From Haliotis asinina (lineage: Eukaryota; Mollusca; Gastropoda; Lepetellida; Haliotidae), in NCBI RefSeq assembly GCF_037392515.1, contig NC_090290.1, positions 1,851,478-1,915,477 of the forward strand: a stretch of 64,000 nt of DNA, given 5' to 3'. The notes beneath the pieces are model-generated. The model did not search any database. It saw only the letters and a program-made list of their open reading frames with translations, and was not told the origin of the DNA. Positions 1-64,000 of the stretch are shown in pieces. The position numbers and the translations under genes were made by a program. The stretch's first letter is position 1. Each line of letters starts with the position of its first letter.

Positions 1-23
1 ATTAACCTTACGTTCCATGGTTT
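1..23 (-). mobile_element. LINE copy A, RT segment left of the 7.3-kb insertion
   Basis: Read on the minus strand, these bases match copy B 12900-12922 (the K-T-M-E-R codons just after the RT motif SLTSCVC) at 21 of 23 positions by hand comparison. The matching upstream part of the same RT resumes at 7365 on the same strand. The copy is therefore continuous across a later insertion and runs off the left edge of the window. Confidence 0.75.
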
Positions 24-49
24 CACAAGAAAAAAATGGTGATTTACAA
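24..49 (+). repeat. Left terminal inverted repeat of the 7.3-kb element
   Basis: It starts CACAAGAAAAAAATGG and runs into TTTACAA. It pairs imperfectly with the reverse complement of 7339-7364: the CAC start, the A6 tract and the TTTACAA end are conserved, with a few mismatches between. Confidence 0.6.
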
Positions 50-139
50 AAATTTACAATATGTAAATGTCATATTTACAAACATTTACAACGATTGTAA
101 AGGTGATGTTTACAAGGCTTGTAAACTTTTGTAAATTTA
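41..139. repeat. Left subterminal TTTACAA/TTGTAAA array
   Basis: About ten copies of TTTACAA or its complement occur within 100 bp, several as inverted pairs. One block, TGTAAAGGTGATGTTTACAAG at about 97-117, recurs in opposite orientation in the right-hand array. Such arrays are transposase-binding sites in CACTA elements; that role here is inference. Confidence 0.6.
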
Positions 140-1740
140 GGAAGGATTTTACCACTGCTTCTTTCAATTTTGCCATTTCTCAAGAATCCCCATGACTCTG
201 TATACTTACTAATTTATTATTATTTTTTTTGTTCTGTTAAGAGTTCTTACTGTTGATATGCATTATAGATCTTGCATGTGACATATTTATTCATGAAAAC
301 TGAATGGAATAATGGAAAGGAATAAGCCATAATTTGTATAGTCCATTTGTGCTTTATATCAATGCAACTGCGTCTGGTGCATGAAAACATGAAAGTTGAT
401 GTGTACGGCCAGCATTGATCTATATACCAAGTACTTGTGGCTGTCAAAACAGATGTCTTGCCTTTGTTCAAGATCATCATCCCAAGCTCATTCCGGTGAC
501 TTTACCACTCTTCTCCGTGGGAACTATATGCTTTCTCTAAATAACACCTGTCACTAGACCTTTTATGTTGGTGTTCATTAACGGTGTTATGCAATTGGCG
601 TATTCAAGAAATCTCATAAACATGTCAATAGATAATTGATTGTGATGTCAGTACGTGTGGATTGGAGCAAATACTCAAATGAATTAATAAAAATCATTGT
701 GTAGCAAGATTTATATAATCATTTACAAGAAGTATGTTACAGAATATTTAAATGGTGCGTGCCGGTCTATCATTTGTTTATGTTCGGCGTACATAATTCT
801 TTAATTTATCATTCATACATAAAACATAACTTACATAACTGTACACTCTGTTTCGCACTTGGTAACTTTCGCAAATATAAGAAATTCTTAAAGTGCTACA
901 CAATCATACATCATCAGTGTCCACAGTGATAGTTCACTTTATACACAACTGGTTCAACAAGATGGGAAAAAACTTTTCCATAGTCTGTCATGGTCTTCCT
1001 TTCTGCTTGAAGATGTTTTTTGTCTTTAGTCTATGGTTACTTCGGTGAGCATCCATAATTTTACTATCAAGACACCAAAAATAATTATCTTACCAATAAC
1101 ATTCTCATAAATGCTCTATATTAATACAATTAGTTTGTATGTGTGGAATGCACTTTACAAAGGTAAATAAACCAAAGTTCTAATACAAGATTATCATATG
1201 ACGAACCACGAGGTTTATTCTTCAATCATATTTAGTATAAAATCTAAAAGAAGAAGTGACGAAGAGGTAGGCAGATCTTAAGATGGACAGATTATTAAGA
1301 TCAGATAATTCACTATTTCCATATAAGATTGTCTTCAATCTTTACCCGTGTTTGTAATTCAAATTTATATACATATGTGACAACACATGCTGCATTTAAA
1401 TTTTGTATTGTATGTTGTATGGTACCGGTGTCGATATAAACTGTAAAGCTGTTCACAATCCTATTTCTTTTTTTTTTCAATAAAAAACAAACACAATTAT
1501 TAAGCACAAAAAATGAGATGTGTAAATCATTCCCTCTGCTGGTGATGGCTGTGTGGGATTAGTTAAACTACCAAACCCAGTTGAGCATGCCTTATAATCC
1601 TCTTACTCTTCAAATAAACAACTTCAGTCCAAAGAGGATTATTTGGCTGATTTGAGTTAGTGTTTTGATAACGCTTAGTGTCTTGATGAACAATAGTCTA
1701 TTTCAACAACATGGTCAATTGGTAAAATTCATATTAAAGT

Positions 1741-2105
1741 GACATACCTTTATTTACATGTTTCACAAACCGTTGTGTACACGTGCACTGTCCATGGTAT
1801 TTCTTGGTTGGAGAAGTTACAGAGAGGAAGAGTAACTCAAAGTAATTTGATGACCTTTTGAGATCTAAATAAATGTATGAACACCCGTTTGGAAAATGCA
1901 GTTGATCATTGCACACCAACATACGGACATTTTTGCTGTCGTGAATTTGAGACTTTACATCTACAAAGCCGACCAGAATGTCTGTCAGCGATATTTCTTC
2001 AGAGGGCACATTCAGCTCAGGTGAGTATACTGCAGATGACGCAAGTATATTATTTGTAAAATCAGTAAGGCAATCCTGATGACGCCATGTGTTCCTTCAG
2101 CAGCA
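1741..2105 (-). CDS. Possible internal coding exon, unknown protein
   Basis: On the minus strand a frame is open from about 2105 (just after a TGA) to 1741, roughly 120 codons. It ends at a good donor, AAAG|GTATGT. The product looks protein-like, with segments such as YSPELNVPSEEISLTDILVG, LHFPNGCSYIYLDL and KKYHGQCTCTQRFVKHV, and normal codon variety. No acceptor is clearly better than others at the upstream side. I do not recognise the family. It lies inside the 7.3-kb element, so it could be an exon of that element's own gene or a captured host exon. Confidence 0.25.
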
Positions 2106-2148
2106 CGGTTGTTGAGAAATCTTACACTCAAGACTACCATATCATTTA

Positions 2149-2187
2149 GCAGGGAGCTCAATACACAGAGTCGTAGAGTATCCCTGC
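2149..2187. repeat. Hairpin motif, copy 1
   Basis: The outer arms GCAGGGA and TCCCTGC form a perfect 7-bp stem around a loop containing GTAGAGTA. A second hairpin with the same loop end lies at 5060-5097, with its closing pair changed on both arms. Confidence 0.4.
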
Positions 2188-2832
2188 CATTCAGTAAGTG
2201 TTTAGTGTATTGAATCACGATATGAGAACAACAGCCCGACTAATTGGCTGATCAAAGGTTTGCTACATGTCATAAATATCCTTCCTGGGACTTAATCAGG
2301 CTATGGGGGTGGAATATATTCCCCAGGTAACACCAGCTGTTTTTTGTGGTTGAGCTGAAGGATTACCTGTTGCATGTAATTTCAATTATAATGTATAATT
2401 AGTATAAGACTGATTTTGGACGTATTCTTACAGACGTAAAACATTCTGTTTTATGTTTTAAGACATAGGTTTCATCAAAAACAACAATGACGAAGCAATA
2501 CAGACTAATCCCAGTATTCATGCATATACGTATTTTGGGTTCCAATATCACACGTCATTATATGGATGGAATAGTGACCTTAATAGATATATCCTTTTCA
2601 AAATCGCTGAGGCATTTCAAAATCAAATTTAACACAAGTATATTTTAAAAACTAAATTGATTGTTTATCTCTTTGTAAATGTTTGTAACGTTTTCAGACA
2701 GGAAATTCTTATACGATGTTGTATTAGCAGTAATTCGACTTCATTTAAGACTTTAGTTGTAATACCTGCTAGTCATTTTGTTAGGTTTTTCAAAATGCTA
2801 ATTGCATTTTTCCCATGAATTTACTTTCACAG

Positions 2833-3526
2833 ACAACTGTGAGGCAGGCTCTACGGAATGCCGAGTCTGTAAGAGGAATGACCCTAAATCCACAACAGAT
2901 GTAAGAATATAATTTAATATGATTTAAATACAGTAACTGCTAGAGTTTCAATGCATTAAACCATTCAACAAGTAAAACTTCTGGTGTTTCTACAATAACC
3001 TCGACATGAATTTATCTTCATTGTGCAATAAATTTTGAATTGTATTTTTTCAGGTTGGAAACAGGACAGAATAAGGACGCTAAGGCAGCTCTCCCTGTTA
3101 TCAGCTGTCCCTGAGTTTCAAGGTATTGCAGTTCTGTTTAATGCTCTGTCCTATATGCATCAGTGCACAGCAAAAAATGAGCACAACCTACTGTCATATA
3201 AATAAGAATGCTCATTTCTTGAGCTCCAAACGTGACTTTTGTTGCACAATGAAATTATGCAACAAAATGTGATGTTCAAGAGCGATTTTGTTCAACCGTT
3301 TGAATCGGTTGCATGTGTTTGGTGACGACTTCTTGTTATAATTCTGTAATCACTCTATAATATACGTCTGTTTTATTGAAACATAAAGTTTCTGTCAGGT
3401 TATTGTATCTTGTTTGTTGCAGTGGCTATGACAAGATGTTTGCAGACCGTCTCAAGAAAGAAAAACAACCAAAACAAACACAGTGATGTCATGAGAAAAT
3501 GTTCCAGAAAAACTACAGCAAGTTAA
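2833..3526 (+). other. Weak cluster of splice-bounded short open segments
   Basis: Three segments have acceptable splice borders: 2833-2900 (…TTTCAC AG | … | GTAAGA), 3054-3122 (T-rich tract, CAG | … AAG | GTATTG) and 3423-3526 (GTTGCAG | …, ending TAA). Segments two and three join in frame (…LLSAVPEFQ + VAMTRCLQTV…), but segment one cannot join them without a stop in the required phase. This may be a decayed gene of the surrounding element, or chance. Confidence 0.12.
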
Positions 3527-4184
3527 CATGAAAACCAATTTAACTAGCTTTCGGGACTCAAGAATTAGATGAAACTGTTTTACGAGGATGCACTACGTAA
3601 CTTAGCTTACCATCATTTAACAAGGAAGAAGGCATGTTAATTGATGAATCTCAACTGAGATGATATCAAGGCATTAGGCCTTGTTAATTAATGAACCCTT
3701 ACTGGCATGACTTGCTCATCAATGAACAAGGGATTAGGCCTTGTTATGTGTTGAGGCTTTGTTCAAGGCTGGGAGATACAGTAACAATCACCCCACAGTA
3801 TTAATCCTAGTCTGTCGTACAGGCCCTGAAGTATATATATCCACGAAAGCCCACGCAAGTCTAGAAAATGTGGCAAGTCTAGATTTCCTTAGCTTCAGAA
3901 AATGAAGAAAGTCTCAGGGCTCCATTTCATTATTTTTTTCACTATGAACGTTTTTTCAGTAAAATATGTTCATTTCAGAGACTAGCTGTTAGTCTATATT
4001 AATCCGTGTGATCTTTCAAAGGAGAAAACAGGTTGTACCATAAAACACCTGTGTTCTAATGCACTAAATACACAAGTGTCAATAATACTTGCTATGAGAT
4101 TATGAGAATAACCATTGATTCTATTTTCACATTGGTTTACCATTCACTTAATGCAAGTATAATCATATTGACTGTTTTCTTCAG

Positions 4185-4317
4185 AAATCGAGTCAAAGGG
4201 ATGGGACAGGCAGACCTCCCCAGCCATAAGAAAGCAAAATATGAACCAGTATTAAAGAATGCACAACTACAATGCTACCCCATTGTTTTTTATTGTATGT
4301 TTGATATTAATGTGTAA
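4185..4317 (+). CDS. Possible 3'-terminal exon, unknown protein
   Basis: A pyrimidine-rich acceptor (TGTTTTCTTCAG) is followed by 43 open codons (N-R-V-K-G-M-G-Q … F-D-I-N-V) and TAA. The polyadenylation hexamer AATAAA lies 76 bp further on (4393-4398), followed by a T/G-rich stretch. The gene-end architecture is good, but the peptide is short and unrecognised, and no upstream exon links to it convincingly. Confidence 0.2.
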
Positions 4318-4392
4318 CATATTTTCCGTAAATTTGTAAATGGAATGTTTTTGTATGAAATTTAATCTTCCTCTTTCTTGTTGTAATCTGTA

Positions 4393-4398
4393 AATAAA
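4393..4398 (+). terminator. Candidate poly(A) signal
   Basis: AATAAA downstream of the candidate terminal exon, followed within 40 bp by a T/G-rich tract (TGTCTCTTTGTTTTGGGG). Confidence 0.25.
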
Positions 4399-5059
4399 CA
4401 TCTAGTGTAAGCTTGACACTGTCTCTTTGTTTTGGGGTAATTTAATTCGCATGAAAGACATGAGTATTATAAAAGTGAAACAAATTCCGCATTATAGAAT
4501 ACCATTTCCATCCACACTGCAGTATTGACCACGGAGCACTATCTAGCGAACACCAAATTTATTTCAATGTTATGATATGCTAAATTCCTTGTTCACGCGT
4601 CATGAAACACATTCAGCACATTACAACTTTCACCACCTAAACAACGGACTCCTCGGCGCATTATCGCGATGATGACACTGCAAGATGTGAAACCAGCCTA
4701 CAACTCAGCAGAAACAATTTCAAAATGTTTTTTTATCCAAGAAAGATGCAGTAGAGTTGCGGGGGAAATGGAAGCAGTGTGACTCACCACACCTCAAACA
4801 TGGTTCCTATGCCATATGAATAAAATGACAATGCACAAAACCGAACGAAGGCCATTCTGTGTATTTTACAGGCACAAAGTGGATAAGAACTTACTAGTAC
4901 TGATCACGAGATAAAAAACCCCAAAACATATGAAATATCAACATGTCAAATATTCCACCACTATAAGTACTAGTAACATATATTCCATTATATCAGTTTG
5001 TAAGAAAATAAATAAAATTACAAGCGTACAATCGCGATTCAGAAGTGCAATATGTTGTA

Positions 5060-5097
5060 CCAGGGAGCCTATATAGAGTATTGTAGAGTATCCCTGG
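5060..5097. repeat. Hairpin motif, copy 2
   Basis: The arms CCAGGGA and TCCCTGG form a perfect 7-bp stem. The 3' half GTAGAGTATCCCTG is identical to copy 1 at 2149-2187, and the closing pair is C-G instead of G-C, so both arms changed together. Confidence 0.4.
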
Positions 5098-7245
5098 TTG
5101 TACTTGGACTTTCGTCCCTCGTAAGGAAGCCTGCGGGAGACCAAACACAGTCATAGCTGGTGGATGTGCACTCAAGTGTAACGACGGTAACCGATTGTCT
5201 GCTTCATTTGCTGATACGCCGAGCGCTCATAAGGTGGGGCCCATAGTGTGTTCAGAAAGATGTATTTGATGGGCATTTTAGAAGTATGGCGAGTCACAAG
5301 AAAGTAAGATTCTTTGTGGATATCAACTTTTTGTATTGTATATGATGCATCGTTTCAGTATGGATTGATATACCGTTGTCAAACAAAATCATATACACTA
5401 TGTTGTTATCCATAAAGAATGTATGTAGAGATGTTGGGTTTTGTAAATCTCTGAATTTGCGTTCGATCCAATCAAAAATCATCTCAGTAGAGATGGTGAA
5501 CTACTGGAAACTGTCATTCGTCCAAGTACAAAGCAGGACTTGAAACTGACAAGCGTTTGCACCAGTTTCCGTGAGATCCAGTCATCCATGAAAAACGGAT
5601 GTAGTTTGTTTGCAACCCAGAGACATAAAAACATGTAATATGTACAAGTATCACACCTGCTTTATTCCATAATGTGGCTGAGACAGGACTCGGGTGCATG
5701 AGTCATCAATCAATTTATTTTGTTTATGGCGTATAGCCTGATAGGTGTTAAGTTTAAATGGCATGTGGTCAATGATTGAAGCTGTGTATTGCATATTGTC
5801 TTTAGCAGACAGGCAGCCATACATATAGGTGTCAATAAACCAGACATTAAGCTTTCTCTGTGACAGAGGCTGCTTCTTACAATCAACATGGTTTTTTTAT
5901 GTAACGAGTAGATTATTTACTTGTTTGTGTACACAACCAAGATTAGACTACTGCTCACGACCTCATACTCCGGGCATGCATACTGTTTCAAGCTCCGCGA
6001 ACCTAATCACTGCGCATGCGTTATGGGCGCAGCGCAGCACAGCTGTTGAAACAAATTCTTCCCCCAGCACTGGGTGAAATTTAGTGAATCGCTTGAACTC
6101 CGAATTCGCGGATTTTTTTCCATCGCGGTTTTTTTCTTTATAGGTTGAATTGGCATTTTCTATGATTTGTTTCGGTAACTGCATACCGAAAGGTATCAGA
6201 ATCTGCAAAGTTGTGTTTTCCTTTTTTATGTGACCTTTTATAAAGTTTCGTTCCATGAGATAACCTGTCAAAATAATACAACATATCAATAATGCCCTAT
6301 GCTCCAGGGTGGGCAGTTCTCTCTGGAGGTCTTGATGTTTCTTTTTCTTTGGGACAGTGTCTGGCCAGCACTATGTTGCACCATGTTCAGTTTATTAATT
6401 TGCGTCCCCAGTCCAACATGAAATTTATCGCCTCGAAAACGTTGGGATGGGTTTTTCGAACAAGTTACTTTAAGCTCCCATGCCAACCTCTTACCTCTTA
6501 TTTGTCCAGGGCACATTTCTGTCATGGAGTTCCATTCCTGAAGGTTGTTGTTTAGTTATGTTAAATATAACAGTATGTGTTAACTGCAACTAGCCCGTGT
6601 ACAGCAGGTGTAGTCCCACGAAGCCTAAAATTATTCAGTTAGGTACAGTTCACTCGGCTGATTGGACTTCATGCCTCAATGATTTTATGGGATTATGGTG
6701 AATTGTTGCTTGGCTGACCACAGAAAGGAAGAATCAACAGAAATCAAATATGATTGTAAAGTATTTCAAAAGGTGACCTATCCCATCTGTATCACTGGTA
6801 CTATTGGTAAAGGTTGGATCGACCACATGATTCATAGCAACATATACTGTCATGTGTTATGTTATCACAACACAATCTCTATCATTTAGCATATTATCAC
6901 AGGTGACAAGGTGATATTGTTTATGGTATTGTTATTCACTGTTCCCAAACACAAAATAAGTGGGATACTGAGTCAGAATTCTTTTCTAAACAGCTTGCGC
7001 ATAGTGAAAGAAACACCCATGCATCTTCACTCCACCGAACACTGTGGTAAGAGCATCAGTATCCTACCCCTAACAGAGTGACCACTCTCCACTGAACAGT
7101 GGTCTGTCCCACTCTCATTTCACGCCCCAATTACCTCATTAATTATGTCCAGGGGTCAAACTGTAATTAGCCTTTGGGATTTATTAGGTGTGAATTTGAG
7201 GCCTTGCGGACTGTTTTACCATCACCCATCAGTTATCTCCCCTTG

Positions 7246-7345
7246 TGGATCTTTACAAGTTGTAAATGTCTTATAAACATCATCTTTCCAAGCTTGTAAA
7301 TGTCTTGTAAACATCATCTTTACAAGAGATTTACAAGCTTGTAAA
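7246..7345. repeat. Right subterminal TTTACAA/TTGTAAA array
   Basis: It contains a near-tandem duplication of about 38 bp (AGCTTGTAAATGTCTTGTAAACATCATCTTT-like units) plus inverted TTTACAA pairs. It mirrors the array at 41-139 in reverse orientation. Confidence 0.6.
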
Positions 7346-7364
7346 GGTGCACTTTTTTCCAGTG
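7339..7364 (-). repeat. Right terminal inverted repeat of the 7.3-kb element
   Basis: Read on the minus strand it starts CACTGGAAAAAAGTGC and enters TTTACAAG. It is the imperfect inverse of 24-49. The CACTG start is the canonical CACTA-type end. Confidence 0.6.
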
Positions 7365-8911
7365 TTTAAGAGACACAGCTAGTGAGAGATATCGGTCTAT
7401 AATTGGATGGATCTGTATGATCCCTGCCAGGTTTGGGTATTGGGACTGCAATGGCATGACGCCATGAAGGAGGAAATTTTCCAGACGTCCATATTTGATC
7501 AAATATGTCTAAAAGTGTGACCAAGCATGGCTCAGGTAAGTCTTTCAGTAACTGGTAACGTATATTATCATCACCCGTTGCAGTGTCATGAGCTTGCTCA
7601 AGAGCAGTGTGTAGCTCATGTAATGAAAACACTTCATTATAATCTTCACCGTTATTTGATTCAAAATTAAGTTTTGTCTATTCCTGTTGTTTCTGATATC
7701 TCTGAAACTGAGGAACATAATTTGATGATGAACAATGTTTGGCAAGAGTTTCGCCAGCTTTATTTGCAATTTTACATTTATCAGTAATTACATTCTCACC
7801 ATCTTTAGATGGTGAACAGCCGATTTTGAGCATTTGCCTTTTATTCTCTGAATCATGTTCCATACTTTAGACATAGGCGTTCCTGAATTAATTTTGGAAA
7901 TATAGTTCCTCCGGGACTGCCGTTTGTTTTGCTTGAAGGTACGACGCGCCTTCGCATTAAGTATTTTAAATTTATTTAAGTTGTGGACAGTTGGGTGAAA
8001 ATATGTCTCTGCCTTTTTCCTTGCTTTCCTAGCATTTTTGCAGTCTGCATTAAACCATGGCTTCCGTACATGTGGAGCTGTAGAGGACCTTGGTATACAC
8101 TCATCAGCAATTATATTTAAGGCATCTGAAAACACCTGAATAGGATCAGTAATATCCATGAAACATTCGCGTCTTAGTCTAGATGTGCATAAGGATTGAA
8201 ATAAGGACCAATCTGCTTTGGAAAAATTCCATCGTGAGATGCAGAATCAGTTGGAGAAGTTCCTGATAGTATCGTTGGAAAGTGATCACTTCCACAAAGG
8301 TCATTGTGGACTGACCATTCAAATTCATTAAGTACAGTAGAGTCTGCAAGAGACAAATCCAGAGAAGAGTAGGTGCCGGTTGCAGGATGCAGGTAAGTAC
8401 TCGAACCATCGTTGTATATACACAAATCGTTATTCGAGATAAAATCTTCCAGTGTTTTACCTTTAGTGTTGGTATTTGTACCACCCCAGAGTTGATTATG
8501 GCCATTGAGATCACCCATTATAATGCAGGGTTTCGGTAGTTGATCATAAAGAGCTGGAAGATCAGACAAATGAAGTGTGGAAGAAGGCGGCATATACAGT
8601 GAGCATATTGTAAAAGTAATATGAAGAGTTAGTCTCACTGCAACGGCTTGAAGGTCAGTTTTTAGTGTTACTGGGCTGTGAATAACATTCTGCTTACCAA
8701 GGATCGATGATCTACCGGTGGCTCTATCACCCAGAGGTGAGAAAGAATGATATGCATCAAACTGACGTAAAGTAAAAGTATATGTCTGTTTAAGGTACGT
8801 TTCCTGTAGACAGACAGCTGATGGTGCAAACTCTTGGACTAATAGCTGTAATTCATTTACATTAGTCCTTAATCCTCTACAATTCCACTGTACTATATTG
8901 TTGGAAGACAT
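7365..8911 (-). pseudogene. LINE A ORF2 (endonuclease, linker, RT start), broken
   Basis: It starts at ATG 8911 (M-S-S-N-N-I-V-Q-W-N-C-R-G-L), which overlaps the ORF1 stop codon as TAATG. The endonuclease motifs NCRGL, LQETYL, GDLNGHN and SDHFP are present down to about 8270. Frame breaks occur near 8170 and 7790. The linker (RKPWFNADC…) and the RT N-terminus with IPKPGRDHTDPSNYRPISLT follow, and the copy is then split by the 7.3-kb insertion. It is not functional. It has no TAG at the codon that is TAG in B; this copy reads Q there (Y-Q-L-L-K). Confidence 0.8.
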
Positions 8912-9467
8912 TATCTTTGGGTGGGTTGATTGGGGATCTACCCCGAACTTTTCTGGAAGGCGACAAACTGTGGGCCTTAGAATGGACGTTTTCAGAGACG
9001 TCCATGTCTTCGAGAGATCCATATTTGTTATATTGCTGAATTTTATTTTCCGACCCTTTTGGGGCTCTGCCACTTTGCTTTTTGGGAGCATCGTACTTCA
9101 GTTTAGTTTTGCTTTTCACAGCTGGCTGACTATCAGATGATGACTGAGACTTTGAACGTGATTGAGAAGACGACGTATGATTAGATGATGGTTGTGACAC
9201 TTCCTCTGACGTACTATGTATTGATTCCGCAGTTTGAGATGATGTAGCAGGATATAGATTCTGTGGAGAGTTGTCTTTAATCCAAGTCAAGTTTGTTTGG
9301 CGGCTTGTGGTTGATTTAGATACTTTAGGGCTTAGCTCGATTGGTGTTTTGGTTACTGAAGCATAACTTTCTGTCATCTCACATCTCTGTACAAGTTTCT
9401 TGGCATCAGAAAAACTAATGTTCTGGGTAAATTTGATCTTGTTGATCTGCATTTGTTCTTTCCAAGT
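8910..9467 (-). pseudogene. LINE A ORF1, C-terminal part
   Basis: It continues the nucleic-acid-binding ORF1 from the codons after C-P-T-W-K-E: NKIKFTQNISFSDAKKLVQ, a Q-T-N-L-T-W motif, a Ser/Gln-rich stretch, then KYGSLEDMDVSENV and a basic tail SPSRKVRGRSPINPPK. A one-base loss before the ancestral stop (AAAGATAATG against AAAAGATAATG in sisters) lets this copy read past it. The N-terminal part is at 15598-16324. Confidence 0.75.
9457..9467 (+). repeat. Target-site duplication of LINE B, left
   Basis: TCTTTCCAAGT, repeated at 15587-15597 on the far side of LINE B. The boundary with the CTCA tail leaves one or two bases ambiguous. Confidence 0.85.
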
Positions 9468-9468
9468 T

Positions 9469-9526
9469 GGCACCCGTGGCGAGCCACCTCCTCGTGGTGG
9501 GTGCTGGATAACGCCAAGAGCTCGCC
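9469..9526 (+). ncRNA. HDV-like self-cleaving ribozyme at the LINE B 5' end
   Basis: Predicted fold: P1 GGCACCC pairs GGGTGCT (G1 opposite U, as in HDV); P2 GGCGAGC pairs GCTCGCC; P3 ACC pairs GGT around the loop TCCTCGT, which closely resembles the HDV L3 loop. The strand GGATAACGCCAAGA then carries the predicted catalytic C at 9515. The element begins at the +1 G, where such a ribozyme would cleave. HDV-like ribozymes at LINE 5' ends are known to release the element RNA from upstream transcript and to support translation; activity here is inferred from the fold. Confidence 0.8.
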
Positions 9527-10055
9527 AACACCCCCCTTGTGGACCCGGGGGTATATTTGGTCCACCAACCCGTTTGCCGTGGGTTGCGGCCCTGTGTCGG
9601 TGGAGGAAGGGATCCTGGTGGTTGAGGGCAATAGGGGCCTGGAACCGTGTTCCTATTGCCTAACACACCACTTTGGCACTGACTTCACCTAGACGGGTGG
9701 TCGAATGGGCCCGGTTCGACCAATCGGCTGGTCACGCCAAGCCCTGTGTGTATACATTGTTTTGCACATATTTGATGACAGGTAAAAAAAAAATTGTCAA
9801 AAGTCTCGGTTAAATGTTACCTTTGAATTTTGAATGAACGGATAAACTTTCATAATTTGCCTAGAGTTGTACGCCCAGAAGGCGGTGGCTCATGGGCCAA
9901 TCTTGTGGAATAATTACTTTTCGATTATTCTGCTTGAGTATATCATTCAGGTATCCTTGGTGCTGCAAGTTGGAAACCCACTTGCAATTAGCATTGTCCT
10001 TGTGATACTCCGTGGTGGGTGGGGAGCCTGGATGATGAATCAAAACAAACTCAAT
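9527..10055 (+). promoter_or_regulatory. LINE B 5' UTR
   Basis: A GC-rich first part (to about 9750, including CTAGACGGGTGG and AATCGGCTGGTCACGCC) is followed by an AT-rich stretch. A second conserved block then runs up to ORF1 (GGCGGTGGCTCATGGGCCAAT … CGTGGTGGGTGGGGAGC). The same two blocks precede ORF1 in C, F, G and M. Any internal promoter would be expected here, but no specific element is recognisable. Confidence 0.6.
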
Positions 10056-11345
10056 ATGGACTACCAAACTCCCACCAAAAAAACCAAACGTCAGCTCGAC
10101 AACGATAATGAACAAACACAGTCCAAAGTAACAGACAACTGGCCACGTTTCCTAGTTCTCGACACCGTAGATGAGACACCACTGAAGCTCAACCCTTTTG
10201 TAATATCGAAGGGTATAAATGGCATCGCAGGTGAAGTGAAGAACATAAAACGCTTGCGTTCAGGATCTTTGTTGATCGAATGCAGTAGGAAGCAACAAGT
10301 CACCAACCTGTTGAATACCGAAAGTTTAGCTGGTATCAACGTTTCAGTTAAAGCGCACAGAACACTGAACACCAGCAAAGGTATTATAAGGGATAGAGAT
10401 CGTTTGTTGGCGGAAATGTCAGAATTGGACATCGCTTCCGAAATGAAAGATCAGGGTGTCACATATGTAAAGAGATTTACCACCCGCAGAAATATGGACA
10501 TCATTCCAACAAACACTTACCTCTTTTCATTCTCTTCGCCAGTTCTTCCTAAATCTCTCAAGGTTGGTTATTGTAATATTTCAGTCAACGTTTACATCCC
10601 AAATCCCTTGCGGTGTTTCAGATGCCAAAAATATGGTCACGGTGTCAACACATGCACACAGCCAATAACGTGTGCTCACTGTAGCGAGACTTCACACGTA
10701 ACTGAGGATTGTGAAAGTACCGTTAAAAAATGTACAAACTGTTCCGGTAATCACTCATCCTTTTCTAAAGACTGTACAATTTGGAAAAAACAAATGGAAA
10801 TAAACAAAATCAAATTTACTCAAAACATTAGTTTCGCTGATGCTAAAAAACTTGTTGAATCTACAGTACGAAATGATTCCTATGCATCCGTCGTCAGGAC
10901 ACCCTCCGAAAGCTTGCCAAAAGTAAATTTACCAGTATCCCGTTGTTCCACTGAATGTCAAACAGATTTGACATGGGCTACAAACGATACCCCTCAACTT
11001 CTTATACCAGAAGAACAGTCTACTCAGACTTTAGAGTCATGTGTAAACAGTCAGATGTTAGCCAAAGTTCAGGATGAAGTGCAATTGTTGTCACAGTCCA
11101 CTCAGAAGACTCGTTCAGGAACAGTTTCAAAGTCAGTAGCAAAAAATACAGCCAAACCAAGGACGGAGAACGTGAAAAAAGGTGGCAGAACCTCTAAGGG
11201 TTCAGAAAATCAAATACAGATATTTAATAAATATGGTTCACTGGAGGATATGGATGTGTCTGAAAACATCAATCTCAGGGCACATAGCTTGTCGCCCTCG
11301 AAGAAAGTGAGGGGCAGATCCCCTATTAAACCACCTAAAAGATAG
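10056..11345 (+). CDS. LINE B ORF1: zinc-knuckle RNA-binding protein, intact
   Basis: 429 residues. I chose ATG 10056 because M-x-Y-x-T-P begins the same protein in copies C and M; the upstream in-frame codons are 5' UTR. Residues 1-180 form a basic N-terminal region with conserved blocks (RDRDRLLAEM, NTYLFSFSSP). Three zinc knuckles follow at about 187-200 (CFRCQKYGHGVNTC), 206-219 (CAHC…H…C) and 226-240 (CTNC…H…C). A Q-T-D-L-T-W motif lies near 302 and a basic tail (KKVRGRSPIKPPKR) ends the protein. ORF1 proteins of this type coat the LINE RNA and act as chaperones in the RNP. The frame has no lesion. Its stop lies 15 bases before the conserved ORF2 VQWNCRGL codons. Confidence 0.88.
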   Translation: MDYQTPTKKTKRQLDNDNEQTQSKVTDNWPRFLVLDTVDETPLKLNPFVISKGINGIAGEVKNIKRLRSGSLLIECSRKQQVTNLLNTESLAGINVSVKAHRTLNTSKGIIRDRDRLLAEMSELDIASEMKDQGVTYVKRFTTRRNMDIIPTNTYLFSFSSPVLPKSLKVGYCNISVNVYIPNPLRCFRCQKYGHGVNTCTQPITCAHCSETSHVTEDCESTVKKCTNCSGNHSSFSKDCTIWKKQMEINKIKFTQNISFADAKKLVESTVRNDSYASVVRTPSESLPKVNLPVSRCSTECQTDLTWATNDTPQLLIPEEQSTQTLESCVNSQMLAKVQDEVQLLSQSTQKTRSGTVSKSVAKNTAKPRTENVKKGGRTSKGSENQIQIFNKYGSLEDMDVSENINLRAHSLSPSKKVRGRSPIKPPKR

Positions 11346-11362
11346 GTCATTTTAGTAATATC

Positions 11363-14300
11363 GTGCAGTGGAATTGTAGAGGTCTCAGAACCAATTATAA
11401 TGAATTACAGCTATTGGTCCAGGATTTAACACCATCGGCATTCTGTCTGCAAGAAACATATCTTAAACAGACAGATAATTTCAATTTACGTCAGTTTGAA
11501 GCGTATCACTATTTTGCCCCTCCAGGTGATACGGCTACTGGAGGTTCTACTATCCTTATACGACGGGATGTTATTCACAGCCCTATTACAGTTAAAACTA
11601 ATCTCCAAGCTGTTGCAGTGCGACTGACTCTGGGAGTAGCATTTACATTATGCTCTCTGTATATTCCACCTTCTTTAACACTTCAGCAGACTGATCTCCA
11701 ATCACTCTATGACCAACTCCCGAAGCCATGTGTTATTATGGGTGACCTAAACGGTCACAACCCACTCTGGGGCAGTATTAACACTAATACTAAAGGCAAA
11801 ATACTGGAAGATTTCATTTCAAATAATGATCTGTGTTTATTTAATGATGATTCAAACACATATCTGCATCCTGCAACTGGCACTTATTCTTCTCTAGATC
11901 TGTCTCTTGCAGATTCTAACCTCCTCAATGCATTTGATTGGACTGTTCATAATGACCTTTGTGGAAGTGACCACTTCCCAACTATCCTTTCAGAAATTAC
12001 TCCATCTGATTCTCCATCGTTTACAAGATGGAACTTTTCGAAGGCTAACTGGTCTTTATATCAAACTGTGTGTGAATCCAAACTGCGCCCTGAATATTTC
12101 AGTGATATAACTGATCCCATTCAGACTTTTGCTGACATTTTAAATAGAATAGCTGATGAGTGTATACCAAAGTCCTCTACGACTCCACATGTACGAAAAC
12201 CATGGTTCAATGCAGACTGTAGACAGGCCAGAAAAGCGAGGAAAAAGGCAGAACATTATTTTCGCCATCATCCAACTGTCCACAATTTAAATAAATTTAA
12301 GATACTTAATGCAAAGACGCGTCGTACCTTCAAGCAAACTAAACGACAATCTTGGAGAAATTATGTCTCCAAACTTACTTCACGCACACCAATATCCAAG
12401 GTATGGAATATGGTTCAAAGAATTAAAGGCAAAGGTTCAAAATCTGCCGTGCACCATCTCAAAGATGGTGATAATTTAATTACTGATAAGTCTAACATTG
12501 CAAAAAAAATCGGCGAAACGCTTGCCAAGAATTCATCATCGACAAATTATGTTCCTCAGTTTCAGAGATATCAGAAACAACAGGAAAAGACAAAACTTAA
12601 TTTCGAATCAAATAACGGTGAAGACTACAATGAAGTGTTTTCATTACATGAGCTACATACTGCTCTTGAGCAAGCTCATGACACTGCAACTGGTGATGAT
12701 AATATCCATTATTAGCTTCTGAAACACTTACCTGAACCATGCTTGATGACTCTTTTAGATATATTTGATCAAATATGGACGTCGGGGAAATTTGCTCCTT
12801 CTTGGCGTAATGCCATTGTAGTCCCAATCCCAAAACCTGGCAGGGATCATACAGATCCATCCAATTATAGACCGATATCTCTAACTAGCTGTGTCTGTAA
12901 AACCATGGAACGTATGGTCAATAACAGACTAACTTGGTATCTTGAAACCAATAACCTGATCACAAATATTCAGTGTGGTTTCAGAAAAAATCGCAGTACT
13001 ATTGATCATTTGGTACGTTTAAAATCCTTCGTGAAAAATGCTATGGTCAATAAACAACATACAGTATCGATTTTCTTTGATCTCGAAAAAGCTTATGATA
13101 CGACCTGGAAGCATGGTATTTTGAAGGATTTACATGACTTTGGCTTGAGAGGCCGTCTGCCTCTTTTTATATCAGAGTTTTTAAAAGACAGACAATTTCA
13201 AGTCCGAGTAGGTTCAGCCCTGTCTGATCATTATAATCAGGATCAGGGCGTTCCACAAGGCAGCATTTTGTCTGTCACATTATTTAGTATTAAGATCAAC
13301 AGTTTATCCAAGGTTTTAAACGATTCAATTGATGGATCGTTATTTGTGGATGATTTTAATATTTCTTGTCGTAGTAAAAATATGCATACTATTGAACGGC
13401 AACTGCAGTTGTGTTTAAACAAAATAAATAAATGGTGTCTTGACAACGGCTTTAAATTTTCTAAATCCAAAACTAACTGTATACATTTTTGCAGAAAATA
13501 TAAACCACATAAAGACCCTGAACTATCTCTAGATGGCACTCCCATCAAAGTTGTAAAGGAGGCCAAGTTCTTGGGCCTAATCTTTAACTCCCAGTTAACA
13601 TTTCTGCCTCATATCAAGTCCCTTAAAACTAAATGCCTGAAGGCTCTTGACTTGTTGAAAGTTGTTTCCAACTCAAAGTGGGGAGGGGATCAAGCAACCC
13701 TCTTACACCTGTATCGATCACTCGTACGTTCGAAACTCGATTATGGCTCCATCGTATATGGTGGAGCCTGCAAAAGCAACCTTAAACTTCTTGATTCTAT
13801 CCACCATCAAGGCTTAAGACTTTGTCTTGGGTCTTTCAGAACTTCACCTATTGATAGTCTCTACGTTGAGGCCGATGAACCATCTCTTACTCAACGTCGT
13901 ATAAAATTGTCTTTACAATACATTACTAAATTATATTCTAATGAATCTAACCCTGCCTATAACTGTGTCTTCAATCCCCTTTATGAGGATTTGTATAACA
14001 GAAAGTCTTCTCTTGTTCCACCTCTTGGACACAGAATTAAACCATTTATTTCTTCTGCCGGTATTGAGCTGGAAAGTATATCGCCTTCCCGTCTTCTTTC
14101 TTCTCCTCCTTGGCAGTTGGTTAGGCCACAAGTTGACCTAACATTAACATCATTTAAAAAATCAGAAACAAACAACTTACAATATAAACAAGAATATCAT
14201 CAATTAAAACATAAATATAGCAATTACAAACCCTTATTTACAGATGGGTCCAAGGACGGTGGCGCGGTGGCTTGTGCCACTGTCATTGGATCCAGAACAA

Positions 14301-15013
14301 TATCTTCTAGATTACCAGATAATAGTTCTATTTTTACAGCAGAAGCTAACGCCATATTAACAGCTCTCAAATATATTCAAAGACACCCTAAACGTAAACA
14401 ATATATAATCTATTCCGATTCTCTTTCTTGCCTTCAGGCTATTAAAACCATTTCTTGTAAACATCCACTTTTAATAGAAATTATTGAATTGTATAATGAT
14501 CTTGCAACTGGCCAATACGACATCGTCGTCTGTTGGTTACCCAGCCATGTAGGGATCTCTGGTAACACATTGGCTGACCTTGCTGCTAAGGCAGCACTCA
14601 ACAAATCTGTGACAGCATTGCTTATTCTCTACACTGATTACAAAGCTACCATTAGATCTTATATCCGTGATCTGATGCAGAAGAAGTTGGACACCCAAGT
14701 GGGTATAAATAAATTACATGAGATAAAACCTTACATTGGTTATACCCACTTGGGCTGTCAGTCCAGATTTGAAGAGGTTATTTTACGACGATGTCGTATT
14801 GGCCATACTAGATATACTCATTCATATCTTTTAAAAGGTGAGGATCCTCCATTTTGTATCCCTTGTGATGAGAGAGTCACGGTCAAGCATATTCTGCTTG
14901 ACTGTGTTGAATTCTCCATCACAAGGGATAAATATTTCAATGTCAAAACTGTAAAGGATCTTTTTACAAACATTAATTCTCATTTAATTATAGGTTTTTT
15001 TAAAAGAAATTGA
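11363..15013 (+). pseudogene. LINE B ORF2 (endonuclease-RT-RNase H), one TAG codon
   Basis: 1216 codons in one frame, interrupted only by TAG at 12713-12715 (codon 451), which is CAG (Gln) in A, C, D and G. Domains: AP-type endonuclease, residues 1 to about 220 (NCRGL, LQETYL, GDLNGHN at ~127, SDHFP at ~202); linker to ~480; RT ~485-700 (DPSNYRPISLTS, FFDLEKAYDT ~571, GVPQGS ~630, active site FVDD ~661); RNase H ~955-1090 (TDGSKDGG, AEANAI, SDSLSCLQA, LPSHVGISGN); C-terminal CIPC…H…C cluster ~1166-1184. It nicks target DNA and copies the element RNA in place. The frame also runs open upstream of 11363, and the ancestral start overlapped the ORF1 stop. Confidence 0.9.
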
Positions 15014-15586
15014 TTTTTTGATTGAATTTTGAATAACATGTTCTGTAAATAGATGTATTTTAATTCTTGGTTGTTTAGATTTGTAACTAGAATTGTAAGT
15101 GGCTGTACCCTCAAAGGGGGTTGAAGTATTGTAAAATTATTGTCCTCCTGAGAGGGTACGTAAGTCCACAAACAGTGAAAGTAAATTCTAAATTTCCAGG
15201 TTTTTAATCGTAGAATAAATGTCTTTTTATTGTATGGCTAGATTTCACAAATTGCTGACGGCTGAGGGAATGATGTAAATCCAACTAGGGTCCATGCAGG
15301 TAGCAAAAGTACTGTAAGTCCCCATGGTCCCTAGTATGGTGATCTACCTTCAGTTGTTAGCAATCTATAGCCCATTTTTACATTGTATTGTCCTGTATAG
15401 ATAAATTGTTTTAGGTATAGTTACTAGTTTTATATTCTAATCTGTGATATCCTAGTCGTTTTACTGTCCTTCGCTGACAGATTTTAAAATAGACATATAT
15501 TTCATTTTAGTATTAAATGTTCTCGTCACGATATGGCTGAGATATTGCCGATGTGACGTAAAATATTAACTCACTCACTCACTCAC
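15014..15586 (+). other. LINE B 3' UTR and CTCA tail
   Basis: Contains a hairpin with perfect 8-bp arms, GTACCCTC (15105-15112) and GAGGGTAC (15152-15159). A block shared by all copies follows (GGTCCATGCAGGTAGCAAAAG … CCCTAGTATGGTGATCTACC). The terminal module is ATATGGCTGAGATATTGCCG … TTAACTCACTCACTCAC. The tail is likely the RT recognition region, as in other LINEs without poly(A). Confidence 0.8.
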
Positions 15587-15597
15587 TCTTTCCAAGT
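15587..15597 (+). repeat. Target-site duplication of LINE B, right
   Basis: TCTTTCCAAGT, identical to 9457-9467. After it, the minus-strand ORF1 of LINE A resumes in its interrupted codons. Confidence 0.85.
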
Positions 15598-16324
15598 CGG
15601 ACATTCTTTAGAGAAAGAAGAATGATCACCTGGACAGTTGGTGCATTTCTTAAAAGTACTTGTACAATCTTCAGTTGTGTCTGTTTTCTCACCACACTGA
15701 GCACACACAACAGACAATGTACACGTATTAACACCATGGCCATACTTCTGACATTTAAAGGATCTCAGCGAATTGGGAATGTAGGTGTCAACAGTGATAT
15801 TACAGTAACCTGCCTTCAAGAACTTGGGAGCAGTTGGTGATGAAAAGGAAAACAGGTAGGTATATGTTAGACCAGTTTCATTGTTTTTACGTGTTGAAAA
15901 GATTTTTACATAGAGTACACCATGGTCTTTCATTTCAGTCGCGATGTCAAGTTCTGTCATGTCAGAAAACAACCGATCACGGTCTCTGATGATACCTTTG
16001 TTCGTGTTTAACATCTTGTAAGCAGATACAGTAACTGGAATTCCATCAAACGATTTTGTACTCATCACATTGACTGATTGCTGCCGTTTCCTGCAATCAA
16101 ACTGCAGTGCACCTGAACGTAAGTTTAATCTTCTTAACTTTCCCCGGCAATACCTTGAATACCTTTGGCAACTGCGAACGGGTTCATTTTTAGAGGTGTT
16201 TTGTCAACAGTTTCAATGACACGAAAGCGTGACCAAAAGTCAATTGATCTGGACGGTCGAAGCTCACCATCATCAACATCATTTTCAAGAGGTTTGGATT
16301 TTTTGTGGGGATTTCAAAGGCCAT
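15598..16324 (-). pseudogene. LINE A ORF1, N-terminal part, broken
   Basis: Starts M-A-x-E-I-P-T-K like sisters, then loses frame between about 16290 and 16070. It is readable again from 16068 (STKSFDGIPVTVSAYKMLN …) through two zinc knuckles and most of a third (CTNCPGDHSSFSKEC), ending at the B insertion in C-P-T-W-K-E. The first knuckle has lost a cysteine: it reads S-F-K-C where B reads C-F-R-C. Confidence 0.75.
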
Positions 16325-16563
16325 ATTTAGGGTTGAGATTTCATCATCCGAGCTCCCCACCCACCACGGAGTATATCACAAGGACAATGCTAAAAACAAG
16401 TGGATCTCCAGCTTGCAGCACCAAGGATACCCGGATGATATACTCCAGCAGAAAAATCAAAAGATTAATAGTTCCACCAGATTGGCCCATGAGCCACTGC
16501 CTTCTGGCATAGGTATACCAAAGTCCTCTGGAGTTCCACACATAAGAAAACCATGGTTCAACG

Positions 16564-18633
16564 ATGAGTGGTAAACAAGCTAGGAAGGCAAGGAAAAAAG
16601 CAGAACATTATTTCAGTCGCCATCCCATGGTGCATAATTTAAATAAATTTAAAATTTCAAATGCTAAAGCACGGCGTACTTTTAAGCAGAACAAACGCCA
16701 ATCTTGGCAAAATTATGTATCTAAAATAAATTCTCGGACACCCATGTCCAAGGTATGGACCATGGTCCAGAAAATTAAAGGTAGAGATACTAAGTCTACT
16801 GTCCATCATCTTAAACATGGAGATCAACTGCTTACTGATAAATCAGATATTGCTAATACACTGGGTGAAACCCTTGCTAAACATTCTTCCTCTTCAAATT
16901 ATGTACCAAAATTCCAGCAATATCAAAAACAAGAAGAAAAGAAAACTATAAATTTCAATTCTTACAATGGGGAAGATTATAATGAAACGTTTTCCATTCA
17001 TGAACTCCATACTGCTCTTGATCAAGCTCATGCCACTGCTACAGGAGCTGATAACATACATTATCAACATACATTATTAACTCCTGCAGCATTTACCAGA
17101 ATCCTGCCTAGAAACTCTCCTAAACATTTTAAATATTTTAATGAGTTCTACCCTGTCTGATCATTACAATCAGGATCAGATTGTTCCACAAGGCATTATT
17201 TTGTCTGTCACTCTTTTTAGCTTCTAACCTTTCTGCCACATATTAAGTATCTCAAAGCCAAATGCCTGATGGCACTCGATTTGTTAAAAGTTGTGTCTAA
17301 TTCAAAATGGGGTGGGGACCAGACTACCCTCCTTCATTTATATAGATCTCTGGTCCGATCGAAACTTGATTACGGATCCATTGTATATGGTGGGGCCTGC
17401 AAAAGTAACTTAAAGCTATTAGATTCTGTGCATTATCAAGGTCTGAGACTTTGTCTTGGATCATTCAGAACATCTCCCCTTGACAGTCTCTACGTTGAGG
17501 CCGATGAGCCATCTTTGAAACTTCGCCGTATCACATTGTCTTTACTAATATATTACAAAGTTATATTCAAATGAATCCAATCCTGCTCATAACTGTGTTT
17601 TTAATCCTCTTTATGAGGATTTGAATAATAAAAAAAAATTCACTTGTTCCACCTCTGGGGATAAGAATCCAATAATATATTTCTACTGCTTCTACTTTCT
17701 TACTTCTCCCTCCCGTCTTCTTTCTTCTCCTCCTTGGCAGTTAGTTACGCCACAAGTTGACCTTACATTGACAAAGTTTAGAAAATCAGCAACTAACGAA
17801 TTACAATACAAACAAGAATATAATCAATAAAAAAGTAAATACAGTGCATACAAATCCTTATATACTGATGAGTCCAAGGATGGTGGCGCAGTGGCTTGTG
17901 CCACTGTCATTGGATCCAAAACAATATCTCCCAGATTATTGGATAACAGCTGTAATTTCACAGCTGAAGCAAACGCAATATTAGCAGCTCTCAAATATAT
18001 TCAGAGACATCCTAAACATAAACAATATATAATCTTCTCTGACTCTCTTTCTTGTCTTCAGGCTATTAAATACTTATCTTGTAAACATCCACTTTTAATT
18101 TAAATTATTGAGTTATATAATCATCTTGCTACTGGCCAATGTGACATCGTTACCCAGTCATATAGGAAAATTCCGGGAACACAACGGCCGATCTTGCTGC
18201 CAAGGCAGCACTCAACAAATTTGTGACTCCACTTCCTATTCCATACTCAGACTATAAAGCTACAATTACAATGTACATCCGTGATCTGATGCAGAAGAAG
18301 TGGGACACCCGGAAAGGTATCAATAAATTACATGAAATAAAACCCTATATTCGTTACACCTACTTGGGTTGTCAGTCCAGATTTGAGGAGGTCATTATGA
18401 GGCGATGTCGCATTGGCCATACTAGATACACTCATTACTTAAAGGTGAGGATCCTCCGTTTTGTATCCCTTGTGGTGAAGGAATCACAGTCAAGCATATC
18501 TTGCTTGACTGTATTGATTTTGCCATCACAAGGGATAAATATTTTAATGTCAAAACAATGAAGGATCTTTGTAATGTTAATTGTCATTTAATCATTGAAT
18601 TTTTAAAGGAAATAGAATTATTACATAAATTTT
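16564..18633 (+). pseudogene. LINE E ORF2 remnant
   Basis: Readable blocks: linker (KAEHYFSRHPMVHNLNKFKI), post-RT region 17269-17560 (ALDLLKVVSNSKWGGDQTTL), RNase H with AEANAI and SDSLSCLQAI, and C-terminus 18223-18560 (YLGCQSRFEEVIMRRCRIGH). At least two deletions and several frameshifts separate them. Confidence 0.8.
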
Positions 18634-18786
18634 GAATAATACGTTTTGTAAATAGAAAGTGCGTATTTTAAACATGGTAGTATGAATTAGCAACTGCCAT
18701 TGTTAGTGGCTGTACCCTCAAAGGGGGTTAAAGTATCGTAAAAGTATTGGCCTCCTGAGAGGGTACGTAAGTCAAATTTAAACTTA

Positions 18787-18803
18787 CCCCCCCCCCCCCC
18801 CCC
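18787..18803 (+). repeat. Poly-C tract in the LINE E 3' UTR
   Basis: A run of 17 C replaces a few mixed bases found at this place in other copies. It is likely a homopolymer expansion or a length-uncertain sequencing stretch. Confidence 0.8.
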
Positions 18804-19527
18804 TAATTTCTTAAACGTAGTATTTTTGTCATTTTAATTTGGCTACAATTCCCTACAATCGCCAGCAGCTGAGGGGATGATGTAAATCCAACTAGGGTTC
18901 ATGCAGGTAGCAAAGGTACTGTAAGTCCCCATGGTCCCTAGTATGGTGATCTACCTTCAGTTGCTAGCAATCTATAGCCCATTTTATTATTGTATTGTCC
19001 TCTATAGAGAAATTGTTTTAGGCATGGTTACTAGTTTTACATTCGTCTCTGTGATGTTCTAGTTGTTTTACTGTCCTTCGTCGACAGACGGTGAAATATT
19101 GCCGATGTGACGTTAAATATTAACTCAGCCACTCACTCTGTAGCCAAAGTACTACATTTTGTACATCGATTTGTCATCGTGTATATGTTTCGTAAAACTG
19201 TGTTGTCATATTGTGTTTTAAAGACCCTTTCCTGCTTTTTATGGACATATGGTGTATTGTAGTTGGGACCTAATAACGAAATATAAATCGTTTTGGTGTC
19301 TTTAACCTTCACATTTAGTTTGGATATATTGAAAGGTAGTACTGGATAAATTGGTTTTTGTTGTGGGAAGGGTAATATATCTTTTCTTTACACAGGCAGC
19401 TACGGAGGATTTAATACCATATTATCTTAAGATACTTGTTTTAACTTGATGTATTTTTTGTAGCTCTTCATAATTCTCGTGTAGTAGGGTTCATTAGGTC
19501 ATAGATAAAGTGTATTCCTGCATTGCA

Positions 19528-20140
19528 TCACTTATTCATAAAAAGTGTCTTGTTGCCAACATTAAACATGTAATTAAACTCAATACGTTGGCTTCGTATA
19601 TCCCTTACATATAGTGTCATGTATTGCTGTTCTAAATATGATCCCCATGCAGAGATGACACCTCGCCACAAATGATTTCTTACGTAAGGTTTTATGTGTT
19701 TTTCCATATATTCTGGGCCTGCTAACCAAAGCCTCTTGTAGGTAAGTATACAATTTTTAGCTAGTGCTTTCCATTTGCAGGTACTAGAATATAATCTCTT
19801 TATCCATGATATTTTACAGGCATAAATAATGTTCTTAATAAGTGGAACTATGCACTCAGGTGGCATAGTCAATACATCTCTTCTAATTTTAGCAGGTTAA
19901 ATTTTCCATACAAATTGGAAACATGCTTGTTGAAATGTATATATTGCTTCATGTAGGGGGATGGAACTGAAGAAAAGAAATGGTTTGATTTTGCTAGTAA
20001 TAGTGATTTCAAAATAACATGCTTCTAATAAGCATAGCCATAATTTCTGCACATAAGATAAACATATATGGTGATAGAGGATCTCCTTGGCGACAGCACC
20101 TGGCTATAGAAAAAAAGTACTGGCATATCCATCCATAAGT
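19528..20140 (-). mobile_element. Tx1/L1-like LINE reverse-transcriptase remnant
   Basis: On the minus strand, about 20133-20030 reads the RT motif block C-R-Q-G-D-P-L-S-P-Y-M-F-I-L-C-A-E-I, typical of L1/Tx1-type reverse transcriptases. After a deletion it reads FQQACFQFVWKI*PAKIRRD and then 19872-19528 with KISWIKRLYS … AWGSYLEQQ, the usual post-RT region of that group. The catalytic ADD segment is missing. It is unrelated to the dominant LINE clade of the window. Confidence 0.65.
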
Positions 20141-20427
20141 ACACTTGATTTCATATCATCAAAAAGGTGTAACCCATTTCTGAAAACTAGGTGAGAACCA
20201 CTTAAAATGATGATGAATCTAAGGTGGGCATACACTGCAGCTGGTATGTTTCCATGCATATTGAATTCAGTTGCCTAAACCAGTTGAACTTGTGACAATG
20301 ATACAACTCATGGGAAATCATATTTGCAGTCAGATTTATCTTTGCTGCATCTTGAAAAAGGTCTCTAGTCCAAAAGGTGAAACAGATGGCTTCCTTTTTG
20401 CTGTCCATAACTAGCCACTTCTAAGTC

Positions 20428-20535
20428 GGAATTACCACGATCTGATTTGTAGAGAAAATACTAACATGAAATGTCTATTGTGTAATGAAATCACAGAGAA
20501 AGTTCAACATCTAGTCAGTGAATGCCAGTCTTATA
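20428..20535 (+). mobile_element. LINE C-terminal fragment (CCHC-type end)
   Basis: Reads C-R-E-N-T-N-M-K-C-L-L-C-N-E-I-T-E-K-V-Q-H-L then S-E-C. The C-x2-C … H … C pattern is typical of the C-terminal end of LINE polyproteins. It lies on the opposite strand to the Tx1-like remnant just to its left. Confidence 0.4.
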
Positions 20536-22785
20536 TCACCGTCAGCACAACTTTATTCGGCATGATGACCGTTGCTACAGTAATCATCATGCAAGTGCTT
20601 CTGAATCAGAGAGTCTATGAATTGTAGTACCATGAACATCTCAACGGCGGCATACACAACCTCAGAAAGATTCTTATCAACATACCTGGCCTTGGTATTT
20701 ATATCACTGATGTTTCTGTCCATCTTGCCAGCACTGTGTTTGGGAAGACTGAAGAAAAACATGGCAAATATGCGGACCTCGTCCCTGAAATGCCTCTTCC
20801 ATACCAAGTAAACTGTTGTCCGACTCATCATTGCTCTCCTAGGTCTGGTTCCTCCTGATCACTTGGTTCAGATCAGGAGAGTATCCATGTCAGCCACGTG
20901 GAGCACAGCTCTTCTGTGGATAATGTAGAATACTACAGTGCCGGGGGGATTTTATGTTCTCTGGAAATTTCTCGGTTAGTTTGCAATAGGCGGGACTTCC
21001 TGGGAGAGAGAGGGCAAGGTATTTTGCGGGGAACACCCGAACCCTCTTTGTTGCATAATATATTTCACTATAGGGTACATAATATCCACAAAAAAATAGG
21101 AAGCACCTCTGACACATCTTGCGAGTCCCGACCTTAATCCTGGGAAGCACATCTTGGGCATTATTGGTCGTTGTGTACAACAACGTAGTTCTCCTGTACA
21201 GAACCTGACCCAGTTCGAAGTTGCCATATACACGAATGCCATACAATCACATGGAGTGTACATGGAGGACACGGAAGATGTATATTCACATTTGCCAAAA
21301 TATTTAACATGAAACATTCCAGCGCCACACGTATACAATAATGGACATGGGTTTGTACGGAACTCAGTGAGTGTGTTTATACTAAATAAGCAATCGTCAT
21401 CACAAAATCAACCTTGATTCCAATCATTTGGTCGTTTACATGAGTCAAAGGTTCGTACGGGACAGAACACCTAATGTTTTTCCATCGCGCTCACCACTAG
21501 AAGATTTATGTACGTATTGAAAGGTTATCATTGCAAAAATACACGGTTCCCTTGATTAGTAGTATGTGCACAATATGCACATGTATATAGCACTAAGCTA
21601 TACAGTGAGTAGCACACCCAAAGCGCGTATGCGTAGCTGTATCGCCTAAAACGCAGGAAAATCTAGATACTTCTTCGGGCCGAGGTCTCTTAGGAATTCA
21701 TAATAAATAAATTGTGAAGAAACAACCTGTCAAAGAAGGACGGTTACACAACTTGATTATCACAGATGGACCACTAAAGTGTATAACTGTAAGAAAAAAC
21801 ATACCTTTATGGACAAAACAATGTACAACACGGGCTGAAGTTTACAAGTAGCAGAAGGTTTTAGGAGTCGGAATGAAGTTACAGTAGACTGCTTGGAAGA
21901 TACGGACGAGTCGGGTTACATCCATCCATAGACTGGGAATAACGTGAGTGAGTCAGTTAAAATTTAACGTCACCTCGGCAGTCTTTCATCCATACAGTGA
22001 CAAGAAGGAATTTGGATACACTGGTTGCTATGAGATGCTCGAATAGATGGCAAAAGGGAAACTGCCTCACTTTGACTGGAGTTGAAAGGAGTTCAGTCAG
22101 GGTATCGTCTGGTTATATTCAGGTTTCTTGGAATGTCAGCTTATTTTGCTTAGCTTATTACTAGCAGTCGTAACACACGTACAGTTCACTTGATTCAGTC
22201 AGGGTATCGTCTGGTTATATTCAGGTTTCTTGGAATGTCGCTTAGAGAAAGAACATTATGGCAGTGGTTCGGTAATACCTGTGGCTGACTAATGACGTAC
22301 ATCGGCCATGATAGCGTGTCTTTGCTCCAGTCTCGTTATTTGTCTCTGACAGCAAGTAGGACCTGAGACCCTGGCACGTGTGACAAAAGTCGTTTTAGTG
22401 GAATGCTGTAATATGATCAGCCGTTTCAGACATTATCAATAATAATGCAAAGACATTGTGGAAATGTTTGAGAAGAAGGCAAGGCAAAAATCAATTCCAG
22501 TATGGCAAGCACATCGAAAGCAAAGCAGGTATTGTGTTTGCTTCACAGGGACATAATCTGACTGAACCGGTTTCAGTCAGTTTATCGACTTAGTGGTAGT
22601 TATACCGGAACACCATTGCTTTCAGTCTTCTGCGCTGCATCGTGTTGTCAGTGCAGTGCTATAGAAACCGTCGACATTGTTTGAAGCTCCAGAGTTTGGT
22701 ATTGACTTGTGTGAATACCGTCGACATGTTTTCAGTGACTTGTTTGTAGTTCACTTTCATCCTACTTTTTTCCTGAAAATTGAAG
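20536..22785. other. Spacer without recognised gene
   Basis: Short ORFs only, none with a recognisable domain. It holds a 46-bp direct repeat (22092-22137 and 22194-22239) and a decayed minus-strand LINE tail near 21944-22010 (GTGAGTGAGTCAGTTAA … AACGTCAC). Confidence 0.5.
22092..22239 (+). repeat. 46-bp perfect direct repeat, 102 bp apart
   Basis: Bases 22092-22137 and 22194-22239 are identical (starting TTCAGTCAGGGTATCGTC, ending TTGGAATGTC), with 56 unrelated bases between. Confidence 0.85.
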
Positions 22786-23049
22786 ATGATACAGAGATAT
22801 TCGAGTTACTCTGTGAACTCTCTCTTGGAGTTACCAATTATTCTCATCTGTGTATATTACACATCATGTATGACACCGTGTAAACCGAAGAATATCCCGA
22901 ACCTTGGGATCAAGTTGTGCCAACTGAAATGTAATGAAAACAATCTATGTTCGAACTATGTATACAATATTGAAGATTTACCCTGTCATGCGCCAAGAAA
23001 TGACTCAAAGAAGACTGAGAAGCCCGATTGCACCAGGTATCTTCCACGT
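22786..23049 (+). CDS. Candidate first exon of a secreted cysteine-rich protein
   Basis: ATG 22786 opens a frame of 88 codons up to a strong donor (CGT|GTAAGTAT at 23050). Residues 1-28 look like a signal peptide: polar start, hydrophobic core LLELPIILICVYY, then T-S-C. After it come eight cysteines in about 50 residues, including C-Q-L-K-C-N-E-N-N-L-C-S-N-Y, spacing reminiscent of PAN/apple or other small disulphide-rich extracellular domains. The fold name is a guess. No downstream exon was identified, and a LINE tail inserted directly behind the donor confuses the intron start. It is more gene-like than other short frames here. Confidence 0.4.
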
Positions 23050-23303
23050 GTAAGTATACTAGTGAGTGAGTGAGTTAATAGTTAACGTCACATCGGCAAT
23101 ATTTCAGCCATATCGTGACGAGAACATTCAACAATGAAAAAGGACCATGTGTACATTATAAAACCTGTCAACAAAGGGCAGTAAAACACCTAGAATATCA
23201 CAATGAGCATAAACTAATGTGGAAAGTTAAAACTGATATCATTATATGAACAATACACTATATATAGATCGTCAACAACAGAAGGTAAATCGTAAGTATA
23301 CTA
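23050..23303 (-). mobile_element. 3'-UTR-only LINE copy with 12-bp TSD at a splice donor
   Basis: Bases 23062-23291 (230 bp, minus strand) hold only the LINE's last 3'-UTR part and CTCA tail (read here as GTGAGTGAGTGAGTTAATAG). Both sides carry GTAAGTATACTA (23050-23061 and 23292-23303). This is a severely 5'-truncated retrotransposition event. The duplicated target is itself a splice-donor sequence. Confidence 0.85.
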
Positions 23304-23934
23304 AAAAGCTGAAGTTATTGTGACTCTTGATATACCTGAAAGCTTTTCATGAAGAAACGAATTAAAGACGTTTCAGACGTTCATTGTGTCTGAGTGAGTG
23401 AGTGAGTTAATATTTAACGTCACATCGGCAATATTGCAGCCATATCGTGACGAGAACATTCTTGGAAAAAGGAAATTTATGCATATGGTGAAAACCTGTT
23501 AACAAAGGACAGTAAATCAGATAGAGTATCACAATAAGAATTAAAACTAGCATGTAAAGTTAAAACCCATATCACTATTCGGACAATACAATGTAAAAAC
23601 AGGCTATAGATCACCAACAGCTGAAGGTAGGTCACCATACTAGAGGCCACGGGGACTTACAGTGCTTCTGCTACCTGCATGGTCCCTAGCTGGATTTACA
23701 CCATCCCTTCAGCTGCTGGTGATTGTATGCAAGATTAGCCACAAATTAAAATGACAGAAATACTACGGCTGAAAAGATGGAAGACTAAATTTGACTTCAA
23801 ATGTGTTGGGACTTACGTACCCTCTCAGGAGGACAATAATTTTACGGTACTTCAACCCCCCTCGAGGATACAGCCACTAACAATCTCAGTTATTAATTCA
23901 TCTTCCAATCATAAAATACTGATTTATTTACATG

Positions 23935-26900
23935 TCAGTCAATAAATTCATTTTTTTTAAAAATGCAATAATTAAATGTGAACTTATGTCACTAAAAAGG
24001 TCCTTCATAGTTCTTGATTTAAAATAATTGTCCCTTGTGATGGAATATTCAACACAGTCAAGCAAGACATGCTTGACCGTGATTATTTCATCACAAGGGA
24101 TCCAAAACGGAGGATCCTCACCCTTCAAAAGATATTCATGCGTATACCTGGTGTGGCCAATACGACATCGTCGTATAATGACCTCTTCAAATCTGGACTG
24201 ACAACCCAAGTAGGTGTAACCAACATACGGTTTTATCTCATGTAATTTATTAATACCTACTTGGGTGTCCCACCTCTTCTGCATCAGATCACGGATGTAA
24301 GATCTAATGGTAGTTATTTTAATCAGTATAGGGAATATGAAGTGGGGTCACAGATTTGTTTAGCGCTGCCTTAGCAGCAAGGTCTGCCAAAGTGTTACGA
24401 GAGATACCAACATGGCTGGGTAACCAACAGAAGACGATGTCGTATTGGCCAGTCGCAAGATAGTTATAAAGTTCAATAATTTCTATTAAAAGTGGATGTT
24501 TACATGCTAGGTTTTTAATGGCCTGAAGGCATGAAAGAGAATCAGAAAAGATTATGTATTGTTTATGTTTAGGATGTCTTTGAATATATTTAAGAGCTGT
24601 TAATATGGCGTTAGCTTCTGCTGTAAAAATAGAACTATTATCTGGTAATCTAGAAGATATTGTTCTGGATCCAATGACAGTGGCTCAAGCCACTGCGCCA
24701 CCCTCGTTGGACCCATCTGTAAATAAGGATTTATAATTGCTATATTTATGTTTCAATTGATTATATTCTTGTTCGTATTGTAAGTCATTTGTTTCTGATT
24801 TTTTAAATGTAGTTAATGTTAGGTCGACTTGCGGCCTAACCAACTGCCAAGGAGGAAAAGAAAGAAGACGGGAAGGAGCTATGGTTTCCAGCTCAATGCC
24901 GGCCGAAGAAAGAAAGGGTTTAATTCTGTGTCCGAGAGGTGGAACAAGAGAACACTTCTTGTTGTATAAAACCTCGTAGAGAGAATTGAAAACACAGTTA
25001 TATGCCAGGTTAGATTTGTTAGAGTATAGGTTTGTAGCATATTGTAAAGATAATTTTATACGTCGCTCAGTGAGAGATGGCTCATCTGCCTCGACATAGA
25101 GACTGTCAACGGGAGAAGTTCTAAAAGATCCAAGACATAATCTTAGACCTTGATGATGGATAGAATCTAACATCTTGAGGCTGCATTTACAGGCTCCACC
25201 ATATACAATGGAACCATAGTCAAGTTTGGAGCGAATGAGTGATCTCTATAAGTGAAGTAGGGTGGTTTGATCGCCTCCCCATTTCGACTGCCATCAAACA
25301 TTTAGCTTTAAGGGAGTTAATATGTGGCAAGAACGTCAAGTAGGAGTCAAACATAAGACGCAGAGACTTGACCTCCTTAACAACTTTAATAGTGTGCCGT
25401 TTAGATACAGTTCAGGGTCCTTATGTGGTTTGAATTTACGGCAGAAATGTATACAGTTAGTTTTAGACTTAATTTAAAGCCGTTTTCCAATCACCATCTA
25501 TTTATCTAGACACAACTGCATTTGCCGTTCAATAGTATGCATGTTTTTACCCCGACATGAAATCTTAAAATCATCCACAAAAACTGATCCATCAATTGAA
25601 TCTTTAAAATCTTTGATAAACTGTTTATCGTGATGCTGAAAAGTGTAACAGACACAATACTGCCTTGTGGTACACCCTGATCCTGACTGTAATGATCAGA
25701 CAGGGTAGAACCCACACGAACGTGAAATTGTCTATCATTTAAAAAGTTGGCTATAAATTGAGGCAATCGGCCTCGCAATCCGAAGTCATGTAAATCTTTT
25801 AAAATCCCATGTTTCCAAGTGGTGTCATATGCTTTTTCTAGATCAAAAAAGGATCGACAGTGCATGCTGTTTATTAATTATGGCATTCTTAACAAAAGAT
25901 TCTAAACGCACTAGATGATCGACTGTACTTCTGTTTTTGCGGAAACCACACTGTATATCTGTTATTAGGTTATTTGTACCGGACAAGTCGATTATTTATC
26001 ATGCGTTCCAAGGTCTTGCAAACACAGCTAGTAAGTGAAATTGGCCTATAATTGGAAGGATCAGTCGGAGCACGTCCAGGTTTAGGAAGGGGAACAACGA
26101 TAGCATCACGCCACGACGAAGGAAATTGTCCAGATGTCCAAATATTATCAAAAATATGTAACAGCGTCTCTAAGCATGTATCTGGCAAGTGCTTCAGGAG
26201 TTGATAATGTATGTTATCAGCTCCTGAAGCAGTACCATGAGCCTGATCAAGAGCAGTATGAAGCTCATGTAACGAAAAAGTTTCATTATAGTCTTCCCCA
26301 TTATCTGAATTAAAGTTAACAGTTTTCTTTTCTTGCTGTTTTTGATATGTTTGGAACTTAGGTTCATAATTTGACGAGGAAGAATGTTTTGCCAATGTTT
26401 CACCAAGTTTATTAGCAATATCGGTTTCATTAGTTAATAGCTGGTTTCCATCTTTAAGGTGGTGAATACTAGATTTGGAGCCCTTACCTTTGATTTTTTG
26501 GATCATATTCCAGACTTTAGATATTGGTGTACGTGAATTAATGTTTGATACATATCGTATTATTGATAATAGTGTTCTGCCTTTTTCCGTTCCTTTATAG
26601 CTTGTTTACATTGATCATTGAACCATGGTTTCCGAATATGTGGAACTGCAGAGGACTTTGGTATACACTCATGAGCAATAACATTCATTTCATCACAAAA
26701 ACGTTGAATAGCATCAGGAACATCATTAAAAAGTTCAGGTTTAAGTCTGTCAACTCACAGAGTTTCATATAAACGCCAGTTAGCCTTTTTGAAGTTCCAT
26801 CTTGATGATGGAGGAACATCAGATACATTCACAGGTTTTAGTAATGTTGGGAAATGGTCACTCCCACAGAGGTCATCATGAACTGACCATTCAAAGTCAT

Positions 26901-27480
26901 TTAGAAGGCTTGAATCACAAACCAATGAATCAAGGGCTGAATATGTTCCTGTGCCAGGATGTAGATATGTGTTCGACCCATCATTGAAAATACATACATC
27001 ATTTTCGGAACAGAACTCCTCTAGTATTTTACCTTTAGCATTTGTAGTTGTACCACCCCAGAGTGGGTTGTGGCCATTTACGTCTCCCATAATAACACAG
27101 GGTTTCGGGAGTTGGTTATACAAATTTTGAAGTTCGGTCTTCTGAAGTGTTGAAGACGGTGAGATATATAAAGAGCTTAGTGTGAGTGCAACGTGTACAA
27201 TAAGTCTCACGGCAACAGCCTGGAGACCAGTATTAAGAATAATACGGTTCTGAATAACATTCTGGTTTATAAGGATAGAAGCTCCTCTAGTGGCCCTCTC
27301 GCCCGGGGGTGAAAAAGAATGGTAAGCATTGAAATGGCGTAGGTCAGAAGTATCCGTCTGCTTTAAATATCTCTCCTGCAGACAAACTGCTGATGGAATA
27401 GAGTCCTGGATCAATATCTGTAAATCACTGAAATTATTATTTAGCCCTCTGCAGTTCCACTGTGTGATATTATAAGAAGA
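23935..27480 (-). pseudogene. LINE C ORF2, broken
   Basis: Endonuclease 27414-26755 (LQERYLKQT, GDVNGHN, SDHFP). Linker and RT start 26506-25970 (IPSSWRDAIVVPLPKPGRAP). RT 25865-25506 with DLEKAYDTTW and GVPQGS; the FVDD segment is out of frame. Post-RT and RNase H start 25173-24685 (T-D-G-S-N). C-terminus 24284-23928 with CIPC-type residues changed (W-I-P-C). Several frameshifts and stops; no protein possible. Confidence 0.85.
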
Positions 27481-27484
27481 AAAG

Positions 27485-28720
27485 ATCTTTTGGGAGGATT
27501 TATTGGGGATCTACCCCGCACCTTTTTGGAGGGCGACAGGCTATGTGCCCTAGAATGGACGTTTTCACATACGTCCATGTCCTCCAGAGATCCATATCTG
27601 TTGTGTAGCTGTATTTTATTTTCCGACCCTTTCGGGGCTCTTCCACTTTTTTTGTTTGTTTTTTTGTTTTTTTTTTGGTCTCATGCTTCAGTTTACTTTT
27701 GCTTGATACAGCTGACTGAGTATCACATGACGATTTAGATTGTGAACGAGACTGAGAGGATGGCTGAGAGAGAACAGAAGAAGACTCTGACTGCTTTTGT
27801 GACTAGGAAGTGACTCCGTAGTTTGAGACGATGTGGTAGGATATAATATCTGGGGAGAATCACATTTGACCCCAGTCAAATTTGTTTGACAGCTTGTGGA
27901 TAAAGTAGATAGTTTATGGCTGGATTCAGTTGATGTTTTGTTTACAGAAACATAACTGTCTGGAAGCTCAGATCTCTTGACAAGTTTTTTGGCATCCGAG
28001 AAACTGATGTTTTGTGTAAATTTAATCTTGTTAATTTCCATGTGTTCTTTCCAAATCGGGCATTCTTTTGAAAAAGATGAATGGTTTCCTGGACAGTTGG
28101 TGCACTTTTTAAACGTACTTTTACAATCATCTGTTGTGTGTGACTTCTCACCACAGTGAGCACACACAATGGACAATGTACAAGTATTTACGCCATGGCC
28201 GTACTTCTGGCATTTAAAACATCTGAGTGGATTGGGAATGTACACATCAACCTTGATGTAGCAGTAACCAGCCTTCAATGATTTTGGAGCTGTCGGAGAT
28301 GAAAAGGAGAAGAGATAAGTATTCGTGGGAACAGTTTCATTGTCTTTACGGGTCGAAAAGCGTTTGACATAGAGCACACCTTGATCTTTCATCTCGTATG
28401 CAATGTCAATTTCTGACATTTCAGCAAGTAGTCGATCGCGGTCCCTGATGATGCCTTTGCTTGTATTTAAGGTCTTATGAGCAGAGACCGTAACTGGAAC
28501 GCCAACGAATGATTCGGTACTCATACGGTTGGCTGATTGCTGTCTTTTAGAGCATTCAACCAGCAGCGCACCGGAACGTAACTTTCGTATGTTTTTGACT
28601 TCTCCAGCAATCTAGAAAACGTGGCCAGAAATCAATTGATTTGGACGGTCGGATGTCATCATCAATGGGATCAGTTTCAAGAGGACGTTTGGTTTTCTTA
28701 GTTGGGGTTTCATAAGCCAT
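27485..28720 (-). pseudogene. LINE C ORF1, deleted and frameshifted
   Basis: Starts M-A-Y-E-T-P-T-K-K-T-K-R at 28720. A block equivalent to B's LDTVDETPLKLNPFVISKG is missing near 28615. From 28524 a 278-codon frame includes all three zinc knuckles (CFKCQKYGHGVNTC, CAHCGEKSHTTDDC, CTNC…C). The C-terminal serine-rich part loses frame near 27750, close to a T-rich tract. Confidence 0.8.
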
Positions 28721-29246
28721 GTTTAATGTTTATATTGTCATCACCCGAGCTCCCCACCCACCACGCAGTATCAAAAGGACAATGCTAAAAACAAGTGGGT
28801 CTCCAACTTGCAGCACCAAGGATACTCGGATGATATACTCCAGCAGAAGAGTTATAAATAACACATCCACCAGATTGGCCCATGAGCCACCGCCTTCTGG
28901 GTATAAGACTCTAGGCAAAGTTCAAAACATCATAATGAAGATCTTTAACATTTTATATAAACAAATGTGCCAAGTCCAAAAGTAACTCTTTTCCAAATTA
29001 AAACTGTGTAATGACATAAGTCCATACACAGGGCTTGGCGTGACCAGCCGATTGATAGAATCGGGCCGATTCTACCACCCGTCTAGGTGAAGTCAGGGCC
29101 GAAATGGTGTGTCGAGCAATAGGAACACTGGTCCTGGTCCCATTGCCCTCAACCACCAGGATCCCCTCCTCCACCGACACGGGACGCAACCCATGGCAAA
29201 CGGGTTGGTGGACCAAATATACCCCCGGGACCACTACGGGGGTGTC

Positions 29247-29304
29247 GGCGAGCTCTTTGCGTTACCCAGCACCCACCACGAGGAAGTGGCTCGCCACGGG
29301 TGCC
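29247..29304 (-). ncRNA. HDV-like ribozyme of LINE C, predicted inactive
   Basis: P1 (GGCACCC/GGGTGCT), P2 (GGCGAGC/GCTCGCC) and the TCCTCGT loop are intact. The strand reads GGGTAACGCAAAGA, so the predicted catalytic C is A (plus-strand T at 29258). P3 also has one G-U pair. The fold is kept but chemistry should be lost. Confidence 0.75.
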
Positions 29305-32300
29305 AAATCTCCCCAAAAGATAGTTTATTCCAATAATATTGTACAGTGGAACTGCAGAGGATTGAGGACTAATTTACATGAATTACAGCTATTAGTCCAA
29401 GATTTTACACCTTCAGCGATATGTCTCCAAGAGACATATTTAAAACAAACAGATACATTTGACCTTCGTCATTGTAATGCATATCATTGTTTTTCACCTC
29501 CGGGTGATTGAGCCACTGGCGGGTCATCCGTTCTAGTCAGACAAAACGTTATTCAAAGCCCTGTTTCACTTAATACTAATATGCAGGCTGTTCCTGTGGG
29601 AATTACTTTACATGTAGCGTTTACGCTATGCTCACTCTATATTTCGCCATCTTCGACGTTTGCCAAACTGATTTTCAAGCTTTATATGACCAACTCCCGA
29701 AGCCCTGTATTATAATGGTCGATTTAAATGGGCACAACCCACTCGGGGGTAGTGTAACTACAAACACTAAAGGGAAATTGTTGGAGGACTTTTGTTCTGA
29801 CAATGATTTATGTCTTTATAATGATGGTTCCAGCACATATTTACACCCTGGGGCAGGGACCTATTCTGCTCTTGACTTGTCATTGACAAATTCAGAACCA
29901 CTAAATGAATTCGAATGGTCAGTCCACGATGACCTCTGTGGAAGTTACCATTTTCCTACTGTATTAAAATCTACAGGTACAGGGACCTATTCTGCTCTTG
30001 ACTTGTCACTCACAAATTTTCCTACTATATTAAAAATCTGTAACTCCATCCGATGTTCCTCCATCATCAAGGGGAAATTTTCAAAAGGCTAACTGGGCTT
30101 AAAATGAAACACTGTGTGCTGAAAAACTTAAACTGAACGTTTTATTGACGTTTCTGATGCTATTAAATGCTTTTCTGATGAACTGAATTCCACAGCTGAT
30201 GAGTGTATACCAAAGTCCTCTGGAGTTCCACATATTCGAAAACCATGGTTCAACGATGAGTGCAAACAAGCTAGGAAGGCAAGGAAAAAAGCAGAATATT
30301 ATTTCCGTCGCCATCCAGTGGTGCATAATTTAAATAAATTTAAAATTTTAAATGCTAAACCACGGCGTACTGTTAAACAAAATAAACGCCAGTCTTGGCA
30401 AAATTATGTATCCAAAATAAAAATTCACCCATGTCCAAGGTATGGAACATGATCCAGAAAATCAAAGGTAAAGGTACTACATCTACTGTCCATCATCTTA
30501 AACATGGACATCAACTGCTTACTGATAAATCAGATATTGCTAATGAACTAGGTGAAACCCTTGCTAAACATTTTTCCTCGTCAAATTATTTACCAAAATT
30601 CCAGCAATATCAAAAACAACAAGAAAAGAAAACTATTAATTTCAATTCTGATAATGGGGAAGATTATAATGAAACGTTTTCTATTTATGAGCTCCATACT
30701 TCTCTTGATCAAGCTCATGCCACTGCTACAGGAGCTGATAACATACATTATCAACTCCTAAAGCATTTACCAGAATCCTGCCTAGAAACTCTCCTGAATA
30801 TTTTTTATCATATTTGGACATCGGGTAACTTTCCTCCCTCGTGGCGTGACGCCATAGTAGTACCAATACCTAAACCTGGACGTGATCATACGGATGCATC
30901 CAATTATCGTCCGATTTCACTAACTAGGTGTGTTTGGAAGAATAATCGACTTGTTTGGTACTTGGAAACAAATAATCTCATAACAGATATACAATGTGGT
31001 TTCCGAAAAAAACAGAAGTATTGTTGATCACCTCGTGCGACTGGAATCATTTGTTAACACGCTGTGTCTATCTTTTTTAAAGGCATATGACACAACCTGG
31101 AAGTATGGCATTCTGAGAGATCTACATGATTTCGGTTTGCATGGTCGTTTGCCTCAGTTCATAGGCAACTTTTTAAATAACAGACAATTTCAAGTCCGAG
31201 TGGGTTCTACCCTGTCTGATCATTACAATCAGGCTCAGGGTGTTCCACAGGGGAGTTTTTTGTCACCCACACTTTTTAGTATAAAGATAAACAGTTTATC
31301 TAAAGTTTAAACGATTTAATAAATGGATCTTTATTTGTGGATGATTTTAATATTTCTTATCGTGGTAACAATATACATACTATTGAACGGCAACTGCAGC
31401 TGTGTTTAAAGAAAATAGATAAATTGTGTCTTGGAAACGGCTTCAAATTTTCTAAATCAAAAACCAATTGTATACACTTCTGTCGTAAATACAAACCTCA
31501 TAAAGACCCAGAACTATATCTCAGTGGTACCCCAATCAAAGTGGTCAAGGAGGCCAAGTTCTTGGGATTTATTTTCGACTAACATTTGACCTTATTGCCG
31601 CATATGAAACCCCTTAAAGCCAAATGCCTGAAGGCACTCGATTCATTAAAGGTTGTTTCAAATTCAAAATGGGGAGGGGATCAAACCACCCTCCTTCACT
31701 CATATAGATCACTGGTCCGATCTAAACTTGATTACGGCTCCATCGTATGTGGTGGAGCTTGTCAAAGCAACCTACAACTACTTGATCCTGTGCACCGCCA
31801 AGGCCTAAGACTTTGTCTCGGTTCTTTTAGAACCTCTCCTATCGACAGTCTATACGTCGAAGCTGATGAGCCTTCTCTCAACTTACGTCATATCAAACTA
31901 TCTTTACAATACATTACAAAATTAGCTTCTAATGAGTCTAATCCCGCATTTAATTGTGTATTTAATCCTCTCTATGAGGATTTGTATAACAAAAGATCTT
32001 CCCTTGTTCAGCCTCTTGGGCTGAGAATTAAGCCATTTCTTGCATTGAGCTGGAAAATATAGCTCCTTCCCGTCTTCTCTCTTCTCCTCCTTGGCAGTTG
32101 GTTAGGCATCAAGTTGACCTAACATTAACTACATTTAAAAAATATACAGATGGGTCCAAGGACGATGGCGCAATTGCTTGTGTCACTGTCATTGGATCCA
32201 GAACAATATCTTCTAGATTACCCGATAATAGTTCTATTTTTACAGCAGAAGCCAACGCCATATTAACAGATCTCAAATATATTGAAAGACACCCTAAACG

Positions 32301-33122
32301 TAAATAATACATAATCTATTCAGACTCTCTTTCTTGCCTTCAGGCTATTAAAAACATTTCTTGCAAACATCCACTTTTAATAGAAATTATTGAATTGTAT
32401 AATGATCTTGCCACTGGCCAATACGACATCGTCTTCTGTTGGTTATCCAGCCATGTAGGAATCTCTGGCAACACATTGGCTGACCTTGCTGCTAAAGCAG
32501 CACTCAACAAATCTGTGACACCACTTCTTATTCCTTATAGTGATTACAAAGCCACCATTAAATCTTATATCCGTGATCTGATGCAAAAGAAGTGGGACAC
32601 CCAAGTAGGTATCAATAAATTACATGAGATAAAACCTTACATTGGTTATACCCACATGGGTTGTCAGTTCAGATTTGAAGAGGTTGTTTTACGACGATGT
32701 CGTATTGGCCACACTGGATATACTCATGCGTACTTGTTAAAAGGTGAGGATCCTCCAATTTGTATCCCTTGTGATAAGAGAGTTACAGTCAAGCAGAATA
32801 TACTGCTTGACTGTGTTGAATTCTCCATCATAAGGGATAATTATTTTACAGTTAAAACAATTAAGGATCTTTTACCGGCGTTAACTATCATTTAATTATA
32901 GGTTTTTTAAAAGAAATTGATTTTTTGGTTGAATTTTGAATAGTATGTTTCTGTAAATAGATGTATTTTAAGGATTGGTAGTTTGAATTAGTAACTTGAA
33001 TTGTTGGTGGCTGTACCCTCAAAGGGGGTTGAAGTATTGTAAAATTATTGTCCTCCTGAGAGGGTACGTAAATCCACAAACATTCACAGTAAATTTAAGT
33101 CTACCAGGTTTTGAATCGTAGT
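29305..33122 (+). mobile_element. LINE copy D, 5'-truncated and decayed
   Basis: Begins at the ORF1 end (CCCCAAAAGATAG) and continues through ORF2 into the 3' UTR, which is cut at 33122 by the ribozyme end of copy F. ORF1 and the 5' UTR are absent. Confidence 0.85.
29344..32935 (+). pseudogene. LINE D ORF2, broken
   Basis: Endonuclease from W-N-C-R-G-L, with a stop in P-P-G-D-*-A-T-G-G and GDLNGHN changed to VDLNGHN. A local duplication lies in the endonuclease (29975-30030 repeats 29856-29900). RT blocks IPKPGRDHTDASNYRP, AYDTTW and GVPQGS are present, with FVDD intact but preceded by frame breaks. RNase H has T-D-G-S-K-D-D-G, AEANAI, SDSLSCLQAI and SHVGISGN. The C-terminus has CIPCDKRVTVKQN, with the conserved H replaced. 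Confidence 0.85.
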
Positions 33123-33180
33123 GGCACCCGTGGCGAGCCACCTCCTCGTGGTTGGTGCTGGGTAACGCCAAGAGCTCGCC
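33123..33180 (+). ncRNA. HDV-like ribozyme of LINE F
   Basis: P2 is perfect (GGCGAGC/GCTCGCC), the loop is TCCTCGT, the strand is GGGTAACGCCAAGA and the predicted catalytic C is at 33169. P1 pairs GGCACCC with TGGTGCT, so the innermost P1 pair is a C-U mismatch, as also seen in copy M. It could still be active. Confidence 0.75.
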
Positions 33181-33749
33181 GACACCCCCGTTGTGGACCC
33201 GGGGGTATATTTGGTCCACCAACCTGTTTGCCGTGGGTTGCGGCCTTGTGTCGGTGGAGGAGGGGATCCTGGTGGTTGAGGGCATGGGAGCAGGACCAGT
33301 GTTCCTATTGCTCAACACACCACTTTGGCCCTGACTTCACCTAGACGGGTGGTAGGATGGGCCCGGTTCTACGAATCGGCTGGTCATGCCAAGCACTGTG
33401 CATAGTGGGTATTATTGCACATATTTGATATGTTATTTGATCTTGGCTTTTAGAAACTCCAATTATTTCAAGATAATATATTGCCTATGCCAGCAGGCGG
33501 TGGCTCATGGGCCAATCTAGTAATGTTGACCGCCGAATTCTGTATGTTTTTATGTTATTGTTATGGGCAGAACCAGCCTGACAATACACTTTATAAACGA
33601 ATATAGCTGTTCATGTCATATTTGCTGGAGTATAGCATCCCTGTATCCCTGGTGTCTGCATTCTGGAGACCCGATGCAATTAGATGCCGTCCTTGTTGAC
33701 ACTCCAAGGTGGGTGGGGAGCAGGGTTGTCGAATGTCTTTGATATAATC

Positions 33750-35015
33750 ATGGCTCGCAATCATTCTGGTTCTACCCGAAATGAAAAAAAGACGTTTGGA
33801 CGCCGAGATATTGTCGTCTGATGATGATGTTTCTCTTGCAACAAATTCTAACTCTTGGGCACGATGCATTGTTGTTGAATCTAAGAATGGTCTTCCTATA
33901 ACAATCAACCCGTTTGCTATTTCCAAAGCAATCGAAGGTATTTGTGGAGAGGTGATGAATGGTTCACGTCTCCGAGGCGGCTCCCTTTTATTTGAGTGTG
34001 CGCGGAGACAGCAAGCTACCAACCTTTTGAAATGTTCCACATTTGCAAACACTGAAGTTGCAGTCTCTGAGCACTCTAAATTCTAGTCGAGTGATCATCC
34101 GCGACAGAGCCCGTTGTCTAGCGGAAATGACAGAGGAAGAAATCTTGAAAGAACTTTCTGGACAGCATGTCACCTCAGTGAAACGTTTAATGAGAAGAGA
34201 TGGTGCTGCTTCTATTCCAACAAATACCTATCTGTTCACATTTTCACTGGCTGATATACCTAAATCCATTAAAGCTGGCTATTTCAACATCGGAGTGGAT
34301 GTGTATACCCAGTCAACTCCGGTGTTACAATTGTCAGAAATTTGGACATAGTTCTAAATTCTGCAATCGTCCTTCTGCGTGCTCTCGATGTGGAGGTAAT
34401 CATGAAAACACTGGTTGTAGGGCTGCACAAAACTGTGTAAATTGCAAAGGTGAACACGACGCTTCTTCAAAATCTTGTCCTTCGTGGATCCATGAAAAAG
34501 ATGTTTTGACAGTAAAATGTCAAAACAACATTTCCTTTCAAGAAGCTAAAACAGTTGTTGCAAGCCGTTCGCCTCCATCACCACAAACGTATGCTGCAGT
34601 TGTCTCCCGCACATCTTCTACTAGATCCGTACAATGTCAAACTGACTTGACATGGACAAACTCGGAACACCCTCAGTCTGTTTCTAAATCATCAAAAAGT
34701 CAAACAACGTCGACAGATAGTCAACAACATGACATCCCTCCAGCATCTCAGTGTGCCCCAACTCCTGAACCATCAGGTACAACAAAATCAACAAATGAAG
34801 TGCCCAATCCTCACAAGAAGAAACAACATAGGAAAATCAAAACTAAGATTGACACTCCTACTGAAACACCCGTAGACTTACATAACTTTTTTGATATCAC
34901 CCAATCCTGTGAACGTCCTGGTAGTACTAACTACTCCTCGCGTTCACGTGAACGATCACCTATAGATCCCCATGAACCATTCGAATCTTCTTCAGTGGAA
35001 CTGCAGTGGACTTAA
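33750..35015 (+). pseudogene. LINE F ORF1, frameshifted
   Basis: ATG 33750 (M-A-R-N-H-S-G-S-T-R-N) loses frame within 12 codons. The body is readable in pieces: 33781-34086 (WARCIVVESKNGLPITINPF), 34043-34351 (IIRDRARCLAEMTEEEI) and 34200-35015. The last piece holds zinc knuckles CYNCQKFGHSSKFC, CSRCGGNHENTGC and CVNC…C, then the Q-T-D-L-T-W motif. It runs past the ancestral stop into ORF2. Related to G's ORF1, only distantly to B's. Confidence 0.8.
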
Positions 35016-35329
35016 ATATAACTGTCATGAACTGCAGCTATTAACTCAGGATATAAATCCATCTGCAATTTGTTTACAAGAAACCTACGTTAAACTTACC
35101 GATAAATTTGACTTCAGACGCTATAATTCCTTTCATTCTTATTCTACCCCGGGTGATAAAGCTACTGGTGGAGCTTCTGTTTTGGTACGACAGGGCGTCA
35201 TCCATAGTCCTGTTCCCCTTAACACAAGCTTGCAAGCAGTAGCCGTTCGTATTACCTTGCAGATTACCTTTACACTTTGTTCCTTGTACCTTCCTCCTTC
35301 TTTAAATCTTCAAAAGCTTGAACTTCAAC
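34970..35329 (+). pseudogene. LINE F ORF2, endonuclease N-terminus
   Basis: The ORF2 start lies at CCATGAACC, the place where G has an ATGA overlap. The LQWNCSGLKYN and LQETYVKLTDKF blocks run to the exact G insertion point after N-L-Q-K-L-E-L-Q. It continues at 41851. Confidence 0.8.
35318..35329 (+). repeat. Target-site duplication of LINE G, left
   Basis: TTGAACTTCAAC, identical to 41839-41850 beyond the inserted element. Confidence 0.92.
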
Positions 35330-35936
35330 CTCCCGTGTGGACCCGGGACAGAATGTGTCCACAGCACCCCATTGCTTGTCGTAAGAGGCGACTAAATTGG
35401 GCAACCTGTTCGCCGTGGGTTGCGTCCCGTGTCGGTGGAGGACGGGATCCTGGTGGTTGAGGGCAGTAGGAGACTGAACCATTTTGCTCCTATTGCTCAA
35501 CACACCACTTCGGCCCTTACTTCACCTAGACGGGTGGTAGAATCGGCCCGATTCTATCAATCGGCTGGTCACGCCATGCCCTGTGCATAGAAAGTACTTG
35601 ATTTATTGGGTATTGGTCATTTTTTATGTCTAGTGTGTAATACCTTTTTGCTATATCTACTTGCCTAGAGTCCTATGGCAGAAGGCGGTGGCTCATGGGC
35701 CAATCTGGTGATGTCGACCTCTGTGTTCTATATGTCTCCAATTTCTTGTTAGTAGCCGAACCAGCCTAGCATTTAAATTGGTAGACAAATGTAGCTACTC
35801 ATGTCGTATTTACTGGAGTATACCACTCCTGTATCCCTAGTGCTTACAGGCTGGAGTTCCACTGCATTACAACACTGTCCTTGTTGACACTCGGTGGCGG
35901 GTGGGGAGCGGGAGTGCTGAATCTATTATCATCACC

Positions 35937-37187
35937 ATGTCAATCACACTTTCTGGTTCCACGAGAAACGACACAAAAGACGTTTAGAGGCTGATCATCT
36001 TTCTTGTAATGAAGTTCTTTCAGGTACAACACACCAAGAACCTTGGCCAAAATTCATAGTTATATGAATCTACCAACGGTGAACCACTCAAGATCAATCC
36101 ATTTCTAGTATCAAAGACAATACAATCTATTTGTGGAGAGGTTAAGAACGTTTCACGTCTCAGAGGAGGTACACGTCTTGTTGAGTGTGCGCGACGACAG
36201 CAATCCATAAATTTATTGCAACAACATCAATTTGCCAACGTCAATGTTGCTGTCTCAGCTCATAGAACTCTGAACTCAAGTAGAGGCATTGTTAGGGATA
36301 GAGCCCATTGTCTGGCGGACATGTCCGAGGATGAAATAGTGGCTGAACTTAAGGATCAGAATGTAACTTCTGTGAAACGCTTTCCTGTTTAGAAGCAGGA
36401 TGGTAGCATTGTACCTGGCCACACTTACCTGTTTACTTTTTCATCGTGTACTCTGCCAAAAACAATCAAAGCCGGCTATTTCAATATCGGAGTGGAGGTG
36501 TATATCCCCACTCCACTCCGCTGCTATTCCTGTCAGAAGTTTGGACACGGGTCTAAGTCATGCCGAAACACTCCTCGTTGTCATCGTTGTAGTGAACATC
36601 ATCAGGACTCTGACTGCAGCAATGATATTAAATGTGCCAATTGTGGAAACAGTCATCTTTCATCTTCTAAATGTTGTCCTGAATGGCAAATGCAATCTAA
36701 GATACTTGAATTAAAGTATGAAACAAATATTTCCTTCATGGAGACTAAAAACAAAGTCCTTAGCCAGAATCAACATAATCCCTCTCCCACTGCCACATAC
36801 TCTGCTGCTGTCTCACGACGACCAGAAACAATCTCTACTTCGTGTCAAACGGATTTGACCTGGATGGCTTTTGAGAAACCTGTTCATGTGAATAGTACTT
36901 CTGGCAGTCAGGGCCTTTTCACAGCGTCTGCCTCTCAGACTATTAGTCACGTATCAGGTGAGGTTGTTCAAACAGCTATAGATGTTGAAACGTCAAAAGG
37001 TGAAATGTCAAAATCGCAAAGAAAACGTCTAAATCGCACATCAAAGAAATCTCCTGCTGATACTCCTGTAGAGGTTCACAATTTGTTTGAGCCATTGGAG
37101 ATGGATGATACGCCATCTTCACAACACCGAAATAACGGTACACCCTCCTCTCGTACACGTGAGAGGTCTCCAATAGAACCGCCATGA
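35937..37187 (+). pseudogene. LINE G ORF1, frameshift near start and one stop
   Basis: ATG 35937 (M-S-I-T-L-S-G-S-T-R-N) hits a stop after 16 codons through a one-base loss, and a TAG lies near 36390. From 36492 the frame is clean: knuckles CYSCQKFGHGSKSC, CHRCSEHHQDSDC and CANCGNSHLSSSKCC, the motif S-T-S-C-Q-T-D-L-T-W, and a tail R-E-R-S-P-I-E-P-P followed by TGA. That TGA overlaps the ORF2 ATG (ATGA). Confidence 0.8.
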
Positions 37188-40100
37188 GTAACGCTACAAA
37201 TGTAGTACAGGGGAATTGCAGAGGGCTTAGGAATACTTTTCACGAAGTCCAATTATTAGCTCAAGATGTAAAACCATCAGCATTTAGTCTACAGGAAACA
37301 TTTCTTAAACGTGATGATAAGTTTGAAATGCGTCGGTACAACTCGTATCACTGTTTTTCACCTCCGGGGGATAAAGCAACCGGGGGCGCTTCGATTATGG
37401 TGAGACAGGGTATCATTCACAGCCCTGTTCCTCTTAAAACTAAACTTCAGGCTGTTGCTGTCCGACTAACTTTACACGTCACGATCACACTCTGTTCCTT
37501 GTACATACCACCATCCTCGACTCTTCAGCTATCAGAACTTCAGGATTTATATTCCCAATTGCCTGGACCTTGTGTTATAACGGGAGATCTTAACGGACAT
37601 AATCCTCTGTGGGGAAGCAACTATACGAACAATAAAGGCAAAATTCTTCAGGATTTTGTTTCTAATAATGACTTGTGCACATTTAACGACGGTTCGAACG
37701 TTGCATCCAGCAACGGGTACATATTCAGTACTAGATTTGGCAATCACAGATCCAGCCATACTTAATGAATTTTCATGGTCAGTCCACGGTGACCTGTGTG
37801 GTAGTGACCATTTTCCGACAGTAATCACTGCTATAAATCCAACGGATGATCTGTCGACGTCAAGATGGAATTTTTCTAAAGCTAATTGGCCTTTATTTCA
37901 GACTAGTTGTACTACAAACTTAAAACCAGAATTTTTCATGGACGCTCATGATGCAATCCAGTCATTTTCGGAGACACTGAAACAAATGGTACGTAAGTCC
38001 CAAAACATTTGGAATCAGATTTAATCTTCCACATTTTTAGCTGTAGTATATGTGTCATTGTAATTTGTGGCTAATCTTGCATACAGTCGCCAGCAGCTGA
38101 GGGATGGTGTAAATCCAGCTAGGGACCATGCAGGTAGCAGAGGTACTGTAAGTCCCCATGGCCTCTAGTATGGTGATCTACCCTTTGTTGTTGGCGATCT
38201 ATGGCCTGTTTTTATATTGTACTGTCCAAATACTGATACTGATTATTTTTTAAGTTTCCACACTAGTTTTAATAATAACTGTGATAGTCTAGTGGTTTTA
38301 CTGTCCTTCGTCGACAGGTTCTTCATAATATGCATATATATTCTTTTTGTCACGTATGTTCTCGTCACGATATGGCTGCAATATTGCCGATGTGACGTTA
38401 AATATTAACTCACTCACTCACTCACTGAAACAAATTGCTGATGATACTATTCCTAAGTCCTCTGTCAATCCACACATTCGTAAGCCATGGTTTGATAACG
38501 AATGTAAACAGGCCAGGAAAAGTAGGAAGAAAGCAGAAGACTATTTTCGCCGACACCCTACTGTTCACAATTTAGATAAAGTTAAACTTTTAAATGCCAA
38601 GGCTCGACGCACATTTAAGCAGAATAAACGTCAGTCTTGGAGAAAATATGTTTCCAAGATCAATTCACGCACACCTATTTCAAAGGTGTGGAATATGATA
38701 CAAAGGATAAAGGGAAAAGGTTCCAAATCTACCGTTCAACATTTAAAGGATGGTGATAATTTATTAACGGATAAGGCTGACATTGCCAATAAGCTTGATG
38801 AAACTCTCGCCAGGCACTCATCTTCATCCAATTATGTCCCTGAATTTCAAAAACACCAGAAACAACAGGAGAAGAAAACAATCAATTTTACCTCGGACAA
38901 TGGTGAAGATAATAATGAATTATTTTCACTGCATGAGCTCTATACCGCCCTTGAACAGGCTCATGATACAGCTACAGGGGCTGATGGTATCCATTATCAG
39001 CTCCTGAAGCATTTGCCCAAAAGATGTTAGGAAACGCTGCTTAATATATTTGATAATATCTGGACTACAGGCAATTTTCCAACTTCCTGGCGTAATGCCA
39101 TTGTAGTCCCAATACCAAAGCCTGGTCGAGATCATACAGATCCATCTAATTACAGACCAATATCCTTAACGAGTTGTGTATGTAAAACCATGGAGCGAAT
39201 GGTAAATAATAGATTAACATGGTATCTTGAAACCAATAACCTTATTACAAATATTCAGTGTGGTTTCAGGAAAAATCGCAGTACCATTGATCATTTGGTA
39301 CGTTTAGAATCCTTCGTGAAAAATGCTATAGTACATGCTGTGTCAGTTTTCTTTGATCTCGACACAGCTTATGATACCACGTGGAAGCATGGCATTTTAA
39401 AGGATTTACATGATTTTGGTTTGAGAGGTCGTTTACCTCTTTTTATATCGCAGTTTTCACAAGACAGGCAATTTCAAGTCCGAGTGGGTTCTACCCTGTC
39501 TGATCATTACAATCAGAATCAGGGTGTCCCTCAAGGCAGTATTTTGTCTGTCACACTATTTAGTATTAAGATTAACAGTTTATTATCAAAGGTTTTAAAT
39601 GATTCAATTAATGGATCATTATTTGTGGATGATTTTAATATCTCTTGTCGTGGTAAAAATATGCATACTATTGAACGACAACTGCAGTTATGTTTAAATA
39701 AAATAAATAAGTGGTGTCTTGAAAACGGATTTAAGTTTTCTAAATCCAAAACTAATTGTATACACTTCTGTAGAAAATATAAACCTCATAAGGACCCAGA
39801 GCTAACCTTAAATGGCTCTTCCATCAATGTGGTAAAGGAGGCCAAGTTCTTGGGCTTAATTTTCGATTCCCGTTTAACATTTCTGCCACATATTAAATCT
39901 CCTAAAGCTAAATGCCTCAAGGCGCTCGATTTGTTAAAAGTTGTATCCAATTCAAAGTGGAGAGGGGATCAGACTACTCTCCTTCATTTATATAGATCAC
40001 TTGTCCGCTCTAAACGTGACTATGGCTCAATTGTATATGGTGGAGCCTGCAAAAGTAACCTTAAACTTTTAGATTCAGTTCACCATCAAGGTCTAAGACT

Positions 40101-41311
40101 TTGTCTTGGCTCCTTTCGTACGTCACCCATTGAGAGCCTCTACGTCGAGGTTGATGAGCCATCCCTTTATCAACGCCGTATAAAATTAGCCTTACAGTAC
40201 GTGACAAAATTACGCTCCAATCAGTCAAACCCTGCCTATAACTGCATCTTTAATCCCCTTTTTGAGGAACTGTACAACAGAAAAACGTCTCTTGTTCCGC
40301 CTTTAGGCCACAGAATTAAACCGTTTATTTCTGCTGCCGGCATTGAGCTGGACAATATAGCGCCTTCCCGTCTTCTTTCGTCTCCCCCTTGGCAATTGGT
40401 TAAGCCACAAGTCGACCTAACATTAACCACATTTAAAAAATCAGAAACTAATGAATTACAATACAAACAAGAATATAATCAATTAAAACATAAATATAGC
40501 AATTATAAAGACTTATTTACAGATGGGTCCAAGGACGGTGGTGCAGTGGCTTGCGCCACTGTCATTGGATCCAGAACATTATATCTTCTCGATTACCATA
40601 TAACAGCTCTATTTTTACAGCAGAAGCAAACGCCATATTATCGGCTCTCAAATATATTCAAAGACACACTAAACATAAACCATATATAATTTATTCAGAT
40701 TCTCTTTCTTGCCTTCAGGCTATTAAAATATTTCTTGTAAACATCCGCTTTTAATAGAAATTATTGAATTGTATAATAATCTTGCTACTGGCCAATACGA
40801 CATCGTCTTTTGCTGGTTACCCAGTCACGTAGGCATTTCTGGTAACGCAATGGCCGATCCTGCTGCTAAGGCAGCACTCAACAATTCTGTGACACCACTT
40901 CTTATTCTCTACACTGATTACAAAGCTACCATTAGATCTTACATCCGTGATCTGATGCAGAGGAAGTGGGACACTCAAGTGGGTGTAAATAAATTACATG
41001 CAATGAAACCATATATTGGGTATACCCACTTGGGTTGTCAGTCCAGATTTGAAGAGGTCATTTTGCGGCGATGTCGTATTGGCCATACACGATATACTCA
41101 TGAATACCTTTTGAAAGGTGACAATCCTCCGTTCTGCATCCCTTGTGATGAAAGAATCACAGTCAAGCATATCCTGCTTGACGGTATAGAGTATTCCATC
41201 ACAAGGGATCAGTATTTTAATTCACGAACTATGAAGGATCTTTTTACTCATACCAGCTCTAATTTAATTATTGCATTTTTAAAAGAATTAGATTTGTTAT
41301 CAGAATTGTAA
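37184..41311 (+). pseudogene. LINE G ORF2, interrupted
   Basis: ATG 37184 (M-S-N-A-T-N-V-V-Q) overlaps the ORF1 stop by four bases. Lesions: W-N-C-R-G-L reads G-N-C-R-G-L; a frame break near 37710; the tail insertion at 37988-38423; TAG near 39028; a frameshift at about 40575 in RNase H. RT is otherwise clean from 39190 to 40560 (DLDTAYDTTW, GVPQGS, FVDDFNIS). The C-terminal cluster CIPCDERITVKHILLD lacks the last Cys (G instead). Confidence 0.85.
37976..38435 (+). mobile_element. 3'-UTR-only LINE copy inside LINE G, with TSD
   Basis: Bases 37988-38423 hold a LINE 3' UTR from GGTACGTAAGTCC to the CTCA tail. ACTGAAACAAAT flanks it (37976-37987 and 38424-38435). The copy starts exactly at the 3' arm of the conserved 3'-UTR hairpin, suggesting that reverse transcription stopped at that structure. 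Confidence 0.88.
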
Positions 41312-41838
41312 ATAGATAAATATTTTATTATTGGTAGTCTAGATTAATAGCTGAGATTGTTAGTGGCTGTGCCCTCGAGGGGGGTTGAAGTATTGTAAAA
41401 TTATTGTCGTCCTGAGAGGGTACGTAAGTCCAAAACATTCTATGTAAATTTAGTACGACCAAACTCTTAATCGTAGTATATTTGTTGTTTTTAATACTGG
41501 CTAACTTTCAGCATAATCGCCAACGGCTGAGGGGATGGTGTAAATCCATCTGGGGTCCATGCAGGTAGCAAAGGTACTGTAAGTCCCCATGGTCCCTAGT
41601 ATGGTGATCTACCTTCAGTTGTTGGCGATCTACAGCCCGTATTTTATGTTGTATTGTCCGAATAGTGGTATTTGTTTTAACTCTCCACACTAGTTTTAAT
41701 TGTAAACGTGATGCTCTAGTGGTTTTATTGTCCTTTGACGACAGGTTTTTATAATGTATACACATTTCATTTAAGTATCAAAATGTTCTCGTCACGATAT
41801 GACTGAAATGTGACGTCAAATATTAACTCACTCACTCA
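41312..41838 (+). other. LINE G 3' UTR and tail
   Basis: Same layout as in B. The hairpin is GTGCCCTC/GAGGGTAC (one G-U pair replacing A-U). The GGTCCATGCAGGTAGC block and the terminal CTCACTCACTCA follow. Confidence 0.75.
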
Positions 41839-41850
41839 TTGAACTTCAAC
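41839..41850 (+). repeat. Target-site duplication of LINE G, right
   Basis: TTGAACTTCAAC. Directly after it, LINE F ORF2 resumes in frame with its interrupted codons. Confidence 0.92.
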
Positions 41851-44800
41851 AATTATGCGATCAGCTCCCTAAGCCCTTTATCATCATGGGTGATCTAAAT
41901 GGGCACAATTCTTAATGGGGAAGTTCAATCATGAATCAAAAAGGAAAAGTGATTGAAGATTTCATATCTGATAATGACCTGTGCATCTTTAATGATGACT
42001 CTGAAACCTACCTGCACCCTGCTACAGGTTTACAGGTACATATTCATGTTTAGATCTGTCTCTTACAGATTCGACATTATTGAGTGAATTCACATGGTCA
42101 GTCCATGATGATCTGTGTGGAAGTGACCATTTTCCGACTATTTTGAAACCTGTGTCCCCATCTAATGTCCGTCCATCGTCACGGTGGAATTTTAAAAAAG
42201 CTGACTGGCAATTGTATGCCACTCTTTGTGCTAACAAATTGAAACCCGAGCTGTTCTTGGGCAATCCTGATCCCATAAAATGTTTCTCGGATGAAATGAA
42301 TATAATTGCTGATAAATGTATCCCTAAGTCCTCTGCTGTTCCTCACATACGAAAACCATGGTTTGATGATCACTGCAAACAAGCAAGGAAGGCACGGAAA
42401 AAGGCTCAGCACTATTTCTGTCGCCATCCTATGGTCCATAATCTCAATAAATTTAAGATTTTAAATGCAAAAGCTCGGCGTACTTTTAAGCAAAGTAAAC
42501 GTCAATCTTGGAGAAATTATGTATCAAAAATCAATTCACGTACGCCCATGTCCAAGGTATGGAATATGGTCCAAAAGATCAAAGGTAAAGGCTCTGAACC
42601 TGGCATCCACCACCTTAAGACGGAAAATGAAGTATTAACAGCTCCTTTAGATATTGCTAATAAATTAGGTGACTAACTCCTCCTCTAACTATGTACCTAA
42701 ATTTAAAAAATATCAACAAGAAGAAGAAAGGAAACCTATTCATTTCAACACGGATAATGGGGAAGACTATAATGAGTTATTTTCTATTCACGAACTTCAT
42801 GAAGCTCTTGACTAAGCTCACTATACTGCTACAGGAGCTGATAACATACATTATCAACTCCTCAAACACTTGCCAGAATCATGTTTAGAGACACTTTTAA
42901 ACATCTTCGATACTATTTGGACATCTGGTGAATTTCCTTCTTCATGGCGTGAGGCTATAATTGTTCCAATTCCTAAACCCGGAGGTGATCATACCGATCC
43001 TTCAAATTATCGACCAATTTCACTCACTAGCTGTGTTTGCAAAACCATGGAACGCATGATCAATAACCGATTAGTTTGGTACTTGGAACCCAATAATCTT
43101 ATATCTGATATACAATGTGGTTTCCGTAAAAACAGAAGTACCATTGATCATTTAGTACGTTTAGAATCTTTTCTTAAAAATGCCATCAATAATAAACAAC
43201 ATGCAGTGTCGATCTTTTTCGATCTGGAAAAAGCATACGATACGACGTGGAAATACGGCATTTTAAGAGACTTACATGATCTTCGATTAAGGGGCTGTTT
43301 ATATCAAACTTTTTAAACGATAGACAATTTCAAGTCGGACCATTATAATCAGGATCAGGGTGTCCCACAAGGCAGTATTTTGTCTGTCACACTGTTTAGT
43401 ATAAAGATCAACAGTTTATCCAAGGTTTTAAATGATTCAATAGATGGATCACTTTTCGTGGGTGATTGTAATATTTCTTGTCGTGGTAAGAATGTGCACA
43501 TTATTGAACGACAACTACAGTTATGTTTAAACAAAATAAACAAATGGTGTCTCGAAAATGGTTTTAACTTTTCTCAGTCAAAAACTAATTGTCTACACTT
43601 CTGTAGAAAATATAAGCCACATAAGGACCCAGAACTGTTTTTAATGGCACTCCCATCAAAATGGTCAAGGAGGCCAAGTTCTTGGGTATAATTTTCGACT
43701 CCCATATAACATTTCTTCCGCATATTAAAAATTTTAAAAATAAATGCTTGAAGGCGCTGGATTTAATAAAAGTTGTTTCCAACTCAAAATGGGGAGGGGA
43801 CCAAGCTACCCTCATTCACCTGTACAGATCACTGGTCCGTTCAAAGCTTGATTATGGCTCCATTGTATATGGTGGAGCATGTAAAAGCAACCTTAAACTT
43901 CTTGATCCTGCCCACCACCAAGGTTTAAGACTTTGTCTTGGATCTTTCAGAACTTCACCTACTGAAGTACTACGTTGAGGCCGATGAACCATATCTTACA
44001 CAACGTCGTATAAAATTGTCTTTACAATACATTACTAAATTATACTCTAATGAATCTAACCCTGCCTATAACTGTGTTTTCAATCCCCTTTATGAGGATT
44101 CATACAACAAGAAATCTTCCATTGTCCCGCCTCTAGGACATAGAATTAAACCATTTCTTTCTTCGGCCGGCATTAAGCTGGAGAACATAGCTCCCTCCCG
44201 TCTTCTTTCTTCTCCTCTTTGGCAGTTGGTCAGGCCTCAAGTGGACCTAACACTGACCACATTTGAAAAATCAGAAACTAATGAATTACAATATAACAAG
44301 AATATAATCAATTGAAACATAAATATAGCAATTACAAATCCTTATTTACAGATGGGTCCAAGGACGGTGGCGCTGTGGCCTGTGCCACGGTCATTGGATC
44401 CAGAACAATATCTTCTAGATTACCAGACAACTGTTCTATTTTTACAGCTGAAGCAAACGCCATACTAACGGTTCTCAAATATATTCAAAGACACCCTAAA
44501 CATAAAGAGTATATAATATTTTCAGACTCTCTATCTTGCCTTCAGGCTATTAAAAATAGTTCTTGTAAACATCCACTTTTAATTGGAATTATTGAATTGT
44601 ATAACACTCTTGCTACTGGCCAATACGACATGTTTTCTGTTGGTTACCAAGCCACGTGGGCATTTCCGGTAACGCAATGGCCGATGTTGCTGCCAAGGCA
44701 GCACTCAACAATTCTGTGACACCACTTCTTATTCCATGCAGTGATTATAAAGCTAACATTAGATCTTATACCCGTGATCTGATGCAGAAGAAGTGGGACA

Positions 44801-45138
44801 CCCGGGTAGACATCAATAAATTACATGAAATCAAACCCTATATTGGTTATTCCTACCTGGGTTGTCAGTCCAGATTTGAAGAGGTGATCATGCGGCGATG
44901 TCGTATTGGCCATACGAGATATACTCATGAATACCTATTGAAAGGTGAGGATCCTCCGTTCTGCATCCCTTGTGATGAGAGAACCACGGTCAAGCATATT
45001 CTGCTTGACTGTGTTGAATTCTCCATCATAAGTGATAAATATTTCAATGTAAAAACAATGAAGGACCTTTTTAACACCGTAAGTTCTCATTTAATTCTTG
45101 AATTTTTAAAAGAAATTGATTTCATCATTGAATTTTGA
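41851..45138 (+). pseudogene. LINE F ORF2, remainder, broken
   Basis: GDLNGHN then SDHFP. Linker 42080-42676. A stop near 42815 (L-D-*-A-H). RT start 42870-43310 (IPKPGGDHTDPSNYRPISL, AYDTTW). The active-site FVDD is FVGD at about 43460, a catalytic Asp lost. RNase H 44312-44700 with TDGSKDGG, AEANAI and SDSLSCLQA, then a frameshift before SHVGISGN. C-terminus 44656-45138 with CIPCDERTTVKHILLDC intact. Confidence 0.85.
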
Positions 45139-45390
45139 TTATTATGTTCTGTAGATAGCTGTATTTTAATTCTGATAGCTGATTTTATGTTGTATTGTCC
45201 GAATAGTGATATTAGTTTTAACTCTCCACGCTAGTTTTAATTCACATTGTGGTATTCTAGTTGTTTTACTGTCCTTCGCCGACAGATTTTATAATATACA
45301 TACAGCCCTTTCCTTTGTTAAATGTTCTCGTCACAATATGGCTGAGATAGTGCCGATGTGACGTAAAGTATTAACTCACTCACTCACTCA

Positions 45391-45944
45391 AAATGGAGGG
45401 ATGGGCTTCCTTTCCGGAGCAGAACTCAAAAAAGTTCTTAATATCTGTCGGTAAAAACTTGGTAGATATGTGTGGCAGACCCCAATGTGGTGCATTTTGA
45501 TATTTACAAGTTTTTGTGATTTATCATTTTCTGGATTTCCATGGAAGCGATTCGGACCTAGTCCCGAAGGAGATGGATGGGCTTCGTTTTGGCATTTTTA
45601 TTTTTCCCGGTTTCCATGGAAGCAATTCTGACTTGGTCTTCGTTTCTGGAGCACAACTGGAAAACCATTTCATATCTTTCAACAGAACCTGGCATGTACA
45701 TGAGACAGAGTGTTGCCTTTTGCTGTTTACATATATATGACATTTATATTTTTCATGATTACCATGAAAACGTTTCAAACTTAGTCTGAAAAAACATCAA
45801 GTAACTGTCTGATGGTTTGCCCTTTCAAATCCATGGGGTCCGGGGCATATGTCATCTTCTGATGACTCTTGTTTTTGTACACAAATCATCAGAAAGGGGA
45901 TTAAAAATGCAGTTATGAGCAGGATTGGGTTATCATTTTGTGAT
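45391..45944. other. Spacer without recognised gene
   Basis: Contains an imperfect internal repetition of a TTTCCATGGAAGC … GATGGGCTTC unit (around 45400-45420, 45530-45590 and 45605-45650). No coding feature is recognised. Confidence 0.4.
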
Positions 45945-46420
45945 ATGTTGTAAAGACAATTTGATACGGCGAAGTTTCAGAGATGGCTCAAAGACTGTCA
46001 ATGGGAGGTTTCTGAAAGACCCAAGGCAAAGCTTCAGACCTTGGTGATAAACAGAGTCTGATAGGTTTAGGTTGTTTTTGCAGGCCCCACCATTTACGAT
46101 GGAGCCCTAATCAAGGGTATCTTGACCCCTCCCTACTTTGAATTGGACACCTTTAAAAGATCCAATTCCTTTGGGCATTTTGTCTTGAATACTTAATACA
46201 TGGTAAAAAGGTCAAATGTTTGTCGAAAATCAGTCCCAGAAACTTGGCCTCCTTTACAACGTTAATTGGAGAGCCATCCAAGAACAGTTCGGGATCTTTA
46301 TGAGGCTCCCGACAGAAATGTTTAGTAACTAATGTGAAATTATCTATCTGTTAAAAAGTGGGATGTGAAATAAGGCAAACGGCCGCTCAAACCAAAGTCA
46401 TTTCATTTGACAGACTTCCC
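45945..46420 (-). mobile_element. Old decayed LINE remnant (RT and post-RT)
   Basis: On the minus strand, scraps such as DFGLSGRLPY, VVKEAKFLGLIF, GACKNN and HQGLKLCLGSF are readable, with many frame breaks. It is more diverged than the other copies, so it is probably an older insertion of the same clade. Confidence 0.7.
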
Positions 46421-46689
46421 AGGCGGCGTTCCCTTACCTTGTCAAGTTCGTATATGACTTTCAAATTTTAAGGTCTTCCCATAACTCCTGTTTGTAACGT
46501 ATTTGATGGCTGTACGCTCCTCTTAGATGATACTGACGATTGCATTTGCAGTTTACAAAAGTTGTTTAGTGTTACTGAGTACTTACCAATTCAAGCATAA
46601 CGATCACTGGTTAGAAAATTATCCTTGCCCTGTCGGCGTGCGTTACGTTTGCGTCCTCAGTCCACTTCTGTTTTATTTTTCAATAACGT

Positions 46690-46765
46690 TGAGTTATTGT
46701 TGAGTGAACCCGGCGTGACGAGCGAATCTTTTAACCACAGGGCTACCCCACAGTCCCACACTCTC
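46690..46765 (-). repeat. tRNA-derived SINE head
   Basis: The reverse complement reads GTGGGGTAGCCCTGTGGTTA … GCTCGTCACGCCGGGTTCA, with A-box-like and partial B-box-like pol III promoter elements. It resembles the head of the abalone-type tRNA SINE. No body is recognisable. Confidence 0.5.
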
Positions 46766-46815
46766 AAAGAGTATAGAGCGGCAACATAGGTATAGGAAAA
46801 TTACTGCCCAGGTAG

Positions 46816-47195
46816 GTGAGTGAGTGAGTTAACATTTAACGTCACATCGGCAATATGTCAGCCATACCGTGAAGAAATCAATTTATATGAGAAAAATGAA
46901 AACGTTCTGAAGAATGAAGCCTGTCACGATGGACAGTAAAATACCAGGGTATCACAGATATGAGCATAAAACTAGCATGGAAAGTCAGTGGAAGATACGT
47001 ATTTCTATGTGCCAAATAATGTTATTAGTTTTAACTTAAAATGCTAGTTCTGATTCAAATTGTGATTGTCTAGTTGTTTTGCTTTCCTTTGACAACAGGT
47101 TTTATAATATACGCATATTCTTCATCAACGGCAACCTTGTTTTAGTCACAGTATGACTTAAATATCAAATATTAACTCACCTACTTACTCATTCT
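46816..47195. repeat. Two LINE tails in inverted arrangement
   Basis: 46816 to about 46985 is a minus-strand tail (GTGAGTGAGTGAGTTAACATTTAACGTCAC). About 46990-47195 is a decayed plus-strand tail ending ATATTAACTCACCTACTTACTC. Their 5'-truncated ends meet, giving a long imperfect palindrome. Confidence 0.65.
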
Positions 47196-47477
47196 AAGTT
47201 CAATATCCTAGTGTTACCAACTAATTGTGAATTATTAAGAAACATACAAATGGATTAAGTATTTAGTTAAAACAACTGAATCATAAATAAATCATCTATA
47301 TGCATGCACTGTTAATACGGAGAGGCAAGTGATACTGTACTGTACTCGTTGGTCGGTGGCCTATGCCGTTTTATAATAAACATTTGAATAATTAGTGTTA
47401 GTGAAAGAAAGACATTATTTCATACATCTATTTCTTTAAACAAATCAAAGTTGAAAAGATAATGAACAAAAATGTTG

Positions 47478-47649
47478 TTTTAGTGTTTCGACACTATGGC
47501 AGTATTCCAGGTATATGACAGCAGTCTGTAAATAATCCAATAAGCATCGACCTATGCTGTTGGGATACGATGACGTGTCAACCAGATCAACGAGTCTGGC
47601 CATCCTGTCGCATCTTATGACAAGTGTGGGTTACTGAATTCTAACCTGG
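47478..47649 (-). repeat. Abalone-type SINE body, decayed
   Basis: CAGTATTCCAGGTATATGAC followed by AGTCTGTAAATAATCCAAT, a GACGTGTCAACCAGATCAACGAGTC-like block and TATGACAAGTGTGGGTTACTGAA. These match, as I remember it, the minus orientation of a SINE common in Haliotis. The start tail is degraded. Confidence 0.55.
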
Positions 47650-48589
47650 ATGCTAATGATTATAATTCAACAAGAAAAAAATATAACTTAAATGTAACGA
47701 TACATTCGATAAACACAAGAATATATATATTACTGTGATTTAAGCTTGCCCGATTCTGTTTGAAGGTCACGTCGTACTCGTGTCCATCTAAGACTTGCAG
47801 GAACCGATGCCTGGAAACTCGACCTGGAAAAAACATCAGCATATCAGGTAATGTTTGGAAGTTAGTTTGTTTTTACTTTCTAGACTCGGTAATAAACATT
47901 CGATCTACCATCTACATACACCATTTACGTGCAGGCATTGGCCATATGGTGTTACATGATTCTTCATGTTCACCTTAAACCCAGGCTGGTGTTAAATACC
48001 CAGCTAACACTGCGATTAAAAGCACAACAGCAATACTTGAATTTAAGCCGCTCCATAATATTAAGCTGCAATAACTGAGGACACGTTATGGTCTTCCACT
48101 TACAGTAGGCTGTTGTGTTTGGCAGTTTGAATCAAACATGGTGCTGATGGTTTCCAACACCCTTGTTGTCGTTGTTTTGACAATGTTTCATTTCACTCAG
48201 GCGTAACAAATATTGAATCAGTTGCTTTAATGAATGTGCCAAAAGTCGTTCACAGTGCCCATTAAGCACACAAAAAAGTTGCATTTACCTTTGAATATAA
48301 ATGACTTCACCACGATTAAGTTCATATATGACTATGAAATTTTAGGGTGGTCCCATATTTTTTGCTTTTAAGGCTTTGCTCTTTTTAGATTAGGTGGCTT
48401 ATTTACACTTTGCAGAGAAATTACTGTGAAATTTGAGATTTTCTCAAACTGATAACAGAATCATAAAATAAGTGTTACATTATGTAGTAAGGTATTCAAT
48501 GTGGGAGTCAACTTGTAGGGTATAGAATAAACAGTGGTACATTAAGAGTTATCTCCCCTGGTGTAGCTGACGGTTTCCTTTGACGACAA
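47650..48589. other. Spacer without recognised gene
   Basis: AT-rich. Contains a TTATCTCCCCTGG motif near 48550, common in molluscan repeats. I see no gene. Confidence 0.4.
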
Positions 48590-49085
48590 GGCAGATTTGA
48601 CAGCAGAAGAGAAAAGAAAACTGGTTCAAGATGATTTGTGACATATGCTAAAGAACTAGCTGGTACTCATAACATTCCTCTGTCCACAGTATACAGAACA
48701 TAAGTTGGAATGGCGCACAGGATATGGGTCAGGGAGGTCAAGTAAGTTTAGTGCATGTCGCCACTGACTTGGTCAGATTGAAAGCGCTGAGAATAACAGA
48801 AACGAGATGATTGATAGAGAGAGAAAGTGATCAGATATGTGAGGAAACGCTCAGACTAGAATTACAAAGACGTAGATAGATGAAAAAGAGCGGGATGCTC
48901 TCACCGTTGGTGAAAGATACACAAGGTGATAGACGTGTAAACTAATGGAGGGCTCACGAAAATCAAGATTGGGACAGTGTTTTCTTTTCTGGTGAAAGCT
49001 CTGACTGGCTTTTTCCGAACTTTCTGGCAAATGTGGACAAAAGATATGAAACCTGTTTACGAACTACTGCATATACGTCTGATTG
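48590..49085 (+). pseudogene. Tc1-like transposase remnant
   Basis: Readable scraps in order: LTAEEKRKLVQDD, an HTH-like ELAGTHNIPLSTVYRT, TGYGSGRSSKFSA (hinge, typically TGSGRPSK…), then NQDWDSVFFSGESSDWLFPN. The last is the first catalytic block; the usual S-D-E reads S-G-E, so the Asp is lost. Many frame breaks. It is a different family from the mariner 600 bp downstream. Confidence 0.55.
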
Positions 49086-49092
49086 GATTAGC

Positions 49093-49627
49093 CAATGTCA
49101 TTGGATCCAGAACAATATCTTCTAGATTACCAGTCAACAGTTCTATTTTAACAGCTGAAGATAATGCCATATTAACAGCTCTTAAATATATTCAAAGACA
49201 CTCTAAACATAAACAGTATAAAATCTATTCAGACTCTTTTTCTTGCCTTCAGGCTATTAAAATATTTCTTGTAAACATCCAATTTTAATTGATATTATTG
49301 AATTGTATAATAATCTTGCTACTGGCCAAAACGACATCGTCCTCTGTTGGTTACCCAGCCATGTAGGCATTTCTGGTAACGCAAAGGCCGATCTTGCTCC
49401 CAAGGTAGCACTCAACAAATCTGTGACACTTCTTCTGTGTTTGAAGTACCGTAAAATTATTGTCCTTCTGAGAGGGTACGTAAGTCCCAAAACATTCCAA
49501 GTAAAATTTAATCTTCCTTCTTTTTAGCCGTAGTATTAAAGTAGTAGTCGTTTTAATTTTTGGCTAATCTTGCATACTGTCGCCAGCAGCTGAGGGGATG
49601 GTGTAAATGCAGCTAGGGACCATGCAG
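49093..49627 (+). mobile_element. LINE copy J, RNase H fragment fused to 3' UTR
   Basis: RNase H from V-I-G-S-R-T-I-S-S-R-L-P through AED (for AEA), SDSFSCLQAI and SHVGISGN to about 49430. The sequence then jumps directly into the 3' UTR hairpin region (GTACCGTAAAATTATTGTCC, 49447 on). It ends in GACCATGCAGG at the mariner border and does not visibly resume at 50789. Confidence 0.75.
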
Positions 49628-50788
49628 GTACGAGGGGATGTCAATAAATTTGAGCCTTGCATAGAAAAACACAAAATATTGGTATGAACCACATTTATTT
49701 TTCAACATAGTCCCCTTGTGAGTCAAGACACTTGTTCCGTCTTTTCTGCCATCTCTGCAGAAGGCACCATTTTGGTCCTCAAACCAAGCCTCAGTAGCAG
49801 CAATAAGCTCACTATGATCCTGAAATCTACGACCACGCAAGTGTTTGTTGAGATTTGAGCACAGATGGTAATCACTTGGTGTCAGGTCTGGAGAGTATGG
49901 GGGGTGCGGCAAGATTTCGTACCCGCATTCCTGGACAGCAGCGGCTGCAACGCGAGAAGTGTGTACTGGAGCATTGTCTTGATGTAGACATTCATTCTTC
50001 TTCCTTTTGGTAAGTAATCTATGTGGATGACGCCTTTGCTATCCCAGAAGACTGTCGCCATTACCTTCTGCACTGATCTGGAGGCTTTCCTTGGAGAAGT
50101 GACATGTTTCCAATCCATGGATTCTTGTTTGCTCTCAGGATCATAGTGGTGGATCCAGGTTTCATCACAGGTTACTATCATAAAGTGAAAATCTTCTGGA
50201 TTCTTCTTGTATTTGGTTAGCATGGAGTTGCTTATGGTGGCCCTTGTTTGCTTCATTACATCTGTAAGCATTCTTGGCACCCATCTTACGCACACCTTAG
50301 ACATGACGAGATGTTCATGAAGAATTGTCTCGATGGATCCGTGTGAAATGCCTGTGGTCTCCTCTAACTCGTGGAGTGTGATTCGACGATTTTCCAACAC
50401 AAGTCTATGCACTCTGTCAATGTTTTCCTGACTTGTGCTTGTTGTTGGGCGACCTGGACGGGGGTCATCTTCAAGACTCTCTCTACCATGCTTAAATTCA
50501 TTGACCCATCGTTTGATGGTAACAGATCAAGGGGAAGACTTCCCATAAACTGCTGAAAGCCTTTCTTCAATGGTCTTCGCCGAGTTCAAGAACTAAAAAC
50601 GTAATTACTGCTTTATACTCAATTTTATTCATTTTCACTGCTGTGAGGGGGGTCTCTTTCTGTCAATGTGAGTTGTTCAATAACTTCTGAGCGTAGGATA
50701 CCAAAACTTCATCATCATATCATATCAGCTACACCCCAAGGTTCAATGTCGTACCACAGGCTGTGAAAACGTATTGACATCCCCTCGT
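49628..50788 (-). mobile_element. Mariner (DD34D) transposon
   Basis: Ends are inverted repeats CGAGGGGATGTCAATA (49629 on) and TATTGACATCCCCTCG (to about 50787), with TA on both outer sides as expected for this superfamily. The 1.16-kb body encodes a broken transposase on the minus strand. It lies at the broken end of LINE fragment J. Confidence 0.88.
49695..50632 (-). pseudogene. Mariner transposase, broken
   Basis: ATG 50632 (M-N-K-I-E-Y-K-A-V-I). A frameshift before A-K-T-I-E-E-R-L, a TGA after Y-G-K-S-S-P, then IKRWVNEFKHGRESLEDDPR, RPGRPTT and the second HTH-like region (ELEETTGISHGSIETIL). Catalytic block one is TCDETWIHHYDPESK. A deletion of about 30-40 codons after DYLPKGRR removes part of the core. 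Block two is HQDNAPVHTS and block three is YSPDLTPSDYHL, with exactly 34 residues between the last two aspartates. It ends C-L-D-S-Q-G-D-Y-V-E-K and TAA at 49697-49695. Confidence 0.85.
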
Positions 50789-50962
50789 ATCATTACGTGG
50801 AACAACGCAGTTGTATATTTTCACTGGAGAATTGACAAAGGAGTGAGCATGGTCTTAAGCAGCTTTTAACAACATTCCAGTAATATCATGGCGGGGACTC
50901 CAGAAATAGGCTTCAAACACTGTCCCCACATAGGGAACTGGGGCCAACGCTTTTCCACAAGG

Positions 50963-51016
50963 CTGCCCCAACTGCCCCAACTGCCCCAACTGCCCCAATT
51001 GCCCCAACTGCCCCTT
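50963..51016 (+). repeat. 9-bp minisatellite (CTGCCCCAA)n
   Basis: About six head-to-tail copies with one variant unit (TTGCCCCAA). Confidence 0.9.
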
Positions 51017-52039
51017 CTGACAACAGAATGAAATGTTGATATCTCAGATGATCACCTCCTTCCAAAGGACGAACACTATAGGAAGAATGAAGATAATTAG
51101 ATTTACCAGCATGATCGCGACCCAAAGCACTCTGTGAGCTTCGGATGAAAATAGTTTAGACTTGTCGAGATCTTAACCTAATGCATATTGTGTGGGGACT
51201 AGTGAAGGACAGAATAAGAAAGAAAACGTCTTAGAAATAATGAGGATATGAAGAAAGAAGTGTTCAAATTTTGGGAATACACTGTTTCCTACAAACTTTG
51301 ATCGGCAGTGTACCTTGGCACATTCAGTCGTTTATTGCAGTACTCATGAAGTATTGAAAAGAAACCTAGACTGTAAGAGAATCATATCTCAACATATTCA
51401 TTAAAGAAAACCTCTATAGTTTATATATATAGTGTATTAGATATTTTCCGCAATACGTTTCTCAATACTTTCTGTAAATACCACGTATTGTGCTATATTT
51501 GTCCATCATGAACATTCACCTGATCAAGGAGCAAGCCTTAAAACGTTGGTGGTCTTAAGTGTGATATTCTTTCATTTGATTGTGATCTATAGCCCTCCTT
51601 TCATGTTGTTCGTTCTACATGATATATCATCCTTTTATGATGAAATGGCGGTTTTAGAGAATTAATTCATTTGTTACACCAATCCATGCTTGTTTATGGT
51701 TTTATACATGATGTTGTTTCAGTAAACTTTAATGGTAACATGCTTTCTGAAGAACCTTAAACAATATTTACATGTAAAGGCAGACTTTGTAACTTCCAGT
51801 TGCCATTGACGTTAGTGACTTGATGACTTTCAGAAGATATAATTAAGGCCAAAGTTCGTAGTACTGGTAAGATCTGTGTAGATAGGCAACAAGAGTTAAG
51901 TCAGGAACTCACGAAAAACCTCAGTGTACACAGACAGTGCTATGTCTCCTTCACCGTCAGAGGTGACACAATACAAGTTACGTTTTCTGGCACATTATGT
52001 TTAGATGATTTCACAATATTCATTCTAAATGTCAATAAA
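51017..52039. other. Upstream region of the ankyrin gene
   Basis: AT-rich, no repeat or ORF recognised. The final 200 bp are the likely 5' flank or 5' UTR of the ankyrin gene. ATG at 52029 (ATGTCAATAAAATGCC) is out of frame and overlaps the gene start region. Confidence 0.4.
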
Positions 52040-53734
52040 ATGCCGGTTTGCTTTCAAAATATTCATTCAGGAGATATGATGCGGAACACCCATGAAAGAT
52101 TTCCACAAGAAAAAGGACACAAAATTCAAACTCAAGTAAACAGCCTGTTCCATGATACCAATAGGAAGGGGTACCTACTCCGAGTGAAACGCTTCTTGTC
52201 CCAAGGTTTGGTTGATGTCAACAGTAGAAGTGAGAAGCACGGAAAGACACTACTCATGGTGGCGGCTCAAGAAGGACATAGAAAACTATTTGACTTTCTT
52301 GTAAGTAAAGGAGCTAATGCATCACTCGTAGATGAAAATGGAGACAATGTCCTGCACATGGCCTGCAGAGGAGGACGTATGGCTATTGTGAAGTATATAG
52401 TCAAAAATGACAGTGTTGATATTAACAGTAAGGGAATGCACGGATCAACTTCATTGCTGCAGACTGTATATTGTGGACACATGCACGTGTTGAGATTCCT
52501 CTTGACCAAGGAAGCTAATGTGTCACACTTGGATAACGAAGGAGAGAATATCCTGCACGTGGCATGCAGAGGGGGACATTTGAATATGGTGAAGTATGTC
52601 CTCTCACTGCCCAGTGTTGATATCAACAGCAGGGAGTGTTACGGAGAGACCCCTCTGATGAAGGCTGCATCAGAAGGACACATTGACGTATTTGTGTTTA
52701 TTGTGACATCCAGAGCTGATGTGCATCTCCTGGATGATGACGGCGACAACATACTTCATCATGCTTCAATTGGGGGGCATGCAAACATAGTTCAGTTTAT
52801 CGTATCACACAAACTAGTGGACATTAACAGTAGAGGAAAAGATGGAATGACGCCATTGATGAGAGTGGCGTATTATGGACATAAAAAAGTGTTTTACCTG
52901 TTTATGAGGGAAGGTGGTGAAACGAAATTGGTGGATGATCGGGGTTACAACATCCTTCATCTGGCCGCCTTGAGTGGACAGGTCGAGATGGTGAAGATTA
53001 TCCTCTCTCTAACCACCGTGGACATTAACAGTAGAACACACACGGGACAAACCCCGTTGATGACGGCCGCATATGAAGGACACAAAGACGTTTTTGAGTT
53101 CCTCTTATCTAAGGGAGCTAATGTGTCATATGTTGATGATAAGGGAGACAACATACTTCATCATGCCTCATATGGGGGCCATACAGAGATGGTTCAGTAT
53201 ATTCTATCACAAGACCTGGTAAATATCAACATTCGTGGAAAATACGGAGCTACCCCTCTGATGAAGGCTGTTCTTAGGGGACACATAAATGTGTTTAAGT
53301 ATCTCATGCGTATGAAAGCTAACGTGTCACTGGTGGATTCTGACGGAGACAGCATACTTCATTATGCGTCCATTGGGGAGCATACAAAGATGGTTCAGCA
53401 TGTCCTATCACTAGAGCAGGTGGATATCAACAGTCGGGGAAAACACGGGAGAACAGCCTTGATGAGGGCGGCATTTTACGGACACAGAAAGGTGGTTGAC
53501 CTCCTTGTGAGTAAAGGTGGTTTGACTAACCTAGTGGATGCTGAGGGTCACAGCATGCTTCATCTGGCCTCTTTAGGTGGACGTCTGGAGATGGTGAAGT
53601 ATATCCTCTCACAGAACATGGCCGACATAAACGCCAGGGACGAGGAAGGGGACACTGCAGCCATGGTAGCAAAACGTAAAGGAAAACTTGACGTGTATAA
53701 TTTCCTTGTTTCAAAGGGTTGTGCAGAAATATGA
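52040..53734 (+). CDS. Intronless ankyrin-repeat protein built of 67-residue double repeats
   Basis: 564 residues, one uninterrupted frame. ATG 52040 is the first in-frame Met. The protein is ankyrin repeats almost throughout. From residue 68 there are seven units of exactly 67 residues (starts 68, 135, 202, 269, 336, 403, 470), each a pair: G-x-T-P-L-M-x-A-A-x-x-G-H…F-L-x-S-K-G-A-N-V then D-G-D-N-I-L-H-x-A-S-x-G-G-H…I-L-S…V-D-I-N-S-R. A half unit precedes them and a half follows (537-564), about 16 repeats in all. No signal peptide, membrane segment or other domain is seen, so it is probably an intracellular protein-binding scaffold; the partner is unknown. It is the clearest non-transposon gene in the window. 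Confidence 0.87.
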   Translation: MPVCFQNIHSGDMMRNTHERFPQEKGHKIQTQVNSLFHDTNRKGYLLRVKRFLSQGLVDVNSRSEKHGKTLLMVAAQEGHRKLFDFLVSKGANASLVDENGDNVLHMACRGGRMAIVKYIVKNDSVDINSKGMHGSTSLLQTVYCGHMHVLRFLLTKEANVSHLDNEGENILHVACRGGHLNMVKYVLSLPSVDINSRECYGETPLMKAASEGHIDVFVFIVTSRADVHLLDDDGDNILHHASIGGHANIVQFIVSHKLVDINSRGKDGMTPLMRVAYYGHKKVFYLFMREGGETKLVDDRGYNILHLAALSGQVEMVKIILSLTTVDINSRTHTGQTPLMTAAYEGHKDVFEFLLSKGANVSYVDDKGDNILHHASYGGHTEMVQYILSQDLVNINIRGKYGATPLMKAVLRGHINVFKYLMRMKANVSLVDSDGDSILHYASIGEHTKMVQHVLSLEQVDINSRGKHGRTALMRAAFYGHRKVVDLLVSKGGLTNLVDAEGHSMLHLASLGGRLEMVKYILSQNMADINARDEEGDTAAMVAKRKGKLDVYNFLVSKGCAEI

Positions 53735-54253
53735 GTGTAGCTTTTGGATTTACTTCACTCAGTATGATATATTAGCTGTGGCACATGGTAGAATGTAACA
53801 AGTCGTGTAGCTGCATTTATGAACATTTGTTACACTTAGTCGTTATTTTGTGAAGGAGGGAACACTAGAGTGCCGTTATAACTGATAAAGAGGGTTTAGT
53901 GTTAGTCAAATTGTAGTGGTTCCGCGAAAGGGTTCAACAATGCTGTACAGCTGTTGACATGGACACTGACAACTCCCATCTTCACCGGTTATTCAGTCTC
54001 CCTATATTGCAGTGATACAGATAATGTCGTTTTATGGTTGTCTTTCTTAGTGCTTTTCTTAAAGGAAAGAAGGTCCAATGGAGGAGGGTATCCTGCATCT
54101 TCTCTTTGTGTGTGGACGTCTTCTGCAGAACTAGGCTGGTACTGCTAGTTTATGTATATATGATATGTAGGTATATGTGTGCATTTTATAAAATATGTCG
54201 AAACAGAATATATGGATTTGGTAAATGTGTTACTTATATGGGCATTAAGACCT

Positions 54254-54259
54254 AATAAA
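54254..54259 (+). terminator. Candidate poly(A) signal of the ankyrin gene
   Basis: AATAAA 520 bp after the stop codon. No earlier hexamer is evident between. Confidence 0.45.
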
Positions 54260-54334
54260 CATATACGAAAGAGATAACAACAGCGCAACTGTTGATGACA
54301 TACGTTTTCAGCTAGACCGTTCGAGGTTATGCGT

Positions 54335-54470
54335 CAGTGGGGAAATCCAGACGTTTAAACGCTCGCCCATCAAGCAAAAAGATTGGGGTTGGATTCCACA
54401 CATGGATACAATATTTCGAAGTCACGTTGTGATATTATTGGAATATTGCCAGAAAGTAAAGTCGTCCACC
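54335..54470 (+). repeat. tRNA-derived SINE, decayed
   Basis: A-box-like CAGTGGGGAAATCCAGACG and B-box-like GGGTTGGATTCC head, then a body GTTGTGATATTATTGGAATA TTGCC. This matches the layout of the abalone-type SINE (tRNA head plus GATATTGCTGGAATATTGC tail module). Its CTCA tail is lost. Confidence 0.6.
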
Positions 54471-54639
54471 CAGAATGTAAACACATATTGGTATGTCTAT
54501 CCTCAACTTGTATTTCATGAAGAAACTCTTCTATTGGCGTTGAGAGCACTGTTACTTGACTTCCATTTGACAAATTGAAAATATTGTCCTATGATACACT
54601 TTATTCTTCATGGTTCTCAGGGACTCTTTGAATTAGTGG

Positions 54640-54942
54640 AGTGGCTAACATTTCCTACAATCGCCAGCAGCTGAGGGGATGGTGTAAATCCAACTAGGGT
54701 CCATACATGTAGCAAAGGTATCCATGGTCGCTAGTATGGTGATCAACTTTCAGGTGTTGGCGAGATATAGCCTGGTTTCACATTATATTGTCCAAATAGT
54801 GATATTACGTTTAATTCTAATGGTGACATTCTCTTGTTTTACAGTTCTTTGCTGACAGGTTTGCATGATATTCACATGTTCTCTTTTAATGGTATGTATT
54901 GTCTCGTCACGATATGGCTGAAATATTGCCGTTAAATATTAA
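54640..54942 (+). mobile_element. LINE 3'-UTR-only copy
   Basis: From GTGGCTAACATTTCCTACAA through CAGCTGAGGGGATGGTGTAA and GATATGGCTGAAATATTGCC to GTTAAATATTAAC. The CTCA repeat is gone. Confidence 0.75.
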
Positions 54943-56035
54943 CTTATACGATCACTTAATCGGAGAGCGTTCCTTCCATTCCCCCATATTCTTTCTTCCT
55001 CAGATTAACAAAGTTTAACACTAAGTAGTTCAACCCCATATATACTGTTCTTAATTTGTGTGGTTTAAGTTATTTTTGCGAGTTCTCTATTAATTGTTGT
55101 ATTAGGTTTTGTTAATATTTATGGTGTATATCAATTAATAATTATTATTTGGGACGGGAGATGAACTCCCATAGACTACAAGAGTTAGTCCTAGGCTGAG
55201 TTCTTATTTAATGCATATTCAGTTCGTATAATTGAAAACTCTAATAAATATCACAATAAAGCATACCCGGGTAACAATACCACGTTCACGTAAATAGTAG
55301 TGTCACATCGATGACGGCCGGCAACAACAGTTCAGAAGGACTCACATCGTGAGTCAATCACGGTTCAAGTCTATATCACAGGTATGCATAGAATGCAAGC
55401 TCCAACCTTATTATATCACGGTGTGTCCTGAACTTGGTCTTGATCTGTCATCAGGTGATGGCGTCACCAACCGAATATTACATCAAAAAGCTCATTGGGG
55501 ACTCCATTGTCTGGGACTATTCCCAGACTAGAAAGGTCAGCTTTGGGGCAGAGTTCTTTACTTATCCAGCCGCGTGGGATAAACCCAGCGAGATACAACA
55601 TATTAAAAATGAAAATAAATTTAGACATAAAAATATGCATGTGTCAAAGAATCACATTTGAATATCACATTTAAATACAATATAATGTTTCAACATTACA
55701 CAAAAATTGAATAAATACAATTAACTCTTACAGAAACATCAAATTAAGACACATGTGGCCAATGACAGCAATTACAACAGTGGAAACAAGTATTATGGAT
55801 ATAACTGTGATATTACACATAATTACCAGCTGTGGGCTGAATCAAATGGTAGTTGTTTTCCTCAGGCGACTTCACTAATACATCTAACCACAATAGCACA
55901 ACTGTAAATGCTATGAAAACTCTAGTATAAAATACATCACAAATGCAGTACAAATTGTTTTAGACAAGTGCATCCGCAGAACATTGGAAAGTATTTTATA
56001 TCAACATTCCATATCCTTTCAGCTATATCTTTACC
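54943..56035. other. Spacer with one unrecognised short frame
   Basis: A frame from ATG 55458 to 55661 (M-A-S-P-T-E-Y-Y-I-K-K-L-I-G-D-S-I-V-W-D …, 67 codons) follows a CAG that could be an acceptor. The sequence looks protein-like, but I recognise no family. The rest is AT-rich without features. Confidence 0.2.
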
Positions 56036-57955
56036 GGTTAAGAGCTGCAGCAAACGCCATATTGACGGCTCTTAAATATATTCAATAACATCCTAAACAA
56101 CATAAACTTATAATACGTTCAGACTCTCTTTTTGAATTCAAGCGATTGAAAATGTATCATGTAAACATCCACTTTTAATTGAAATTATTGAATTGTGTAC
56201 TGATCTTGCCACTGGTCAATACGACATCGTCCTCTGTGGGTTACCAAGCCATGTAGGAATCTCTGGTAACACCATGGCTGATCTTGCTGTCAAGGCAGCA
56301 TTCAACAAATCTTTGGCACCACTTCTTGTTCCATACTCTGATTATAAAGCTACAATTAGATTTTATATGCATGATCTGATGCAAAGGAAGTGGGACACCC
56401 AAGTAGATATTGATAAATTACATGCAATAAAACCTTATATTGGTTATGCAAACTTGGGTTGTCAGTCCAGATGTGAAGAGGTTATTATGCGACGGTGTCG
56501 CAAGGGCCATACTAGACAGACTCATGAAAATTTATTCAGAAGTGACAACTGTGCTGAATATTCCATCACAAGGGATAAGTATCTTAAATCATGAAGGATG
56601 TTTTAATAATGTCAGTTATCATTTAATTACTGCCTTTCAAAAGAATCATGATCAATTAAAAGGTAGATATTGTACGAACAAATCCTCATTTACAGATGGA
56701 TACAAGGATGCTGGCGGAGTCGTTTGTGCTCTGTTGCCCAAAAGCAGTTCTGTTTTTACAGTAGACGCTGATGTCATATTAACAGCCCTTTAACATACCA
56801 ATAAACACCGTAAATGTAAACCATACATACTAGTTTCCGATTCTCATTCATGCCTTCAGGGCATTAGGAAGTTGCAGTCATTCACTTTTAAAAGAAATTA
56901 TGGAATTTTATGATGATCTTGCTACTTGCCATTGCGACTTCGCCTTTTGTTGGCTGCCCAGCCATGCTGGGATTTCTGGAAACACAATGGCCGATTTTGC
57001 TGCCAAGACGGCAATCTGTTTCACAACTTCTTTTTCCATAGTCTTGACTACAAAACTGGCATTATAACTTACATCCGTTAACTAATGCAGAAGAAGTGGG
57101 ACACTCAGGTAGATATCAATAAATTACATGAAATGAAACCCTACAATGGTTACACCTATTTGTGTTGTCAGTCCAGATTTGAAGAGATCATCATACGATA
57201 GTGTCGTATAGGCCACAGAAGGGTTTACTCGCGAATACCTTTCGAAAGTTGATGATCCTCCGTTTTGCATACTTTGTGATGGATGAATCACGGTCGAGCA
57301 TGTCTGTGTTGACTGTGTTGAATATTCCATGACAAGAGATAACTTTTTCAAATCACGATCTATGAGAGATCTTTTTAATAACACCAGTTAATTATTGAAT
57401 TTTCAAAAGAATTAGATTTGTGAAATGGTTTATAAATACAAACATATTTTATCATTGGTAATTTAGATTAGTAACTGAGATTGTTAGTTACCTATACACT
57501 CAAACGGGGTTTAAGGAGCGTAAAATTATTGTCATTCTGAGATGGTACGTAAACATTCAAGGGAAATTTAAATTTACCATATGTTTGAAATAAGTATTTT
57601 TTTTTCCTTTTAATATTGGCTAAATTTTACATCAATCGCCAGCTACTGAAGGGATGATATAAATCCAGCTAGGGTCCATGCAGGTAGCAAAAGTACTGTA
57701 AGTCCCCATGGTCCCAAGTATGGTGATCTAACGTCAGTTGTTGGCGACCTATGGCTTGTTTTTATATTGTGTCGTCTTCTCTAGTTAAAGTATTTTAGAT
57801 TTCATGACTAGTTTTATTTAACATATATCTGTGATAGTCTAGTTACTTGTACTGCCCTTTGACGACGGATAATTTAAACTGCTGACTTTGTTTTCATCGC
57901 TGTATGGCTGTGATATTGCCGATGCGATGTAAAATGTCAATTCACTAACTTTGAC
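56036..57955 (+). mobile_element. LINE copy K, two partial copies in tandem
   Basis: 56036-56625 carries RNase H and C-terminal pieces (ANAILTALKYIQ, SHVGISGNTMADLA, YANLGCQSRCEEVIMRRCR). At about 56640 a second, more diverged RNase H starts (SSFTDGYKDAGGVVCALL, TVDADVILTAL, SDSHSCLQGI) and runs to a C-terminus and a 3' UTR ending near 57955. The second copy is a different, older subfamily. Both are broken. Confidence 0.75.
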
Positions 57956-57960
57956 TGAGT

Positions 57961-58209
57961 CAGTTGTTGGCCTGTATAGCCTGTATAGACTGTTGTGTAT
58001 TGTGTTGTCCGAATAGTGATATTAGTTTTGAATTTCCACGCTAGCTTTAATTCTAATTGTGATATTCTAGTTGTTTTACTGTCCTTCGGTGACAGATTTT
58101 ATGATATACATATATTCCATTTCAGTGTTAAATGTTCTCGTCACGATATGGCTGAAATATTGCCGATGTGACGCTAAATATTAACTCACTCACTCACTCA
58201 CTCACTCAC
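57961..58209 (+). mobile_element. LINE 3'-UTR-only copy
   Basis: CAGTTGTTGGCCTGTATAGC … ATGGCTGAAATATTGCCGATG … a run of seven CTCA units. The target duplication is not convincing (TTGACTGA against TGATTGA). Confidence 0.75.
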
Positions 58210-58330
58210 TGTGATTGACCTGCGTGTTAAAATAATCTGGCTGTCCATTATTCGATCAGGTTTTTGGGATCGCGAGTGTCACCCTTTGTGTTTTTTATGC
58301 AATGAGTGTAGCGTTCAAATTTGAAATCAT

Positions 58331-59290
58331 AGTGAGTGAGTTAATATTTAACGTCACATCGGCAATATTTCAGCCATATCATGACGAGAGCGATTAGTTA
58401 CAAAACTACATATTAATTAATGGCACGTTATAAAAATCTGCCAACGAAGGACAGTAAAACCAACTAGAATATCACAGAGAATGTAAAACTAGTAATTAGA
58501 TCTAAAACAGTTGAACTATAGAGGAAAATACAATATAAAAATGGGCTATAGATTGCCAACAACTGAATGTTACCTTTGCTGCCGGCATGGACCCTAGCTG
58601 GATTTAAACCATCCCTTCAGCCATTGGCTTTTATGCGGAGAATTAGGCATACATTAAAATGACAAAAGTACTACGAAAAAACTTGGAAACCTTAAATTTA
58701 CATCAAATGTTTCGGGACTTACGTACCCTCTCAGGAGGACAATAATTGTACAGTACATTAACCTCCTCTGAGGGTATAGCCACTAGCAAATTGATTTACT
58801 AATTAATAAAATATTTATCTCTTTATAAATCATTTAACAGATCTAATTCTTTTAAAACTCCTATCATTAAATGAGAACTAGTATAATTGTTAAAAAGATC
58901 CTTCATTGTTCTTGATTTGAAATAAGTGTCCCTTGTGATGGAATGCTCAACGCAGTCAAGCAAGATATGCTAAAGGGATACAAAACGGAGGATCCTCACC
59001 TTTTAATATATATTCGTGCGTGTATCTTGTGTGGCCAATAGGACATCGTCGCATGATGACCCCTTCAAATCTCGACTGACAACCCAAGTAGGTATAATGA
59101 ATATAGGGTTTTATCGCGTGTAATATATTTATACCTACTTGGGAGTCTCACTTATTTTGTATGGCATCACGGATATAAGATCTAATGGTTGTTTTATAAT
59201 CAGTGTAAGGAATAAGATTTGTTGAGTGCTTTAGCAGCCAATGTGTTACCAGAGATTCCTACGTCCTACGTATTGGCCAGTAGTAAGATC
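58331..59290 (-). mobile_element. LINE copy L, 3' end, minus strand
   Basis: Tail (58331), 3' UTR with GGGACTTACGTACCCTCTCA (58711-58730), then on the minus strand the ORF2 C-terminus and a scrap of RNase H (D-L-T-T-G-Q-Y) with an internal deletion. It is cut at 59290 by the ribozyme end of copy M. Confidence 0.8.
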
Positions 59291-59348
59291 GGCACCCGTG
59301 AACGGCAACCTCCTCGTGGTTGGTGCTGGATAACGCCAAGAGCCGTTC
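59291..59348 (+). ncRNA. HDV-like ribozyme of LINE M with rewritten P2
   Basis: P2 is GAACGGC/GCCGTTC, against GGCGAGC/GCTCGCC in all other copies. Four of seven pairs differ and every one is compensated. Loop TCCTCGT, strand GGATAACGCCAAGA and the predicted catalytic C (59337) are conserved. P1 has the same C-U end mismatch as F. Selection on the helix rather than the sequence is the natural reading. Confidence 0.82.
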
Positions 59349-59863
59349 ACCCCTGTTGTGGACCTGGGGGGTTGTGGTGGGGGCATATTTGGTCCACCAA
59401 CCCGTTTGGAGGACGGGATCCTGGTGGTTGAGGGCATAGGAGCAGAACCAGTGTTCCTATTGATAAACACACCATTCTGGCCCTGACTTCACCTAGACGG
59501 GTGGTTGAATGGGCCCGGTTCAACCAATCGGCTGGTCATGCCAAGCCCTGTGCATGGATTTTATGTAAATGCACAAATTTGATTTGGAAATGTTTAAATT
59601 TTGGTCTTGCCGCCTATGGTTCATAGAATATAGTTTGACTTGAATTTTGTTTACATGAACTTTGCCTAGAGTCATATACCCAAAAGGAGGTGGCTCATGG
59701 TCCAATCTGGTGGAACTGTTCATCTTTTTAATGTTTCTGCTGGAGTATATCATCCGGGTTTCCTTGCTGCTGCAAGATGGAGACCCATTTGTATTTAGCA
59801 TTGTCCTTGTGATATTCCGCGGTGGGTGGGGAACTCGGATGATGAACCATATAACCAATAAAC

Positions 59864-61119
59864 ATGGAATACCAAACCCCTTCCAAAAACGTCCACTGGA
59901 TAATGAAGATAAGCAAAGACCTTTAAAATCGTAGAACATTGGCAACGATGTTTAGTGCTTGAGACAGTTGACAGAACACCTCTCAAACTTAACCTTTTTG
60001 CAATATCTAAGGGTATTCAAGTCATAGCGGTTATAGAGGTTAAAACGTCAGACGATTGCGATCAGGTTCTTTGCTAGTAGAATGCAACAGGATACAGCAA
60101 TCTACCAACCTTATGTCAACAGTTTCATTTGTCGGCATTCCTGTTTCAGTTACAGCACGGGGAGACAGGGATCAGTTGTTTGCTGATATGACTGAAGCTG
60201 ACATAGTGTTTGAGATGAGAGATCAAGACGTTATGTTTGTTATACGGTTCTCAACAACGAAGAACTCACAAACACAACCAACTAATACGTACATTTTTTT
60301 CATTTTCAACGCCGACTGTCCCAACATCAATCAAAACAGGTTACTGCAATATCAAAGTTGACACCTGTATTCCAAACCCATTAAGGTGTTTCAAATGTCA
60401 AAGATTTGGCCATGGCGTCAATACGTGCACAAGACCTGTCACATGTGCTCACTGCGATGAGCAAACGCATACAACGGAAAACTGTGACAATGATGCTAAA
60501 AAATGTACCAACTGTTCAGGAAGTCACCCATCATAATCTAAAGGCAGTCCTGTCTGGAAACACCATATGAAAATAAATAGCATTACATTTTCCAGAAACA
60601 TCAGTTTTTCTGAAGTAAAGAAACTTGTTCAGTCTGAGGAAGGCACAGGAACGTATGCGTCTGTCTTCCAGACAACGCCTGAAATAACCCCCTGAGTCAC
60701 AATATTTACCTGTTGACTGCCCGACAGACTTGACATGGTTGAACTCTGCGCGCCTCAACTATGTTTATTTTGCGTCTCAGCTATATTCAAATGAATAATC
60801 AACTCAAATATCTGATTCAAATATCTGACATACAGACTCTTTCTCAAGGCCAATCATTATCTCTCACCGAGAAGAAGTCTCAAGCACAAAAACCACAAAT
60901 ATCTCAAATGTGAAACAAAACAAATCAAGAACTGTATCTTCGAACGGACATTAAAGTGATAGGATTTCAAAGGGGTCAGATAATTCGATCCAACTATTTA
61001 ATAGGTTTGGATCTCTTGAATGGATGGATGTGGCTGAAAACATCACCCCACGGGCGCATAGCGTATCGCCCTCTAAAAAGGTACGGGGTAGATCCCCAAT
61101 GATACCTCCAAAAAGATAG
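59864..61119 (+). pseudogene. LINE M ORF1, broken
   Basis: Starts M-E-Y-Q-T-P and loses frame early. It is readable at 60056-60350 and 60237-60536, with knuckles CFKCQRFGHGVNTC and CAHCDEQTHTTENC and the start of CTNC. A TAA replaces a serine codon in the third knuckle. The tail SPSKKVRGRSPMIPPKR is present, ending TAG at 61117. Confidence 0.75.
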
Positions 61120-61139
61120 CTTCCCAAAACTTTATTATA

Positions 61140-62450
61140 ATGTGGAATTGCCGAGGACTAAAGACCAACTTTAACGCCCTACTGCTATTGGTCCAGGACA
61201 TTAGTCCATCAGCTTTCTGTCTGCAAGAAACATACCTAAAGCAGACAGACATTTTCAGTTTGCGTCAGTTCAATGCATATCATTCTTTTTCTCCTCCGGG
61301 TGATAGGGCCACGGGAGGATCACCCATCCTTGTGAGGCATAATGTACTCCAAAATCCCGTTGTCCTTAAAACTAATTTTCAAGCCGTTGCAGTACGACCT
61401 ACTTTGCATGTTACTTTTACTCTCTGCTCGCATTCCACCATCTTCAGCTCTGCAGCAGGCTGATATCCAAACCCTTTAGAATCAGCTCCCGTAACCCTGT
61501 ATTATTATGGGTGATTTTACTGGCCACAACCCAGTCTGGGGTGGTACAACTATTAATACTAAAGGGAAAGTACTGGAGGAGTTTATTACAAACAATGATT
61601 TATGCATATATAATAATTGTTCAAATACATATTTACACCTTGGCACAGGAATTTATTCAGCTCCTGATTTGTCAATTACTGATTCTGTCCTATTGTGTGA
61701 GTTTGAATGGTCAGTCCACGACGACCTTTGTGGAAGTGACCATTTCCCTACAATCTTAAAACCCATCCGATGTCTCTCCTCATATCGATGGAATTTTAAA
61801 AAAGGCCAACTGGAGCTTATATGAAACTCTCTGCCTTGACAAACTTAAACCTGAACTTTTCATTAATATATTATATATTTCTTGTATACATCCACTTTTA
61901 ATAGAAATAATAGAATTGTATTATGATCTTGCTACTGGCCAATACGACATCGTCTTTTGTTGGTTACCAAGCCATGTAGGCATTTCTGGTAACACACTGG
62001 CTGATCGTGCTGCCAAGGCAGCAATCAAGAAATCTGTGACACCACTTCTTATTCCATACTCTGATTATAAAGCTACAATTAGATCGTATATCCGTGATCT
62101 GATGCAGAAGAAGTGGGACACCCAAGTAGGTATAAATAAATCATATGAAATAAAACCGCATATTGGTTACACCTACTTGGGCTGTCAGTCAAGATTTGAA
62201 GAGTTTATTTTACGACGATGTCGTATTGGCCACACAAGATACACACATAAATATGTGCTTAAAGGTGAGAATCCTCCGTTTTGTATCCCATGTGTTGAAA
62301 GAATCACAGTCAAGCATATGACTGTGTTGAATATTCCATCACAAGGGATCAGTATTTTAATTCACGAACTATGAAGGATCTTTTTAATAACACAAGTTTT
62401 TATTTAATCATTGCATTTTAAAAAGAATTAGGTATATTAACTGAATTGTA
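61140..62450 (+). pseudogene. LINE M ORF2: endonuclease joined to RNase H, RT deleted
   Basis: MWNCRGLKTN, LQETYLKQT, GDFTGHN (for GDLNGHN) and SDHFP are present. After the deletion near 61870-61885 it reads QYDIVFCWLPSHVGISGN and YLGCQSRFEEFILRRCRIGH, then C-x2-C with a frame break. It cannot copy RNA itself. Confidence 0.85.
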
Positions 62451-62983
62451 AACAGATTAATATTTTATTATTGGAAGTTCAAATTCATAACTGTGCTTGT
62501 TAGTGGCTATATCCTCAAAAGGGGTTGAAGTACTGTAAAACTATTGTCCTCTGAGTCCACAAACATTCAATGTAAATTTAATCTTTCCACGTTTTTAATC
62601 GTAGAATAAGTGCCTTTTTACTGTAGGGCTAGATTTCCCAAATTGCTGACGGCTGAGGGGATGATGTAAATCCAGCTGGGGTCCATGCAGGTAGCAAAAG
62701 TACTTTAAGTCCCCATGGTCCCTAGTATTGTGATCTACCTTCAGTTGTTAACAATCTATAGCCCATTTTTATATTGTATTGTCCTCTATAGATACACTGT
62801 TTTAGGTATAATTACTAGTTTTTACATTCTTTTCTGTGATATTCTAGTTGTTTTACTGTCCTTTGTCGACAGGTTTTTATGATACTCGTATATTCCATTT
62901 CAGTGTTATGTTCCCGTCACGATATTGGTGAAATATTGCCAATGTGACGTTAAATATTAACGCGCTCACTCACTCACTCACTC

Positions 62984-63294
62984 GTGCTGTGACGTCATGG
63001 GCATGTCATCAAACTACAATACTTGTAGCACGCAAGAAGCCCAGATACGTGATGTAATTTGTAATGGTTCCCTTCCTAGCAGGAATCAAGGTACAAAAGT
63101 CTCCCAGGGTCACCCCAATCGCCACCAGATGGTTCTGTCCACAGAACGCGTCATATCACTACAGATCGTTTCTGGGAACGACAACATCGTCATTGATCAG
63201 CAAGACTGTAAGTTGCATCCTAGTCTACGTGAGTGGATGAGTAAGTGATTTGATTTAACACATCAGCAATCAATACATCAGTAATATACGGTCG
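62984..63294. other. Spacer without recognised gene
   Basis: An 80-codon open frame (62997-63248) ends soon after a possible donor-like GTAAGTG. No domain is recognised. Confidence 0.3.
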
Positions 63295-63480
63295 AGAGTG
63301 AGTGAGGGTAATTTTATGCCGCACAGTATTCCAGCTATATGGCGGTTGTCTGCAAATAATCGAGCACGGACAAGACAATCCAGTGATCAATGTCATGTGT
63401 CATGTGTCAGCGAGCATGACAGCGAGCGAGTCCCATCTTGCAACAAACTTGGGCTACTGAAGATCAGTTCTAAAATGGAT
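63295..63480 (-). repeat. Abalone-type SINE body
   Basis: GAGTGAGTGAGGGTAATTTT, then GCCGCACAGTATTCCAGCTA TATGGCGG, TGCAAATAATCGAGCACGG, ACAATCCAGTGATCAA and CAGCGAGCATGAC. This is the minus orientation of the SINE also seen at 47478 and partly at 54335. Confidence 0.7.
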
Positions 63481-63714
63481 CTTCAATGTGGATAAGGTGC
63501 TGGATACAGCTGACCATACAGAACCATAATACGATACAGGTGTGCCTGACAGTATATACATAACAGTCTTCTTGTAAACGGGAGTCGACCCTCTGACAGC
63601 GGCTTGTCAAGACAACTGACGATCCGTCCCCGGATGCTGCCGTTGCATCTGTAGCAGGGCACAGACTCGTCCCATAGATGACATCCTTATTTTATCAGCT
63701 TGCTGAAGGAGTTC

Positions 63715-63775
63715 TCCTCTTTGGTCATGTGGACAAAGCGTCCGACTTCGGATTAGAAAGTCCGCGGTTCGAATC
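63715..63775 (+). repeat. tRNA-like module (SINE head)
   Basis: A-box-like TTGGTCATGTGGACAAAGCG, an anticodon-arm-like GTCCGACTTCGGATTAG, and a perfect B box GGTTCGAATCC. No clean acceptor stem or variable region, so it is a tRNA-derived repeat rather than a tRNA gene. Confidence 0.5.
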
Positions 63776-63832
63776 CCTGCACGGGACTCGGAAATTTTGT
63801 AACCACAACACATCGCTGCCATATAAATTCAG

Positions 63833-63880
63833 GAGCGGTGGGGTAGTCCAGTGGTTGGAGCGGAAGATCCGGGTTCCATT
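63833..63880 (+). repeat. Second tRNA-like SINE head
   Basis: GCGGTGGGGTAGTCCAGTGG (A-box-like) followed by AGATCCGGGTTCCA (B-box-like, decayed). Same head type as 46690-46765. Confidence 0.45.
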
Positions 63881-63920
63881 GTCAGCATGACTACACTAAT
63901 TTCTCACTCTTTGTACACAA

Positions 63921-63978
63921 GGCACCCGTGGCGAGCCACCTCCTCGTGGTGGGTGCTGGGTAACGCCAAGAGCTCGCC
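63921..63978 (+). ncRNA. HDV-like ribozyme of LINE N, consensus form
   Basis: All helices are perfect apart from the G1-U pair: P1 GGCACCC/GGGTGCT, P2 GGCGAGC/GCTCGCC, P3 ACC/GGT, loop TCCTCGT, strand GGGTAACGCCAAGA with the predicted catalytic C at 63967. The best candidate for an active ribozyme. Confidence 0.82.
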
Positions 63979-64000
63979 AACACCCCCGTAGTGGACCCGG
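63921..64000 (+). mobile_element. LINE copy N, 5' end, cut by the window edge
   Basis: Begins with the family's first base and continues into the 5' UTR (CACCCCCGTAGTGGACCCGG) to the window end. It may be a further full-length copy. Confidence 0.85.

Follow-up and report, generated by a model that had tools for sequence, protein, structure and literature searches.

A putative P4-less HDV-like ribozyme at the exact 5' ends of an abundant abalone LINE

HDV-like ribozymes of LINEs and the abalone element

HDV-like ribozymes of RTE and SART were reportedly described by Ruminski et al. in 2011. A sequence-only reading of the DNA studied here had listed such ribozymes as known at the 5' ends of R2, some RTE and L1Tc elements, which proved correct for R2 and L1Tc. 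For LINEs, HDV-like ribozymes at the 5' end are described for R2, R4, Dong, Baggins and L1Tc (PMC3774820, PMC4035085). In R2 the ribozyme sets the 5' end of the element, as proposed here for the abalone LINE, and the silkmoth R2 ribozyme is likewise described without a P4 stem. According to the same source, R2 is mostly rDNA-specific and several of its lineages cleave upstream of the element (PMC3774820), whereas the abalone LINE has variable insertion sites and a predicted cut at base 1. For the R2 ribozyme of a fly and the zebra finch, conservation is described as highest in CCUCCUCGUGG (PMC5035012), and positions 19-29 of the abalone ribozyme consist of the same letters.

The L1Tc/ingi clade of trypanosomatids also carries an HDV-like ribozyme (Pr77) at the LINE 5' end, as predicted here for the abalone, and Ingi has been placed in the I group with RNase H. 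Unlike the abalone ribozyme, L1TcRz is drawn with a P4 stem (PMC4035085), and both host and element differ. Closer in host is an HDV-like ribozyme of Haliotis discus with 'only 5 nucleotides instead of a P4 stem' (Webb and Luptak 2011, cited in PMC3774820). Going by this description in the citing paper, it resembles the present ribozyme in coming from an abalone, in being HDV-like and in missing P4; the two may belong to the same family, in which case the ribozyme alone would already be on record. The P4-less plan is furthermore common to the abalone ribozyme, the theta ribozymes and the minimal drz ribozymes (drz-Mtgn). Theta ribozymes occur in a phage setting with no retrotransposon, and tRNA processing was proposed for those directly at tRNA ends. 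Four of them cleaved in vitro, and a C to U exchange inactivated them (PMC10879173).

In a literature search, no earlier description of this molluscan LINE as a ribozyme carrier came up; the mollusc papers that it returned deal with R2 of an oyster and with hammerhead retrozymes of a mussel. The kind of ribozyme is already known, and the novelty appears to lie in its setting, a very abundant LINE that encodes RNase H.

Ribozyme copies and their LINE in the 64-kb window

The window, i.e., the whole 64-kb stretch of abalone DNA that was analyzed, holds five copies of a 58-nt sequence, all of which start with GGCACCC (at 9469 (+), 29304 (-), 33123 (+), 59291 (+) and 63921 (+)). GGCACCC alone was rejected as a signature, being too short, with six matches in the window compared to 3.1 expected. 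When the 51-nt arrangement was searched with up to three substitutions, the window matches were those five places only:

9469..9526 (+): ribozyme of copy B, 58 nt, predicted cleavage directly 5' of G9469
29247..29304 (-): ribozyme of copy C, from the 51-nt fuzzy search
33123..33180 (+): ribozyme of copy F, from the 51-nt fuzzy search
59291..59350 (+): ribozyme of copy M, whose P2 is the second version GTGAACGGC/GCCGTTCAC, from the 51-nt fuzzy search and comparison with copy B
63921..63978 (+): ribozyme of copy N, from the 51-nt fuzzy search; the element extends past the window end

The earlier claim that five copies begin at one G of a 58-nt sequence was hence reproduced, with a different P2 in copy M. 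Outside P2, the ribozymes of copies B and M are identical at 42 of 44 positions, compared to 56-79% identity in other stretches of the first 1.4 kb of these copies.

In copy B the 58 nt can be divided, following the HDV plan, into these parts:

9469..9475 (+): P1 5' strand GGCACCC, pairing with GGGTGCT at 9499-9505, with a G.U pair at the predicted cleavage site
9478..9484 (+): P2 5' strand GGCGAGC, pairing with GCTCGCC at 9520-9526; four of the seven pairs show double changes between copies
9486..9498 (+): P3, ACC/GGT around the loop TCCTCGT
9499..9505 (+): P1 3' strand GGGTGCT
9506..9519 (+): GGATAACGCCAAGA, with the GG of P1.1, no P4 and a putative catalytic C at 9514 (ribozyme position 46)
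9520..9526 (+): P2 3' strand GCTCGCC

Numbered from G1, the helices follow in HDV order, with P1 at 1-7/31-37, P2 at 10-16/52-58, P3 at 18-20/28-30 and P1.1 at 22-23/38-39. L3 is TCCTCGT, and P1.1 is followed by R40-TAA-Y44-G-C46-N47-AAGA and then directly by P2. The sequence-only reading had given the strand with the catalytic C as 'GGNTAACGCCAAGA'; this strand is indeed present, and its wording had to be amended to GG-R-TAA-Y-GC-N-AAGA, as positions 44 and 47 are variable. The catalytic role of C46 would follow from analogy to the HDV plan. At gathering score, which does not itself define the class, Rfam called no ribozyme, the best sub-threshold matches being HDV_ribozyme with 24.8 of 50 bits and HDV-F-prausnitzii with 19.8 of 44 bits; the Rfam family RF02682 had no match in the genome, but none in any control genome either. 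Lowest-energy nested folds, computed with a folding program without pseudoknots, differ from the ribozyme fold, and an alternative hairpin was predicted in P2 version 1.

Copy B is a LINE with the following features:

9457..9467 (+): 5' copy of the target-site duplication tctttccaagt, 11 nt, separated from G1 by a single additional t at 9468
9469..15586 (+): LINE copy B, starting with the ribozyme and ending in a (CTCA)n tail
9846..11345 (+): ORF1 frame, 499 aa from stop to stop, no Pfam family
11339..12715 (+): first part of ORF2 with the endonuclease (Exo_endo_phos_2), closing at an in-frame stop
12716..15013 (+): second part of ORF2 with reverse transcriptase and RNase H
15587..15597 (+): 3' copy of the target-site duplication

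The sequence interrupted by copy B is related to another of the window's LINE copies, and an uninterrupted relative near 28045-28058 has the target site once, with small differences. The ORF2 of copy B is split by one in-frame stop. The earlier description as a LINE with RNase H in a gastropod was accurate, since copy B encodes endonuclease, reverse transcriptase and RNase H and the host is the abalone Haliotis asinina. In the genome, two lysin exons joined together share 94% identity with the sperm lysin of Haliotis asinina across 90% of the query, ahead of H. ovina with 67%, whereas COX1 was not detected in the assembly. Judged from the translated frames, an APE-type endonuclease, a reverse transcriptase and a C-terminal RNase H fit the domain criterion of I-group LINEs (I/Nimb/Ingi). 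In a survey of molluscs, the I superfamily was represented by Nimb and Ingi, in addition to an unknown clade from octopus (PMC10294476).

Other elements were observed in the window as well. A related LINE copy at 35333-35600 starts just downstream of the expected ribozyme end (CCCGTGTGGACCCGGG...) and therefore appears to be truncated at its 5' end; in its leader it is similar to copies with the third P2 version (L149-L160). At 51827-53731, amid LINE copies, an uninterrupted 635-aa ankyrin-repeat frame with internal DNA repeats was found, and at 49882-50523 (-) a piece of a transposase (Transposase_1, HTH_32), which we take to be mariner-like.

Genome-wide copies, 5' boundaries and covariation

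The genome (1.14 Gb, 159 contigs) was searched with a core pattern, TCCTCGT-N10-GGNTAAYGCNAAGA with at most one mismatch, which is blind to ribozyme positions 1-20. The core was identified at 5972 places (2991 + 2981), compared to none for the reversed pattern (0 + 0). The absence of matches to the reversed pattern, together with the loss of pairing and covariation with slid partners described below, ruled out a chance origin.

The 5' boundary was analyzed in 60 places, the first ones of the list, which all lie on contig C1 and match the core exactly. An exact GGCACCC begins 55 of these 60 core-chosen copies. Pairwise identity averages 0.28 in the 22 nt preceding G1, compared to 0.96 in the 22 nt that start with it. 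Within the 22 nt before G1, no repeated flank or conserved upstream sequence was found among the 60 copies. The 3' ends were examined in 13 copies close to B, and for three of them a search up to 500 nt from the expected place gave none. All ten copies with a 3' end have direct repeats of 11-16 nt; these lengths are upper limits, since a repeat may extend into the CTCA tail. The repeats are flush at G1 in six rows and end one nt before it in four; because two pairs of rows share a site, the independent tally is eight, with five flush and three one-nt sites, to which copy B adds another one-nt site. As these target-site duplications abut G1, the RNA copied into those sites should have begun at G1, plus or minus one nt. 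The exact GGCACCC starts and the target-site duplications reaching G1 bear out that the element starts at the predicted cleavage site. As seen in work on L1, a capped RNA is expected to leave an extra G at -1. No excess of G was found at -1 (20/128, compared to 17.1% in the flanks), and therefore, if L1 behavior is a guide, nothing here points to a capped start.

For covariation analysis, six loci without the element (matches to another repeat) were excluded beforehand, which left 162 loci. Nine were dropped (rearranged, gapped or with more than two mismatches in the P1 5' strand) and, from the resulting 153, another 12 with shared flanks were removed, giving 141 rows, of which 93 are distinct. 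In these rows the helix order 5'P1-5'P2-P3-3'P1-3'P2 was recovered, with 95.0% of the cells paired, compared to 32-44% with slid partners. Pairing amounts to 92.8% for P1, 96.8% for P3 and 98.4% for P1.1, in rows that by selection are ungapped and have at most two mismatches in the P1 5' strand, and 18 of which were fetched for unusual P1 3' strands. The G1.U37 pair, a G.U pair of P1 at the predicted cut site, is present in 86 of the 93 distinct rows. A P4 stem is absent from the window copies and from the 141 rows, with 12 nt between P1.1 and P2, a spacing by which the rows had been picked. Among 59 unselected copies (L078 was left out for its P1), all 17 pairs are formed by 43 and at least 16 pairs by 54. 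The predicted catalytic C is present in 20/20 deduplicated, ungapped copies retrieved with a query outside the ribozyme; the 30 loci obtained in this way comprised these 20, four duplicates and six with a rearranged, gapped or truncated ribozyme (L042, L054, L055, L056, L065 and L066). C46 was also found in 63 of 64 rows not picked via the core pattern, the remaining one having a T.

Positions off the majority in more than 10% of the 141 rows are P2 positions 11-14 and 54-57, as well as 44, 47 and 59-61. P2 occurs in the versions GGCGAGC/GCTCGCC, GAACGGC/GCCGTTC and GAAGAGC/GCTCTTC, and once as GAACAGC/GTTGTTC. Changes on both sides were counted in 128 cells, compared to 49.5 ± 4.5 in shuffled rows and 6-9 with slid partners, and the covariation score is 0.205, compared to 0.095 when shuffled and at most 0.038 with slid partners. 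All 128 double-changed cells fall in four P2 pairs. Two of the five covariation measures stay within the shuffles because a single stray cell counts there, namely the number of pairs with a double change (4, not above the shuffled mean of 4.5; slid partners 4-8) and the number of further pair types (18, not above the shuffled mean of 19.3; slid partners 14-19). P1 and P3 gave no covariation in the 141 rows because both barely change. With P1.1 included, 15 of 19 pairs are without a double change, so that their support comes from conservation and not from covariation.

The same P2 version is the nearest one on both strands in 139 of the 141 copies. One exact version-2 form occurs at 64 places in the genome, compared to a single place for each swapped form with one mismatch allowed; the swapped forms are rare partly by linkage, because both strands are inherited together. 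Only about three or four independent compensatory P2 events carry weight. The nested HDV-like double pseudoknot that the sequence-only reading had proposed is supported by this P2 covariation, and the first 58 nt are best described as a predicted P4-less fold of this type.

Genome-wide copies with uncompensated P1/P2 substitutions had been named as evidence against the fold. P2 changes at the level of subfamilies turned out to be compensated, whereas sporadic P1 changes in single copies were not, which is what decay of old copies would give. A search for an altered P1 3' strand identified 77 places in the genome, of which 20 were fetched. Family copies with P1 changes accounted for 18 of these 20, L129 is rearranged and L130 is without the 5' strands; no compensated new P1 was found among the 20.

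Some individual copies deviate from the common pattern. L057 (C13:19858341 region), one of the two rows with unlike strands, combines a version-1 P2 5' strand with a version-3-like 3' strand and is perhaps a recombinant. In L137 (C10:39470818-39471048), a copy of the third version, the leader is broken by another repeat containing CTACGAGGGTTGGCTGAAAAG; this repeat made up the bulk of the matches, past the first rows, in one genome search.

Related ribozymes and the source of the exact 5' ends

The core pattern was also run over IMG/VR viral contigs with P1, P2 and P3 left unspecified. It matched two contigs (L169 and L170), in both cases between tRNA genes. Both stretches can form a P1 of seven pairs (one of them G.U), a P2 of nine and seven pairs, respectively, and a P3 of three pairs, in the same order as in abalone. 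These P4-less HDV-like candidates have almost the whole abalone core in common, with the same core letters and P1-P2-P3 order, but the letters of P1 and P2 differ. Rfam at gathering score made no call on them. By sequence they look like phage theta ribozymes; the nearest upstream tRNA is 156 and 64 nt away, which places them outside the tRNA-adjacent theta class. Three bacterial core matches (Clostridia/Lachnospiraceae by title) were rejected as chance, with no P2 of at least five pairs, a P3 of 1/3 pairs and a P1 of at best 5/7.

From the sequence evidence, a minimal P4-less HDV-like self-cleaving ribozyme very probably gives this abalone LINE its exact 5' ends. A copy would be transcribed within any RNA running through it, and the nascent RNA would fold into P1, P2, P3 and P1.1 and cut itself just 5' of G1, as the fold and the junctions suggest. 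The released RNA would start at G1, keep the ribozyme and get translated. Reverse transcription of this RNA would presumably reach its very end, so that every new full-length copy would start at G1 again, and the family would spread with exact 5' ends, needing no conserved upstream sequence. The role in exact 5' ends put forward in the sequence-only reading is supported by the P2 covariation, the boundary and the target-site-duplication data, with cleavage itself deduced from them.

A ribozyme accompanied by promoter elements in the same 5' end, as in Pr77 of L1Tc, would overlap with this explanation. It has a precedent in trypanosomes (PMC8256844, PMC4035085) and would suit thousands of copies without a common upstream sequence; however, the predicted ribozyme already accounts for most positions conserved within the first 58 nt, and the promoter part draws on that precedent by analogy. 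Such a combination is possible, albeit on the unlikely side. It is very improbable that an internal promoter within the 58 nt, with its start site at G1, produced the ends through a fixed transcription start and that the fold is incidental. The 5' end of L1Tc is described as both promoter and ribozyme (PMC8256844), and the flanks contain no conserved upstream promoter, but four base pairs about 40 nt apart change together, which is unnecessary for a DNA promoter, the core retrieves viral stretches of the same plan, and the excess of G at -1 expected from a capped RNA is missing. That the 5' RNA is past cleaving and serves only translation or the binding of element proteins is scarcely credible: self-cleavage is itself a deduction and version 1 has the alternative hairpin, but the copies conserve both P1.1 and the predicted catalytic C, and a non-cleaving structure would leave the copy starts at the predicted cut site unexplained.

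A self-cleaving ribozyme in this position would explain in concrete terms how a very abundant molluscan LINE obtains its 5' ends, and it would offer a likely home for the reported abalone ribozyme. It would also be an animal example of a P4-less HDV-like ribozyme, one missed by Rfam models at their thresholds. The thousands of copies with matched P2 versions form a natural data set on the evolution of the HDV fold, and intronic copies would serve as natural tests of co-transcriptional cleavage. A more far-reaching reading, which we consider doubtful, is that the abalone and trypanosome L1Tc/ingi ribozymes come from one I-group-LINE ancestor and were lost or overlooked in most lineages, overlooked because P4-less forms score below current models; the approximately 6,000 abalone copies would then be self-cleaving sites across the genome, many of them inside host transcripts.

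As a separate observation, the region C14:26671878-26918244 of the genome contains six matches to the Egg_lysin family on one contig, two of them with internal stops.
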